Assembly (NCBI RefSeq): GCF_018882295.1
Contig: NZ_JACVOR010000001.1
Location: 186,001 to 250,000, forward strand
DNA: 64,000 nucleotides
Reading direction: 5' to 3'
Origin: Polynucleobacter sp. 80A-SIGWE
GTDB taxonomy: Bacteria; Pseudomonadota; Gammaproteobacteria; Burkholderiales; Burkholderiaceae
Shown here: one piece after another, positions 1-64,000 of the stretch
Layout: each line of letters opens with the position of its first letter
How positions within the stretch are numbered: position 1 is the first letter of the stretch
Made by a program: the position numbers and the translations under genes
The notes under the pieces: model-generated
What the model was told of the DNA's origin: nothing
What the model saw: the letters and a program-made list of their open reading frames with translations, nothing else
Database searches by the model: none

Positions 1-230
1 CTGTCATCACCCTTCCCCAACATCTTCACCGAAGCATCTGAGTTCACCCCCACCACAAGACTAGCTCCTAAAGCGCGCGCTTGAGCTAAGTAACTGGCAT
101 GCCCGCGATGCAAAATATCGAAGACACCATTCGTAAATACCAGGGGCCTTGGAAGCGCTGCAATACGAGCCTCTAACTCTGCTGGGGCGCAGACTTTCGA
201 CTCAAAAGAAGGTAAAGGTAAAGAGCTCAT
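1..230 (-). CDS. rfaE2: D-glycero-beta-D-manno-heptose 1-phosphate adenylyltransferase, partial
   Basis: Only the first 76 codons are present; the gene runs off the left edge. The protein starts MSSLPLPSF and carries the nucleotidyltransferase signature [10 protein letters not shown], with the HxGH motif at residues 41-44, followed by [18 protein letters not shown]. This matches the stand-alone cytidylyltransferase-fold half of HldE. The enzyme would activate heptose phosphate with ATP to ADP-heptose for the LPS inner core, in the cytoplasm. Betaproteobacteria usually carry this domain as a separate gene (rfaE2) from the kinase domain. It is divergent from the gpx operon, with about 90 bases between the starts. 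The rest of the catalytic domain lies outside the window. Confidence 0.9.
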
Positions 231-320
231 AGCGTCATATTAATGGCATTGCGCTAGGCTCAACGATATTTGCCAGAATGTCTTAGACTTGGACATCCCA
301 GCCCCACCCAAAGGTTCAAG

Positions 321-899
321 ATGATTCGTAATATGCCGAGCTACTTACTGGCACTATTTTTCCTGCTACCGGCCATGCAATTCGCAAAGGCGGCTCCTCC
401 AGCATCAGCCAGCTGCAGCCCCCTCCTGTCCCATACCTTCCCCAGATTGCAGGATGAGGCACCTCAAAACCTCTGCCAATATCAAGGAAAAGTTGTTTTG
501 GTTGTTAATACAGCTAGTTTTTGTGGCTTTACCAGTCAATATGAAGGCCTTGAGAAGCTGTATGCCAAATACAAAGATCGCGGCTTCGTTGTACTAGGAT
601 TTCCATCCAACGATTTTGGACAACAAGAGCCGGGTAGTAACAAAGAGATTGCTGACTTCTGTAAAAATACCTATGACGTGAAGTTCCCCATGTTTGCCAA
701 GAGCTCAGTCAGTGGCAGCAATCCCAATCCATTATTTAAGATGCTGATTGCTAAAACTGGTACAACTCCTAAATGGAATTTTTATAAATACCTCATTGAT
801 CGCAACGGCAATGTTGTGGACTCATATGGCAGCATGACTAAACCATCGAGCAGCAGCATTACTGGCGAGATAGAAAAACTTCTTGGAGAGAAAATTTAG
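321..899 (+). CDS. gpx: Exported glutathione peroxidase family protein
   Basis: A GPx-fold thiol peroxidase of 192 aa. Residues 1-24 form a signal peptide (hydrophobic core LLALFFLLPAM, AKA before the cut), so it should act in the periplasm. The peroxidatic cysteine is C68 in NTASFCGFT; the partners are Q101/Q102 in FGQQEPGSN and W152-N153 in KWNFYKYL. C114 in ADFCKNTYDV sits where thioredoxin-dependent GPx enzymes hold the resolving cysteine. The ATG at 321 is preferred over an in-frame one at 270 because it starts a clean signal peptide; 333 is possible. Its TAG overlaps the GTG of the next gene, so it likely belongs to the lipid operon and may reduce lipid hydroperoxides. That role is inferred. 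Confidence 0.9.
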   Translation: MIRNMPSYLLALFFLLPAMQFAKAAPPASASCSPLLSHTFPRLQDEAPQNLCQYQGKVVLVVNTASFCGFTSQYEGLEKLYAKYKDRGFVVLGFPSNDFGQQEPGSNKEIADFCKNTYDVKFPMFAKSSVSGSNPNPLFKMLIAKTGTTPKWNFYKYLIDRNGNVVDSYGSMTKPSSSSITGEIEKLLGEKI

Positions 900-2287
900 T
901 GGGTAAGAAAAAAGTTGCCATCATTGGTGCCGGTATATCTGGCTTAGGATGCGCATATGCATTAAGGCAGCACCCAGATTTAGATATCACCATATTCGAA
1001 GGTGGAAATCACATTGGCGGTCACAGCAATACTGTAGACCTCACACTTGAAACACCTCAAGGCAAAACTACTCATGGGGTGGATACTGGATTTTTAGTAT
1101 TCAATCGCAAAACCTATCCTCGCTTAGTTCGCCTATTTGAAGAAATTGAAGTGCCGATTGCCCCATCGGAGATGTCTTTCTCAGTATCGATTGATGCCAG
1201 CGAAAAAACTGGGCGCAGCAAAAAAATTGAATGGGCTGGTAACGATCTCAATTCTTTCTTTGGGCAACGATCTAATTTGTTCTCGCTTTCATTTTGGAGA
1301 ATGGCTTATGACATCTTGCGCTTTAATCGCCTTGCTACTCGGCTCGCCGAAGAACAAATCACTTCTAAGCTCGAATACTCAGAACCTGATGAGCGTATTA
1401 AAGATTTTTTAGATCGCAACCGCTTTAGCACCAGCTTCAGAGAAAATTATTTCCTGCCGATGATTGGCGCTATCTGGTCATGCTCTGTTGAGCAGATGCT
1501 AGAGTTTCCAATTCAGACTATGGTGCGTTTCTGCCATAACCATGGCCTTTTGCAAATTCAGAATCGCCCGCAATGGCTTACTGTTAAAGGCGGTTCAAGA
1601 GAGTATGTAAAGCTTTTAGTGGCGGCCCTTGAGAAACATCAAGTCCAATTTGTGCGCGAATCCGCAACGCGAGTTAATACAAGTCAAACTAAAAACTCTC
1701 AGGTTGAAGTCATTACCGCATCTGGGTCACACTGGTTTGATGAAGTAATCATGGCTTGTCATAGCGATCAAACTTTAGAGCTAGTGCATGGTATTGACCA
1801 AGATGCTCGCAATATTTTGGCCTCGGTTCCTTATCAAAAGAATCGTGCGATTTTGCATACTGATATCAATTTCTTGCCAACTAGCGAGCGCTGCTGGGCA
1901 GCCTGGAACTACACTGCAAAATCAGGTGCAACACCAACTGCACAACAACACGTTAGCGTTAATTATTTAATCAACCGCTTACAACCTCTACCTAAAGCAT
2001 TCGAGAGCACGCAGATTATTGTGAGCTTGAACCCATTGACAGACCCTGATCCAAAATTGGTGCACGAAGAAATTCATTACTCGCATCCAGTCTTTGATAT
2101 GCGTGCTGTACAGGCACAAAAGCAGTTACCTTTGATTCAAGGCAACTCTTCAGTTTGGTATTGCGGAGCATGGACTGGTTTTGGCTTTCATGAAGACGGT
2201 CTGCGATCAGGCGAATTGGTTGCAATGGATCTAATGGAAAGCATCTCTCATCGCGTTAAATCCAGCTCCATTAAAGATGTTCAGTAA
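899..2287 (+). CDS. FAD-dependent amine oxidase-like oxidoreductase (COG2907 type)
   Basis: A 462 aa flavoprotein. The dinucleotide-binding motif GAGISG is at residues 10-15, with an acidic residue closing the Rossmann unit in FEGGNHIGG. A C-terminal motif WYCGAWTGFGFHEDGLRSG is typical of the second FAD-contact region of amine oxidase and desaturase-like enzymes. Translation begins at a GTG that overlaps the gpx stop (TAGTG), with GGAGAG upstream as ribosome binding site. Proteins of this family usually sit beside DUF1365 and a Cfa-like methyltransferase, as here, and have been linked to fatty-acyl chain modification. The substrate is not shown by the sequence; oxidation or desaturation of a phospholipid acyl chain is my inference. 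Confidence 0.85.
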   Translation: MGKKKVAIIGAGISGLGCAYALRQHPDLDITIFEGGNHIGGHSNTVDLTLETPQGKTTHGVDTGFLVFNRKTYPRLVRLFEEIEVPIAPSEMSFSVSIDASEKTGRSKKIEWAGNDLNSFFGQRSNLFSLSFWRMAYDILRFNRLATRLAEEQITSKLEYSEPDERIKDFLDRNRFSTSFRENYFLPMIGAIWSCSVEQMLEFPIQTMVRFCHNHGLLQIQNRPQWLTVKGGSREYVKLLVAALEKHQVQFVRESATRVNTSQTKNSQVEVITASGSHWFDEVIMACHSDQTLELVHGIDQDARNILASVPYQKNRAILHTDINFLPTSERCWAAWNYTAKSGATPTAQQHVSVNYLINRLQPLPKAFESTQIIVSLNPLTDPDPKLVHEEIHYSHPVFDMRAVQAQKQLPLIQGNSSVWYCGAWTGFGFHEDGLRSGELVAMDLMESISHRVKSSSIKDVQ

Positions 2288-3073
2288 ATGAATTTGCCAA
2301 CGATTAATTTCGGAGCGGTTAAGCATCGGCGTTTTCGTCCTGCTAAAAACGCGTTTGGCTATGGTGTATTTACTTTATCTATTCCAATGCGAGCGCGCAG
2401 GAATGATCCAGTATTACTCAGCAAACATGGTCTTAGAGACAATCGGTTTGGACTGTTTTCATTCTTCGACCAAGACCATGGCCTAGGAAGTCAGGATAGT
2501 CTTTCTTGGATCGAAACAATTCTTGAAGAAAACAACATCCAGAATATTGATGGCGAGATTTGGCTACAAACTTTCCCACGCGTACTCGGCTATGTCTTTA
2601 ATCCTGTCAGTTTTTGGATCTGCACCCAAGCCAATGGCCAGGTTCAAGCAGTGCTAGCAGAGGTGAATAACACCTTTGGCGAACGACACTGCTACTTACT
2701 TCATCACGACTCTGGAAAAGCTGTGCAATCTGGGGAGACTCTAGTAAGTAAGAAGGTCTTCCATGTTTCACCTTTCTGCGATGTTCGCGGGGAATATCAC
2801 TTCCGCTTCTTATTTCCTCAGGATAGTCATTCAAAGCGGAATATCGTTTGCCGAATTGAGCTCCATGAAGATGGCGCCCCATTGATCAATACCAGTATCA
2901 GCGGCCTTGCGCAGGCACTGAGTAAAAGTGCCCTCTATCTTGCGTTCTTGCGGTACCCGCTGATGAGCCTGGGTGTCATCGGCCGGATTCACTGGCAGGC
3001 ATTGAAATTGTGGCTAAAAGGTGTACCCTTTTATTCAAAACCTAAACCACCAGAACTTGAAATTACTCGATGA
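2288..3073 (+). CDS. DUF1365 family protein
   Basis: A 261 aa protein recognised as DUF1365 from its opening (INFGAVKHRRFRPAKNAFGYGVF) and the motif FPRVLGYVFNPVSFW near residues 97-110, followed by EVNNTFGERHCYLL. It has no signal peptide. The start codon follows the previous stop with no gap, and its end overlaps cfa by ATGA, so all three are surely cotranslated. The biochemical role of DUF1365 is not established; its constant association with Cfa-like enzymes and the FAD protein suggests a part in lipid modification. Confidence 0.88.
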   Translation: MNLPTINFGAVKHRRFRPAKNAFGYGVFTLSIPMRARRNDPVLLSKHGLRDNRFGLFSFFDQDHGLGSQDSLSWIETILEENNIQNIDGEIWLQTFPRVLGYVFNPVSFWICTQANGQVQAVLAEVNNTFGERHCYLLHHDSGKAVQSGETLVSKKVFHVSPFCDVRGEYHFRFLFPQDSHSKRNIVCRIELHEDGAPLINTSISGLAQALSKSALYLAFLRYPLMSLGVIGRIHWQALKLWLKGVPFYSKPKPPELEITR

Positions 3074-4365
3074 ATCGCCCCGGTCAATCTCTACTATCTC
3101 GACTCACATTCTCCCGTCCGGAGAAGCGGGAGTCTAAGCAACAACAATATCGTGCAAGTACACAGACTTTATTCAGTCTCCTGGCGCAATTGCGTAGCGG
3201 GCATTTAGTTCTTACATTACCAAACAAAGAAGTAAGAGAGTTTGGAAATAGCTCGGACCAACTGCATGCAGAAATTCAAGTTTTAGACTGGTCAGTATTT
3301 AAGCAAGTTTTATCTCACGGCGATATTGGCTTTGCCGAGAGCTATATTCGAGGTGAATGGAATACGCCAGACCTCAAGTCTGTTCTAGAGCTAGCTATTC
3401 GTAACCGCACCATTTTAGAAAAAGCAATCTATGGAAGCTGGTTAGGTTCTATAGCGTATCGTCTGAGGCACTGGTTTAGAGATAACTCCAAATCTGGAAG
3501 TCGTAAAAATATTCATGCGCACTATGACCTAGGCAATGCGTTCTATACCCTGTGGCTAGATCCGTCGATGAGCTATTCAAGCGCTTGGTTCTCCGAGGGA
3601 GACAAGCAATCCCTGATGGATGCGCAGCGCGCCAAGATCAAACGCATACTAGACTCCATCCACGCTAAACCGGGCGACCAGCTACTAGAGATTGGCTGTG
3701 GCTGGGGCGGCTTTATGGAAGAGGCCTTACGTAATGGCAATCAAGTTACAGGTCTCACTTTATCCACAGAGCAAAAAGCCTTTGCAGACAATAGACTTCA
3801 AAAGGTCAATGCAGAAGTGGGTAATCAACAGAAATTCGAGGTACGCCTTCAGGACTACCGGGACTGCGCGCAACAATTTGATGGCATTGCCTCAATTGAA
3901 ATGTTTGAAGCGGTTGGCGAGAACCATTGGGGTGAATACTTCCAAACAGTTGCCAAGAGACTGAAAGCGGGTGGCCGAGCCTGCATACAAACTATCGTCA
4001 TCGCAGAAGACTTGTTTGATCGCTACCGACATAGCACTGACTTTATTCAGCAATACGTTTTCCCGGGCGGTATGTTGCCTTCACCTTCTAAATTTAAGGC
4101 TGCTGCGGCTAATGCGGGTTTAGAGGTTGAGGCAGAGTTTGCATTTGGTGCTGACTATGCCAAAACCTTATGTCTATGGCGCGATAGCTTTAATCATAAG
4201 ATTGAAGAGATCTATCGCCTTGGATTTGATGAAGCTTTTATTCGACTGTGGAATTTCTATCTCATGTATTGCGCCGCTGGATTCTCTGAAAAGAATATTG
4301 ATGTCGTGCAATACACCCTCAAACACTCAGATGTTGCTCACTCGAACGATGCCCTGCGCCCATGA
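3070..4365 (+). CDS. cfa: Cyclopropane-fatty-acyl-phospholipid synthase family methyltransferase
   Basis: A 431 aa SAM-dependent enzyme of the Cfa/mycolate methyltransferase family. Visible marks are IHAHYDLGNAFYTLWLDPSMSYSSAWF (near 149-175), the SAM-binding loop LLEIGCGWGGF (about 203-213), and SIEMFEAVGENHWGEYF (about 275-291), the segment holding the conserved glutamate and catalytic-site residues. It should methylate or cyclopropanate the double bond of unsaturated phospholipid acyl chains at the inner membrane. The start ATGA overlaps the DUF1365 stop. Within this operon the product may be a branched or furan fatty acid rather than a plain cyclopropane; the sequence alone does not decide. 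Confidence 0.9.
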   Translation: MNRPGQSLLSRLTFSRPEKRESKQQQYRASTQTLFSLLAQLRSGHLVLTLPNKEVREFGNSSDQLHAEIQVLDWSVFKQVLSHGDIGFAESYIRGEWNTPDLKSVLELAIRNRTILEKAIYGSWLGSIAYRLRHWFRDNSKSGSRKNIHAHYDLGNAFYTLWLDPSMSYSSAWFSEGDKQSLMDAQRAKIKRILDSIHAKPGDQLLEIGCGWGGFMEEALRNGNQVTGLTLSTEQKAFADNRLQKVNAEVGNQQKFEVRLQDYRDCAQQFDGIASIEMFEAVGENHWGEYFQTVAKRLKAGGRACIQTIVIAEDLFDRYRHSTDFIQQYVFPGGMLPSPSKFKAAAANAGLEVEAEFAFGADYAKTLCLWRDSFNHKIEEIYRLGFDEAFIRLWNFYLMYCAAGFSEKNIDVVQYTLKHSDVAHSNDALRP

Positions 4366-5138
4366 AACAAAAAGGATTTGATTCATTTGTAAATCAACGT
4401 ATTTGGATCATTGGCGCTTCCAGTGGAATTGGTGAAGCCTGTACACAAGCCTTCATCAAGGCGGGCGCAAGAGTTGCTCTTTCTAGTCGTCGCGCTGAGA
4501 AACTCAATACCATCGCACAATCCGCAGAACCGGGGCAGGCCTTAGTCTTGCCGCTAGATGTCACTCATCAAGAACAGCTCATTTCAACCTACCAGGCCAT
4601 CCTCGGATCCTGGGGTGGCTTAGACCTATTGCTATTTGTGTCAGGTGTGTACACCCCATTACGTGCCGATAAATTTGAGTTTGAGATTGCGCAAAAAACC
4701 ATTGATGCCAACCTACTTGGTCCTATGAGAGCAGTCAGCATTGTTTTACCCAATATGCTCAAAGAGCATGCCGGCCATATTGCCATCGTGGGTAGCGTTG
4801 CTGGATATAGTGGGCTGCCAAAAGCCTTGGCCTATGGACCTAGCAAAGCAGGAATTATTAACTTCTGCGAAACCCTGTACTACGACTTGCTACCGCAGGG
4901 TGTGAGCGTGCACATGATTTCACCAGGGTTTGTAGCAACCGAAGCGACTGCACAGAATGATTTTGAAATGCCTGCACTCATCACTGCTGAGGAGGCTGCA
5001 AAAGAAATTCTCTCAGGACTACAAGCTGGAGAATTTGATATTCACTTCCCTAAGCGGTTTTCAGGATTCTTAAAGTTCCTCAGAATCCTGCCTTACCCAC
5101 TCTATTTTTGGATCGTACGACGCTTCGTCAAAATCTAA
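4362..5138 (+). CDS. Short-chain dehydrogenase/reductase
   Basis: A 258 aa classical SDR. The cofactor motif GASSGIG lies at residues 18-24 and the catalytic triad can be read as S145 (VGSVAGYS), Y158 and K162 (AYGPSKAG). The C-terminus (FLRILPYPLYFWIVRRFV) is hydrophobic and basic, which suggests membrane attachment. The start overlaps the cfa stop in ATGA, making it the last gene of the operon gpx-FAD oxidoreductase-DUF1365-cfa-SDR. The substrate is unknown; a lipid-derived carbonyl is a reasonable guess from context. It converges on dsbA with 9 bases between stops. Confidence 0.88.
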   Translation: MKQKGFDSFVNQRIWIIGASSGIGEACTQAFIKAGARVALSSRRAEKLNTIAQSAEPGQALVLPLDVTHQEQLISTYQAILGSWGGLDLLLFVSGVYTPLRADKFEFEIAQKTIDANLLGPMRAVSIVLPNMLKEHAGHIAIVGSVAGYSGLPKALAYGPSKAGIINFCETLYYDLLPQGVSVHMISPGFVATEATAQNDFEMPALITAEEAAKEILSGLQAGEFDIHFPKRFSGFLKFLRILPYPLYFWIVRRFVKI

Positions 5139-5147
5139 GACTCTGAA

Positions 5148-5810
5148 TTACTTGTACTTGTCCTTGCGGATTTTTTGCTCCAAGTAATCCATCACTGCAA
5201 TCGCTTTAGCTTTGGTTCCAGCAATCGATGGAGAGGTCACATAGCGACCCTGCATCACAATAGTTGGCACGCCATCAATGCGGTAAGCATCAGCCATCTG
5301 TCTTGCCGCACGGGCTTTAGAAACAACCGCAAATGAACGATAAGTAGCCAAGAAAGTATTGCGATCAATACCCTGAGAAGCAACCCAATCTGCAATCTCA
5401 TTTTCTGTCATGAGACGCTTATTTTCTTTATGCATGGCGTACATCACCTTGTCATTCATCGCCTCACCCTTGCCCATAGCCTCTAAGGCATAGAACAATT
5501 GGCTGTGTGGCATGAAGTCATCACGGAAGGCAACTGGCACCTTACGGAATGTGACATCCTTTGGTTGGCGCTTGAGCCAAGCATTTAACTCTGGCTCAAA
5601 GTCATAGCAATGCGGGCAACCATACCAAAAGAACTCGATGACTTCGACCTTGCCTTTAGATTCAACGGGCTGAGGGACAGGCAGAATGCGGTAATCAAAT
5701 CCCTCTTCGATCTTAGGACTTTGCGCAGTAGCAAGGCCTGAAAAAGAAAAGGCCAGACCAAGAATGGTTGCGGATAAAAGGGCTCTCTTAGACTTAGATA
5801 ATGTAATCAT
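5148..5810 (-). CDS. dsbA: Periplasmic thiol:disulfide interchange protein DsbA
   Basis: A 220 aa thioredoxin-fold oxidase. A signal peptide covers residues 1-29 (KRALLSATILGLAFSFSGLATA). The active site is C65-P-H-C68 in FFWYGCPHCYDFEP, and a cis-proline loop GVPTIV lies near residue 184. The length agrees with DsbA. It would introduce disulfide bonds into exported proteins, which matters here because the Cys-rich lipoprotein at 26759-27133 should need oxidation. The start codon overlaps the stop of the upstream SPOR gene (ATGA), so argS, the SPOR gene and dsbA probably form one transcript. Confidence 0.95.
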   Translation of the reverse strand: MITLSKSKRALLSATILGLAFSFSGLATAQSPKIEEGFDYRILPVPQPVESKGKVEVIEFFWYGCPHCYDFEPELNAWLKRQPKDVTFRKVPVAFRDDFMPHSQLFYALEAMGKGEAMNDKVMYAMHKENKRLMTENEIADWVASQGIDRNTFLATYRSFAVVSKARAARQMADAYRIDGVPTIVMQGRYVTSPSIAGTKAKAIAVMDYLEQKIRKDKYK

Positions 5811-6421
5811 GATTTGCTGGATTTAATAACGCTTGGTTTAATGCCCATGCCATTTAACTTATCTCGCACAGGATTACTTTCTTCAACACTGTTGTATGGG
5901 CCAACGCGCACTCGCCAGAGCGTGTTGCCTTCGCTACTAATTTCACTCAATTGAGACTGAATACCCTGAATAGCCAAGCTAGCCTTTTGCGCATCTGCAT
6001 CCGCACGCTTATTAAACGCACCAACTTGTAAGAAATAAATAGCATCTGATTTTGCAGTAGAGGCTGGAGCGACATCTACTGGCTTCTTGCCATTGGCCAA
6101 ATCAGCAATGGGATCTGGCGCACTAGCGGCAGGTGCAGCAGCCTTACCTTGCAAAGGCTTATTCAGGTCGAGCGCTTCCGCTGGGGCAGCAGCCTCTCCT
6201 TCGGCAGGCGCTGGTCCTGATTTAATAGTTAATGGGAGATTGGGAGCTCTAACTCCGGGGCGCTCTTGAGGCGTATTTTTAGAGAGGTAAAAGGCAATCA
6301 CAAAAGCAACGCCTAGGCCAACTCCAAGCCCTAAGATAAAACCAAGAATAGTGCCGCCATACTCGGGGCTCGAAGACTGTGTCTTTGGAGCGAAGCTGGT
6401 GTGTTGATTGTTTTTTTTCAT
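5807..6421 (-). CDS. SPOR-domain inner membrane protein (FtsN-like)
   Basis: A 204 aa bitopic membrane protein. A short cytoplasmic N-terminus (MKKNNQHTSFAPK) is followed by one membrane helix at about 25-46 (ILGFILGLGVGLGVAFVIAFYL), then an Ala/Pro-rich periplasmic linker (about 50-123), then a SPOR domain from about 126 to the end (IYFLQVGAFNKRADADAQ ... WRVRVGPYNS). SPOR domains bind denuded glycan strands at the septum, and this architecture is that of FtsN. It lies between argS and dsbA, the usual betaproteobacterial context. Whether it is the true divisome activator FtsN cannot be decided here. Confidence 0.85.
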   Translation of the reverse strand: MKKNNQHTSFAPKTQSSSPEYGGTILGFILGLGVGLGVAFVIAFYLSKNTPQERPGVRAPNLPLTIKSGPAPAEGEAAAPAEALDLNKPLQGKAAAPAASAPDPIADLANGKKPVDVAPASTAKSDAIYFLQVGAFNKRADADAQKASLAIQGIQSQLSEISSEGNTLWRVRVGPYNSVEESNPVRDKLNGMGIKPSVIKSSKS

Positions 6422-6471
6422 CGTGTCCCCATCCTTCTTTTTACTTCTTAAGTGCTAGCAAGTACTACAGC

Positions 6472-8199
6472 TTACATCTTAGCGGGTGCTGATACACCCA
6501 ATACTTTTAATCCATTTTCAAGCACTTGACGAGTCGCCGAAAGTAAGGCGAGACGGGCTAATTTCAATGCAGGGTCGTCCACCAAAACGCGGTCTGCGTT
6601 ATAGAAAGTATGGAAGTCTCCCGCTAAATCACGCAAGTAGAAAGCCAAAGCATGTGGCGCCAAATCTGCAGCCGCATCAGTGAGCATTTCTGGGTATTCA
6701 GCTAAGCGGCGCAATAAATGATCCGAAGCTTTGCTTTGCAACAAAGAAAGGTCTGCGCCCTTCAGATCAGAAACTTGTCCGCCCCATTGAGTCAAGATTG
6801 AGCAAATGCGAGCATGAGCGTATTGCACATAGAAAACTGGGTTCTCATCATTCTGCTGTAAGGCTAAATCCACATCAAACACAAATTCAGTATCGGCTTT
6901 GCGAGAGATGAGGAAGAAACGCACGGCATCTCGTCCACGCTGCAGTGCAAGCTCGCGCTCATCAGCAGTCATCTCTGGCGTAACTCCACCAGACCACTCA
7001 ACCAAGTCACGCACAGTCACATAGGAGCCTGCACGTTTAGATATTTTGACTTCTTCACCATGGCGCATCACTGTCACCATCTTATGCAATACATACTCAG
7101 GGTAGGTTTTTGGAATCTCCCAACCACGCTTCTGAGCCACGCCCTGTAAGCCTGAGCGCACACGGGTGATCGTGCCATGGTGATCACTGCCTTGGACATT
7201 AATCACTTTTTCAAAGCCACGATTCCATTTACTGGTGTGATAAGCAATATCAGGCACAAAGTAGGTAAAGCTACCATCAGACTTTCGCATGACGCGATCT
7301 TTATCATCACCATCATCTGTTGTCTTGAGCCAAAGTGCACCCTCAGACTCATAGGTCTTACCAATGCTTTGCAGCTCTTCGACAATTTTTGCAACACTAC
7401 CATCGGTATACAAAGAAGACTCTAGGTAGTAGCAATCAAACTTCACACCAAATGTTTTTAAATCGATATCTTGTTCATTGCGTAAATACGCAACGGCAAA
7501 TTGACGAATGGCCTCAAGATCATCTTTATATTCAGATGAAGCCTTAAAAGCGGTTGCAATCTCTGCAATGTATTCACCGTTATAAGCGCTCTCTGGCCAA
7601 GCGGCATCACCTGGCTTAAGTCCATTTAATCGAGCTTGCACTGAGAGTGCCAAGTTCGCAATCTGGACTCCAGCATCGTTGTAATAAAACTCGCGGTGCA
7701 CTTTAATGCCCTGCGTTGCTAATAAGTTTGCCAAGGCATCGCCGAGTGCAGCCTGACGGCCATGACCAACGTGTAGTGGTCCAGTCGGATTAGCAGACAC
7801 AAACTCAATCATGGCACTGGAGACTGGGGCAGCTTCTGGAGCTAACTGACCAAACTGGGATCCTGCCGTGAGAACCTCTTGTACCACCGCAGTTTTAGCG
7901 GCGTTGCTCAGGCGAAAGTTGATAAATCCAGGGCCCGCGATTTCGCAAGAGGCGATGAGGTCAGCATAGCCGGGCTGCTGCTCAAGGCGCTCAACCAACG
8001 CTTGAGCCAACTCCCTAGGATTTAGCTTCCAAGCTTTGGAGAGCTGGAGGGCAATATTGCAAGCGACATCGCCATGGTCTACTGCCTTAGGGCGCTCTAA
8101 ACGAGGTGCAGGGGCATCGCCCAAACTACGCTCCTGAGCTAAACCCTGCAGGGCTGCGCTCAGCATTTCAATTAAACGATTTTTATTAGTTAACAACAT
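6472..8199 (-). CDS. argS: Arginyl-tRNA synthetase
   Basis: A 575 aa class I aminoacyl-tRNA synthetase that charges tRNA-Arg. The HIGH-like motif is HVGH at residues 143-146 in [16 protein letters not shown]. The KMSKS-like motif is KISK near residue 384 ([17 protein letters not shown]). An N-terminal Add1-type domain precedes the catalytic core, and a C-terminal DALR anticodon-binding domain ends in [10 protein letters not shown], as is usual. It is divergent from the DUF1840 gene, with 35 bases between the starts, and heads the transcript toward the SPOR gene and dsbA. Confidence 0.97.
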
Positions 8200-8234
8200 A
8201 GATAAGTGAGTTTATCAGGTGGTAAGCTATCGAA

Positions 8235-8552
8235 ATGATCTATCAATTTCGCTCCAAAGCGGGTCCTGACGTCATCATGCTGGCTGATCTGACCCAGCGA
8301 ATCTTTGAAATTTTGGGCCGCCCATTAGAGCCGAGAGGTATTTTGACGGTTGAGCAATTGCCAGCCCTCATCACCGCCCTAGAAACCGCCATTCTGAAAG
8401 ACCTGGAAGAGCGGGCTAAAAGTAATGCGGCTGATCAAGAAAATACTGAAAAACCGAAGCTGGCCGATAGGCTGGGCCAGCGCGCCTACCCCTTCTTAGA
8501 GCTCATGAAACAGTCCAAAGCCAAAGATGAGCCAGTGATGTGGGGCGTTTAA
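8235..8552 (+). CDS. DUF1840 family protein
   Basis: A small soluble protein of 105 aa. The pattern MIYQFRSKAGPDVIMLADLTQRIFEILGRPLEPRGI written in parts, that is MIYQFRSKAGPDVIML followed by ILGRPLEPRGIL, and the closing KAKDEPVMWGV are those of DUF1840, found mainly in betaproteobacteria. It has no signal peptide or membrane helix, and no catalytic motif is evident. It is monocistronic, divergent from argS and convergent with metH. The function is unknown. Confidence 0.82.
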   Translation: MIYQFRSKAGPDVIMLADLTQRIFEILGRPLEPRGILTVEQLPALITALETAILKDLEERAKSNAADQENTEKPKLADRLGQRAYPFLELMKQSKAKDEPVMWGV

Positions 8553-8573
8553 AGCACCACATCTAGGAAGCTA

Positions 8574-11321
8574 TTAGTCGATCGAGCTAGCCAGCTGGCG
8601 ACGGATGTCTTCAACAGACTCATTACGGCGCTTAGCAAGATCTTCAATCTGGTCTGCTGACAACTTGCCTACATTGAAATAACGCGCGTCTGGGTGTGCC
8701 AAGTAAAAACCACTGACACTAGAAGCCGGGTTCATGGCCATCGACTCAGTCAAGGTCATACCAATGTCTTCCGAACCAATCACGCGCAATAAATCTTTTT
8801 TCACTTCATGTGCAGGACAAGCTGGATAACCTGGCGCCGGGCGGATGCCGCGGTATTCCTCATTGATCATTTGGTCATTCGTCAAAATCTCATCAGTTGC
8901 GTAACCCCAAAGATCTGTACGAACGCGATGGTGCATCAACTCTGCAAACGCCTCTGCCAAACGATCAGCCAAGGATTGCAACATGATTGCGCTGTAGTCA
9001 TCATGCTTTGCATGAAACTCAGCAACTTTTTTCTCAACACCGTGACCGGTTGTAACAGCAAAGCAGCCGAGGTAGTCAGCCACCTTAGAATCTTTTGGCG
9101 CTACATAATCCGCCAAGCAACGATTAGGTCGACGAACCCCATCAACTACTGGGCGCTCAGACTGCTGACGTAAGTTGTGCCAAACAAACAATGGGTGCTC
9201 GCGCGATTCATCGCTGTATAAGACGATGTCATCACCTATCGTGTTTGCTGGATAGAAAGCCACTACCGCATCAGCCTGCAACCACTGACCTTTGATTAAT
9301 TTATCTAATAGAGCCTGGCCATCTTCAAATACTTTGCGAGCCTCTACGCCAACAACTTCATCATCCAAGATTGCTGGGAACTTACCAGCCAAATCCCACG
9401 TCTGGAAGAATGGCGTCCAATCAATGTATTTAGCAATATCACTTAAAGCGAAATTCTTAAAAACACGGCGCCCAATAAACTTCGGCTTCTCAGGCACATA
9501 ACTAGCCCAATCAATCAGCTCGCGATTCTTGCGTGCAGCTTCTAAAGAGATCGTTGGCGATGCTTTCTTGTTGGCATGCTGCTCACGAATACGGACATAA
9601 TCATCGCGCAGATCTTGAATAAATTTCTTAGCGCTTTCATCGGATAGCAAGCTTGATGCAACGGATACCGAGCGGGACGCATCAGGCACATAGACCACAG
9701 GGCCATCGTAATGTGGCGCAATCTTCACGGCAGTATGCACACGAGAAGTTGTAGCGCCACCAATCATCAGCGGAATTTGACGTTCACGGAAATAATCATC
9801 ACGTTGCATCTCTTGAGCAACGTAAGTCATCTCTTCTAAGGATGGAGTGATCAAACCAGATAACCCAACAATGTCTGCTTTTTCTTCTTTGGCACGTTTC
9901 AGAATTTCTGCGCAAGGGACCATCACACCCATATTGGCAACTTCAAAGTTATTACATTGCAGCACTACTGTCACAATGTTTTTACCAATATCGTGCACGT
10001 CACCTTTAACGGTCGCCATCACAATCTTGCCTTTGGCCTTGGCTTCGCCTCCAGAAGCAATATGCAGGCGCTTTTCTTCCTCAATGTAGGGAATCAAAAT
10101 CGCTACCGCTTGTTTCATGACACGCGCACTCTTAACCACTTGTGGCAAGAACATCTTGCCAGCACCAAACAGGTCACCAACAACGTTCATGCCATCCATT
10201 AAAGGGCCTTCAATGACCTCAATTGGACGGCCACCTGCACCCATAATTTGGGCACGCAGCTCTTCAGTATCTTCTTCAATAAAGGTAGTAATGCCATGCA
10301 CTAAAGCATGAGTTAAACGATCACGCACGGGGGCTTCACGCCATACCAAGTTCTCTACTTGCTTGGCGCCACCGCCCTTAAATTGGTCAGCAATATCTAG
10401 CAAACGCTCAGTTGGAGTCTTGCCGTCTTTTTCTTTAAAACGATTGAGCACCACATCTTCAACGCGCTCACGCAATTCAGGATCTAGGTCTGCATAAACG
10501 CCAAGCTGCCCCGCATTGACAATACCCATGTCCATACCCGCTTGAATGGCGTGATACAGAAACACAGTGTGAATGGCTTCACGTACGCGATCGTTACCGC
10601 GGAAAGAGAAGCTAACGTTGGAGACGCCACCACTCACTTTCGCGCCCGGCAGATTTTCTTTAATCCAGCGAGTCGCATTAATGAAATCTACTGCGTAGTT
10701 ATCGTGCTCTTCAATACCAGTCGCAATGGCAAAGATATTAGGGTCAAAAATAATATCTTCTGCTGGGAAGCCAATCTCATTCACCAGAATTTGATAGCAG
10801 CGCTGACAAATTTCAGTCTTGCGTTTAAAAGTGTCTGCTTGACCTACTTCATCAAAAGCCATCACTACAGAAGCTGCGCCGTAACGACGAATTAGACGCG
10901 CTTGTTTTCTGAAAGGCTCTTCACCCTCTTTGAGAGAAATTGAGTTAACAATCGGCTTACCTTGAATACATTTCAGACCCGCTTCAATCACACTCCATTT
11001 AGAGGAGTCGATCATGATTGGTACACGAGCAATGTCAGGTTCTGAAGCAATCAAATTCAAGAAGCGCGTCATCGCTGCTTCAGAATCTAACATCGCTTCA
11101 TCCATATTGATGTCAATGACTTGAGCGCCATTTTCAACTTGCTGTCTTGCAACTACCAAGGCTTCATCAAATTGATTATTCAAAATCATGCGGGAAAATG
11201 CTTTGGAGCCTGTAACGTTAGTGCGCTCACCAATGTTTACAAAACCTACTTCAGGCGTGACATTGAAAGGCTCTAAGCCTGAGAGCTTCATTGGCGGCAT
11301 TGCCTTAGTAGTCTTACTCAT
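8574..11321 (-). CDS. metH: Methionine synthase, folate/B12/activation half
   Basis: A 915 aa protein holding the three C-terminal modules of cobalamin-dependent methionine synthase. These are a pterin-binding TIM barrel (about 20-290; [14 protein letters not shown]), a cobalamin-binding region (about 350-570) with axial-ligand motif DVHDIG near residue 441, and a SAM-binding reactivation domain (about 590-900) with [13 protein letters not shown]. It transfers the methyl group of 5-methyl-THF through cob(I)alamin to homocysteine. The homocysteine-binding module is supplied by the upstream gene, with a 4-base overlap. No cobalamin riboswitch is visible in the short leader upstream. Confidence 0.96.
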
Positions 11322-12382
11322 GCTGATACCTCCGCGCTCTCGCGATAGAAGGCGCGTGGCTTGCGCTTAGCAACCGCATTAGCAATCGCACGAATATGGT
11401 CTGGCGTCGTTCCACAGCAACCACCTACGAGATTGACTAAGCCATCTTTTGCAAAACCATCAACAAGGCTGGATGTAATTTCTGGAGTCTCATCAAAGCC
11501 AGTGTCACTCATTGGATTAGGCAAGCCTGCATTGGGATAGCAAGATACAGCGGCATCGCAAATGCGAGCAAGCTCAGCAATATAAGGACGCATCAGCGCA
11601 GCACCTAAGGCGCAGTTCAAACCAAAAGTTAATGGCTTAATGTGGCGCAAGCTATTCCAAAACGCTTCAACTGTTTGTCCAGACAAGATACGACCAGAAG
11701 CATCAGTCACTGTTCCCGAAATCATCACTGGCAAACGCTCACCAGTTTCTTCAAAGAATTCATCTAGAGCAAACAACGCAGCTTTGGCGTTGAGTGTGTC
11801 AAAAATAGTTTCCACTAAAAATAAATCAACGCCGCCTTCAAAGAGGCCTTCAATCTGTTCGCGATAAGAAGCACGCAATGCATCAAACGTTACATTGCGA
11901 GCGCCTGGATCATTTACATCCGGAGAAATACTGGCCGTTTTTGGAGTGGGTCCAATTGCGCCCGCCGCAAAACGTGGCTTATCTGGCGTAGAGTATTTTT
12001 CACAGGCAGCACGCGCTAATTGAGCAGAGATGACATTCATCTCACGTGCCAAGCCCGCCATTTTGTAATCTTCTTGCGCAACAGAAGTGGCGCCAAAAGT
12101 ATTGGTCTCAATAATGTCTGCGCCCGCATCCAAATACTGCTCATGAATCTTGCTGATGATTTGTGGCTGGGTGAGAACTAGAAGTTCGTTGTTACCCTTG
12201 ATATCACCAGGATGAGCCTCAAAGCGCTTGCTAGTCGGTAATCCACGGTAATCCGCCTCATTAAGTTTGTATTGTTGAATCATGGTGCCCATAGCGCCAT
12301 CCAAAATCAGAATGCGCTGCTTCAGTAGCTCGGGAAGTGCCTGACCACGGGTGTAAGGCTGGGATAAACCATTAGATTGCAT
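11318..12382 (-). CDS. metH: Methionine synthase, homocysteine-binding half
   Basis: A 354 aa homocysteine S-methyltransferase-type barrel equal to the N-terminal module of MetH. It opens with [21 protein letters not shown] in two motifs ([11 protein letters not shown]), and the zinc-binding cysteines can be seen in FGLNCALGA and [12 protein letters not shown]. Its stop overlaps the start of the second MetH gene (ATGA), so the two chains are made together and presumably form one complex. The same split is seen in other Burkholderiales and does not look like a sequencing frameshift, because both halves start and end at domain borders. Confidence 0.95.
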
Positions 12383-12460
12383 TGCTTAACCGGGATTAAT
12401 CTCTAGAATCTCTTATTGTATTGGCATTAAGCCACTTTTATCTGACCCGGAGCCTGCCCT

Positions 12461-12910
12461 ATGTTTGGAACTATCCCTGAATTCAATCAAAGCCTAGAAA
12501 TGATGAAAACCATGTGGGGTCAGGGAGCAGGCGGATCGACGCCAGGGCAATTTCCCTTCACTACAGACGCCTCTAAGGCTGCCGGGGGGTTCGGCTCCGC
12601 ATTTCCAGGGCTTGATACCGATGAGCTAGAAAAGCGCATCAAGGACCTGAAAAGCGTTGAAAACTGGCTCAACCTCAATCTGAACATCCTGAAGTCAACA
12701 ATTCAGGGCTTAGAAGTACAGCATGCCACCATGATGGCCCTCAAATCCTTCGGAGATGCTGTTTCAGCAACTGCTGCTGCCGCTACCGGCGGATCTACTG
12801 AAGAGTCCGGAACGAAGGCTTCTAAACCACGCAAAACCGCAACACGCCGTCGTCGCAAAGCTGGCGACTCAACTTTCCTCGACGAAGTAGGTAATTCAGA
12901 TGAGCAATAG
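12461..12910 (+). CDS. phaM: PhaM-like polyhydroxyalkanoate granule regulatory protein
   Basis: A 149 aa protein starting MFGTIPEFNQSLEMMKTMWG, the characteristic opening of PhaM of Ralstonia/Cupriavidus. It continues into a helical LEKRIKDLKSVENWLNLNLNILK segment (read in two parts) and ends in a basic tail KPRKTATRRRRKAG. PhaM activates PHA synthase and tethers granules to the nucleoid, the basic tail serving DNA binding. GGAG lies nine bases upstream of the ATG. The last 89 bases overlap the 3' end of the opposing metallo-hydrolase gene. No PHA synthase gene is in the window, so a PHA role is by family only. Confidence 0.8.
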   Translation: MFGTIPEFNQSLEMMKTMWGQGAGGSTPGQFPFTTDASKAAGGFGSAFPGLDTDELEKRIKDLKSVENWLNLNLNILKSTIQGLEVQHATMMALKSFGDAVSATAAAATGGSTEESGTKASKPRKTATRRRRKAGDSTFLDEVGNSDEQ

Positions 12911-13907
12911 CCTCACCCATAGCAAATGTCATTTGGTGAATATCTAATTCACGCCTAAATAAAACCGGCACTATCTCACGAGCAGTTGCCGGTTTTTCAC
13001 ATGCTCCAAGAGTTTCTGCCAAGCGCTCATCGTGATGCGCTTTCAACTGATCAATCCGCGGCTTCATTCCTGTAAATGGCTTGCCATGCGATGGCAGTAC
13101 TAGTGCGTCATCAGGTAGCGGTAGATATCGATCTAAAGAGCTCAGATATAAACCCAAAGGATCTGCATCTGGATCAGCATCATAGACACTGACATTAGTG
13201 GAGATGCGCGGCAACAACATATCTCCAGAAATTAATACGCTGAGATCTTTACAGAAAAGTGAAGCATGTTCAGGCGCATGACCAAATCCCATGATCACTT
13301 GCCACTCATGTCCACCAATCAAAATCATTTCACCATCAATGATGCGACGATATTGCCGCGGCACGCCCGGAACCATATTGCTGTAGTAATTTGAGCGCGC
13401 CCGAATTTTTTCTAAATCTTCTGGCGCAATCAATCCATGTTTCTGAAAGTGATCCGCAGAACCGCCGCCGCCAGCGCGTGCACCAACCGCAGCACCACCC
13501 TCTTTATGACTCAGCCATTGCGCGGTTAAATAATCCGTCATAGAAATCCAGAGCGGCGCATTCCATTTTTCGCAAAGCCATTGAGAGAGTCCCACGTGGT
13601 CTGGATGCATGTGGGTTACGATCACCCTGAGCACCGGCAAGCCCTCTAGCTGAGTAGCAAAGATCTGATCCCAAGCTGCTTTTGTCTCATCATTAGCAAT
13701 CCCACAATCCACGATGGTCCAGCCCTGAACGCCTTCAAACTCGTCACGTAGCAGCCATAAGTTGATATGGTCTAAAGCAAACGGCAGGCGCATCCGCAAC
13801 CAACGAACACCAGGCGCGACCTCCATTGAACTACCCACTTCCGGCAAAGCATCAGCTAAGGGATAATGAATAGAACTAAGATCGCTGGATTGGTTTTTGG
13901 TATTCAT
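12822..13907 (-). CDS. Metallo-beta-lactamase fold hydrolase
   Basis: A 361 aa soluble protein with the MBL metal-binding motif THMHPDH near residues 97-103, a second histidine in FGHAPEH, an aspartate in ISGDMLLP, and a final histidine in LPSHGKPF. The C-terminal 60 residues (HQMTFAMGEAIAHLNYLLRRG) form a winged-helix tail seen in the LACTB2-like branch. A thioester or nuclease-type hydrolase is likely, but the substrate cannot be read. It ends inside phaM (89-base convergent overlap); its start is 23 bases from the divergent DUF1289 gene. Confidence 0.88.
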   Translation of the reverse strand: MNTKNQSSDLSSIHYPLADALPEVGSSMEVAPGVRWLRMRLPFALDHINLWLLRDEFEGVQGWTIVDCGIANDETKAAWDQIFATQLEGLPVLRVIVTHMHPDHVGLSQWLCEKWNAPLWISMTDYLTAQWLSHKEGGAAVGARAGGGGSADHFQKHGLIAPEDLEKIRARSNYYSNMVPGVPRQYRRIIDGEMILIGGHEWQVIMGFGHAPEHASLFCKDLSVLISGDMLLPRISTNVSVYDADPDADPLGLYLSSLDRYLPLPDDALVLPSHGKPFTGMKPRIDQLKAHHDERLAETLGACEKPATAREIVPVLFRRELDIHQMTFAMGEAIAHLNYLLRRGKLSRQLCDDGVLRFCVV

Positions 13908-13930
13908 CTTTTTTCTATTCTAGGTTTGCT

Positions 13931-14107
13931 TTGACAACAGTTCCATCACCTTGTATCAACTGGTGCGACATCAACCCTGAAAATGGTTTTTGCCGTGGCT
14001 GCTATCGCACGCTATCGGAGATTGCAGACTGGTCTGAACTTTCTAACTCTGACAAGCTTGAGGTCTGGGGAAAACTGGAAATACGCAAACCTCAAGCACC
14101 ACAGTAA
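13931..14107 (+). CDS. DUF1289 small Cys-rich protein (TTG start)
   Basis: A 58 aa protein with four cysteines in the order SPCINWC and GFCRGCYRTL, followed by EIADWSELSNSDKLEVW. This is the DUF1289 pattern. The four cysteines could bind a metal. The only plausible start in the frame is TTG at 13931 (TTGACAACAGTT), preceded by AGG six bases upstream; the frame is open upstream without an ATG. It lies between a divergent MBL gene and the convergent acuI, with 14 bases to the acuI stop. The function is unknown. It is easily missed because of its size and start codon. Confidence 0.8.
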   Translation: MTTVPSPCINWCDINPENGFCRGCYRTLSEIADWSELSNSDKLEVWGKLEIRKPQAPQ

Positions 14108-14121
14108 GCATTGTTTATTAC

Positions 14122-15105
14122 TTATTTATTGACATCCACAATTAAGCGGCCACGCACATTGCCCGCCATCAGCTCTGCCGCATATTTAATAGAATCCTCC
14201 AAACTAATTTCGTGAGAGATCTCCTCTAGAGTTTTGAGATCAACCAATTTACTCAATTGCTCATAAGCAGCAATGCGTTTTGCTTTTGGTACTGTCACAC
14301 TATTGATGCCATACAAAGTGACGCCACGCAAAATGAATGGCGCAACAGTCGATGGAAAATCCATTCCTTGAGCAAGACCACAAGCGGCAACTGCACCATC
14401 ACTCTTGGTTTGAGCACAGGCATTAGCTAATGTATGACTACCAACGCTATCGACTACCGCTGCCCAACGCTCTTTTGCTAAAGGCTTACCAGGAGCTGAG
14501 AGTGCGGCACGATCAATCACTTCACTCGCGCCTAATTTCTTTAAGTAATCAGCCTCAGACATACGACCAGTACTGGCAACAACCGTAAAGCCCAGCTTGC
14601 TCAAAAGAGTAATAGCAAAGCTACCAACACCACCTGCGGCGCCAGTCACTAAGACCTCGCCATCACTAGGCTTAAGGCCATGCTTTTGTAAAGCCATCAC
14701 ACACAGCATTGCGGTGTAGCCAGCAGTACCAATGGCTAGAGCCTGCTTAGCAGTAAATCCTTTTGGCAAGGGAATAAGCCATTCGGATTTCACGCGCGCT
14801 TGTTGAGCCAATCCACCCCAGTGGCCCTCACCAACGCCCCAACCGTTGAGTAACACCATGTCGCCAGCCTTAAATTCTGGGCTAGCGCTCTCTAATACTT
14901 CCCCTGCGAAATCAATACCAGGAACCATAGGAAAGCTACGTACCACCGGACCCTTGCCGGTAATTGCTAAGCCATCTTTGTAATTCAGCGTGGAATAGAG
15001 CACCTTAACTCTGACATCCCCCTCGGGCAAACTAGCCTCATCGACCTGAGTAAGCTCAGCTCGATAACCTTGATCATCTTTATTTACCAAAATTGCGTTA
15101 AACAT
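14122..15105 (-). CDS. acuI: Acrylyl-CoA reductase family / YhdH-type quinone oxidoreductase
   Basis: A 327 aa medium-chain dehydrogenase/reductase lacking structural and catalytic zinc cysteines. The AcuI/YhdH-type marks are STLNYKDGLAITGKGPVVR, FPMVPGIDFAGEV, GWGVGEGHWGGLA and the NADPH loop GAAGGVGSFA near residues 153-162. AcuI reduces acryloyl-CoA to propionyl-CoA with NADPH, a detoxification step in DMSP and 3-hydroxypropionate metabolism. No DMSP genes are nearby, so general detoxification is as likely. It is monocistronic and divergent from the lipoprotein gene at 15193. Confidence 0.88.
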   Translation of the reverse strand: MFNAILVNKDDQGYRAELTQVDEASLPEGDVRVKVLYSTLNYKDGLAITGKGPVVRSFPMVPGIDFAGEVLESASPEFKAGDMVLLNGWGVGEGHWGGLAQQARVKSEWLIPLPKGFTAKQALAIGTAGYTAMLCVMALQKHGLKPSDGEVLVTGAAGGVGSFAITLLSKLGFTVVASTGRMSEADYLKKLGASEVIDRAALSAPGKPLAKERWAAVVDSVGSHTLANACAQTKSDGAVAACGLAQGMDFPSTVAPFILRGVTLYGINSVTVPKAKRIAAYEQLSKLVDLKTLEEISHEISLEDSIKYAAELMAGNVRGRLIVDVNK

Positions 15106-15192
15106 GTCTCTTCCTTTTTAAAGCGCTGCATTCCCCACAGCGAATACGTAATAGGTTTATCCTAACGAGCATTGCTGATTATGGAGGTTTCC

Positions 15193-15495
15193 ATGAAAAA
15201 AATTCTACTATTAACTACGATTTCTGGCTTAGGGCTGATTGGCTGCTCATCGAGTCAAATTAACATGTCCATGGGCAATATGCGCCTCATTACCTCCAGC
15301 GCAGCACCTCAAGACGTGATGGACTTTGCCAATACGACCTGTAAGAATGATTTCTACCAGGGCGCAAGCTTCCTTTCTAAGGCCGGCAAGGAATATCGCT
15401 TTAAATGCGTTAAAGCCGAAGAAAATGAAATCCTGACTCCAATTCCAGGCACGACTATTCCCGTCGATGCACCCGCTGCGACTGCAGCAAAGTAA
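15193..15495 (+). CDS. Small hypothetical lipoprotein
   Basis: A 100 aa lipoprotein. MKKILLLTTISGLGLIGC is a signal peptide with lipobox LIGC (lipidated C18). Two further cysteines, C50 and C72, could form one disulfide, and the tail is Pro/Ala-rich. I chose the ATG at 15193 because GGAGG lies seven bases upstream and the signal peptide starts there; an in-frame ATG at 15172 would add seven residues before it. I do not recognise the family. It precedes a flavin reductase gene by 21 bases and may be cotranscribed with it. Confidence 0.75.
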   Translation: MKKILLLTTISGLGLIGCSSSQINMSMGNMRLITSSAAPQDVMDFANTTCKNDFYQGASFLSKAGKEYRFKCVKAEENEILTPIPGTTIPVDAPAATAAK

Positions 15496-15516
15496 GTAAC
15501 TAAATAAGCAAACAAA

Positions 15517-16005
15517 ATGACCCCATTTACCTCCCAAGAGCTCCGCAAAGGCTTTTCTTCCTTTGCAACTGGGGTCACAGTCATTACCTGCTTAGATTCT
15601 GACCAGAATGCTCACGGCATCACCATCAGCTCATTCAATACTGTTTCATTAGAGCCACCACTCATTTTGTGGAGCCTTAAAAAGCATTCACGCTTAATGC
15701 CCAATTTTGAAGTCGGTCACAAACAGCTAATTCATGTCTTGGAGCGCTCACAAGAAGCAATGGCAATGCACTTTGCCACCGTAAAAGAAAATCAATTTGT
15801 GAGCATCCCCCATAAGCTTGCAGAAAGCGGGCTTACCCAAATTGAAGGATGCTGCGCATACTTTGAGTGTGAAACTGTTTCTGTTCATACTGGTGGCGAT
15901 CACAATATCATCGTCGCTAAAGTACTTAACCTAAAGCACACCCCAGAAAGTCACCCGCTCATATTTGCACACAGCAAATTTATGGGCTTAGATTCATCAC
16001 TTTAA
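15517..16005 (+). CDS. Flavin reductase family protein
   Basis: A 162 aa FMN-binding split-barrel protein. Signature motifs are FATGVTVITCLD, HGITISSFNTVSLEPPLILWSL (in two parts: GITISSF and LEPPLILW), and the closing AHSKFMGL. Members use NAD(P)H to reduce free FMN or FAD for a monooxygenase partner. No monooxygenase is adjacent, so the partner is unknown. It may be cotranscribed with the small lipoprotein upstream and the GST 22 bases downstream. Confidence 0.87.
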   Translation: MTPFTSQELRKGFSSFATGVTVITCLDSDQNAHGITISSFNTVSLEPPLILWSLKKHSRLMPNFEVGHKQLIHVLERSQEAMAMHFATVKENQFVSIPHKLAESGLTQIEGCCAYFECETVSVHTGGDHNIIVAKVLNLKHTPESHPLIFAHSKFMGLDSSL

Positions 16006-16027
16006 AAATAACAAAATAGGAATTCTC

Positions 16028-16690
16028 ATGATTCGCTTATGGGGAAGAAAAAGTTCCATCAACGTGCAAAAAGTGTTGTGGTGCCTTGCAGAGCTGGGGC
16101 TGGAAGAGGGTAAAGATTTTGAGCGCATTGATGCTGGCCTTCATTTTGGGAAAAATCGCACCCCTGAATTTCTAGCACTCAACCCCAATGGCCTAGTCCC
16201 GACTCTGCAAGACGGTGATCTTGTGCTCTGGGAATCCAATACCATTTTGCGATATCTGGTTCGTCAGTACGATAAGTCGAAGCGCTTTCCAGAAGACATT
16301 GCCAGTCAGTACCAATCTGAGAAGTGGATGGATTGGCAACTAGGTACGATGTGGCCAAGTTTGCGCGTTGCCTTTCTTGGACTTACTCGGACACCTGAAA
16401 ACGAAAGAAACTACGAGGTCATTCACAAGGCATATCAAGACACTAATGCTTTGCTCGCATTACTTGATCAACAGCTGACTAATCAGCGTTATTGCTCAGG
16501 AGACTCTTTCAATATTGGAGATATTCCACTGGCGCTCTGTGTAAGCAGATGGATTCTCTTAAATGAAACTTTTCCAGAGCAAACGGGGGCGCGCCTTTCT
16601 TTGCAGAACGTCGAAGCATGGATGCAGCGCATAGAAGCAGAAACTCAGTACAGCATAGTTGCAGAAAAAGAACTGAATATTGTGAAGTAA
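16028..16690 (+). CDS. Glutathione S-transferase
   Basis: A 220 aa two-domain cytosolic GST. The thioredoxin-like half opens MIRLWGRKSSINVQKVLWCL, where serines of the SSINVQK loop are the likely GSH-activating residues, and NPNGLVPTLQDGDLVLWES carries the cis-Pro and GSH gamma-glutamyl binding site. The helical C-terminal half contains FNIGDIPLALCVSRW. It conjugates glutathione to electrophiles; the substrate is unknown. It is the last gene before a strong bidirectional terminator. Confidence 0.9.
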   Translation: MIRLWGRKSSINVQKVLWCLAELGLEEGKDFERIDAGLHFGKNRTPEFLALNPNGLVPTLQDGDLVLWESNTILRYLVRQYDKSKRFPEDIASQYQSEKWMDWQLGTMWPSLRVAFLGLTRTPENERNYEVIHKAYQDTNALLALLDQQLTNQRYCSGDSFNIGDIPLALCVSRWILLNETFPEQTGARLSLQNVEAWMQRIEAETQYSIVAEKELNIVK

Positions 16691-16707
16691 GTCAGGCGCT
16701 CCAATAG

Positions 16708-16735
16708 AAAAGGGTGAACTGAGCTCACCCTTTTT
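16708..16735. terminator. Bidirectional intrinsic terminator between GST and RND genes
   Basis: A 10-bp perfect stem AAAAGGGTGA / TCACCCTTTT (16708-16717 with 16725-16734) and a 7-base loop, flanked by runs of A on the left and T on the right. It can end transcription of the GST unit on the + strand and of the efflux operon on the minus strand. Confidence 0.85.
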
Positions 16736-16757
16736 CTTTAGCCACTTGCAGAATCAA

Positions 16758-19700
16758 TTACTGTTGCTTGAATTTCTTCTGATGGTGGTCTGCACCAATA
16801 AACAAGTACATCGCTGGCACTACAAAGAGCGTAAATAGAGTGCCGATCGACAAACCAGTAAAGATCACAATACCCATCGATTGACGGCCAGCTGCGCCAG
16901 CACCAGAGGCAATGACGAGAGGCACCACGCCCAATACCATCGCTGCAGTAGTCATCAAAATCGGACGCAAACGCACGCTACTTGCTTCCACGATAGCGTC
17001 CAACTTACTGCGACCAGCTTCTTGCAATTCATTGGCAAATTCCACAATCAATATTCCGTGCTTACTGATTAAACCCATCAGCGTGACAAGTCCAACCTGG
17101 GTATACACGTTCAAGGTTGTGAATCCAAGGTTGATAAAGATAAGTGCGCCAAACAAGGCAAGTGGCACTGAAACCAAAATCACAATCGGATCGCGGACGC
17201 TTTCAAACTGTGCAGCCAAGACTAAGAACACGATCAAGATCGCAAAGAACATCGTCACCAAGAAACCGCCTGACTCCGCCATGAACTGGCGGGATGGGCC
17301 GGCGTAATCCATGGTGTAACCATTGGGCGCAACTTCTTTCAAAGTTTGACGCATGAACTCGAGCAAATCCGCTTGAGAAATAAATGGTGTACTCACACCA
17401 GAGATCGTTGCAGAGTTGAGCTGCTGAAAGTGATTAATAGATTGGGGAACTACTTTTTGCTTAATCGTCGCAATAGTGCGCGCCTGAATCATCTGCCCAC
17501 TAGGCGTACGGATGTAGTAATCCAAGATCTGATCTGGATTTAAGCGGTCCACTTGCTTTACTTGTGGAATGACGCGATAGGAGCGGCCAGCTACAGAGAA
17601 GTAATTGACGTAACCGCCACCCAAAGCAGCGGATAGCGCGCTACCAACCTGCTGTTGAGTCATGCCTAGTGCGGCAACTTTTTCACGATCAATTTCTAAA
17701 ACGTCTTGTGGCTTATCAATCTTCAAATCTGAGTCCACAAAGAAGAAATTGCCACTACGACGAGCCTTATCCAGAACCGCTTGAGATACTTCGTTGAGCT
17801 GCTCGTAAGACTCGGTAGTGTTGATTACCACTTGAACCGGCAAGCCCTGCGCGCCAGGCAAAGCCGGAAACTGGAAGGCTGCTACGCGAGCGCCTGCGAT
17901 TGCATTCCACTTGCTTTGCATATCTTCTTGGAACTTCGTGGCATTGCGACTACGTTGATCCCAATCCTTGAGCAATACACCGCCAAAGCTACTGGTTGGA
18001 CTGGTGATCTGGAACATCTGTTCATACTCAGGCTCTGCTGCTGATATTTGATAAATCTGATCAGCGTAGGTCTGCATCTGATTAACTGTACTGTTGGGTG
18101 GGCCTGAAGCCTGCATCAACACAATGCCCTGGTCTTCTGTTGGCGCTAATTCAGCACGCGCAGTAGCGTAAAGGTAAGCGACTCCACCCAATAAAATCAC
18201 ACCCATCACAATGATGACCTGCCAAGTACTCAAGAGTTCACGTAAAGTGGTTTGATAACTGTGGTGCACCTTATCGAAAATGCGATCGATCTTTTGCACA
18301 AACGAGGAAGCTTCTTGCTCCTCAGTAAAGATGCGGGAACACATCATCGGAGAGAGCGTCAACGCAATCAATCCCGATACCGCCACCGCACTTGCCAAGG
18401 TAAAGGCAAACTCAGTAAAGAGGGCGCCTGTTAAACCGCCCTGGAAGCCAATCGGGATATAGACCGCGATCAATACAATCGTCATTGCCAAAATTGGACC
18501 GCCTAATTCACGCGCGGCGATTAAAGAGGCCTCTAGCGGGGACTTGCCTTCTTTCATATGACGGTCAACGTTCTCAACCACGATGATGGCATCGTCCACT
18601 ACCAAACCAATTGCAAGCACTAAAGCTAACAATGTCAGCAAATTAATGGAGTAACCCAATACTTGCATTAAGAAGAATGTCCCAATCAAAGAGAGCGGCA
18701 TCGCAATCACAGGAACTGCAACTGCACGCGCACTTCCCAAGAAAAGGTAAATCACCACCGTCACAATCAATAGTGCTTCTAGTAAGGTAGCTACTACTTC
18801 ATCAATCGAAGTAGTAATGAACTTTGTGGAGTCATAAACTACTTTGCCCGACATACCTGTTGGCAACTGCTTCTGAATATCTGGTACTGCGGCACGAACA
18901 CGTTCAGCTACATCAAGCAAGTTCGCCTGAGGCGCTACCTTGATGGCAATAAATACTGAGCGCTTGCCACTAAATGCGACATTCGTGTTGTAGTCCTCGG
19001 AGCCCATACTCACAGTCGCCACTTGATCTAAATAGACAATATTGATGCCATCTTTTTTGACAACCAATTTTCGGAACTCATCAAGCGTGTGTAGATCTGT
19101 ACCAGCCACTAAGTCCACGGCAACCATGTCGCCTTTAGTGCTACCCACCGCTGATAGGTAGTTATTGGCGGCCATCGCGCTATAGACATCATCAGCACCC
19201 ACGCCAAGGCCAGCCATCTTCTCGCGATCGAGCCAAGCGCGAAGTGCAAATTTTCTGCCGCCAGTGATTTCAGCATTTTGGACGCCGTCTACGGCATCCA
19301 ATTTTGGTTTGACTACCCGCAATAAGTAATCGGTAATCGCATTGTTCGGAATGTCATCGCTATAAAAGCCCATGTACATCGCCGCAGTCGACTGCCCAAT
19401 TTGCACAGTCAATACCGGTTGCTGGGCTTGGGGTGGCAGTTGATTCTTGACCGAACTAATCTGCGTCTGAATTTGCGTTAATGCTGCGTTGGAATCGTAA
19501 TTCAGTTTGAGAGTAGCGGTAATCGTCGAAAGACCGCTCACGCTCATTGATGACAAATAGTCGATACCTTGAGATTGAGCAATCGCCGTCTCTAATGGTT
19601 GCGTAATAAATCCAGCAATCGTCTCAGGATCAGCACCATAGTAGGCTGTTGTAATGGTAACAATCGCATTTTGGGTTTGCGGATATTGATTGACTGGCAA

Positions 19701-19793
19701 AGATCCAACCGCCTTCAAACCAAACACCAAGACAAGCGCACTCACTACCAGTGAGAGCACTGGTCTACGAATAAATATGTCAGTCCAATTCAT
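16758..19793 (-). CDS. RND multidrug efflux transporter (HAE1 family)
   Basis: A 1011 aa inner membrane pump, the normal length for HAE1 RND proteins. It starts MNWTDIFIRRPVLSLVVSALVLVFGL (read as MNWTDIFIRRPVLS), and the proton-relay aspartates are visible in GLVVDDAIIVVENV. Two large periplasmic loops and 12 membrane helices are expected. GLISKHGILIVEFANEL is the second-half counterpart. Substrates cannot be read but would be amphiphilic drugs, dyes or solvents. It is last in an operon ordered OMF-MFP-RND on the minus strand, 7 bases after the adaptor stop. Confidence 0.95.
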   Translation of the reverse strand: MNWTDIFIRRPVLSLVVSALVLVFGLKAVGSLPVNQYPQTQNAIVTITTAYYGADPETIAGFITQPLETAIAQSQGIDYLSSMSVSGLSTITATLKLNYDSNAALTQIQTQISSVKNQLPPQAQQPVLTVQIGQSTAAMYMGFYSDDIPNNAITDYLLRVVKPKLDAVDGVQNAEITGGRKFALRAWLDREKMAGLGVGADDVYSAMAANNYLSAVGSTKGDMVAVDLVAGTDLHTLDEFRKLVVKKDGINIVYLDQVATVSMGSEDYNTNVAFSGKRSVFIAIKVAPQANLLDVAERVRAAVPDIQKQLPTGMSGKVVYDSTKFITTSIDEVVATLLEALLIVTVVIYLFLGSARAVAVPVIAMPLSLIGTFFLMQVLGYSINLLTLLALVLAIGLVVDDAIIVVENVDRHMKEGKSPLEASLIAARELGGPILAMTIVLIAVYIPIGFQGGLTGALFTEFAFTLASAVAVSGLIALTLSPMMCSRIFTEEQEASSFVQKIDRIFDKVHHSYQTTLRELLSTWQVIIVMGVILLGGVAYLYATARAELAPTEDQGIVLMQASGPPNSTVNQMQTYADQIYQISAAEPEYEQMFQITSPTSSFGGVLLKDWDQRSRNATKFQEDMQSKWNAIAGARVAAFQFPALPGAQGLPVQVVINTTESYEQLNEVSQAVLDKARRSGNFFFVDSDLKIDKPQDVLEIDREKVAALGMTQQQVGSALSAALGGGYVNYFSVAGRSYRVIPQVKQVDRLNPDQILDYYIRTPSGQMIQARTIATIKQKVVPQSINHFQQLNSATISGVSTPFISQADLLEFMRQTLKEVAPNGYTMDYAGPSRQFMAESGGFLVTMFFAILIVFLVLAAQFESVRDPIVILVSVPLALFGALIFINLGFTTLNVYTQVGLVTLMGLISKHGILIVEFANELQEAGRSKLDAIVEASSVRLRPILMTTAAMVLGVVPLVIASGAGAAGRQSMGIVIFTGLSIGTLFTLFVVPAMYLFIGADHHQKKFKQQ

Positions 19794-19800
19794 CTAGGAC

Positions 19801-21132
19801 TTATTCCTGTGGCTGCGGGTTTGGGGAATTCGAAGGCAACACTTTGTTGTTCACAATCAGCGGTGTACCGTTCTTCAGCTTGAGCTGACCGCTAGTAACC
19901 ACTGTTGCGCCCTCTTCAACCCCCTTGAGAATCGCTACTTGGTCGCCACGTGTTGGCCCTGTAGTCACAAAGACTTGCTGGGCCTCAAGCGCCGGCTTGC
20001 CCTGCTTATCTTTCTTACCAGTTGGCTTGGCAATAAAGATTGTCGAACCGTAAGGGTTATAAGTCACAGCCGTTTGGGGCAAAGTCAGCATCTTCACCTC
20101 ATCACCCAGCTTGATATTCACATTCGCAAACATACCCGGCAAAATCTTTTTATCTGGATTAGCTAGTTGAGCTTCAATCTGAATATTTCGGGTATTGGTA
20201 TCCACCTTCGGACTGACTGCAGTGATCTTGCCAGTGAAGCTCGCATCTTTGAATGCGTCAGTCGTCACTACAATTTCTTGGCCCACCTTAATCTGCTCAG
20301 CATTGCTTTGGGGGAGATTGAAATCTACAAAAATAGGATCCAAGGTTTGAAGGGTGAGCAACTTATCACCTGGGTTAACAAACTGACCAGGGTTAATCAT
20401 CACGATACCTACACGGCCGCTAAAGGGGGCCTTCAAATTCTTCTTGGCAACTAAGGCGGTTTGCTGTTCTACCTGAGCTTGCTTGGACTTTGCGTCTGCT
20501 TTGCTTGTATCAAATACGTTCTTACTAATCGCCTGAATCGCCAACTGCTGTCTATCACGCTCATTAATGACTTTAGCCAAATCTGCCTGAGCCTTCAATG
20601 AATTCAGTTGCGCAACATCCGAAGCATCATTCAACTTAATGAGTAGGTCGCCTTCTTTTACATCCATGCCAGATTTAATGGGCACGGTTTGTACAAGGCC
20701 ACCGATTTCAGTGCTGAGATCTACACCCCTAAATGCGCGCACATTACCAACGCTGGAGAGCTTAGGCTGCCATGCAGTGGTCTCTACTACCATCGTGGAA
20801 ACAGTTGCAGGGGGCAATCCCATACCAGCAATGAAGTGCTTGATCATGAAAGTCTTGAGTTGATTAAACCCAAAGATCAAGCCCAGCAACAAAAATACGC
20901 CACACAACATAATGGTCATGCGTCGACCCAAAGGAGTCATCGATTGCAGTTTGGCGTTGACCTTACTGCGCAAGAAGCGTTCGCGCAAGCGAAACCAAAA
21001 TCCTTTAGTTTTTTCCCCCAGCGCAATAAGTCTCTCACGCAGTTTCCACTCAACTGCCTTCGCAAGCATCCAAGCCCACAAGGCAACTGCAGCAGCAGTG
21101 ACTTTGGTTTTAATTGTTTCCAGAAGTTTCAT
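19801..21132 (-). CDS. RND periplasmic adaptor (membrane fusion protein)
   Basis: A 443 aa adaptor with biotinyl-lipoyl-like halves (VGNVRAFRGVDLSTEIGG and LKAPFSGRVGIVMINPGQFV), a coiled-coil hairpin between them (about 165-225) and a beta-barrel domain. It links the RND pump to the outer membrane channel. A membrane helix at about 74-90 is preceded by an unusual basic, amphipathic stretch of about 65 residues. An internal ATG at 20940 would remove this extension, giving 379 aa; neither start has a strong ribosome binding site. The longer form overlaps the outer membrane factor gene by 23 bases. Confidence 0.92.
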   Translation of the reverse strand: MKLLETIKTKVTAAAVALWAWMLAKAVEWKLRERLIALGEKTKGFWFRLRERFLRSKVNAKLQSMTPLGRRMTIMLCGVFLLLGLIFGFNQLKTFMIKHFIAGMGLPPATVSTMVVETTAWQPKLSSVGNVRAFRGVDLSTEIGGLVQTVPIKSGMDVKEGDLLIKLNDASDVAQLNSLKAQADLAKVINERDRQQLAIQAISKNVFDTSKADAKSKQAQVEQQTALVAKKNLKAPFSGRVGIVMINPGQFVNPGDKLLTLQTLDPIFVDFNLPQSNAEQIKVGQEIVVTTDAFKDASFTGKITAVSPKVDTNTRNIQIEAQLANPDKKILPGMFANVNIKLGDEVKMLTLPQTAVTYNPYGSTIFIAKPTGKKDKQGKPALEAQQVFVTTGPTRGDQVAILKGVEEGATVVTSGQLKLKNGTPLIVNNKVLPSNSPNPQPQE

Positions 21133-22645
21133 TTTGATCTTTGTTCGCTATGGCTTTTGGTTGAAAGGCTGGGCCGGTACGATTCCACCAGCCGCCGCCT
21201 AGTGCTGCAAATAATGCTGCCGTGTCAGAGAATCGAGTTGCTTGCGCAGAAACCGATTTGACTTTAGCAATTTGATATTGATTTTGATAATAGAGAACAG
21301 CCAAGTAACTTGCAGTGCCTAACTTATATTGCTGCTGCACTAACTCTAAAGTTTCATAGGCGTAACGCTCTGCGTCTGATGCAGACTTCAATGCTTGGGC
21401 ACCAGTCTCTAAAGCGCGTAAGGAATCTGCCACTTCTTGAAATGCTTTGAGCACAGTAGCTTGATATTGATAAACCGCTTGCTCGTAATTAGCAATCGCA
21501 CCACGGCGTTGTGCCAATAACTGACCACCCTGAAACAACGGCTGGAAGATGCCGCCAGCAATAGACCACAGAGTAGCGTTCGGTCCAAACAAAGCTGCAC
21601 TAGTGAGTGCCGCAGATCCAATGGCACCCGTAATATTAAATTGTGGCAATAAATTAGCGGTGGCTACACCTACCAAAGCATTCGTTGCCTTGAGCTGCGC
21701 TTCTGCTGCACGGACATCTGGGCGTTGACGCACAAGGCTTGAAGGCACTGACAGTGGTAACTTCTCTGGCAAATGCAAAGACTTCAAATCAAACTTGGTG
21801 ATATTGGCATTGCTAGGCAACTCACCCACCAATACTGCCAACTGATTGCGCGCAAACGAAAGATTGCGTTCATAAGTAAATAAATCTACTTGCGAGTTGG
21901 AAACTAAAGTCCTTTGTGATGTCACGTCTACTCTTGAGACTGTGCCAATGACTAATTGCTTTTCAGTAACTTCGGCTAAATTGGTTTGCGCTTTCAGAAT
22001 TTCTTCGGTGGCTTGCATTTGTGCGCGGAGTGCAGCTTCACGGACAGCACTAGTCACAATATTGGCTGTTAGGGAAAGGTATGCACCCTCCAACTGAAAC
22101 TGCGCAATCTCTGCCTGAGCTCTTGCGCCTTCAACCGCACGACGTGCACCACCAAACACGTCGAGCTTATAGGTGACGTTTACAGAGGCGTTATACAGGT
22201 TGTAGGTGTCGGAGCCATAAGGCAAGCCATAAATAGCGGAAGGTTGGAGCTGACGTGTAACCCCACCATTTAAACCAATGGCTGGGAAATACTGACCACC
22301 AATTTGTGCGCTGACGTTTTCTTGACTGGCACGTAGGGCAGCATCAGCAGCGCCTAAATTTGGGTTTTGCTGCAAAGCTTTTTTGATCAATACATCAAGC
22401 TCTGGAGATTTAAATAATTCCCACCACTGAGCCTCAATATCCGCACCCTCAACAAACTCTTGATCGGTACCGCCTGGAACACCAGGCGCAGTAGCTAGTT
22501 TTTTAGAAAGCGCAGTCTCGGTATAGGTAGAGGTATTAGGAGCATCAGGCTGTTTGAAGTCGGGACCAACAGCACATGCAGAGAGAAACCCCGCGGATAA
22601 CAACGGAAGGTAACGCAAAATAAAGAATTCTTTTGAACCAAACAT
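21110..22645 (-). CDS. Outer membrane efflux lipoprotein (NodT/TolC family)
   Basis: About 511 aa. I start it at the ATG at 22645 because MFGSKEFFILRYLPLLSAGFLSAC is a lipoprotein signal ending in lipobox LSAC; an open frame extends to 22762 but adds a Cys-rich non-signal peptide. CAVGPDFKQPDAP and two repeated OEP domains (LSLTANIVTSAVREAAL; YEQAVYQYQATVLKAFQEVAD) are typical of NodT-type channels. It should trimerise as the outer membrane exit duct for the RND pump encoded downstream. It is first in the operon, an uncommon gene order. Confidence 0.92.
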   Translation of the reverse strand: MFGSKEFFILRYLPLLSAGFLSACAVGPDFKQPDAPNTSTYTETALSKKLATAPGVPGGTDQEFVEGADIEAQWWELFKSPELDVLIKKALQQNPNLGAADAALRASQENVSAQIGGQYFPAIGLNGGVTRQLQPSAIYGLPYGSDTYNLYNASVNVTYKLDVFGGARRAVEGARAQAEIAQFQLEGAYLSLTANIVTSAVREAALRAQMQATEEILKAQTNLAEVTEKQLVIGTVSRVDVTSQRTLVSNSQVDLFTYERNLSFARNQLAVLVGELPSNANITKFDLKSLHLPEKLPLSVPSSLVRQRPDVRAAEAQLKATNALVGVATANLLPQFNITGAIGSAALTSAALFGPNATLWSIAGGIFQPLFQGGQLLAQRRGAIANYEQAVYQYQATVLKAFQEVADSLRALETGAQALKSASDAERYAYETLELVQQQYKLGTASYLAVLYYQNQYQIAKVKSVSAQATRFSDTAALFAALGGGWWNRTGPAFQPKAIANKDQNETSGNN

Positions 22646-22790
22646 GTACTGTGACAAATTTCCTTTTCTACAGCAGATATTTGAACATACTTTTCTAATC
22701 CAGTCTGTGTAAAGCCTTGATTTAACTAATGAATTTTGTTCACAGCTAAGTGCAGATGTCAAACGAATTTTTTATACCCAAGTCAAATTT

Positions 22791-23654
22791 TTAATGGGCA
22801 ATTTTTCCAAAGCTTCCGCTATTGAAATCCTGCATTGCCTGAGCAATCTCTTCTTTGGTATTCATGACAAATGGGCCATAACCCACAATAGGCTCATTAA
22901 TCGGTTCGCCACTCAGCAGCAAGGCAATCGAGTCTTCCAGTACATTCACTTGAATATCTTGACCTTGATTACTAAACATCAGCATCTGGGCATCTTTGGC
23001 GACCACGCCCTCACCAGCCTCAACGGCACCCTTCAGCACAACTAGGGAAGTATTCCAGCCTTCAGGCACGGGAATAGTTGCTGAGCCCTTCTTTAACTTC
23101 AGGTCAATCACATTGAGAGGAGTAAAGGTGTTGGCTGGCCCTGTATGGCCATCAAACTCACCAGCAATAATGCGCGCTTGTCCTGCGCCGTTCTTCAAAT
23201 CAATCGCAGGAATCTGTTTATCCAGAATGGCTTGATAACCAGGCTTAGTCATTTTGAGTTTTGCTGGCAAATTCACCCACAACTGCACCATATTTAGATT
23301 GCCACCATTTTTGGCAAAGTCTTCAGAATGAAACTCTTCATGCAAGATGCCGGAGCCGGCAGTCATCCACTGAACATCTCCAGGACCAATAGTGCCGCCC
23401 TGACCTGTTGAATCTTTATGAGCTACCTCACCTTCGTAAACAATGGTGACTGTTTCAAATCCACGATGAGGGTGTGAGCCCACGCCTTTACGCTCAGTTG
23501 TTGGGGGAAACTCTGCTGGACCTGCATAGTCCAGCATCAAGAAGGGACTCATTTGCTTCCCGAGGTCTTGATAGAAGAACAAGGTGCGCACAGGAAATCC
23601 ATCGCCCACCCAGTGACCTCGATCATTTCCTTGTAAACCAATGAGTTTTTTCAT
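22791..23654 (-). CDS. Pirin family protein
   Basis: A 287 aa bicupin. Metal-binding residues of pirins can be seen in HPHRGFETVTIVYEG and GSGILHEEFHS (His, His, His, Glu). Some pirins have quercetin dioxygenase activity; others act as redox sensors. It is last in the minus-strand group marR-flavodoxin-pirin, 30 bases after the flavodoxin gene, so it is probably controlled by the MarR regulator. The actual substrate is unknown. Confidence 0.9.
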   Translation of the reverse strand: MKKLIGLQGNDRGHWVGDGFPVRTLFFYQDLGKQMSPFLMLDYAGPAEFPPTTERKGVGSHPHRGFETVTIVYEGEVAHKDSTGQGGTIGPGDVQWMTAGSGILHEEFHSEDFAKNGGNLNMVQLWVNLPAKLKMTKPGYQAILDKQIPAIDLKNGAGQARIIAGEFDGHTGPANTFTPLNVIDLKLKKGSATIPVPEGWNTSLVVLKGAVEAGEGVVAKDAQMLMFSNQGQDIQVNVLEDSIALLLSGEPINEPIVGYGPFVMNTKEEIAQAMQDFNSGSFGKIAH

Positions 23655-23684
23655 GATTCCCCCAATTTCTTTCCGATAAAAATC

Positions 23685-24242
23685 TTACTTAGCTTTTAGT
23701 TCAGCGGCAATCTTGGCAATACGCTCACCATAGAGGCGTGCTGTTTCTAAATCGCCCACATTTACCTCATCAGCACTTGCGTCTGAAGGAGTCTGCATCA
23801 TCGCACCAGCAGAAGAGCCAACATAGTTCACATCATCACGCTTCGCAGCTTTGGAGTTCGAAGGCATTAAACCAGTACCAACCCAGATACCTGAATGCTG
23901 CATTGCTAGAGTGAAGAAGTAATGCAAGGTGGAATGCTTATCACCGTTCATCGTGGCAGAGTTTGTGAAACCACCAAATACTTTATCTTTCCACTGCTGT
24001 GAAAACCATTGCTTAGAACTGGCATCAGCGAACTTCTTAAACTGCCAGCTCACAGTACCCATATAGGTTGGCGAACCAAATACGATGGCATCAGCAGTAT
24101 TAAGAGTTTCCCACTGCGCATCGCTGATATTACCTTCGGCATCAATTGCTACCAAGGTGGCATTAGCACCCTTGGCAAGGGCTTCTGCTTGTTTAACAGT
24201 GTGGCCATATCCACTATGAAATACAACGGCTACTTTAGTCAT
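23685..24242 (-). CDS. Flavodoxin-fold NAD(P)H-dependent oxidoreductase
   Basis: A 185 aa FMN protein related to WrbA and flavodoxin-like quinone reductases. The phosphate loop is VVFHSGYGHTVKQAEALA, and FMN-contacting loops are FGSPTYMGTVSWQFKKF and GFTNSATMNGDKHSTL. It probably reduces quinones by two electrons, avoiding semiquinone radicals. It starts two bases after the marR stop, a typical arrangement in which a MarR repressor controls the quinone reductase beside it. Confidence 0.85.
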   Translation of the reverse strand: MTKVAVVFHSGYGHTVKQAEALAKGANATLVAIDAEGNISDAQWETLNTADAIVFGSPTYMGTVSWQFKKFADASSKQWFSQQWKDKVFGGFTNSATMNGDKHSTLHYFFTLAMQHSGIWVGTGLMPSNSKAAKRDDVNYVGSSAGAMMQTPSDASADEVNVGDLETARLYGERIAKIAAELKAK

Positions 24243-24244
24243 GA

Positions 24245-24670
24245 TTATTTCCTTTGAAAAATTGATTTAACTTCTTTTAAAACTGTCACTACTTGTTCAA
24301 TTTCTTTTTTACTTAACTTCCCGAAAGCTTTGCTTAGATATTCCACATGCTCTGGAAATACCTTCTTAAATAACTTGTCACCGCTCTTCGATAAGCCAAT
24401 CTTGTAGCTACGTCCATCGTCGGCATTCATAAACTTTTCAATGAGGCCTTTGGCCTCCAGTCGCTCCAGAACGCCCGTCATGGTGCCCTTGGAAACGAGT
24501 GTCTTATCCCCCAGCTCCTTGCAAGTCATCGGAGGCTGATTGCCTAGGGTCGCAACAATATCGAACTGGGTCGTTGTTAAGCCCATCTCTTTGATATGCG
24601 CTCCAGAGTACGCTTCAAAGGCTTGATATGCCTGAACCAATTCCTTAACGAGCGATAGGTGATTCATCAA
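24245..24670 (-). CDS. MarR family transcriptional regulator
   Basis: A 141 aa winged-helix regulator. The DNA-binding unit is MTCKELGDKTLVSKGTMTGVLERLEAKGLIEK in segments (helix-turn-helix TCKELGDKTLVSKGTM, then wing NADDGRSYKIGLSKSG). It is the first gene of the flavodoxin/pirin operon and has repeated GTACTA half-sites in its own promoter, so autorepression with release by quinones, phenolics or oxidants is the likely mode. The inducer is not visible. Confidence 0.9.
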   Translation of the reverse strand: MMNHLSLVKELVQAYQAFEAYSGAHIKEMGLTTTQFDIVATLGNQPPMTCKELGDKTLVSKGTMTGVLERLEAKGLIEKFMNADDGRSYKIGLSKSGDKLFKKVFPEHVEYLSKAFGKLSKKEIEQVVTVLKEVKSIFQRK

Positions 24671-24694
24671 AGTACCTCAATTTAGTCTGTATGC

Positions 24695-24721
24695 GTACTA
24701 GTTTAGTACTAGTTCGTACTA
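24695..24721. promoter_or_regulatory. Probable MarR operator, three GTACTA half-sites
   Basis: GTACTA at 24695-24700, its inverse TAGTAC at 24704-24709, and GTACTA again at 24716-24721. These form two interlocking inverted repeats with 3- and 6-base spacers, 25 to 51 bases upstream of the marR start. Position and symmetry suggest an autoregulatory operator. Confidence 0.65.
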
Positions 24722-24835
24722 ATTGCAAGACCCTACAGAAAACAGGATCTTATTGCGCAGAGTCTGGATTACGAAAAATTGTTGGATTGACTGGGCGGGC
24801 GCCCAAGGAAAATGCTAAACAGTAATAGCTAGATT

Positions 24836-24857
24836 CTGAGCGGGGAAACCCGCTCAG
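24836..24857. terminator. GC-rich hairpin after the autotransporter gene
   Basis: A 9-bp stem CTGAGCGGG / CCCGCTCAG with a 4-base loop, 18 bases beyond the autotransporter stop. On the minus strand the sequence after it is only weakly T-rich, so it may stop transcription or protect the 3' end. No other element is clear between 24722 and 24835 apart from an open frame discussed in the findings. Confidence 0.5.
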
Positions 24858-24875
24858 AGGGTTGAGTCATTAGCC

Positions 24876-26753
24876 CTACAGACCAACCATGTATGTAGCC
24901 ATTACAGAAGTGGTTGTAACACCCTGATATGGCTCTTGACGATAGATGCCATTGATACCCAGGCGCTGATTCTTAGCTAGATCATAGTAAGCACCCAATG
25001 TGGCGGTAGCGCGAGTTCTTACAGGGCTTGCATTGAAATTGATGGAATTTAAGCCATATAAACCAGTGGCAGTGTAATTACCGTTACTAGTGTTCAGATC
25101 ATTTTCTAAGCCAGCACTGGCTAGTAAAACAACATCCGGCATCAGCTTGTAGTTGGCACCCAAACCAGCAACAACAGTTGTAGCGTTTGTATTTACTGCA
25201 CCATAAGTCAAGGGCGCTGTCACAGCAGCAGAACTACCCTCAGTGTAGCCACCCATATTATTTTGTGAATACCGCAACCCTACATATGGAGACACAGTGG
25301 TTTTATCAGCAACAGCAAAGCCATACTTACCAATTGCTTGAGCACCCTGGGATGTCAACGTAGAGGAGCCACTTCCTGCCTCAGTTCCATCAACAACTGG
25401 ACGAGTCATTGTTGTGTTCTTTTGACCATAGCCAGCAGAAACTTTAACTTCCGCACCCGTACCATCTAAGCGCTCAATCCAAACGCCAAATACACCAACC
25501 ATTGGACTGGCATTAGCAACCTTCACAATGCCTGTTGAATTGGTTGAGACATTTTGATCGATATAAGCACCCATACGAATCTGATTGTTCATTCGGTATG
25601 CACCAATCAATAGTCCGCCAGTACTATTCACGGAGTCGGTATTAGCCGTTGTATAACGACCACCAACGGATACGCAAACATTGTTCTTATCAAACACTGG
25701 GCAATCGTAAGTAAAGCCATTTACGAGCACTGTGTTTTGAAGGGTGAATGCATTTTGAAGAGCAGCCGTAGTTTGATTTAAAGCAGCCATTGCTGAAGTG
25801 TTGGTGCCACTAAAAGTCAAATCCCAATTATCAGTGCCCGCCACTGCGCCTAGTGTCCAAGTTAAACCTTGGTAAGTTCCAGTCCTAGTTGCTCCAATAT
25901 TGCCAGTAGGCAAATTCTCTAAAACATTGGCATATGAATTCGTGGTGATAGCCGATCCAGCATAAACCCCAAAATTCATTGGTCCAGAAGTAGGATTTGC
26001 GGGCAATACAAAGTAAGTTTGACCGTAATTTACTGCGCCACCAAAAATAATGACGTTGTAATTGCTTGGTAGTTTGGCGCGATAAAACAAATCATTCTGC
26101 GCGCTATTTAACGTTCCGATAGTTCCAGTATTGTCAATGCCTGAACCAGAAGCACCGAAACCAGTATGAGCAGAGCCCGTGACAGCACCTAAAGCTAAGT
26201 TAGTAATAGTGCCAACCGAACCACTATTGAGAAATCCATACGCACCCGTATTTGAAACTACAGAACCTGAATTAATAAAAGTACCGATTGTTCCACTAGC
26301 ACCACCAGGAATAGATGCATTTTGTATTGCGTTAGTTGTGGTGCTTTGAATAGTACCGCTGTTGTTTAAGTTTGTAATAGCTCCGGAGGGTGAGATATAT
26401 ATGGAATTACCAGTTAGCCCGTAAATATTCCCAGTGTTATTGAAATTTGAAATAGTAGCGCCACTTTGAACAGCGACACCAAAGGAACTACCAGGGTTGA
26501 TTGTTGCATTATTGGTAAATGTACCGAGTAAAACACCAGAGCCAGTCGTATTGAAACTACCGGACCCGGTTGCGGTTAGGGAGTAATTATTGGTTATTGA
26601 TCCGGTAGAGGTATTTACCGTTAAATCGGAACAGTCAGCGGTAGGACTGGCATTGGCTGTACAGGCAGTTGCATGACTGAGACTTGAAAATCCACTCAAA
26701 CCTCCGATAAGTGAAATTTGAACTAAAGCTAATAATTGATTTTTGATTTTCAT
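24876..26753 (-). CDS. Autotransporter with beta-helical repeat passenger
   Basis: A 625 aa type V secreted protein. A signal peptide covers residues 1-29 (LVQISLIGGLSGFSSLSHA). The passenger (about 30-325) is rich in G, N, S and T with loosely repeated units such as NFNNTGNIYG, NLNNSGTIQS and FINSGSVVSN, as in a right-handed beta-helix. A linker with two cysteines (YDCPVFDKNNVCVS) leads to a C-terminal autotransporter barrel (about 350-625) that ends in MATYMVGL. The passenger is short and has no catalytic or RGD-type motif I recognise; adhesion or biofilm function is a guess. It follows the Cys-rich lipoprotein gene by 5 bases. Confidence 0.88.
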   Translation of the reverse strand: MKIKNQLLALVQISLIGGLSGFSSLSHATACTANASPTADCSDLTVNTSTGSITNNYSLTATGSGSFNTTGSGVLLGTFTNNATINPGSSFGVAVQSGATISNFNNTGNIYGLTGNSIYISPSGAITNLNNSGTIQSTTTNAIQNASIPGGASGTIGTFINSGSVVSNTGAYGFLNSGSVGTITNLALGAVTGSAHTGFGASGSGIDNTGTIGTLNSAQNDLFYRAKLPSNYNVIIFGGAVNYGQTYFVLPANPTSGPMNFGVYAGSAITTNSYANVLENLPTGNIGATRTGTYQGLTWTLGAVAGTDNWDLTFSGTNTSAMAALNQTTAALQNAFTLQNTVLVNGFTYDCPVFDKNNVCVSVGGRYTTANTDSVNSTGGLLIGAYRMNNQIRMGAYIDQNVSTNSTGIVKVANASPMVGVFGVWIERLDGTGAEVKVSAGYGQKNTTMTRPVVDGTEAGSGSSTLTSQGAQAIGKYGFAVADKTTVSPYVGLRYSQNNMGGYTEGSSAAVTAPLTYGAVNTNATTVVAGLGANYKLMPDVVLLASAGLENDLNTSNGNYTATGLYGLNSINFNASPVRTRATATLGAYYDLAKNQRLGINGIYRQEPYQGVTTTSVMATYMVGL

Positions 26754-26758
26754 TTTTC

Positions 26759-27133
26759 TTACTCGTTTTTATATACGTTCACCGTTCCACCACAAGTAGC
26801 AAAACACTGTCTATACGATTCATCACACTGCCAGTAATTCGGATTTGCTGGGCAGTACTGAGGATTAGGATTGCACTTCTTCACATCATCATGGCTTTGC
26901 GCGCGATTAACACAGGCTTGATAGCTGTAATTATTTTGTTGGTGGCAATTATTGGCATTGTTCTGCGCCTGCTGACCCATGGCGTTGTAACAAACTTGCT
27001 TGGTTGTCATGCATTGAGTTGCGCAAGTTCTACCTGTTTCAGTTGCAGGGGCAATGTATTCGTAACGGTAGGTAGTGCAAGCGGTCAAGCCTACTGCGAC
27101 CAATAGCCCTGCGAATAGTGCCCTAATCATCAT
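26759..27133 (-). CDS. Cysteine-rich lipoprotein of unknown family
   Basis: A 124 aa lipoprotein (lipobox LTAC, lipidated C19) with ten more cysteines: 37, 41, 48, 63, 74, 87, 94, 103, 110 and 114. The first three have spacing C-x3-C-x6-C and the last three the mirror image C-x6-C-x3-C, as expected for two antiparallel helices stapled by disulfides. The middle is rich in N and Q. An even number of free cysteines fits an oxidised envelope protein that would need DsbA. It lies 5 bases upstream of the autotransporter and is divergent from a TetR gene. I do not recognise the family. Start may be the first or second ATG. Confidence 0.8.
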   Translation of the reverse strand: MMIRALFAGLLVAVGLTACTTYRYEYIAPATETGRTCATQCMTTKQVCYNAMGQQAQNNANNCHQQNNYSYQACVNRAQSHDDVKKCNPNPQYCPANPNYWQCDESYRQCFATCGGTVNVYKNE

Positions 27134-27140
27134 TATTTGT

Positions 27141-27150
27141 TAACATGTTA
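27141..27150. promoter_or_regulatory. Palindrome in the lipoprotein/tetR divergent region
   Basis: TAACATGTTA, a perfect 10-bp palindrome 8 bases upstream of the lipoprotein start, in an AT-rich 70-base divergent region. It is a candidate operator for the adjacent TetR-type regulator; its closeness to the start fits repression. No clear second copy is seen. Confidence 0.4.
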
Positions 27151-27203
27151 TCTATAATACCTATAATTATTACATAGAAACTTACCGGTTTTATTAGCCT
27201 ACG

Positions 27204-27794
27204 ATGACAAAAGATATTGAAAAGCTAGAAGAAAAAGCTAAAAAATCTCAAAGGCAGATTGATTCAATTGTAAAAGTGGCTCATCGTCTATTTGAGAAAA
27301 CTGGATATGAGCAAGTGGGGATGCGCGAAATCAGTGCTGCAGCCAATACAACCCCAATGCAGCTATATCGCTTAGGGCTTGATAAACAGGATTTATTGGC
27401 CGAAGTCATCCTAAAAGTAAATGCCAAACAAATCGAAGGCATTAAACCATTTAAAGCAAGCAAAACTGGCTCAGCCTCAAAGTTCGTTGAGGGCTATTTA
27501 CTAACACTGTATGAACAAGATATCGCACTAAAGAGTATTCGCAAGGAAGGCGCAGCATTTGGCTGGAAATGGTCTGAGAAATATGAGTCTTTAATTATTG
27601 AACAGCTCATGCAGATCATCAAACCCATCTCAGATGCTCTTATATACGATGGCTTTGATGACATTCAGGCAAGATGCTTTGGTATTTGGTCGCTCTACTA
27701 TGTAGGCTATCGAAACGCAGTCATGAATAATGCGGATGCTCAAGCTTGCCTTGATTCCATCAAACCAAGTTTGAAACTACTCCTAAGGAAATAA
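27204..27794 (+). CDS. TetR/AcrR family transcriptional regulator
   Basis: A 196 aa regulator. The N-terminal TetR HTH can be seen in KVAHRLFEKTGYEQVGMREISAAANTTPMQLYRLGLDKQDLL (read as ALFEKTGYEQV-like helix 1, then MREISAAANTTPMQLYRL). A charged 15-residue lead precedes it. The C-terminal ligand domain is not assignable. It is divergent from the Cys-rich lipoprotein/autotransporter pair and is followed after one base by a small exported protein gene, so it may control both sides. The ligand is unknown. Confidence 0.85.
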   Translation: MTKDIEKLEEKAKKSQRQIDSIVKVAHRLFEKTGYEQVGMREISAAANTTPMQLYRLGLDKQDLLAEVILKVNAKQIEGIKPFKASKTGSASKFVEGYLLTLYEQDIALKSIRKEGAAFGWKWSEKYESLIIEQLMQIIKPISDALIYDGFDDIQARCFGIWSLYYVGYRNAVMNNADAQACLDSIKPSLKLLLRK

Positions 27795-27795
27795 G

Positions 27796-28128
27796 ATGAA
27801 ATACGCTATTGCACTGGCATTGATGATTATCGCCCTGCCCGCCTTTGCAATTGAGAGGCCTGAAGGCGTTGTTTATTGCCACGGCAAAACGGTCGTGGAG
27901 TTCCGTCTGGTGAATCCTGAAAAAAATGGTACTGCATCTGATGTTGATTTAACGATCAACGGTAAGACTAGTCGCGTAATGACTGCCTATTCTTGGTTTG
28001 GATCAAACCAAGCTAGCCCCAAAGGGTTTAAGTTTGCGATTCTTGGTGAAAAGCAGTTTGATCCACTTTTGGTATTTGATGGCTATCTTCTGGACGCTAA
28101 GAAGCAAAAATACACAAAGTGCAACTGA
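27796..28128 (+). CDS. Small exported hypothetical protein
   Basis: A 110 aa protein with a clear signal peptide (MKYAIALALMIIALPAFA) and two cysteines, C28 and C109, that could join the ends of the mature chain. The body looks like an all-beta fold (VVEFRLVN, DVDLTING, FKFAILGEKQF). It starts directly after the tetR stop, so the two genes are cotranslated. I do not recognise the family. A periplasmic location is likely. Confidence 0.75.
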   Translation: MKYAIALALMIIALPAFAIERPEGVVYCHGKTVVEFRLVNPEKNGTASDVDLTINGKTSRVMTAYSWFGSNQASPKGFKFAILGEKQFDPLLVFDGYLLDAKKQKYTKCN

Positions 28129-28134
28129 GTCAAA

Positions 28135-29967
28135 CTACTCGACCGTAACGCTCTTTGCGAGGTTGCGTGGCTTGTCGACATCGGTACCTAGGGCACAAGC
28201 GGTGTGATAGGCCAGCAGCTGTAATGGAACTACATGGAGGATTGGGGAAAGTTTTCCGTAGTGCTCAGGCAAACGAATCACATTGATGCCTTCACTACTA
28301 GTGATCTCGGTATCTTGATCTGCAAAGACATACAGCTTACCGCCACGTGCTTTGACTTCCTGCATATTGGACTTGAGTTTTTCTAGCAAATCGTCGTTAG
28401 GGGCAACTGTGACTACTGGCATCTTCTCAGTAACAAGTGCGAGCGGCCCATGCTTTAACTCACCTGCTGGATAAGCTTCAGCATGAATATACGAAATCTC
28501 TTTTAACTTGAGAGCACCTTCAAGGGCAATTGGGTAATGCATTCCACGACCCAAGAACAAAGCATTTTCACATTTAGCAAATGCAGTGCTCCAAGCCATA
28601 ATCTGAGGCTCAAGTGCTAACACTGCATGCAAAGCTTTTGGCAAATGGCGCAAGTCACGCAAAAGCTCTTTTTCTTGTTCAGGGCTGACCTTGCCTGCGC
28701 GCTTGGCTAATGAAACAGCTAGCAGATAGAGCGCAACTAATTGGGTCGTAAAGGCTTTAGTAGAAGCCACGCCAATCTCAGTGCCAGCCTTGGTTAAGAA
28801 ATTCCAATTCGTTTCGCGAACCATGGCGCTACTTGCAACGTTACAAATCGCCAGGGTGTATTGATGACCCAAAGACTGGGCATGACGTAAGGCTGCCAAA
28901 GTATCCGCAGTCTCACCAGACTGGGAAACCACCACAATTAATGTATTCGGGTTAGGAACAGTGGTGCGATAGCGATACTCGCTCGCGATCTCAACCTGCG
29001 TCGGAATACCAGCTAAATCTTCTAGCCAGTATTTAGCAACACAAGCAGAGTAGTAACTAGTGCCGCAAGCCAGAATCAGAATCTGATCAAACTTCCTCCA
29101 CTGCTCAGGATCCGCATTAAAGAGTTCCGGGCCAAAGCTAACAATATTGGCCAGCGTATCGCCGATCGCTCCTGGCTGCTCAAAAATCTCTTTTTGCATG
29201 TAATGCTGATAAGGACCTAGATCCACTGAGTCAGCTTGTGCAGGCATAGCCTTATGCTCTCTTTGCACAGATTTACCGGCTTGATCAAGGATCTCAATGC
29301 CTTCAGCCTTCAGAATGGCTACATCACCCTCTTCGAGATACATCATCGAATGTGCGCGACCAGCTAAAGCCAGTGCATCAGAAGCGAGGAAGTTTTCATT
29401 CTCACCAAGCGCCACAACCAAAGGTGATCCAACGCGTGCACCAACTAAAACATCCGGACGATCTTGCGCAATCACACCGATCGCATAAGCGCCATGTAGT
29501 CGTGGCAATACAGATCGTACTGAAGCAACTAAATCAACCTGCTTGCTTGCTACATAAGCTTGATGAATTAAATGCGCGATCACTTCAGTATCAGTTTCAG
29601 ATGCAAATACATAACCTGCAGACTTCAACTCTGTACGCAGTGATTCGTAGTTCTCAATAATGCCGTTATGAACAACCGCAATCAATCCATCAGAGATATG
29701 AGGATGTGCATTTTGTGTGTCTGGTTTACCGTGCGTTGCCCAGCGGGTGTGAGCAATACCTAAAGTGCCGTGAAAATCCTTACCCTGCTCGGCTAACTCA
29801 GAAACGCGAGCGGTAGTACGAGCACGCTCAATTGGATGCTTTGCATCATCGCCATTAATTACGGCAAAACCACATGAGTCGTAACCGCGATATTCAAGGC
29901 GGCGCAGACCTTCGATCAATACTTCAACAATATTCTTACGCGATGCTGCGCCAACGATTCCGCACAT
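28135..29967 (-). CDS. glmS: Glucosamine-fructose-6-phosphate aminotransferase (isomerizing)
   Basis: A 610 aa enzyme that makes glucosamine-6-phosphate from fructose-6-phosphate and glutamine, the first step to UDP-GlcNAc. The nucleophile is C2 (MCGIVGA) of the N-terminal glutaminase domain (2 to about 240), with [10 protein letters not shown] and DSCGFA motifs. Two SIS domains follow ([30 protein letters not shown]), and the end [13 protein letters not shown] is canonical. It overlaps the upstream glmU by one base (TAATG). No glmS ribozyme exists upstream, as expected for a proteobacterium. Confidence 0.97.
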
Positions 29968-31427
29968 TATTTTTTAGCCTTCACGGATTTTTTGGTGGCT
30001 ACTTTCTTTGTCGCTACTTTCTTTTCCTTCTTTACTGGGCGTTGCCACTGTAAAGAGATTTGCTTAGCGCGCGACACGGTAAGTTGATTAGGAGGCGCAT
30101 CTTTAGTCAGAGTCGTGCCCGCACCCAATGTGGCGCCACGGCCAACACGCACTGGGGCAACTAACTGAGTATCAGAACCAATGAAGACATCATCTTCAAT
30201 AATGGTTTGGTGCTTATTGACACCATCGTAGTTACAAGTAATCGTACCCGCGCCGATATTAACTCTAGAGCCCACGATGGAATCACCAACATAGGCCAAG
30301 TGATTGGCTTTGCTATTGGCGGCAATCTTACTGTTCTTCACTTCTACAAAGTTACCAATGTGCACATCATTCGCTAAGTCAGCACCTGGGCGCAAGCGAG
30401 CATAAGGTCCAATCAGCGAACTTGCGCCAACTTTTGCACCGTCAATATGGCTGTATGGGTGAATGGTGACATTCTTACCAATCACACTATTGCGAATAAT
30501 GCAGTATGGACCGACTTTTGTGCCCGCAGCTAAAGTAACGCAACCTTCAAATACACAACCCACATCAATAAAGACATCAGTACCGCACTCTAGCGTTCCA
30601 CGGATATCGATGCGCGATGGATCCGCCAATGAAACACCGGCATCCATTAATACATTTGCTTGATTGAGTTGATGCACACGCTCTAAAGCGGCCAACTGAT
30701 CGCGGCTGTTAACGCCAACAGTTTCATATTCAGCATCAGCTTGCGCAGTGCGAATGGGCACACCATCTTTAACCGCCATCGCGATGACATCAGTTAGGTA
30801 GTACTCACCTTGAGCATTACTGGCTCGCAAAGACTTCAACCATTTCTTAAGTGAGTTAGTTGGCAGCACCATGATGCCGGTATTAATTTCTTGAATACGC
30901 TTTTGCTCTGGCGATGCATCTTTTTCTTCAACAATCTCTTTTACGGAGCCGTCGATATCGCGCACAATGCGACCGTAGCCCGTTGGATTGCTGAGATTTT
31001 GAGTCAGAAGCGCTAAAGCGGAATCTTGACCACGTACGCCATCAGCCAATTTAGCTAATTTAGACAGCGTCTTTTTACTTGTAAGTGGCACATCGCCATA
31101 GAGAACCAGCGTGGGTTCATTTAAATCTAACTTAGGCAGCGCTTGTAATAAAGCGTGACCCGTTCCTTTTTGCTCAGCCTGCAATGCAGTGCCTACTTTG
31201 CCAAAGCGAGAATCTTGTTCGCTGGCAACTTGAAGAAACTCTTTAACATCGGCTGCGCCGTGACCAACAACAACGATGGGGCCAGTTTTAGCGCTCTTGC
31301 CTTGTAGATCTAGAGCGGTATTGAGAACGTGCTGGAGAAGGGGTTTCCCGGCCAAGGTTTGGAGAACCTTGGGTAATGCGGACTTCATCCGCTTTCCCTG
31401 CCCAGCAGCCAAAATTACGATGTTCAT
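29967..31427 (-). CDS. glmU: Bifunctional N-acetylglucosamine-1-P uridyltransferase / glucosamine-1-P acetyltransferase
   Basis: A 486 aa two-domain enzyme. The uridyltransferase half holds [15 protein letters not shown] at the start; the acetyltransferase half is a left-handed beta-helix of hexapeptide repeats (about 255-440) with [20 protein letters not shown] (read as NHLAYVGDS and [13 protein letters not shown]). It completes UDP-GlcNAc synthesis for peptidoglycan and LPS. After the usual end (WQRPVKK) there is a Lys-rich tail of about 22 residues with two VATKK repeats, longer than in typical GlmU. It is in the operon ttcA-glmU-glmS; the start overlaps the ttcA stop. Confidence 0.96.
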
Positions 31428-32332
31428 AAGGAGGGATTATAAGACCCCTGAATCAGCGTTCCGCAGGCTATTTCATCGATTTCTGTCTCGTCAATCGCTT
31501 TGTCGCCAGCCGATCTTGCGGCAATGCCCGATAGCTCTGTAGAAATCTCGAGATTCTTGAAATCAAAAGCCTCTCCATCCATTAAATGGGATGGCACGAT
31601 ATGGTGCATTGAGCGGAATAGATTCTCGACGCGCCCTGGGTGCTTTTTCTCCCAATCGCGCAGCATCTCTTTCATAGCGCCGCGCTGGAGATTAGGCTGA
31701 CTGCCACAGAGATTGCACGGAATAATTGGGAAGTTCATATCTACCGCATAACGTTCAAGTAACTTTTCAGGAACGTATGCGAGAGGACGAATGACAATAT
31801 GCTTACCGTCATCAGATCGTAGCTTTGGTGGCATGCCTTTGAGCTTCCCGGCAAAGAACATATTTAGCATCAATGTTTCTAAGATGTCATCACGGTGATG
31901 ACCTAAAGCAATCTTGGTAGCACCCAACTCATCCGCAACACGATACAAAATGCCACGACGCAATCGAGAACAAAGACCGCAAGTCGTTTTTCCTTCTGGA
32001 ACGACACGCTTGACGATGCTATAGGTATCTTGGTTTTCAATATGGTACTGAACGCCCAAAGCTTTTAAATAGTTCGGCAAAATCTCCGCTGGAAATCCTG
32101 GCTGCTTTTGATTCAAATTGACAGCAATAATCTCAAAATCAATTGGGGCACGCTCGCGCAACTTCAACAAAATATCGAGCATGGCATAACTATCTTTACC
32201 ACCTGACAGACAAACCATTACTTTGTCGCCATCTTCGATCATGCCAAAGTCGCCAATTGCTTGGCCAACTAAACGGCAGAGCTTTTTCTCTAGCTTGTTT
32301 TCTTCGAAGACGACTTTACGAATATCACTCAT
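31424..32332 (-). CDS. ttcA: tRNA 2-thiocytidine(32) synthetase TtcA
   Basis: A 302 aa PP-loop ATPase. SGGKDS is at residues 43-48, and the cysteines that hold the iron-sulfur cluster and catalyse thiolation are C118-x-x-C121 and C209 ([13 protein letters not shown]). It thiolates cytidine 32 in the anticodon loop of certain tRNAs. The start is ATG 32332, and its stop overlaps the glmU start (ATGA). Confidence 0.95.
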
Positions 32333-32358
32333 AGCGACTAAATTTTTCTGGCTTTTCT

Positions 32359-32754
32359 TTAAACTTGCTTCATCCGAAATACTTCAACGCCAACAGAGTG
32401 GCAATCTGGATAGACATCAGGCTTAGCTGTACTAACACGAGCCGCAATGACCTTCGGATGCAAGAGCATCGCAGTCACGATGTCGTCACAGAAGGTTTCC
32501 TGCAAGTGGATATGACCCTGGGAAGACCGTGCCTTAATGGTTTCACGCATAAAGTCGTAATCCACAACCTCTTCCAATAAGTCTTTAGAAGGGGTATTCA
32601 TATTCAATGGAATATAGAGATCAACATTGAGAATGACGCGCTGCTCAGCCTTCTTCTCAAAATCATGCACACCGATATTAATATAGATTTCATAGTCACG
32701 CAGGAATAAGCGGCGGCAATCAACTAAAGCAGGATGAGAAAGAATAGCGTGCAT
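32359..32754 (-). CDS. folB: Dihydroneopterin aldolase family protein
   Basis: A 131 aa protein of the FolB tunnelling fold. Family marks are [27 protein letters not shown] (read as [13 protein letters not shown]), [11 protein letters not shown] and [11 protein letters not shown]. It cleaves dihydroneopterin to the hydroxymethyl-pterin in folate synthesis, or epimerises it. It lies between a pteridine-reductase-like SDR (13 bases upstream) and ttcA, which supports a pterin role. Confidence 0.9.
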
Positions 32755-32767
32755 AAATTTTTAACTT

Positions 32768-33589
32768 TTAGTTTGTTTTAAACATCACATCGCGTGATGA
32801 TGGCAATAGATGTTGTCCCCCATCCACATATAAGGTCGTACCAGTGATTGCATTTGAGCTAGCTAAAAATACAGCTGCTTTTGCAATATCACTTGGTGTT
32901 GATGACTTACCTAATGGAGTCATCTGATGCGCCTTAGTAAAACCTGATTCAGTTTGATCGCCAGAAGTCAGCGTAATACCGGGAGCCAAGCCAATCACCC
33001 GCAAGTGCGGAGCAAAATCTACTGCTAGCACTTCAACTGAAGTAAGCAGTGCCGCTTTAGATAATGTGTAAGACAAATAATCTGGATTGAGATTAATTAA
33101 TTTTTGATCGAGCAGCTGAATCACCGAGGGGATTGATAAATTACTCTCGCTTGCTTTCTTTGTCTGGCTCTTTTGATAGTCAAACATCAACTGAGATAGC
33201 AAGATGGGCGCCGCTAAATTAACTTGCATATGTTCTTGCAAACTTTTACTGCTGAGCGGGGCATCTGAATTAGCGCGATCATATTCAAAGATTGAAGCGC
33301 TATTCACGAGACACTCGAGACTTTGAAACTCAGCAACAACTGCGGCAAACAAAGAATGGATTTCTGCTTCGCTAGCGAGGTCAGCCTTAAATGCCACGGC
33401 CTTACGCCCTAAGCCCTGAATTTCCGCAACGGTAGTCTGGGCATCTGCTGCAGACTGGCCATAATGAATCGCGATATCCCAGCCCTGACGAGCAAATTCC
33501 AAGGCAATTTCTCGGCCAAGACGCTTGGCAGCGCCGGTCACTAAAACTGCTTTATTTTGCTGAGGTTGTAGGTTTGAACTCAAGTTCAC
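32768..33589 (-). CDS. Pteridine reductase-like SDR
   Basis: A 273 aa SDR with the NADPH motif TGAAKRLGR (TGxxxRxG), which is typical of pteridine reductases and FolM, rather than the usual GxxxGxG. The active-site region is YLSYTLSKAALL (Tyr, Lys), and YVDGGQHLLPSS lies near the C-terminus. It is immediately upstream of folB, which supports reduction of dihydromonapterin or dihydrofolate-type pterins. An exact substrate cannot be read. Confidence 0.86.
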   Translation of the reverse strand: MNLSSNLQPQQNKAVLVTGAAKRLGREIALEFARQGWDIAIHYGQSAADAQTTVAEIQGLGRKAVAFKADLASEAEIHSLFAAVVAEFQSLECLVNSASIFEYDRANSDAPLSSKSLQEHMQVNLAAPILLSQLMFDYQKSQTKKASESNLSIPSVIQLLDQKLINLNPDYLSYTLSKAALLTSVEVLAVDFAPHLRVIGLAPGITLTSGDQTESGFTKAHQMTPLGKSSTPSDIAKAAVFLASSNAITGTTLYVDGGQHLLPSSRDVMFKTN

Positions 33590-33614
33590 TTAAATTCTCT
33601 TAGACTAGCGAGCT

Positions 33615-34802
33615 ATGGATATTACCTTGACCAGCCTTGAAACGGCTCATACCGAGCTTCTTAGCCAGAAAATAATGGCCGAAATCGCCTCTAATGGCGG
33701 CTGGATGCCCTTTTCAAGGTATATGGAAATGGCTTTATATGAGCCAGGCATGGGTTATTACAGCGCCGGAGCCCACAAATTGGGTGCTGGCGGTGATTTC
33801 ACGACAGCCCCAGAGCTCTCCCCCCTCTTTGGCGCTGCCATCGTAGAAACCCTTTTACCGATTCTGGAGGGCCTGCAAGCCCAAGGACTCCCTACCCAAA
33901 TTCTGGAGTTTGGCGCCGGAACCGGCAAATTGGCTGAATCCATTCTCACCAGATTGCACGATCTTGAGTTTTCCCTGGATCGCTACGACATCATTGAGAT
34001 CTCGCCAGACCTAGCCCAAAGACAAGATGAGCGCCTCAAACAACTGGCCGAGAAACTAACCCTATCTACTCAATGCAATTGGTTAAGTTCTTTACCTAGC
34101 AACTTCAAGGGCATCATTCTAGCCAACGAGGTAATTGATGCCATCCCTTGTGACGCCATCATTTTTCAAAATGGCTTTTGGTATCAACAAGGCGTCGCTG
34201 TAATTGATGGCAAGCTTGCTTGGTCAGCAGGACAACCCGTTGAGCAGTCACTGCTTCCAGAGACCTTACTCACCGGAAACTTTTCTGAAGGCTACCTTAC
34301 TGAATTACATGCGCCCGCAAATGCTTGGATGCGCCAAGTAGCCAAGCATCTCGATACCGGACTCTTCCTCACTTTTGATTACGGATTTCCGGAGAGCGAG
34401 TATTACCATGCACAACGCCTAGAGGGCACACTCATGGCGCATCATCGCCATCATGCTATTCAAGATCCATTTCACCTTCCGGGACTATGTGATTTAACAA
34501 CGCATGTGGAATGGTCACAGATTGCACGCAGCGCACTCGAGGAAGAAGTTGATGATGTCTATCTCAGCAATCAGGCGTCTTATTTACTAGATGCCGGCAT
34601 TGGCGATATTGCATTGAAGATTGGTGACCCCAGCAATCCAGAAACTTTCTTACCTATTTCGAACTCGCTGCAAAAACTATTGTCTGAAGCGGAGATGGGT
34701 GAGCTCTTCAAAGTCTTTGCATTTTCAAAGAAACTATCTGAGGTACTGCCAGACCATGTCTTAGAGGACTTGCCTGGCCTTCGAGGCAGAAATCGGCTGT
34801 AA
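33615..34802 (+). CDS. SAM-dependent methyltransferase, MidA/NDUFAF7 family
   Basis: A 395 aa protein of the MidA family (formerly DUF185). Marks are GWMPFSRYMEMALYEPGMGYYSAG (read as ALYEPGMGYYSAG), FTTAPELSPLFG and the SAM loop ILEFGAGTGKLAESIL. In eukaryotes the family methylates an arginine of complex I subunit NDUFS2; the bacterial substrate is not established. It is divergent from the pteridine reductase gene, with 25 bases between starts, and converges on cca. Confidence 0.9.
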   Translation: MDITLTSLETAHTELLSQKIMAEIASNGGWMPFSRYMEMALYEPGMGYYSAGAHKLGAGGDFTTAPELSPLFGAAIVETLLPILEGLQAQGLPTQILEFGAGTGKLAESILTRLHDLEFSLDRYDIIEISPDLAQRQDERLKQLAEKLTLSTQCNWLSSLPSNFKGIILANEVIDAIPCDAIIFQNGFWYQQGVAVIDGKLAWSAGQPVEQSLLPETLLTGNFSEGYLTELHAPANAWMRQVAKHLDTGLFLTFDYGFPESEYYHAQRLEGTLMAHHRHHAIQDPFHLPGLCDLTTHVEWSQIARSALEEEVDDVYLSNQASYLLDAGIGDIALKIGDPSNPETFLPISNSLQKLLSEAEMGELFKVFAFSKKLSEVLPDHVLEDLPGLRGRNRL

Positions 34803-34806
34803 GTTT

Positions 34807-35946
34807 TTAAATGCTTACGGCTGCAGTAATAGCTAAGAGTCGCGCAGCATCAACTGCACTACGAATTCTTTCACCGTTAGTTCTCTGGTCTGCAGGAACA
34901 CCTTCAATAATTTCGGCCGTATTGAGCGATTGAGCATTTTGCATTGCTGAAATTAAAGCGCTGACATTCAAGCCAATACGCTTTGCTAAATTCAACAAAG
35001 CATTTCCACGCTCAGGCTTACGCCAAACGTCTGCACGATTAAACCAGGCCAATATATCTGCAGGCTCATAGCTAACACCTGCATCATTGACTGATTTCTC
35101 AACGAGTACATTGAGCTCGCTAAATATTTCACTGAAATCACGCACTTCATTTGGCATCTTGACGCACTCCGCCCAAGAGCGAATTTCACTGGCAGGTAAA
35201 TGCATGAGAGTGACGGCGCATCGATCTTCGAGACGGTTATCTGCTGCATGCAAATGTGCAATGAGTTGCTCGCGGAACTCTTCTTTAGCCAAATAGGATG
35301 TCAGCGTTGCCGGCAGCAATACCCTGGCTGCATCAACATCCAGTAGAACTTGGAACATCCGCATTGGCTTATCGGCAGTGAAGCCTCTAGCTAACTCCTG
35401 CCAAACTCTCTCAGCCGAGAGTGCCGATAATTCATTGGAATGAACAATCGCCTGTAAAGCAGCCATGGTTTCTGGCGCAACAATAAATTCTGGAAAGCGC
35501 GCTGCAAAACGAGCGATACGTAATAGACGCAAAGGATCTTCAGCAAATGCATCGGATACATGACGAAATACTCTAGCCGCTAAATCTTGCTGGCCGTTGT
35601 AGGGATCCAAAATAGGCCCCACCCATTTGTCATCAGCACCGACTTCTTGTGCCATTGCATTAATAGTCAGATCACGACGCTCTAAGTCTTGCTCTAGCGT
35701 GACGGTCGGGTCGGCATAAAACATAAAGCCCTTATAGCCCTTGCCCGTCTTACGCTCTGTGCGAGCCAAGGCATATTCAGCCTGGGTCTCTGGATGCAAG
35801 AACACTGGAAAATCTTTGCCTACCGGACGATAGCCCTGGGCAATCATTTCTTCTACGCTGGAGCCAACAACCACATAATCAATGTCATGCACCGGCAAAC
35901 CCATGAGGATGTCCCGAATGGCGCCACCAACAGCGTAGATCTTCAT
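34807..35946 (-). CDS. cca: CCA tRNA nucleotidyltransferase
   Basis: A 379 aa class II enzyme that builds or repairs the 3' CCA end of tRNAs. The head domain starts [16 protein letters not shown] (GGxxRD) and carries the metal ligands in [20 protein letters not shown] and [11 protein letters not shown] are further family motifs. In E. coli the C-terminal region has an HD phosphohydrolase domain; here the matching region (about 220-260) has no HD signature, and the protein is shorter. It follows the NDUFA9-like gene by 4 bases. Confidence 0.94.
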
Positions 35947-35950
35947 GAGC

Positions 35951-36859
35951 TTATTTCATGCCTTCTAGGGTACGACGGCTAATGCCAAATACTTTAGTTA
36001 AAGCATCCACACCATTCAGCGGCAAGATGTTTGGTAACTGCATTGAAGCAATATTGTCGCGAGACATCAAAGTTGGAACAGGTAGGAACTCAAAAGCTAG
36101 GGCCTGAAGATAACCAACAAAAGCGGGCACAGGAATGATCGCGCATTTTGTATTGACCTTGCGCGCAGCAAATTCCACAATCTCTTTCATGGTGTAAACG
36201 GTAGGGCCAACTAAGTCATAGGATTGATGAATAGTCGATGGCATTTTCAGAGACTTAGTAAATGCACTAGCCACATCATCCACGCTCACCGGCTGAAACT
36301 GTGCCCCCGAGTTTGCCAAAGGCATTGCAGGGAATAGCTTGGTTAACTTGGCAAATAAATTAATGAATTGATCTTGAGCGCCAAAAATCACTGACGGTCT
36401 AAAAATAGTCCAGTCAAGATTGCTAGCTTTTACTGCGGCCTCTCCATCACCCTTGCTTCGCTGATACATCGATGGGCCATTCGAATCCGCGCCCAATGCA
36501 CTCATGTGTAAGTAACGCTTGAGGCCATGCAACTGCATTGCAGTAATGATATTTTTAGGGAGCTCTACATGTGCAGCTTCAAATACTTTTCCGTAAGGCT
36601 GTGCAGGCTTGTCATGCAATACGCCCACCAAATTAATGACTGCGCCTCCTGGCTTAATTCGTGAGCAAAGTTCTTGCAAGGAATCAAACTCATGTACATC
36701 CGCATCTTCTAAGTGCACTTTCGGCAGCATGCGCAATTCACGCGCAGATGCTAAGTGTCTAGTAGGCAGCAAAACGGAATATCCCTCTGCTTGCAACTGG
36801 GCAGCCAAGACTCTGCCTACAAAACCGTTACCGCCAATTAGCAGAATGTCATATTTCAT
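35951..36859 (-). CDS. NDUFA9-like NAD(P)-binding protein
   Basis: A 302 aa extended/atypical SDR. The nucleotide loop is [14 protein letters not shown] (GGxGFxG). [17 protein letters not shown] and [16 protein letters not shown] are typical of the complex I NDUFA9-like family. The Tyr-x-x-x-Lys is altered (YQRSK), so it may bind a nucleotide structurally without catalysis. It is between slt and cca on the minus strand. Its role in bacteria is not established. Confidence 0.85.
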
Positions 36860-36882
36860 AAAACTCCAATGTAGTTGAAATA

Positions 36883-38841
36883 CTAAGGTAGCTCAGATGA
36901 GTTTGCCGCTTTAGGAGTAATCACACCTAAACGCTGCTTTAAAGACTGCGACTGCCCATGCATCACTGATGAATAATACGTTGCATTGGCTAAAACATTT
37001 TTTACATAGGTTCTTGTTTCATTGAACGGAATGGTTTCCGCGAAGATTGCACCTTCTGTTGGGCTGGTGAGTTTTTCCCGCCAAGTTTTAGAGCGTGATG
37101 GGCCAGCGTTATAAGCGGCAGACGCCAGAACCCAAGAACCATCTAAATCTCCCAAGACCATATTCAAGTAATTACTACCCAAAGTGAGATTGGTATTGGT
37201 ATCAGCAAGTTTGTCATTGGTATAGGAGGTCATGCCAATTTTCTTGGCCACATACTTTGCTGTATTTGGCATTACCTGCATCAAGCCTGAAGCGCCAACC
37301 GATGAAGAGGCATTCATGATGAAGCGTGACTCTTGACGAATCAGTCCATAAGCCCAAGCCAAGTTCAAATCAATTTGCTTAGCAATTGGGGATAGCTCAT
37401 CCCGATATGGAGTTGGGTAACGCAAACTAAAGTCATGTTCTTGCTTAGTACGATCTGCTGTATTCACTACGCGGTCATACAAGCCAATGCGCTTGGCATA
37501 TTCAGCTGCTGCGAGCAACTGCTTATCGCTCATATTGCGCAACTCCCAATTCCAATCGCGATTACCTTCAAAGCGTAAATTCATGGCATAGAAGCGCTCA
37601 CCCCGAATAAAGCCCTTACGTTGAGACATGGCATCAATCTCTGCATCGCTAACTTTGGTACGCACAGGCGCATGATTCGATTTACCTAGATCTTCTCGTG
37701 CAAGCTGTCCATAAAAGTTGTACTGGTCAGAAACGAGCTCGAGATTCTCGCGAGCTTTTTCATTTTGGCCATCTACCTTTAATGCACGCGCATACCAATA
37801 AGTCCAAGCAGGATCTTTGCTGCGCACCGCAGGATTCATACCTTCAATTGCATTCTTTACCAGCGTCCAATCCTTAGCACGTAGGCCCGCACGGACTTTC
37901 CACTCTTGGCCCTCCGTAGAAAGAAGCTCGTTGTAGCCTAGCTCCTGCTGAAGGCGATATGCATCATCCGCATTGGGATCTAATTTCTTTGCGAGGAATT
38001 GACCTATCACACCCCAAGCAACCGCCTGATTCTCTTTGCTGTAACGAGATGCATTTTGTGAAAAATCTTTAAACGCTTTTGCAGGATCTGCTTTGGCAGA
38101 TTTAACAATCTCAGCAATAGGATCCTCGCCACCCAAGCGGCGTGACATCGTGTCAAAACCCATCTCGCTAGCAGCGCGACCAATCGCTTTTGCTTCGCTC
38201 GGCGTCATACCACCAGCGCCAACCAAAATAGGCACCAATTCTTGGCAAGCCTGACCGAAATAACGCGGGTCCAACAATATTGCGCGCGCATCAAGCCCTA
38301 CTTTTGTTGGGTTCTCACCTTGAGCTAACTTCGATTGCAAGGAATAGCACTTCACCTGAGTGTCATCATCTAAAACAAACTTGGAGTATTCAGCATCAAA
38401 GCGAGACCAGTCTTTACGCTTACCTAAAACGAGCAACCAATCATTGCGCATCCGATCAGCCAGTGCAGTGCCTTGGTATTGATTTAAAAAAGCTACAACT
38501 TGAGAGTCCACATTGCTGTCGGATCGAGCACCACCAGCGCTATCAAATAACTGCGGCTTGATGCGGAAATAAGCTACGTAATCGTCATACGGGTAATTCG
38601 AGAGGCTGGCAGCTAAGGCCTGTGTACGAGCCACATCATTTCGTTTGGCAGCCTCACGCAATTCAATAAAGGTACGATCACCTTCGGTAATTTCAAAGGC
38701 TGAAACTCTGCTTTCTTTAGCAGGAGTAGCTTTTTTAGCTTTTTCTGCAGAAACGTTAGGCACAGCAACTGCCAGAGCTAGAAATAAAATTCCGCCCACT
38801 GTTTTTTGCCAGCCACTAAAAACATCAAACCTCTTTTTCAC
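36883..38841 (-). CDS. slt: Soluble lytic murein transglycosylase
   Basis: A 652 aa periplasmic enzyme that cleaves the MurNAc-GlcNAc bond to 1,6-anhydro products. It has a signal peptide (about 1-32, ending NVSA), a long superhelical U/L region, and a C-terminal SLT domain (about 490-610). The catalytic Glu is in GLIRQESRF near residue 503, with GASGLMQVMPNTA and AYNAGPSR following. The products are taken up by AmpG, which is also in this window (47637-48971). Its start is divergent from fau, with 46 bases between. Confidence 0.94.
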   Translation of the reverse strand: MKKRFDVFSGWQKTVGGILFLALAVAVPNVSAEKAKKATPAKESRVSAFEITEGDRTFIELREAAKRNDVARTQALAASLSNYPYDDYVAYFRIKPQLFDSAGGARSDSNVDSQVVAFLNQYQGTALADRMRNDWLLVLGKRKDWSRFDAEYSKFVLDDDTQVKCYSLQSKLAQGENPTKVGLDARAILLDPRYFGQACQELVPILVGAGGMTPSEAKAIGRAASEMGFDTMSRRLGGEDPIAEIVKSAKADPAKAFKDFSQNASRYSKENQAVAWGVIGQFLAKKLDPNADDAYRLQQELGYNELLSTEGQEWKVRAGLRAKDWTLVKNAIEGMNPAVRSKDPAWTYWYARALKVDGQNEKARENLELVSDQYNFYGQLAREDLGKSNHAPVRTKVSDAEIDAMSQRKGFIRGERFYAMNLRFEGNRDWNWELRNMSDKQLLAAAEYAKRIGLYDRVVNTADRTKQEHDFSLRYPTPYRDELSPIAKQIDLNLAWAYGLIRQESRFIMNASSSVGASGLMQVMPNTAKYVAKKIGMTSYTNDKLADTNTNLTLGSNYLNMVLGDLDGSWVLASAAYNAGPSRSKTWREKLTSPTEGAIFAETIPFNETRTYVKNVLANATYYSSVMHGQSQSLKQRLGVITPKAANSSELP

Positions 38842-38887
38842 CGTCTTACCTTATCGATTTACTATATCTCTTAATTTTCGCCTGATA

Positions 38888-39520
38888 ATGGTCGATATGC
38901 ACGGCAATTCTCCAAAATCGCTACGGCAGGACTTACTAGCCCAAAGGAAACAGTTTGCGGCCAGCGCAAGCTATCCCATGGCACGAGAAGCCATTTCGGC
39001 TGGCCTAGCCAGTTTTCTGGGCAGCCATGATGCTCAAGTTCAATCTATAGCCCTGTATTGCCCCATACAAGATGAGCTTGATCTGCGGCCCGCTCTATTG
39101 GCTTGGGTTAAGAGTCATGCAGGCAAAACACTGGCCCTTCCTTTTGCGCGCCCTGATAAACATTTGGATTTTTATGCATGGCAAGAGGGCGATCTACTAA
39201 TTCCAAGTCGCCATGGCGTTCCGGAGCCAGACCCTAATAACCCCCGTAGACCTCAAGTCACTCCAGACTGCATCTTGATACCCTGCGTGGGCTGGTCAGA
39301 ATCCAAGGTGGGCGATAAAACACATTATTGGCGGCTTGGTTATGGGGGCGGCTACTTTGACCGCACCTTGGCTCAGTTACGTCAAGCTAAGCCCAAGCTA
39401 CTATGCATCGGCATAGGCTTTGATTGGCAAAAATTAGATGATGCTCAATGGCAGGCTCAAACACATGATGAGCCTTTAGATGCCATGCTGACTGAGTCAG
39501 GCTTATTAATTACTTATTGA
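38888..39520 (+). CDS. fau: 5-formyltetrahydrofolate cyclo-ligase
   Basis: A 210 aa enzyme that converts 5-formyl-THF to 5,10-methenyl-THF with ATP. The motif LGYGGGYFDRTL is the family signature, with IQDELDLRPALLAW before it. I start at ATG 38888 (or 38897); the frame is open upstream to 38645, but that part is antisense to slt and lacks sense as protein. Its last 11 bases overlap the opposing metF gene, which joins it to one-carbon metabolism. Confidence 0.92.
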   Translation: MVDMHGNSPKSLRQDLLAQRKQFAASASYPMAREAISAGLASFLGSHDAQVQSIALYCPIQDELDLRPALLAWVKSHAGKTLALPFARPDKHLDFYAWQEGDLLIPSRHGVPEPDPNNPRRPQVTPDCILIPCVGWSESKVGDKTHYWRLGYGGGYFDRTLAQLRQAKPKLLCIGIGFDWQKLDDAQWQAQTHDEPLDAMLTESGLLITY

Positions 39521-40340
39521 GACTGAGATTGTCTGCAATCGCTAAAACAGCATCTGCCTGATTCAGCGAATAGAAATGCAATCCTGGAGCACCAGCAGTT
39601 AAAAGCTGATCGCAAAGGTCGGTAACCACCTCTTCACCAAACGCACGAATCGAAGCAGTGTCATCACCATAAGACTGCAAACGCAAACGAATCCAACGTG
39701 GAATCTCTGCGCCACAAGCATCTGAAAAACGCAGCAACTGAGTGCTATTAGTAATCGGCATAATTCCGGCGATCACTGGCTGAGTAACGCCTAAGTCATA
39801 AGCCTCATCCACAAAGCGGAAGTAGGCATCGCTGTTATAGAAATACTGAGTCACTGCCGAATTGGCTCCAGCCTTCATCTTCTGTACAAAGAAATCCACA
39901 TCAGTCGCTGGCGACTTAGCCTGAGGATGACTTTCTGGATATGCGGCCACATCAATGTGGAACCAGTCACCAGTTTCAGCACGAATAAATTCAACTAATT
40001 CATTGGCGTGATGGAACTCACCATACTGACCCATGCCAGATGGTAAGTCGCCACGTAAAGCTACGATACGTTTAACACCTAAAGCTTGGTATTGCTTCAA
40101 CATTTCGCGCACGCTCTCACGTGAGCTACCAACACAAGATAAGTGAGGAGCAACCGCTGCACCTGCAGCATGAATATCGCTCACCACTTTTAATGTGCCA
40201 GATTGAGTAGAGCCACCAGCACCAAAAGTCACAGAATAAAAAGCGGGCTTGAGCGTTTCACTAAAACGCTCGCGCACGAGATGCAGCTTGCTCTCACCTT
40301 CAGGTGTTTTTGGAGGGAAGAATTCAACGCTTAATTCCAT
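39510..40340 (-). CDS. metF: 5,10-methylenetetrahydrofolate reductase
   Basis: A 276 aa FAD-dependent TIM barrel starting MELSVEFFPPKTPEGE. Motifs are FYSVTFGAGGST, RGDLPSGMG and AGANSAVTQYFYN. It makes the 5-methyl-THF used by MetH. It is 56 bases downstream of ahcY on the same strand and so is likely controlled by the SAH riboswitch in front of ahcY. Its 3' end overlaps fau by 11 bases. Confidence 0.96.
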   Translation of the reverse strand: MELSVEFFPPKTPEGESKLHLVRERFSETLKPAFYSVTFGAGGSTQSGTLKVVSDIHAAGAAVAPHLSCVGSSRESVREMLKQYQALGVKRIVALRGDLPSGMGQYGEFHHANELVEFIRAETGDWFHIDVAAYPESHPQAKSPATDVDFFVQKMKAGANSAVTQYFYNSDAYFRFVDEAYDLGVTQPVIAGIMPITNSTQLLRFSDACGAEIPRWIRLRLQSYGDDTASIRAFGEEVVTDLCDQLLTAGAPGLHFYSLNQADAVLAIADNLSLNK

Positions 40341-40396
40341 GATCTTGGGCCTGTATCTCTATTTCTCTATTGAACAATATCTAGCAAGGGTACAAA

Positions 40397-41842
40397 TTAA
40401 TAACGGTAGTGGTCAGCCTTGTATGGGCCTTCCTTCGTTACGCCAATGTAAGAAGCTTGCTGATCTGACAATACAGTTAACTGTGCATTCAATGTCTTGA
40501 GCTGCAAACGAGCAACCTTCTCATCTAAATGCTTAGGCAAGGTGTAAACACCGACTGGGTATTTATCTGTACCAACTGCATTCCACAATTCGATCTGTGC
40601 AATCACTTGGTTCGCAAATGAAGAGCTCATTACATAAGATGGGTGTCCTGTACCGCAACCCAAGTTAACTAAGCGGCCCTTAGCCAAGATGATGATGCGC
40701 TTCTCAGGATTGCCATTAGCTGCCGGGAAAATCACGTGATCTACTTGTGGCTTGATTTCTTCCCACTTGTACTTCTCGATACCAGCAACATCAATCTCGT
40801 TATCGAAGTGACCAATATTACAAACGATGGCTTGGTTCTTCATCTTGATCATATGATCATGTGTAATCACATGGTAGTTACCTGTTGCGGAAACAAAGAT
40901 GTCTGCCTTATCTGCGGCGTAATCCATTGTGACAACACGGTAGCCTTCCATTGCCGCTTGCAATGCGCAGATTGGATCTACTTCAGTAACCCAAACTTGA
41001 GCAGACAAAGCACGTAGAGCTTGAGCTGAGCCTTTACCCACATCGCCGTAACCACAAACCACTGCAACCTTACCGGCAACCATGACGTCAGTAGCACGCT
41101 TGATCGCATCAACTAAAGATTCGCGGCAACCATAGAGGTTATCGAACTTGCTCTTAGTAACAGAATCGTTCACATTAATTGCTGGGAACTTCAATTCACC
41201 CTTAGCAAACATCTGATAGAGACGATGTACACCAGTAGTAGTTTCTTCGGTTACGCCTTTTACTTTTTCTAAGCGTGTGGAATACCAAGTTGGATCTTGC
41301 GCCAATTTCTTTTTAATAGCCGCGAACAAAATAGTTTCTTCTTCGCTGGTTGGATGATTCAAGCAAGCTTGATCTTTTTCAGCGCGTGCGCCGAGGTGCA
41401 ATAACAAAGTCGCATCGCCACCGTCATCCAAAATCATATTGGTGAAGCCGCCATCTGCCCACTCAAAAATACGGTGGGTGTAATCCCAATACTGCTCAAG
41501 GGTTTCGCCCTTGATCGCAAACACTGGTGTGCCGTTTGCAGCAATCGCTGCAGCAGCATGATCTTGTGTAGAGAAAATATTGCAAGATGCCCACTGCACT
41601 TCAGCGCCAAGCGCTTCAAGCGTCTCGATCAACACTGCAGTTTGAATGGTCATGTGCAATGAGCCAGTAATACGTGCGCCACGCAATGGTTGCTGTGATG
41701 CGAACTCGTCGCGAATCGCGATGAGGCCTGGCATTTCAGTTTCAGCAATGGCGATTTCTTTACGACCAAAGTCAGCCAAAGAAATATCGGCGATAGCGCA
41801 ACGGGTTGCTACAAAGTTATTTAAATCGGAAACGGTACTCAT
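40397..41842 (-). CDS. ahcY: S-adenosylhomocysteine hydrolase
   Basis: A 481 aa enzyme that splits SAH to homocysteine and adenosine with bound NAD. Marks are [17 protein letters not shown], the NAD loop [13 protein letters not shown] and the C-terminal KADHYRY. The ATG at 41842 has GGAG nine bases upstream and starts [10 protein letters not shown]; the frame is open to 41902 but that part encodes the riboswitch expression region. The ribosome binding site lies in a hairpin downstream of an SAH riboswitch, so expression should rise with SAH. Confidence 0.97.
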
Positions 41843-41847
41843 GAATG

Positions 41848-41876
41848 CTCCAGCTAAATACGATCCAATGCTGGAG
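41848..41876 (-). promoter_or_regulatory. Hairpin sequestering the ahcY ribosome binding site
   Basis: In the RNA, CTCCAGC (41870-41876) can pair over 7 bp with GCTGGAG (41848-41854), which contains the ahcY Shine-Dalgarno sequence. The loop is 15 bases. It is the natural expression platform for the riboswitch upstream: closed without ligand, open when SAH is bound. The alternative pairing partner was not worked out. Confidence 0.65.
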
Positions 41877-41883
41877 TAGAAAC

Positions 41884-42014
41884 TCGCTAGCCATTGAATC
41901 ATGGGTTAGCGAGCGCAGTTGCAATTAGCAAACTCTGGGGTTACCTAGGAGTCCACTCCCTTCAAGCCTGGGGAAACGCTGGTTCTCAGCATTCCTTGCA
42001 ACGCTCCTTGAAGG
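41884..42014 (-). ncRNA. SAH riboswitch
   Basis: The minus-strand leader of ahcY-metF fits the S-adenosylhomocysteine riboswitch. P1 pairs CTTCAAG (42007-42013) with CTTGAAG (41960-41966). P2 is a hairpin of GGAATGCTG (41987-41995) with CAGCGTTTCC (41972-41981). The pseudoknot P4 pairs GAGCGTTGCAA with TTGCAACTGCGCTC (41911-41924, three bulged bases). The conserved strings GGAGCGTTGCAAGG, CCAGGCTTGAA and GCAACTGCGCTC are all present. A further hairpin (41884-41912) follows. The class is known to switch translation or transcription on when SAH accumulates, and ahcY removes SAH. Confidence 0.92.
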
Positions 42015-42044
42015 TATGGCGAAATTGTAATCAATTTCGCCATA
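42015..42044. promoter_or_regulatory. 13-bp perfect inverted repeat over the likely ahcY promoter
   Basis: TATGGCGAAATTG (42015-42027) and CAATTTCGCCATA (42032-42044) are perfectly inverted about four bases. On the minus strand the centre contains TACAAT (42024-42029), a good -10 box whose start site would fall near 42017, just before riboswitch helix P1. A third half-site ATTTCGCC lies at 42044-42051, ten bases from the second. It may be an operator for a DNA-binding regulator, or less likely a metK terminator, as no T run follows. Confidence 0.6.
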
Positions 42045-42093
42045 TTTCGCCTCAATACAAAACAAACTGCAAATTTACTACCTAGAAAGCAGA

Positions 42094-43260
42094 TTACAAG
42101 CCAGCTGCTGCACGTAAGGCAGGCGCTTTATCGCACTGTTCCCAAGTAAATTCCGGCTCTTCACGACCAAAGTGGCCATAAGCAGCAGTCTTGCGATAAA
42201 TCGGACGCAAGAGGTTCAACATCTTGACGATGCCTTTTGGACGCAAATCAAAGTGCTCAGATACCAATTGCGCAATCTTCTCGTCAGAGATCTTGCCAGT
42301 ACCAAAGGTGCTCACCATCACTGAAGTTGGTTTAGCAACACCAATCGCGTAGGAGATCTGGATCAAGCACTTGCTTGCCAAACCAGCAGCAACTACGTTC
42401 TTCGCCACATAACGACCAGCATAGGCGGCGGAACGGTCAACCTTGGATGGATCCTTACCAGAGAACGCGCCACCACCGTGAGGGGCTGCACCGCCGTAGG
42501 TGTCCACAATGATCTTGCGACCTGTCAGACCGCAATCGCCTTGCGGGCCGCCGATAACAAATCGACCTGTTGGGTTTACCAAGAAGTTAATCGCGCCTTT
42601 GATCAAATGCTTTGGCAACACTGGTTTGATGATTTCTTCGATCACTGCTTCGCGCAATTTCTCGAGAGAAATTTCTTCATCATGTTGTGTAGAGAGAACT
42701 ACGGTGTCGATTGAGTCAGGTTTGCCGTCGACGTAACGCAGGGTCACTTGAGACTTCGCATCTGGGCGCAACCAGTTCAAACGGCCATCACGGCGCAGTT
42801 GAGATTGACGCTCTACTAAACGGTGTGACAAATGAATTGGCAAAGGCATGAGCTCTGCAGTTTCGTCACAGGCGTAACCAAACATCAAACCTTGGTCACC
42901 AGCGCCTTGATCTAAGCCGTCGTCATGCGCTTTATCAACACCCTGAGCGATGTCAGGACTTTGCTTGTCATAAGCAACTAAAACGGCACAACCTTTGTAA
43001 TCAATACCGTAGTCAGTGTTGTCGTAACCAATTTCACGCAAAGTGTTGCGAGCCACTTGGATGTAATCCACATTGGCGTTCGTTGTGATCTCACCAGCCA
43101 AAACTACCAAGCCGGTATTACACAAAGTTTCCGCAGCAACGCGCGCAGTTGGGTCCTGAGCCAGGATTGAATCCAAAATGGCATCAGAGATTTGGTCTGC
43201 TACTTTATCGGGGTGACCTTCAGAAACCGATTCTGAGGTAAAGAAGTAATCATTTGCCAT
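42094..43260 (-). CDS. metK: S-adenosylmethionine synthetase
   Basis: A 388 aa enzyme that makes SAM from methionine and ATP. Motifs are [20 protein letters not shown] (read as [11 protein letters not shown]), [28 protein letters not shown] and [24 protein letters not shown] lies seven bases upstream of the ATG. The 203 bases between metK and the divergent acyltransferase contain its leader (on the minus strand GGCGAT and GTCGCC can pair), but I recognise no known riboswitch in it. It lies upstream of ahcY on the same strand but is separated by the ahcY promoter region. Confidence 0.97.
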
Positions 43261-43463
43261 TGCATATTCCTTTAAAAACTAACACGATCTATGGGACAAC
43301 TCGACGTGCCAGGAACTTCAACGGCGACGCTTTAGCAGAATTTATGAATCGCCCTGCAAGTTGCCTTAACTCAGCGATAGACGAATTCTATCCGAAAAAC
43401 GCCTTATTCATCAAGCCGCTCAGTAAATTTGGCCCTAGCGCCAGCATTGAATATCATTAGAGG

Positions 43464-44324
43464 GTGCGTAAACTCCTTCTCAAGCTAACCCTCGCTGCAA
43501 TAGCGGTATTGCCCTTATTCCCGGTTCAGGTGATTGGGGCTACTTTAGGGGTGCTGGCCTATGTCGGCTCCAAGCAATATCGATCACTTTTCCGCCCTCA
43601 ATATGAGGCCGTTGTTAAGAGTCATCATTTACCTCTGCAAATCTGGCGTGCGGCGGCGGCCTCCGGCCAGCTCTTCTCAGACAGTTTGTGGATTTGGCGC
43701 AATCCAGCAAAGGCGCTCAAGCTAGTCGAGGTGCGGGACTGGGATTTGGTTGAGGAAGCTATTAACGAAGGCCATGGCTTAGTCATGCTCACTCCACACC
43801 TTGGTGGCTTTGAAATCATTCCTCGAGTCTTAGCCCAGCACTTCCCGGCCACCATCCTATATCGTCCATCACGCCAAGAATGGCTCAACGAAGTGGTGGA
43901 AGAGGGTCGCGCCTATCCCAATATGCATTTCGTGCCCACCAACCTGAACGGCGTTCGTCAAATGACACGGGCACTGACACGTGGAGAGGCCATTGGCATT
44001 CTTCCAGATCAAGTGCCTAGCGGCGGTGAAGGTGTTTGGGTACCCTTTTTTGGGCGCCCAGCCTATACGACCCCACTTCCCGCTCGCTTAGCCAATCGCA
44101 ACAACACGCCGGTTGTGATGTTTACCGCTAAACGCAAAGGTCTTGGTAAAGGCTGGCTCATGCAAGCCAAGAGACTAGAACCACTTTCTGAAGACTCCAT
44201 ACTTGCTGCCGCTGAACTCAATGTCGCAATTGAAAATGCAATCCTAGTTGCACCTAATCAATTCATCTGGGCCTATAACCGCTACAAACATCCCAGCGGC
44301 GCAGAATTACCACCAAGCAATTAG
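43464..44324 (+). CDS. lpxL: Lipid A biosynthesis acyltransferase (LpxL/HtrB family), first copy
   Basis: A 286 aa membrane-anchored acyltransferase. An N-terminal hydrophobic segment (LTLAAIAVLPLFPVQVIGA) is followed by the catalytic HLGGFE (H-x4-E) near residue 111, ILYRPSR and GILPDQVPSGGEGVWVPFFG. It adds a secondary acyl chain to lipid A. It starts at GTG 43464, with AGAG just before; the frame upstream has no ATG in a suitable place. It is followed by a second family member 25 bases later. Confidence 0.9.
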   Translation: MRKLLLKLTLAAIAVLPLFPVQVIGATLGVLAYVGSKQYRSLFRPQYEAVVKSHHLPLQIWRAAAASGQLFSDSLWIWRNPAKALKLVEVRDWDLVEEAINEGHGLVMLTPHLGGFEIIPRVLAQHFPATILYRPSRQEWLNEVVEEGRAYPNMHFVPTNLNGVRQMTRALTRGEAIGILPDQVPSGGEGVWVPFFGRPAYTTPLPARLANRNNTPVVMFTAKRKGLGKGWLMQAKRLEPLSEDSILAAAELNVAIENAILVAPNQFIWAYNRYKHPSGAELPPSN

Positions 44325-44349
44325 TTAATAAATTTATAATTTATTCAAC

Positions 44350-45249
44350 ATGACTTGGTTACAAAACGTTTTTAATTTTCTAGCGCTGAACTTGCTGCGT
44401 CTTTTTGCATTTCTGCCCTATACCTTCACCATTTACATTGGCTATGGTCTCGGCTGGTTAGTAGCGCATATACCAAATGAGCGTGTAAAGGTTGTTAAAA
44501 CCAACCTACGCCTTTGCTTTCCCAATCTGAGCGAAGATGAAATTGATGTACTTGCACTAGAGCATTGGAAATTATTTGGACGCAGCGTAATTGAGAGAAG
44601 TCGGATTTGGCTCGGCAGCGGAAAACAAATTACTGACATCGTCACGATTAGCTCCGCAATTACATTGGGCGATCGCAAGCCGCGACTCTTAATCAATCCT
44701 CACTTTGTAGGACTCGAGGGCGGCTTCATGGCGCTTTCTGTTTTGGCCAGTCAGCATGATTGGCCACGCGGTGCTGGTCTCTACCAAAACATGAAGAACC
44801 CATTCTTTAATCAAAAGATGATTGAATGGAGAAATCGTTTTGGGGGCAAATCGATTGAGAGACAAAGTCGCTTACGTGATTTGATTCGTGAAATTCAAAC
44901 GGGTAACTTTATTTTTATTGCGCCTGATATTGATCTTGGTCCACGCGACTCTGTTTTTGTTCCCTTCTTTGGAATTCAAACCAATACGATCACTTCGGTC
45001 TCACGCTTGGCTAGACTCAGTGGCGCAGAAGTTTGTCTCATGACCACCACCTTGAATCCGGATCGCAAAGCTTATACCTGCAACATTAGCGCGCCACTTC
45101 CCAACTTTCCAACGGATGATGTGGAAGCCGATACTGCGCGCTTAAACAAATACATTGAAGACCTTGTTAGAGAAAGGCCGGCGGAGTACTATTGGGTACA
45201 TAAACGCTTTAAACATCGGCCGCCTGGCGAGCCAAGTCTTTACAAATAA
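44350..45249 (+). CDS. Lipid A biosynthesis acyltransferase (LpxL/LpxM family), second copy
   Basis: A 299 aa homologue of the preceding gene with catalytic HFVGLE (H-x4-E), [33 protein letters not shown] (read as [17 protein letters not shown]) and the closing [15 protein letters not shown] that marks the family. The two copies share the plan but differ much in sequence, so they probably add acyl chains at different lipid A positions. It lies 11 bases upstream of dapF. Confidence 0.9.
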
Positions 45250-45260
45250 TTGGAATTCTT

Positions 45261-46163
45261 TTGAGCACGAATTTAAACAAGCCTGCACGCACATTACACT
45301 TCACCAAAATGCATGGTGCCGGCAATGATTTCATTGTACTCAATGGAATTGATCAAGACCTCGGCGACATCACACGTGAGCAGTGGCAAAAACTAGCTCA
45401 TCGCCAATTTGGCATTGGTGCCGATCAAATTCTGCTCGTTGAAAAAGCTACGCGTCCCGACGCCGATTTTCGTTATCGCATCTTTAATGCGGATGGCGGC
45501 GAAGTTGAGCAATGTGGCAACGGTTCACGTTGCTTTGTTCGCTTTGTGCTCGACCAAGGTCTGTCTACAAAGAATCCCTTGCGCGTAGAAGTGGCGCATA
45601 CCGTACTCACCTTGAGATCTCATGATGATGGTCAGGTAGAAGTGGACATGGGCGCACCGATTTTTGAGCATAGCCAAATTCCTTTTAACGCAAGCGGCTT
45701 AGCAAGCAAGCAAGAGTTTCATGAAATGCTCTACGCGCTGCCGATTGCTACGCCCGCTACACACGATAGCTGGATAGGCGTCTTGTCGATGGGCAATCCC
45801 CACGCAGTACAAGTAGTAGGTGATGTTGATAGCGCACCCGTACTCGAAGAGGGTCCATCAATCGAAAAGGACGCAGCATTTCCGAAAAGAGTAAATGCTG
45901 GCTATATGCAAACCCTCAGTCGCAATGAAATCAAATTGCGCGTCTATGAGCGTGGTGCTGGTGAGACTCTCGCTTGCGGCACTGGTGCATGCGCTGCAGT
46001 AGTCTCGGGCATTCGTCGTGGTTTACTCGACTCCCCGGTCAAAGTACATACCCGTGGTGGCGATTTGCTAATTGCCTGGGGTGGCATGATCAATGAGCTT
46101 GCTCAGCCCGTCATCATGACAGGTCCAGCCATTACCGTGTTCGAAGGTGAAACAGTAATCTAA
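45261..46163 (+). CDS. dapF: Diaminopimelate epimerase
   Basis: A 300 aa enzyme that turns LL-DAP into meso-DAP for lysine and peptidoglycan. The two catalytic cysteines are in [13 protein letters not shown] and [12 protein letters not shown]. The protein begins with a TTG codon at 45261, about 16 residues before [11 protein letters not shown], which fits the family; TGGA lies upstream. Its stop codon lies in one arm of a terminator hairpin shared with pyrE. Confidence 0.95.
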
Positions 46164-46187
46164 AGAGCGGGGCTGCTCTGTAGATTA
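46156..46187. terminator. Bidirectional terminator shared by dapF and pyrE
   Basis: TAATCTA-A-AGAGC (46156-46168) pairs with GCTCT-G-TAGATTA (46175-46187), a 12-bp stem with one A/G mismatch and a 6-base loop. The dapF stop codon (46161-46163) lies in the left arm and the pyrE stop codon (46185-46187) in the right arm. It should serve both convergent genes. Confidence 0.75.
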
Positions 46188-46853
46188 AATCCCGTACTTC
46201 TCGCGATAGGCTTTTACTGCTGGTAAATAATTTGTTAGCTCGGCATTGCTGGAGGTAGTTAAGAAAGCCATTAAGTCTGCCAAGTTCGCAATTGCCACTA
46301 CTGGCAATCCAAACTCTTGTTCGACAGCTTGTACTGCTGACTTATCACCAATCTCTGTAGCAGTTCCTGATTTTTCCATGCGATCTAAAGCGATTAATAC
46401 CGCTGCTGGCTCAGCTCCTGCATCCCGAATGAGCTTTACAGACTCTCTCACCGAAGTCCCAGCAGAAATCACATCGTCAATGATCACTACTTTGCCTTTG
46501 ACTGGGGCGCCAACCAATGAACCGCCTTCGCCATGATCTTTGGCTTCTTTACGGTTGTAGGCATAAGGCACATTACGGCCATCATCAGCTAAAGCGATCG
46601 CAGTAGCAGCAGCCAAAGTAATGCCTTTATAGGCTGGCCCATAAAGCATGTCGTACTGCAGGCCAGACTCTTGTAAAGCTTTGGCGTAATAGCGACCCAA
46701 GGCACTTAAGCGTGCACCATCATTAAATCCCCCCGCATTAAAGAAATAAGGAGAAAGGCGCCCTGCTTTAGTTTTAAACTCCCCAAACGACAAAACATTT
46801 GCCTCCAGGGCAAATTGAATAAAGTTATCTTGATTAGAATTTTTTGAGCTCAT
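46185..46853 (-). CDS. pyrE: Orotate phosphoribosyltransferase
   Basis: A 222 aa enzyme that joins PRPP to orotate to give OMP in pyrimidine synthesis. The PRPP loop is VVIIDDVISAGTSV. The opening NFIQFALEANVLSFGEFKTKAGRLSPYFFNAG (read as FGEFKTKAGRLSPYFFNAG) is the normal family start. Its ATG is only 8 bases from the divergent xth start and has no well-spaced Shine-Dalgarno sequence, so it could be translated from a very short leader. Its promoter must lie inside xth. Confidence 0.95.
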   Translation of the reverse strand: MSSKNSNQDNFIQFALEANVLSFGEFKTKAGRLSPYFFNAGGFNDGARLSALGRYYAKALQESGLQYDMLYGPAYKGITLAAATAIALADDGRNVPYAYNRKEAKDHGEGGSLVGAPVKGKVVIIDDVISAGTSVRESVKLIRDAGAEPAAVLIALDRMEKSGTATEIGDKSAVQAVEQEFGLPVVAIANLADLMAFLTTSSNAELTNYLPAVKAYREKYGI

Positions 46854-46861
46854 AGGCCTAT
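46852..46861. repeat. Palindrome between divergent pyrE and xth starts
   Basis: ATAGGCCTAT, a perfect 10-bp palindrome that covers the whole gap between two divergent start codons. AGG within it is the only ribosome-binding-like sequence for both genes. It may be chance, or a symmetrical site that serves both. Confidence 0.5.
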
Positions 46862-47644
46862 ATGTTACGCATCATTTCTGCCAACCTCAACGGTATCCGT
46901 TCTGCAGTCAAAAAAGGCTTCATGCCTTGGGTTGTAAAACAAAAGGCCGACTTTGTCTGCATGCAGGAACTCAAGGCTCAGCAAGATGACCTAGAGGATG
47001 CCATCCTCAATCCAGACGGGCTGTATGGCTTCTTTCATCACGCTGAGAAAAAGGGTTACAGCGGTTGTGGCATCTACACCCCTCACAAGCCTGATGAGGT
47101 GCTCTATGGCTATGGCAATGAAGAGTTTGATGCTGAGGGGCGCTATGTAGAGGCTCGATTCAAGAAGCTCTCAGTAATTTCGGTATATATGCCCTCAGGC
47201 TCAAGCTCACCAGAAAGACAGGAGGCTAAATATCGTTATCTAGACTCTTTCCTGCCACACCTAGTTGAACTCAAAAAGTCAGGGCGCGAGATTGTGCTGT
47301 GTGGGGATGTGAATATTGCCCACAATGAGATTGACCTCAAGAACTGGAAAGGTAATCTGAAGAACTCGGGCTTTTTACCGGAAGAGCGGGCTTGGCTGAC
47401 AAACCTATTTGGCAAAGTCGGTTACGTAGATGTCTATAGAAAGCTAGAGCCCGAAGCAACTGAGTCCTGCTACACCTGGTGGAGTAATCGCGGTCAAGCT
47501 TATGCAAAGAACGTTGGCTGGCGCATCGACTACCACATCACCACCCCAGGAATTGCAGCAAGCGCCAAAAATACTGCTGTGTATAAAGATGAGCGCTTCT
47601 CAGATCACGCTCCACTCATGGTGGATTACGACTGGTCTATTTAG
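46862..47644 (+). CDS. xth: Exodeoxyribonuclease III
   Basis: A 260 aa AP endonuclease / 3'-5' exonuclease of base excision repair. Motifs are ISANLNGIRSAVKKGF, CMQELKAQ (metal-binding Glu), YMPSGSSSPERQEAKYRYL (read as SSPERQEAKYRYLD), CGDVNIAHNEIDLKN and RFSDHAPLMVDYD. The length is typical. Its last 8 bases overlap the convergent ampG gene. Confidence 0.95.
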   Translation: MLRIISANLNGIRSAVKKGFMPWVVKQKADFVCMQELKAQQDDLEDAILNPDGLYGFFHHAEKKGYSGCGIYTPHKPDEVLYGYGNEEFDAEGRYVEARFKKLSVISVYMPSGSSSPERQEAKYRYLDSFLPHLVELKKSGREIVLCGDVNIAHNEIDLKNWKGNLKNSGFLPEERAWLTNLFGKVGYVDVYRKLEPEATESCYTWWSNRGQAYAKNVGWRIDYHITTPGIAASAKNTAVYKDERFSDHAPLMVDYDWSI

Positions 47645-48971
47645 CAACCCGTGAATCGTGCTTTTTAAACTCAACTACTTTGAAGTGAATAGTGAGCCAA
47701 ATCAGAATTAATACTGGCGCACCAATAATTGCGGTACTAATAAAAAAGTTTGAGTAGCCAAAGTTGTTTACAAAAACACCTGAAAATCCAGCTAGCCACT
47801 TTGGCAATAAGAGCATCATCGAACTGAATAATGCGTACTGAGTTGCAGAGTATTGAATATTCGTCAGCGCCGATAAGAACGCAATAAAGGCGGCTGAAGC
47901 AATTCCGGAACTCAGATTATCCGCAGAGATTACCCAGATCAAGCCATGCAAGTCATGACCCTGAGTAGCAAGCCAAGCAAATAACAAATTGCTGACGGCC
48001 GATAAAATCGCACCAAGAAATAAAATGCGCATCACTCCGAAGCGCAATGTGAGCACGCCGCCTACAAAGGCTCCGACCAATGTCATCACCACGCCAAAGA
48101 CCTTACTAACTGCCGCCACCTCATCTTTGGTGTAACCCATATCCACATAAAACGGATTGGCCATGATGCCCATCACCACATCACTAATGCGATAGATGGC
48201 AATTAAGGACAAAATCAAAATTGCGTGCCAACCATAGCGTTTAATAAAGTCTGCAAATGGCTCAATCAAGGTTTGATGTAGCCATGCTTTTGCATTACGA
48301 GCTTTTGCAAGCTCAATACGAACAGGCTCTTTACTAAATAAGGTGGTGATCACGCCCACACCAATCGAGAGCGCCATACAAAGATAGGCAAATTGCCATG
48401 CAGCAGGATCATAGCTAGCAGAGCCTGACTCAGCGCGGGCAGCCAACCAAAGAACGCCAGCACCAGCCCAAATTAAAGCGAGTCGATAACCCGTTTGATA
48501 TGTGGCGGCTAATGCCGCTTGATGATCGCTATCTGCAGACTCAATCCGAAAAGCATCCAAAGCAATGTCTTGCGTTGCAGAACCAAAGGCAACCAGGAGT
48601 GCGCACCACACAATCGGCGTAAGCTGAACCTTGGGGTCAATGCTGGCCATACCCACTAGACCTAGAACAATCAGCAACTGTGCAAAGAGAAGCCAGCTAC
48701 GCCTTCTGCCAAATAAAGTAGACAACAAGGGAATGGATAGTCGATCAACCAAAGGAGCCCACATCCACTTAAATGCGTAGATCAAACCAACCCAAGTGAG
48801 ATAACCGATGGTGCTGCGATCAATACCAGCCTCTCTTAGCCAAAAGCTTAGAGTTCCTAAAATCAGTAGTAGCGGTAGACCTGCAGAGAAGCCCAAGAAG
48901 AGCATTCGGAGACAAGGCCATTCGAGATAAACCCGAAAATCTTTCAGCCAGGACTCAACAGTACTAAGCAC
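47637..48971 (-). CDS. ampG: AmpG-type muropeptide permease
   Basis: A 444 aa MFS protein with about 12 membrane helices. Family marks are FLGFSAGLPLLLILGTLSFWL (read as GFSAGLPLLLILGTLSFW), WMWAPLVDRL, TQDIALDAFRIE and DNLSSGIASAAFIAFLS. AmpG imports GlcNAc-anhydroMurNAc peptides released by lytic transglycosylases such as the Slt at 36883-38841. It is last in the run dksA-argB-slmA-metX-metW-ampG, overlapping metW by 8 bases. Confidence 0.9.
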   Translation of the reverse strand: MLSTVESWLKDFRVYLEWPCLRMLFLGFSAGLPLLLILGTLSFWLREAGIDRSTIGYLTWVGLIYAFKWMWAPLVDRLSIPLLSTLFGRRRSWLLFAQLLIVLGLVGMASIDPKVQLTPIVWCALLVAFGSATQDIALDAFRIESADSDHQAALAATYQTGYRLALIWAGAGVLWLAARAESGSASYDPAAWQFAYLCMALSIGVGVITTLFSKEPVRIELAKARNAKAWLHQTLIEPFADFIKRYGWHAILILSLIAIYRISDVVMGIMANPFYVDMGYTKDEVAAVSKVFGVVMTLVGAFVGGVLTLRFGVMRILFLGAILSAVSNLLFAWLATQGHDLHGLIWVISADNLSSGIASAAFIAFLSALTNIQYSATQYALFSSMMLLLPKWLAGFSGVFVNNFGYSNFFISTAIIGAPVLILIWLTIHFKVVEFKKHDSRVAK

Positions 48972-49545
48972 GTCGAACGCGGAACAGCGCTAGGCTTCCA
49001 AAAAGATTAGGCATCAAAGTAACCTGTCGACCCTCATGCAAGATGCATTGATCCAAAATTTGCAATCCTAAGCTCGAAGCCAGTTTTTCAAAATCAGCAA
49101 CAGTGAGAACGCGTACGTTAGGCGTGTTGTACCACTGGTATGGCAAGCTCTTAGAGACAGGCATGCGCCCAAAGCCAACTGCTAGGCGATGAGACCAATG
49201 GCCAAAGTTTGGGAAAGAAACAATGGACTCCTTGCCAACTCGGACTACTTCACGCAAGATCTTTTCAGTTTCGTGAATCGTTTGCAGCGTTTGGGAGAGC
49301 ACTACCGTATCAAAGCTATTGTTCTCAAAGAGCGCTAAGCCCCCTTCAAGATTTTGCTGAATGACGTTCAAACCCTTTTGAGCGCAAGAAAGTACGCGCG
49401 CATCATCAATCTCAACTCCATAAGCATGAACAGGCTTTTTCTTTTGCAAATACTCTAAGAAGCTGCCATCACCGCAACCGAGATCAAGCACTTCACTATT
49501 GGGCGCAATCCAGTTCGCTATTGCGGCAAAGTCTGCGCGCTTCAT
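48964..49545 (-). CDS. metW: Methionine biosynthesis protein MetW
   Basis: A 193 aa methyltransferase-fold protein. The SAM loop is [15 protein letters not shown], and [19 protein letters not shown] and [11 protein letters not shown] are family motifs. MetW works with MetX, possibly by keeping the acyltransferase active; no methylation target has been proven. Its start overlaps the metX stop (ATGA), the usual pairing. Confidence 0.93.
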
Positions 49546-50681
49546 GATTTAGCCTCTAGCATTTGTTCAAAATAAGCACGAATCAGATTGTGATAACGAG
49601 GGTCATCTAACAAGAAAGCATCGTGCCCGTGCGGCGCATCAATCTCTGCATAACTCACTTCGCTCTTATTGCTGAGCAAGGATTCCACAATCTCGCGACT
49701 GCGATTAGGCGGGAAGCGCCAATCTGTAGAGAAGCTCACAACTAAAAACTTGGCTTGCACTTCGGCTAAGGCGCGATTCAAGCTGCCCTCGTAACGACGA
49801 GCAGGATCAAAATAATCTAATGCTCTGGTAATCAGCAAATAGGTGTTGGCATCAAAGTAAGTGGAAAACTTATCGCCCTGATGACGCAAATAACTTTCAA
49901 CTTCAAATTCGACATCAAAGCTAAAACGATAGTCTTGAGATTCACCGTTAGGTCTTTGCAACTCGCGCCCAAACTTTTCTGCCATGTCATCGTCAGATAA
50001 ATAGGTAATGTGCCCAACCATACGGGCCAGTTTTAAGCCACGCTTTGGCACCACGCCATGCTCGTAGTAATTGCCGCCATGAAAATCTGGATCAGACAAA
50101 ATGGCATTACGCGCCACTTCATTAAAGGCAATGTTCTGCGCACTCAGCTTTGGCGTAGATGCAATTACCAAGCAATGCGCAAGGCGTTTGGGAAACTGAA
50201 TTGACCAAGCCAATGCCTGCATACCGCCCAAGCTGCCACCCATTACTGCAGCAAAACGACGAATACCTAACTTATCAGCCAAGCGTGCCTGAGTGTTAAC
50301 CCAATCTTCCACCGTAATCACTGGGAAGTCTGCGCCATAAGGCTTGCTGGTGGCTGGATTGATGCTCATTGGACCTGTAGATCCAAAACAAGAACCTAGG
50401 TTATTAACGCCAATAACAAAGAAGTGATCAGTATCAACAGGCTTACCCGGACCAATCATGTTGTCCCACCAGCCAATATCGCTTGCGTCATCTGGGTTGG
50501 GTCCAGCTACATGGTGTGATGCATTCAACGCATGGCAAACCAGTACAGCATTACTTTTATCGGCATTGAGTTTGCCGTAAGTTTCAATAACTAAATCGTA
50601 GCCCGATAAGATGGCGCCACTTTGCAAAGGCAAGGGCTCAGCAAAGTGGATAGTGTTTCTAGAGAGATGTAGCTCGCTCAT
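49542..50681 (-). CDS. metX: Homoserine O-acyltransferase
   Basis: A 379 aa alpha/beta hydrolase-fold enzyme that activates homoserine for methionine synthesis. The nucleophile is the serine in [11 protein letters not shown], and the last His of the triad is in [27 protein letters not shown] is the family loop that contacts the substrate. MetX with MetW in betaproteobacteria often uses succinyl-CoA rather than acetyl-CoA; the sequence alone does not settle it. It overlaps slmA and metW by 4 bases at each end. Confidence 0.93.
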
Positions 50682-51334
50682 TCGGATAGAAGAATGCGAA
50701 GGCTAATATCAGACGCTTCAGTAGGAAGCTTCTTGAAGCCGCTACGAGCAAAACGATGCCAGCGGCCCAAGACGTAACTCATTAACATCGCTGCGCGGAT
50801 GCTCACTTCATCTTGAGACACGTTTGCCCATGTGCCACCCTGAGTTTGTGCAATACGCAATGCCTGCTTTAAAGAAGCTTCTACGCGATCAAGCACTTGG
50901 GTAATCCGCTCTTGCAAACGGTCATCCTCTTGCAGTAGAGCATCGCCCAAAAGGACACGAGTCATGCCAGGATTCTTTTCTGCAAAGAATAAAAGCATCT
51001 GCAAAATACCGCGCGCTTGAGCAAGTCCAGACTCTTCCTTCTGATTAATCTGATTAATCAGACCAAAAACTGTTTGCTCGATAAAAGAGATTAAGCCTTC
51101 AAACATCTGCGCCTTACTGGCGAAATGTCGATAGAGAGCCGCTTCTGATACTTGAATTTTTGCTGCCAATGCTGCAGTAGTTACACGCTCACCTTTAGGG
51201 TTTTGCAACATCTCAGCCAACACCTGCAAGATTTGGAGGCGGCGCTCGCCAGGGCGTGGACGCTTACGTGTCTTACCCTCTTCGGCAGCTGTCGCTTCGA
51301 TCTCTGATGCAGTAGGGTCTAAAGAATCACGCAT
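50678..51334 (-). CDS. slmA: Nucleoid occlusion factor SlmA
   Basis: A 218 aa TetR-fold DNA-binding protein. The HTH is [22 protein letters not shown] (read as [19 protein letters not shown]). SLM-site bound SlmA blocks FtsZ over the nucleoid. The first 30 residues are charged and rich in Arg/Lys. It is 22 bases downstream of argB and overlaps metX, as in many betaproteobacteria. A different TetR role is possible. Confidence 0.85.
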
Positions 51335-51356
51335 GTATATATCTCTTGTTCAACTC

Positions 51357-52259
51357 TTAGCGGGAGCGAATCATTGTTCCAAACGCTTGCTCTGTCAGAA
51401 TCTCTAACAATAAAGAGTGCTCGATTCGTCCATCAATAATGTGAACTGAATTCACACCACTCTTTGCCGCATCCAATGCAGAGGAAATCTTTGGCAACAT
51501 TCCGCCAGAAATCGTGCCATCAGCAAATAGGCCATCAATCTCACGTGCAGTTAAGTCTGTTAAGAGCGTACCGTTTTTATCCATCACGCCAGGAATATTC
51601 GTCATCATGACCAATTTCTCTGCATGCAAAATTTCGGCCATCTTGCCAGCCACTAAGTCAGCATTGATGTTGTAAGCCTGGCCTTCTTCGCTAAATCCAA
51701 TTGGGGAGATCACCGGAATAAAAGCATCGTCTTGCAATGCTTTTACAACTGCTGGGTTAATTGCTTCGATCTCACCTACAAAACCTAAATCAATCGTTCC
51801 GCCAGCTTTCTTCTCATCAGCAACCAACATTTTCTTCGCACGAATCAAGCCACCATCTTTACCAGTCAAGCCAACAGCCTGACCGCCAAAGTGGTTGATC
51901 AACATCACGATATCTTGCTGCACTTCTCCGCCAAGAACCCACTCCACCACTTCCATGGTTTCTTCGTCGGTTACGCGCATACCTTGAATAAAGGTGCCGG
52001 TCTTGCCAATCTTTTTGAGTGCCTCATCAATTTGTGGTCCACCACCGTGAACAACTACGGGGTTCATGCCAACTAGCTTGAGCAAGATGACATCGCGCGC
52101 AAAACTTTCTTTGAGGCGCTCTTCAACCATAGCGTTTCCGCCGTACTTAATCACGATAGTCTTACCGTGATACGCACGAATGTAAGGCAAGGCCTCGGCC
52201 AAAATCTCCGCCTTCAGTAAAGGAGAGATTTCGCTAATAGATGGGGATTGCTTTGTCAT
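51357..52259 (-). CDS. argB: Acetylglutamate kinase
   Basis: A 300 aa amino-acid kinase that phosphorylates N-acetylglutamate, the second step of arginine synthesis. Motifs are [24 protein letters not shown] and [13 protein letters not shown]. It lies 26 bases downstream of dksA and 22 bases upstream of slmA. An N-terminal helix (about 1-30), as in arginine-inhibited hexameric kinases, suggests feedback control. Confidence 0.96.
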
Positions 52260-52285
52260 TGCTACTTTTTTATTTGATCTGGTAA

Positions 52286-52774
52286 TTAATCGCCAAACAA
52301 CTTTTGACGAAGCTCACGACGCTCTTGTGCCTCGAGAGAAAGATTGGCTGTTGGGCGAGCAATTAAACGATTCAAGCCAATCGGCTCACCAGTTTCTTCA
52401 CACCAACCGTAATCACCAGACTCAATGCGGGCCAAGGCCTGCTCTACTTTTTTCAATAACTTGCGCTCGCGATCGCGTGTGCGCAACTCAAGAGCGTGCT
52501 CTTCTTCAATCGTTGCACGATCCGCAGGATCAGGAACCAAAATGTTTTCACGCAAATGCTCTGTGGTCTCAGAAGCATTTTTCAAAATATCGTCTTTTAA
52601 GGTCAGAAGCTTTTGACGGAAAAAATCAAGCTGAGCCGCATTCATATAGTCCTTTTCGGACATCTTGAGCAATTCAACCTCTGTTAAAGGGGCACCCTTA
52701 GCAGCCTTTGCACTTGCAGCCTTAGTAGGTGCTTTTGCCGTAGCCGTAGATTTCGTTGGTGTTTTTACCGTCAT
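52286..52774 (-). CDS. dksA: RNA polymerase-binding factor DksA, zinc-finger-degenerate
   Basis: A 162 aa DksA. The coiled-coil tip has the required DPADRA (D82, D85, A87). An N-terminal Ala/Lys/Thr tail of about 30 residues is added. Of the four zinc cysteines of E. coli DksA only the first remains (C125 in [11 protein letters not shown]); the others are T128, S146 and A149. It thus belongs to the zinc-independent type. It binds RNA polymerase with ppGpp to control rRNA and amino acid promoters. It is next to a COG0523 metallochaperone gene. Confidence 0.94.
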
Positions 52775-52839
52775 TTCATTCTTTCCATGGTTCTAGACCA
52801 TTATTACTTCATTCTGCCAAACTTTTATCGCCCTTTTGC

Positions 52840-52857
52840 CAATATTTACCAATATTG
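52840..52857. promoter_or_regulatory. Inverted repeat upstream of dksA
   Basis: CAATATT-TACC-AATATTG, a perfect 7-bp inverted repeat in the 113-base gap between dksA and the metallochaperone gene. TTGGCA -35-like sequences lie beside it on the minus strand. It could be a regulatory site for dksA or a weak terminator of the gene before it. Confidence 0.35.
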
Positions 52858-52887
52858 ACCGTGGCGCCGGATTGTACTTTATATTTC

Positions 52888-53949
52888 CTAGGCCAAACAG
52901 CCCTCAAGCCCAGCCAGCAGGGTGTCTTTAGGCAAATCAATGCCAATAAAGACCATCCGAGTTTGCTTCGGTTCGGCACCCCAAATACCGGCTAAATCAC
53001 TCCCCATCATCTGATGGACGCCCTGGAACACGACTTTTCGGTTACTGCCCTTCACATAGAGGACGCCCTTATAGCGCAACATCTTCTCTCCAAAGACCTC
53101 CAAAATGCCTCCCAGAAAGTCCTCTAATTTTTTATGATCAAAGGGTTTATCACTACGAAAAACGAAGGATTGGATGCGGTCTGTATGGCCTGCATGTCCA
53201 TGATGATCGTGACTGTGGTCATGCCCACAAGTGCTGTGATCATGGTGGTCATGGCTGTGATCGTGGCCACAAGTAGCGTGGTCATGATCGTCTTGCTCCA
53301 AGAAGTGGGGGTCTATGTCGAGCTTAGCATTCAAGTTAAAGCCCTTGAGATCCAAAACAGCGTCCAAAGGAACTACTCCTTTAGAGATACCCTGAATTGG
53401 GGCGCGTGGATTCATATGCATTAAGCGATTACGTAAGGCATCCACTTCAGCAGGCGTCACCAAATCGGTCTTGGTAATGAAGATTTGATCAGCAAAGCCT
53501 ACTTGGCGTTGTGCTTCCTCATGCTCAGTCAGTTGCTGTGGACCGTGCTTGGCATCCACAAGTGTCACTACCGCATCCAATACGTAATGATCCGCAACAT
53601 CATCATCCATAAAGAATGTTTGCGCCACTGGCCCTGGATTAGCCACACCAGTAGTCTCGATAACTACGCGATCAAAGCTAATCTTTTTATCTTTACGCTG
53701 TTCCCACAATGAGTTGAGCGCCTCAACCAGATCGCCACGAATCGTGCAGCAAATACAGCCATTACTCATTTGGACAATGTTCTCTTGATTGTCTTGAACC
53801 AAGATGTCGTTATCGATATTCTCTTCGCCGAACTCGTTTTCAATCACGGCAATTTTTTTGCCATGCTCTTCAGTCAAGATGTGTTTGAGCAAAGTCGTTT
53901 TGCCGCTACCTAAAAAGCCTGTGAGAATTGTTACCGGAATTAACGCCAT
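52888..53949 (-). CDS. COG0523/CobW-family GTP-binding metallochaperone
   Basis: About 353 aa. Walker A is [13 protein letters not shown], followed by the metal motif CICC ([11 protein letters not shown]), [11 protein letters not shown] and ITKTDLV. A His/Asp/Cys-rich loop sits between the GTPase and the C-terminal CobW domain. The family inserts Zn, Co or other metals; the His-rich loop and the neighbouring zinc-free DksA favour zinc, without proof. ATG at 53949 or 53952 is preferred; the frame can begin at a TTG at 53964. Confidence 0.9.
53200..53283 (-). repeat. Tandem repeat coding the His-rich loop
   Basis: Two adjacent 42-base units encode [14 protein letters not shown] and [14 protein letters not shown]. 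They differ in one residue. The repeat supplies most metal-binding residues of the metallochaperone loop and should be prone to copy-number change. Confidence 0.85.
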
Positions 53950-54015
53950 CATTGATCCATTCAAAATCTATAAATACATTCCCCAAATGGGAAACCTTCT
54001 ATCTTACCGAGTTCC

Positions 54016-55017
54016 TCAGGCTTTGCCAGCCTTTGCACGAGGATGGGCTTTATCGTATGCCTGAGCCAGGTGCTGAAAATCTAAAGAGGTATAAATCTGC
54101 GTACTGGCAATGCTGGCATGACCCAGCATCTCCTGCACTGCCCGCAAATCTTGGGATGATTGCAAGACATGGCTAGCGAAGCTATGGCGCATCATGTGCG
54201 GATGCACATGGGTCGGCAGCCCAGCCCTCATTGCCAAAGTCCGTAGGCGCGCCTGGACCGTCCGAGGGGATAGGCGCGCACCTGTAGCGGAAATAAATAA
54301 AGCCATCGATATATTTGCCTGCTCCAGTTGGTCGCGGACCGTACGCCAGACTTTAAGGGATTGCATTGCAGGTCCACCAATCGGGACTGAGCGGCGCTTG
54401 CCACCTTTACCCAAAACCGTTACTTCTGCAGCATCCCAATCCAACCACCCAGCAGACTCCTGTTGGCGATCTTTGCTTTGCATTACATCAATGCCCAGCA
54501 GCTCTGATAAACGTAGGCCCGAGGAATACAGCAAATCGATGATTGCTGCATCACGTATCGACTCCAGATCTTTCTTTTCTTCAGCCTCTTTTACGGCTTG
54601 ATTTACCAAAGAGAGTGCCTGCTCAACTGAAAGTGCTTTAGGCAAAGACTTCAAACGTTTAGGCGCCTTCACATCATCAACAGGATTAGCCACTAGGTTT
54701 GCAGTGACTCTTCCCGCCTGGGCATCACGACGTGCATCTTTCTCGGTCAACCAGTCATACCAACCTCGCCACGCAGACAGCGCTCTAGCTATCGTGCGAG
54801 ATGATTTTCCTTTGGAGTGCAGGCGACCGGCCCAGCGACGTATGTGCGCATTGGTGACTTTTAATAACTCAATGGAATCATCGCTTGCCAATGCTTGCAA
54901 CTCACCAAGATCCATGCGGTAAGCCTTAAGCGTGTGAGGCGATAGCTGCCTTAATACATGCAGCTCGTGCAAATACTCTTGCACCAAGGGATGAAGATCA
55001 GCTGGTGCTTGGCTCAT
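54016..55017 (-). CDS. xerC: Tyrosine recombinase XerC
   Basis: A 333 aa recombinase that, with XerD, resolves chromosome dimers at dif. Counting from the ATG at 55017, catalytic residues are R169 (SGLRLSELLG), a Lys in GKGGKRRSV, H274 and R277 (HPHMMRHSF), H300 (LGHAS) and Y309 (TQIYTSLD). An open frame extends to 55059 but lies within the DUF484 gene and adds no SAM-like-fold residues. The start overlaps the DUF484 stop by 20 bases, the usual order. Confidence 0.94.
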   Translation of the reverse strand: MSQAPADLHPLVQEYLHELHVLRQLSPHTLKAYRMDLGELQALASDDSIELLKVTNAHIRRWAGRLHSKGKSSRTIARALSAWRGWYDWLTEKDARRDAQAGRVTANLVANPVDDVKAPKRLKSLPKALSVEQALSLVNQAVKEAEEKKDLESIRDAAIIDLLYSSGLRLSELLGIDVMQSKDRQQESAGWLDWDAAEVTVLGKGGKRRSVPIGGPAMQSLKVWRTVRDQLEQANISMALFISATGARLSPRTVQARLRTLAMRAGLPTHVHPHMMRHSFASHVLQSSQDLRAVQEMLGHASIASTQIYTSLDFQHLAQAYDKAHPRAKAGKA

Positions 55018-55672
55018 AAGCCTGGATGCGATCCAAAGCTGCAGCAGTGAGTTCAGCAATCTGACGCAAATAGAATGCGCCCATATCCGCAGTAAAGCGA
55101 GACTCGTCTTTACTTGCTAGCAAAAGCACGGCTGGTGATTGCACTGTTCCAATACTTTTACCTAGCGGCAAGCCAATAGCCACCATGCTTTGCCACTCAG
55201 GATCAATACTCACCTGGGTTGCCAACAAATCTACACTGGCAGCAGCCAGCTCTTTAGCAGAACCACATAGAGGCGTATCAATCCAAGGACCAAACGCCGC
55301 ATTAGGTGACAGTAGTTGTGCCGACTCCACTTCAAAAACTTCAGCCAATCCAGCAGTCACCGCAGACTCCACATCTGCCTTTGTGTTTGCACGCATCAGA
55401 CGTAACAACCAAGCAACTAAGCTCTGTTGAGTTTTGTCATTGCGACTACCAAAGTGCAGCATCTCGCTGAGACGGCGATTGAGCTCTTGGTTCTGTGTGC
55501 GTAATAAAGTCATCTGACGCTCTTGCAAGGAGATCGCACGATCTTCATGAGGATGCTTCAAGCGAATTTCATTTAAGAGATTAGCGTAGCGCTCAAAAAA
55601 ACCTGGGGTAGCGCGTAACCACTCCGCCACCAATTCTTCTTGTTCAGCTTGCTTAGGATCAATTGCGCTCAT
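54998..55672 (-). CDS. DUF484 family protein
   Basis: A 224 aa cytoplasmic protein with a GAF-like fold (DUF484). Family marks are VAEWLRATPGFFERYANLL, QERQMTLLRTQNQELNRRL (coiled coil) and the closing FYLRQIAELTAAALDR. It is nearly always found just before xerC, as here, but its role is unknown. The start is ATG 55672. Confidence 0.88.
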   Translation of the reverse strand: MSAIDPKQAEQEELVAEWLRATPGFFERYANLLNEIRLKHPHEDRAISLQERQMTLLRTQNQELNRRLSEMLHFGSRNDKTQQSLVAWLLRLMRANTKADVESAVTAGLAEVFEVESAQLLSPNAAFGPWIDTPLCGSAKELAAASVDLLATQVSIDPEWQSMVAIGLPLGKSIGTVQSPAVLLLASKDESRFTADMGAFYLRQIAELTAAALDRIQAYEPSTS

Positions 55673-55708
55673 CTATGTCTTTCTTGCTTATTTTCTGATT
55701 TAACTTTT

Positions 55709-57177
55709 TTAGCTCAACTTTTTACGCAGCAGCTCATTCACCTGACCTGGATTAGCCTTGCCTTGTGAAGCTTTCATAATCTGGCCAACCAAAGCATTAA
55801 ATGCTTTTTCCTTGCCAGAGCGGAACTCTTCAACAGACTTTTCGTTGGCCGCCAGCACCTTATCAATCATGGCTTCAAGCTCACCACTATCACTGATCTG
55901 CTTCAGGCCTTTGGCGTCAATTACTTGATCTACAGTGCTAATGACTTTGCCAGCGATAGCCTCTTCCCACAGAATTGCAAAGATATCTTTTGCGATCTTG
56001 TTAGAAATAGTCCCATCTGCTACGCGAGTTAATAGTGGCGCCAAATGTTCTGCTTTCAAAGGCGCATCTGCAGTGGCAATACCAGCACGATTCAGTGATG
56101 AAGCAAACTCACCCGCAATAAGATTGGCCGCAGCTTTTGCCAAAGACTTGCCAACAATAGCCAACAGCTCTTCAAATACCTTGGCAGTGTCACGATCCTG
56201 TGTGAGCAATTGCGTATCGTAAGCGCTCAAACCGAATTCGCTTTGCCATTGCTCGCGAAGCTGTGCTGGTAAAGCTGGCATCTTGCTGCGCACATCGGCA
56301 ATCCATGCGTCATCAATCACTACTGGCAATAAATCTGGATCTGGGAAATAGCGATAGTCGTTAGCGTCCTCTTTACTACGCATGCTGCGAGTCTCTTGAC
56401 GATCAGGATCGTATAAGCGGGTTTCTTGAACAACTGTGCCGCCATCTTCAATTAATTCAATTTGACGACGCACCTCATATTGAATAGCCTCTTCCAAAAA
56501 GCGGAAGGAGTTTAAGTTCTTAATTTCGCAACGGGTGCCAAACTCTTTTTGACCAACAGGCCGAACAGATACGTTGGCATCACAACGGAAAGAGCCTTCT
56601 TGCATATTGCCGTCACACACACCCAACCAAACTACTAGTGTGTGCAGTGCTTTTGCATAAGCTACTGCTTCTGCAGCACTACGCATCACCGGCTCAGTCA
56701 CAATTTCTAGCAATGGTGTGCCGGCACGATTTAAGTCGATGCCACTGGATGCTTCGCCATGAGGGCCTAAGAAGCCCTCCTCATGAACTGACTTACCTGC
56801 ATCTTCTTCCATGTGGGCGCGCGTGAGCTCAACCACTTTGACTTGATCGCCAACCAAGATTTCCAGATGGCCACCCACAACTACGGGTAGATCCATCTGA
56901 CTAATTTGGTATCCCTTGGGTAAGTCGGGATAAAAATAATTCTTACGCGCAAAAATACTTGCAGGCGTAATCTTGGCATTGACCGCTAAACCAAAACGAA
57001 TGGCGTGTTCAACTGCCTGACGATTCAATACCGGCAAAACGCCCGGTAACGCCAAGTCAACGGCACAGGCTTGTGTATTTGGGCCAGCGCCAAAACGCGT
57101 ACTCGCCCCGCTGAAAATTTTTGACTGTGTTTGTAACTGTGCGTGGGTCTCTAGACCAATAACGATTTCCCATTGCA

Positions 57178-57181
<4 letters not shown>
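55709..57181 (-). CDS. gatB: Aspartyl/glutamyl-tRNA amidotransferase subunit B
   Basis: A 490 aa subunit that holds the misacylated tRNA and ATP. Motifs are [34 protein letters not shown] and [10 protein letters not shown]. The C-terminal YqeY-like domain ends with [15 protein letters not shown]. The first two codons are both ATG; the first overlaps the gatA stop (ATGA). Together with GatA and GatC it makes Gln-tRNA or Asn-tRNA by transamidation. Confidence 0.96.
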
Positions 57182-60091
<2,910 letters not shown>

Positions 60092-60115
60092 TTGACCTAA
60101 GCGTCGATTAGGGAA

Positions 60116-61045
60116 TTGCAACATAGCGCTCCTCCTCTTTTCAGACAAGGCGTTCCGGCTTTAGTCAAACTGATTGTCTGTTTATCGATCAGCATCGCAT
60201 TGATGTTGATCGATTTTCGCTTTAAAGCACTTGATCCGATTCGCAATAACGTCAATTGGATATTGCGCCCGCTTGAATACGTGATGATGATGCCCCGCAA
60301 TGCGTATGAAGCGACATCAGAATATTTCACTAGTCGCGGAACGCTAGATAAAGAAAATCAAGAAATGAAAGTGCGTCAAGCAGAGCTCTCTTTGCTTGCC
60401 AACCAATCTGAATTTCTTCTTGTAGAAAATCAAAACTTACGCCAGCTAATGGATTTGCAAAAGCACGTTCCATTTAAAACATTACCAGTAGAAATTTTAT
60501 TTAATCCACCCAATCCAATTTCTCAGCGCATTGTGATTAATCGTGGCAGCAACGATGGTCTTAAGCTAGGCAATCCCATTGCGAATGACTCTGGCATCTT
60601 AGGCCAAGTAGTGCGTATTTACGATCACTCTGCAGAAGTCTCTTTACTAGAAGATCGTGACTTTGCGGTACCAGTACAGGTAGCTCGCAATGGCTTAAGA
60701 GCAGCAGTATTTGGCGCAGGGCGCGGCAACCCACTTGAACTTCGCTACCTTCCCGTGGCTAGCGATTTAGAGGTGGGTGATGTACTCATTACCTCAGGCA
60801 TTGATGGTATTTACCCACCTGGCTTTGCGGTGGCAGTAATTAGCCGCATTGAACGCAATGCCGACAAAAACTCTTCAAATGTATTTTGCGTACCAGTTGC
60901 AGCAGTGAATCGCTACCGCCAGGCTTTAGCCCTGCTTTACGATCCACAGTGGGATGCAAAAGCATCCACCGCCACTAGCAAGCCTGGTGCGCCACTGACC
61001 AATACTCCAGGTCGCCGTCAAACTCGTGCGCGAGGCATGCAATGA
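60116..61045 (+). CDS. mreC: Rod shape-determining protein MreC
   Basis: A 309 aa periplasmic scaffold. One membrane helix at about 16-33 (LVKLIVCLSISIALMLID), a coiled coil (about 65-105) and a beta-rich domain with VINRGSNDGLKLGNPI and GRGNPLELRYLP. It starts at TTG 60116; MQHSAPPLFRQG is the expected family opening, but AGGG lies only two bases from the codon, so translation may be modest. The basic tail ends RRQTRARGMQ. Confidence 0.93.
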   Translation: MQHSAPPLFRQGVPALVKLIVCLSISIALMLIDFRFKALDPIRNNVNWILRPLEYVMMMPRNAYEATSEYFTSRGTLDKENQEMKVRQAELSLLANQSEFLLVENQNLRQLMDLQKHVPFKTLPVEILFNPPNPISQRIVINRGSNDGLKLGNPIANDSGILGQVVRIYDHSAEVSLLEDRDFAVPVQVARNGLRAAVFGAGRGNPLELRYLPVASDLEVGDVLITSGIDGIYPPGFAVAVISRIERNADKNSSNVFCVPVAAVNRYRQALALLYDPQWDAKASTATSKPGAPLTNTPGRRQTRARGMQ

Positions 61046-61566
61046 TCGATTTTCAAAGCGGCTACATTCTGCGCCCGGTGAATCCGGTCTTTATTTATTT
61101 CAGCTTGTTTTGCGCGCTGCTATTAAATCTTCTGCCAATTGGTAATTACGGCTGGGTGCCAGATTGGTTGATTATTTGTATCGTGTTCTGGAACATCCAT
61201 CAGCATCGTTATGTTGGCGTCATCATCGCCTTCATTCTTGGCCTCTTAATGGATGTCCATAACTCTGACTTATTAGGCCTTCATGCATTTAGCTACTCAC
61301 TTGTAGCCTACCTCGCCATTTCTTGGCATCGCCGAATCATCGCCTTAACTGTTTTAACGCAAGCCCTGCATCTTTTGCCCATCTTCTTATTAGTCTCCTT
61401 ATTCCCGGTGTTGGCTCATTGGTTATTGAGCGGCGAGATACATTGGTGGGCCTTAACTGGCGCCATTCAGGCCCTGATTGAGGCATTGCTGTGGCCCGTG
61501 GCAACACGCATCCTGTTGTCACCTCAACGTCGTCCCATTGACGTTGATCACAATCGTCCAATTTAG
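61042..61566 (+). CDS. mreD: Rod shape-determining protein MreD
   Basis: A 174 aa inner membrane protein with about five helices. It starts MIDFQSGYILRPVNPVFIYFSL (family pattern ILRPVNPVFI) and has PDWLIICIVFWNIHQHRYVG, typical of proteobacterial MreD. It completes the MreBCD complex. Its ATGA start overlaps the mreC stop. The C-terminus is basic and cytoplasmic. Confidence 0.92.
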   Translation: MIDFQSGYILRPVNPVFIYFSLFCALLLNLLPIGNYGWVPDWLIICIVFWNIHQHRYVGVIIAFILGLLMDVHNSDLLGLHAFSYSLVAYLAISWHRRIIALTVLTQALHLLPIFLLVSLFPVLAHWLLSGEIHWWALTGAIQALIEALLWPVATRILLSPQRRPIDVDHNRPI

Positions 61567-61574
61567 AGGGCGGC

Positions 61575-63482
61575 ATGGTTTCGTTTAAAAAACCAGATCT
61601 CGACTCGTTTCAAGAGCGCATTCATATTGCGACTCTGTTTGTTACCTTCTGCTTTTTATTATTAATTACACGGCTGGTGTGGCTGCAGCTCGTGAGTCAC
61701 GGCAAATATGCCTTATTGGCCGAAAATAATCGCATTGCTCTCGTGCCCGCTCCAGCTAATCGAGGCCTGATCATAGACCGAAATGGCATTGTGATTGGCA
61801 GAAACTATTCGGCGCTGACCTTAGATGTGAATGCCGAAGAAGTTAAGGGTAATGTCGATGAGCTCATCGACGAACTTTCCCAAATTGTGTTGATTTCCGC
61901 GCGAGATCGCCGAAATTTCAAGCGCTCGCTGGAAGATTCTCGAAAAATGGGTACTTTTCCGCTCAGATCGATGCTCACCGAGGCTGAAACAGCCCGATTT
62001 ATGGCCAATCGCTACCGATTCCCAGGGGTGGAGATCCGCGCCCGCAGTTTCCGAGAGTACCCATATAACGAGTTAGCCTCCCATTTAATTGGATATATCG
62101 GACGCGTTTCTCAAAGAGATAAAGAGAAGATGCAGGCGGAAATTGAGAACTCCAAAGCAGATGATCCAGATGCATTACAGACTTCTTTCTTGCCGGGTAT
62201 TCAGTATGTTGGCAAGATTGGCTTAGAGCAAAGTTATGAAGCGGTTCTTCGCGGCGTACCAGGATATGACCAAGTAGAAATTACTGCGGGCGGGAAACCA
62301 GTACGCACCCTCTCTAGCTCACCTTCAATACCAGGGAAAAATGTGGTGTTGTCAGTGGACATCAAACTGCAATACTTAGTTGAACAACTCTACGGAAATT
62401 TCCGCGGTGCATTTGTGGCGATTGAGCCTGAGACTGGCGACATCTTGGCATTTGTATCCAAACCTAACTTTAATCCAAATGATTTCGTAGAAGGTATTGA
62501 TTCAGTGACATGGAAAGAGTTGAATGACTCCCCGCAAAAGCCACTATACAACCGCCCACTTAAAGGCATCTACCCACCGGGATCAACATACAAACCATTT
62601 ATGGCGCTCGCAGCTTTAGAAACTAAAAAGCGCACACCGTCACAAACTATTTCAGATCCAGGTTATTTTGATTTTGGAAACCACACCTTCCGTGATGACA
62701 AAAAAGGTGGACACGGTATTGTGGACATGCAAAAGTCCATCGTGGAATCTTGCGATACCTACTATTACTTACTCGCGCGTGACATGGGCGTGAATATGAT
62801 GCATGACTTCATGAAGCCATTTGGTTTTGGACAAATCACTGGCATTGACCTACAAGGCGAATCCAAAGGCGTACTGCCTTCCACTGAGTGGAAAAAAAAT
62901 ACCTTCAAGAAACCAGAACAACAAAAATGGTACGAGGGCGAAACAATTTCGCTTGGCATTGGACAAGGCTACAACGCCTTTACCATTTTGCAGTTGGCAC
63001 ATGCTATGGCAAATATGGCAAATAACGGCATCGTAATGAAGCCGCACTTAGTGAAGGCAATTGAAGATCCTTTCACAAGGAACCGCACCCTCACAACGCC
63101 CAAAGAAAGTTATCGCATTGACCTTGTTCCAGAAAATATTGAAGTCATTAAGAAAGCAATGGTTGAAGTTAACAATTCCGGAACCTCTGCCTCTGTGTTT
63201 AAAGGCACCGGCTATCAGGTAGGTGGCAAGACAGGAACTGCGCAAGTATTTAGTTTGAATTCGAAAGAGTACAAGCACGGAGCTACTGCAGAATTTTTAC
63301 GCGACCACGCTTTATATATTGCTTTTGCTCCCGCTGAAAAACCAACTATCGTGATTGCAATGGTCGTTGAGAATGCAGGATTTGGTGCGCAACATGCCGC
63401 ACCGATTGCGCGCAAAGCATTAGATTTTTATATTGAAGGTAAATGGCCAAAGGAGATTCCTGAATGGAAAAGAGCGCCATAA
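61575..63482 (+). CDS. mrdA: Penicillin-binding protein 2
   Basis: A 635 aa class B PBP, the elongasome transpeptidase. An N-terminal anchor helix (about 16-36) is followed by the pedestal domain and the transpeptidase with S337-T-Y-K340, SCD in VESCDTYYY, and K552-T-G in GGKTGTAQV. It crosslinks new glycan made by RodA. The mreD stop is eight bases upstream, and the 3' end overlaps rodA by 19 bases. Confidence 0.96.
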   Translation: MVSFKKPDLDSFQERIHIATLFVTFCFLLLITRLVWLQLVSHGKYALLAENNRIALVPAPANRGLIIDRNGIVIGRNYSALTLDVNAEEVKGNVDELIDELSQIVLISARDRRNFKRSLEDSRKMGTFPLRSMLTEAETARFMANRYRFPGVEIRARSFREYPYNELASHLIGYIGRVSQRDKEKMQAEIENSKADDPDALQTSFLPGIQYVGKIGLEQSYEAVLRGVPGYDQVEITAGGKPVRTLSSSPSIPGKNVVLSVDIKLQYLVEQLYGNFRGAFVAIEPETGDILAFVSKPNFNPNDFVEGIDSVTWKELNDSPQKPLYNRPLKGIYPPGSTYKPFMALAALETKKRTPSQTISDPGYFDFGNHTFRDDKKGGHGIVDMQKSIVESCDTYYYLLARDMGVNMMHDFMKPFGFGQITGIDLQGESKGVLPSTEWKKNTFKKPEQQKWYEGETISLGIGQGYNAFTILQLAHAMANMANNGIVMKPHLVKAIEDPFTRNRTLTTPKESYRIDLVPENIEVIKKAMVEVNNSGTSASVFKGTGYQVGGKTGTAQVFSLNSKEYKHGATAEFLRDHALYIAFAPAEKPTIVIAMVVENAGFGAQHAAPIARKALDFYIEGKWPKEIPEWKRAP

Positions 63483-64000
63483 GTAAAACCAAGAAAATAT
63501 TTCTAAGTATTTTTAGCGGGCTTGATCGCCAGCTAGGCCTTATTTTACTTGGCTTAGCGGGAGTTGGATTTATTACCTTTTTGTCCGCAAGTCAAAATAC
63601 GCCAGTTCGGTTTGAAGATGAATTGCGCAACCTAGCGCTCTCATTTGCAGTGATGTGGATAGTTTCTCGCATTCCACCAAAGTGGTTAGAGATGGCTGCC
63701 GTATGGATTTATGGAATTGGAGTTGCACTATTGATAGCAGTCGCGGTATTTGGATTAATTAAAAAAGGTGCGCGACGTTGGCTTAATATTGGTTTCGTAA
63801 TTCAGCCATCAGAGCTCATGAAAATTGCTATGCCACTAATGTTGGCTTGGTACTTTCAGAAACGTGAGGGCATCCAAAAATCTTGGGACTATGGAGTGGC
63901 AGCAATCATCCTCGCCATTCCGGTCTTCCTCATTGCGCGTCAGCCCGACCTTGGCACTGCACTCTTGGTTTTCGCTGCAGGTATGTATGTGATTATTTTG
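63464..64000 (+). CDS. rodA: Rod shape-determining protein RodA, partial
   Basis: The first 179 codons of a SEDS glycosyltransferase; the rest is past the window. It starts MEKSAISKTKKIFLSIF and has membrane helices plus the SEDS signatures KKGARRWLNIGFVIQPSELMK (read as GARRWLNIGF and QPSELMK) and ARQPDLGTALL. It polymerises lipid II and pairs with PBP2 encoded just upstream. The ATG lies within the last 19 bases of mrdA, so translation is coupled. Confidence 0.95.
   Translation, partial: MEKSAISKTKKIFLSIFSGLDRQLGLILLGLAGVGFITFLSASQNTPVRFEDELRNLALSFAVMWIVSRIPPKWLEMAAVWIYGIGVALLIAVAVFGLIKKGARRWLNIGFVIQPSELMKIAMPLMLAWYFQKREGIQKSWDYGVAAIILAIPVFLIARQPDLGTALLVFAAGMYVIIL

Follow-up and report, generated by a model that had tools for sequence, protein, structure and literature searches.

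A lipoprotein with mirror-image cysteine spacing, from an undescribed proteobacterial family, precedes interchangeable type V secretion genes in Polynucleobacter

Introduction

What does a small cysteine-rich lipoprotein do when its gene stands directly ahead of a type V secretion gene, and when that downstream gene is of one kind in one genome and of another kind in the next? This question is raised by a locus in a 64,000-nucleotide stretch of Polynucleobacter DNA, hereafter the window. A sequence-only reading of this DNA had noticed that the ten non-lipidated cysteines of one lipoprotein include two groups, at residues 37-48 and 103-114, whose spacings mirror each other. It proposed that both groups lie on helices facing each other in an antiparallel hairpin (pairs 37-114, 41-110 and 48-103), likened the arrangement to twin-Cx motifs and suggested a scaffold or chaperone. 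Here, we follow the protein through its homologues, its predicted fold and its gene neighbourhood; the features of the locus are collected in Table 1.

Table 1. Features of the lipoprotein locus, in window coordinates
Feature	Position	Strand	Basis or remark
Type Va autotransporter, 625 aa, PF03797 barrel	24876..26753	-	5 nt downstream of the lipoprotein gene
Cys-rich lipoprotein gene, 124 aa, ATG start, ten non-lipid Cys	26759..27133	-	homologues found
Mirror half 2, C103-x6-C110-x3-C114, then invariant GG	26792..26827	-	sequence, alignment, AF2
Mirror half 1, C37-x3-C41-x6-C48, on predicted helix 1 (residues 32-79)	26990..27025	-	sequence, alignment, AF2
Lipobox L-T-A-C19, +2 residue Thr (not Asp)	27077..27088	-	sequence; lipid Cys invariant in homologues
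Palindromic stretch GTTAACATGTTATC/GATAACATGTTAAC, predicted TetR operator	27139..27152	.	between the lipoprotein and TetR genes
Divergent TetR-family regulator, 196 aa	27204..27794	+	Pfam; in about half of the sister loci
Small secreted protein, 110 aa, two Cys, no recognised family	27796..28128	+	1 nt after the TetR gene; kept in sister loci
Conserved block: lipoprotein, TetR and small secreted genes	26759..28128	.	DNA similarity to L005, L006, L009, L010 and L011

Results

Cysteine layout of the window lipoprotein

By inspection, the protein has the signal peptide and the lipobox ending in cysteine (LTA-C19) that define a bacterial lipoprotein. Under the general Lol rule, a lipoprotein with a residue other than Asp at +2 is expected to be sorted to the outer membrane. 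Thus, because this residue is Thr, the lipoprotein is predicted to sit at the outer membrane, on its periplasmic side. Its non-lipid cysteines are residues 37, 41, 48, 63, 74, 87, 94, 103, 110 and 114, and no other open reading frame of at least 60 codons in a six-frame translation of the window shows the mirror pattern. The chance that the first two cysteine gaps mirror the last two is 0.78% under shuffling of the nine observed gaps and 0.26% when ten cysteines are put randomly into 96 residues, so the window sequence by itself is no more than suggestive. It is the homologues that settle, at the sequence level, that the pattern is real.

An undescribed family of lipoproteins with mirrored cysteines

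The mirror-cysteine lipoproteins are an undescribed proteobacterial family, found in several classes and defined by a lipobox followed by C-x3-C-x6-C and then by C-x6-C-x3-C-GG, a definition that the window protein satisfies. With the window genome counted wherever it was included, matches were obtained in 4 of 61 near relatives, in 17 of 186 genomes of the genus Polynucleobacter, 21 of 399 of the order, 23 of 369 of the class and 10 of 398 of the phylum, as well as in two other classes (3/48 and 8/190); these counts include a few weak or broken matches. A named genome collection added nine loci with a family member. Searches of viral contigs and plasmids found no relatives of the window lipoprotein, and so gave no hint that the gene comes from a phage or plasmid.

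No described family in Pfam or NCBIfam was reached above cut-off by the window protein. In Pfam, where the window protein alone stood for the short form defined below, a scan with E up to 1 gave only a sub-threshold match to Fic-like_C, and NCBIfam had no match for this protein. Fifteen short-form members, used as a profile against PDB sequences (E up to 1), returned 0 matches. In the open-access literature, too, none of the papers listed dealt with mirror-cysteine lipoproteins or connected them with type V secretion, subscription papers being mostly outside the scope of this search. Several candidate likenesses were set aside. PRK10040 of NCBIfam was hit by three of the 15 short-form members (best E 0.0006), and the match inspected, that of L008, scored 15.4 against a 93-bit cut-off. 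Among 12 long-form members, Pfam matches to Strep_SA_rep (two members, best E 0.0008), MNNL (two), DUF4389 (one) and LPAM_1 (one) were taken as chance resemblances of coiled coils, cysteines or signal peptides, and the PDB sequence matches of the long form, the best to influenza HA2 (E 0.035), as heptad-like chance.

The family comes in two forms: a short one, to which the window protein belongs (about 106 mature residues), and a long one (about 165), which carries a coiled-coil-like insert and a Trp/Tyr/Pro stretch. All ten non-lipid cysteines are invariant across the 15 short-form members. When both forms are aligned (17 rows, 17-43% identical to the window protein), the invariant positions are the six mirror cysteines, C94, the lipid cysteine, P29 and the GG after C114. 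More broadly, an open reading frame with all six mirror cysteines followed by C-G-G or C-S-G is present at 63 of the 71 places matched by the family searches, which are mostly non-repeated, one gene being counted twice. The other eight include one with unreadable letters, a weak match in broken frames (L092), three that are broken or remnants (L113, L158 and L159), and two with a replaced mirror cysteine (the C37 equivalent in L108, and C110 to Tyr in L156). The remaining exception, L115 (genome G1289), keeps the six mirror cysteines within an extended mirror of 3-6-3 facing 3-6-3 and has no GG. The mirror spacing described by the sequence-only reading is therefore borne out by sequence and homologues alike, and a loss of the cysteines in homologues, which would have spoken against it, was not what these 71 places and the 17-row and 15-member alignments revealed. 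In addition, one member, L041 (genome G773), has a five-by-five mirror, 3-6-3-6 facing 6-3-6-3.

Cysteine parity and probable pairing

The number of non-lipid cysteines is even in all 55 distinct mirror-pattern frames, with six in one, ten in 23, 12 in 25 and 14 in six; this set was preselected for the mirror pattern followed by CGG, and frames that did not fit had been excluded beforehand. Moreover, a cysteine 15 residues after the first mirror cysteine and a cysteine two to four residues before the second half are both present in 30 of the 55 and both absent in 25. Each trait changes five times on a tree from which the cysteine columns had been left out, and only two independent pairs lie on well-supported branches, which makes the raw Fisher value of 3e-16 for this co-occurrence unusable. 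Even counts with paired presence and absence fit disulfides, as far as sequences can indicate them.

The three pairs named by the sequence-only reading, 37-114, 41-110 and 48-103, are supported, the residue numbers of each summing to 151, and would form nested disulfides. Because the mirror pairs are nested, 63-94 and 74-87 are suggested as further, likely rungs. C-x3-C-x6 amounts to an 11-residue repeat, and the cysteines of helix 1 (37, 41, 48, 63 and 74) fall on one stripe, with a resultant of 0.96 at an 11-residue periodicity and 0.80 at 3.6. In ideal-helix geometry, the spacing is satisfied by an antiparallel mirror or by a parallel register. The antiparallel register is favoured by L112, which has just the six mirror cysteines and a short link of eight residues between the halves; L112 may itself be a truncation, since a TAG lies inside its profile match soon after the GG. 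The window genome holds DsbA-, DsbB- and DsbC-family genes, the last with a DsbC_N match. The window itself contains a DSBA-domain match (5238-5642, minus strand), which may belong to an isomerase-type relative and not to DsbA.

A predicted helical hairpin

AF2, given the mature window protein and nine relatives, modelled strand 3-9, helix 14-61, helix 82-95 and strand 99-105 (mature numbering) with a pLDDT of 85.8 and a pTM of 0.62; of its five models, one scored poorly, with a mean of 38.1. In precursor numbering the second helix spans residues 100-113, so that mirror half 2 lies on it and just past its end. For the protein of L013, which is 28% identical, the order of strand, long helix, helix and strand was repeated (pLDDT 80.6). 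Thus, the helical hairpin of the sequence-only reading, which a different predicted fold would have contradicted, is well supported by modelling for the window protein and recurs in L013. Among solved structures, Foldseek gave weak matches (best E 0.67), and a further structural aligner reached a Z of at most 5.3, with generic hairpins only. Viral structure models likewise gave only weak matches to the fold, and the lack of closer ones in these collections carries no weight.

Different type V genes follow the same lipoprotein

In Polynucleobacter, a type V gene lies directly downstream in all 16 loci that hold more than a lipoprotein remnant. These loci, drawn from 17 matching genomes of the genus, comprise 15 full-length lipoprotein frames and the broken one of G1338; the remnant of G1392 is excluded. 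Three kinds of payload occupy the downstream position: a type Va autotransporter with a PF03797 barrel in 14 loci (the window, L007, L008, L009, L010, L011, L012, L043, L161, L162, L163, L164, L165 and L166), a YadA-type (Vc) protein with head, stalk and anchor in L005, and a TpsB protein (Vb) of the ShlB/FhaC type in L006. With our choice of start codons, the spacing from lipoprotein to type V gene in the 15 loci with a full-length lipoprotein runs from -8 to +15 nt, except for 49 nt in L005. Despite their Va, Vc and Vb payloads, the lipoproteins of the window, L005 and L006 are 84-89% identical. At the DNA level, compared over window positions 24501-28400, similarity of the window to L005, L006, L009, L010 and L011 ends at the lipoprotein stop codon (26759/26760) and on the far side reaches 28113-28128; with L007, L012 and L164, it also covers, or picks up again within, the related autotransporter.

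The autotransporter barrels fall into two main classes, 25-36% identical between classes in alignments of at least 150 residues. Nine payloads share one barrel class, and most loci are therefore not independent. At least five payload changes are needed on the lipoprotein DNA tree, which is weak and has one starred branch. One autotransporter, in L163 (G1366, 7466-9508, minus strand), looks chimeric, with a passenger start that by eye resembles that of the window and a barrel of the other class (VaII). Beside the TpsB gene of the Vb locus no TpsA was recognised, the one TPS-domain match of that genome lying elsewhere. Related autotransporters also occur without the lipoprotein gene. Together with the match rate in the genus (17 of 186 genomes), this indicates that the lipoprotein is not required for such proteins generally. 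A cysteine pair shared by the beginnings of the linked passengers was rejected as a recognition signal, as it is also present in five of eight autotransporters from other genomes that lack the lipoprotein, those with the start in view. In G033, another genome of the genus, an open frame on contig C1 (about 775163-795316) runs for 10,516 codons and has autotransporter-like repeats.

A conserved block with its own regulator, and its decay

Nine of the 16 Polynucleobacter loci have the TetR gene, and 14 of the 15 whose lipoprotein frame is full-length have the small secreted gene. The motif TAACRYGTTA, which occurs once in the 64-kb window and starts 15-20 nt ahead of the start codon, was found in 8/8 loci with TetR and 0/7 without it, L166 and L046 being outside this test. 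No mobile-element terminal repeats stood out around the conserved block. Three genomes show decay. G1341 (L164/L156) has a broken autotransporter frame and a lipoprotein with Tyr in place of C110 and an extra cysteine; in G1338 (L166) both genes are broken; and G1392 (L167) retains a 26-aa lipoprotein remnant near a contig end, with no type V gene seen by eye among the open reading frames of the 9 kb around it. This joint decay possibly reflects shared local decay without functional dependence, or in part sequencing errors. Elsewhere in the window, an SAH riboswitch (Rfam RF01057, 47.6 bits; 41904-42015, minus strand), the only Rfam match at the gathering threshold, lies just upstream of a frame at 40397-41902 (minus strand).

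Other neighbours outside one clade

The association with type V genes is confined to one clade, made up of Polynucleobacter and G252, a genome from another family of the order whose locus (L046) has in this order a TetR gene, the lipoprotein, a YcgJ-family gene and an autotransporter. Upstream of the TetR gene of G252 lies a long, by eye perfect inverted repeat (L046, 9020-9060), possibly its operator. Outside the clade, relatives adjoin ampE/aceE, peptide-transporter genes, motA/motB, or nothing recurrent. The lipoprotein gene directly precedes aceE in L129, L132, L133 and L135, from four different families, and in three of these an ampE-type gene precedes the lipoprotein; Pfam checks cover AmpE of L129 and the E1 subunit of L132, and the other ampE/aceE calls were made by eye. 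L129 has two tandem lipoprotein copies, of different forms. In L126 (checked with Pfam) and L125 (by eye) the gene lies within a peptide ABC-transporter operon, and in L122 directly after motA/motB, MotB being confirmed with Pfam. Given these varied contexts, the basic job of the family need not concern type V secretion, and its ancestral job may have been broader.

Discussion

With moderate confidence, we propose that the lipoprotein is a disulfide-locked accessory factor at the outer membrane for interchangeable type V proteins, a proposal in which the fold is modelled and the pairing, location and role are our own deductions. The genes of the operon are closely packed and in the window are probably controlled by the divergent TetR; the lipoprotein would be made just ahead of its type V protein. 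DsbA and DsbB would oxidise the lipoprotein and DsbC, proposed here because the pairs are non-consecutive, would isomerise it, so that it folds as an antiparallel helical hairpin stapled and locked by nested disulfides. It may then hold, escort or dock the unfolded passenger or barrel near the BAM machinery on the way to the surface. If what it recognises is a general property of type V clients and not one client, the downstream gene could be exchanged among Va, Vb and Vc proteins while the lipoprotein stays. The scaffold or chaperone role suggested by the sequence-only reading is thereby better founded through gene context, since within the genus the lipoprotein gene stays beside type V genes that are interchangeable; the function itself is still deduced from sequences.

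Other explanations have to be weighed. The stapled hairpin could be an envelope or surface protein in its own right, such as an adhesin support or rigid spacer that is co-regulated with its neighbour and gives no help in export. A structural role suits a rigid disulfide rod, the broad family has unrelated contexts elsewhere, and the same conserved block includes the gene of a small secreted protein; however, the exchange of Va, Vb and Vc genes beside the same lipoprotein and the joint decay suggest dependence on type V proteins, and we consider simple co-display rather unlikely. It is improbable that the lipoprotein has a regulatory or signalling role and adjusts how strongly the adhesin gene behind it is expressed, the kind of effect reported for FAD-I, which is encoded upstream of RadD in Fusobacterium. 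The order is the same, a lipoprotein directly before an autotransporter-like adhesin, and the radD transcript is described as rising without fad-I (PMC7023056), but the window locus includes a TetR gene of its own with an operator-like palindrome, and no DNA-binding or signalling domain was recognised in the lipoprotein by Pfam or NCBIfam.

The many conserved cysteines and the C-x3-C pairs could also speak for a protein that responds to metals or redox state through reduced cysteines. This we regard as quite improbable: the even counts (55/55) and the paired presence and absence fit disulfides, the invariant alignment columns include no His, the window protein has by eye no CxxCH, and the genome encodes DsbA-, DsbB- and DsbC-family proteins. 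Immunity proteins, for their part, vary along with their toxin. Although the tight coupling with exoproteins, a TpsB among them, recalls an immunity-type lipoprotein that acts against a toxic payload, the near identity of the lipoprotein in three loci with different payload kinds and the lack of a toxin domain in Pfam scans of the payloads make this explanation highly improbable.

A lipoprotein that stays while its partner switches among Va, Vb and Vc amounts to a natural experiment on substrate range, in a freshwater genus. In addition, the cysteine pattern describes a clear, designable disulfide-ladder architecture that was unmatched in Pfam, NCBIfam and PDB-sequence searches. It is tempting to extend the accessory-factor proposal into a more speculative, tentative picture: a bacterial solution resembling the small Tim proteins, in which an outer-membrane-anchored disulfide-ladder hairpin, built on the 11-residue repeat, would act as a holdase or docking factor open to type V clients in general, and other members of the family, which spans several proteobacterial classes, may serve other envelope clients.

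The small Tim proteins (Tim9/Tim10, twin CX3C) are antiparallel helical hairpins with nested CX3C disulfides that form mitochondrial oligomers. Similarly, the window protein carries one CX3C motif at each predicted helix, C37-x3-C41 at helix 1 and C110-x3-C114 at helix 2, with a probable antiparallel pairing; in contrast, it is a lipoprotein, it has an additional outer pair of cysteines (x6), and its two halves are separated by a long stretch. The likeness to twin-Cx motifs drawn by the sequence-only reading holds for the spacing logic only, and Pfam, NCBIfam, PDB-sequence and Foldseek searches found no homology to small Tim or twin-CX3C proteins. The motif of alpha-hairpinins also has a CX3C form. 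These plant proteins, described as a helix-loop-helix with four cysteines in a fixed motif (PMC11591084), differ from the window protein as short antimicrobial peptides with four cysteines, and none surfaced in the family scans.

Partner genes next to type V adhesins have precedents. TpgA is one beside trimeric autotransporters, according to PMC8151025. FAD-I, described as a 129-aa lipoprotein encoded directly upstream of the autotransporter-like adhesin RadD in the radD operon of Fusobacterium (PMC7023056), likewise is a small lipoprotein placed before such an adhesin; by its description it is set apart by the reported effect on radD transcription and by a main text from which the word cysteine is absent. 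SadB is described as an inner-membrane lipoprotein whose gene lies upstream of that of the trimeric autotransporter SadA in one operon, and which E. coli K-12 has lost along with the adhesin (PMC3953254). The window gene shares this arrangement by adjacency, strand and spacing, standing directly upstream of a type V gene in what appears to be the same operon. However, SadB is reported to be trimeric, with Asp at +2, a likeness to MATH domains and one trimeric adhesin as its partner (PMC3953254), whereas the window lipoprotein has Thr at +2, and thus lacks the inner-membrane retention signal, is a Cys-rich predicted hairpin whose modelled monomer consists of two helices and two flanking strands, and belongs to a set of loci with Va, Vb and Vc payloads.
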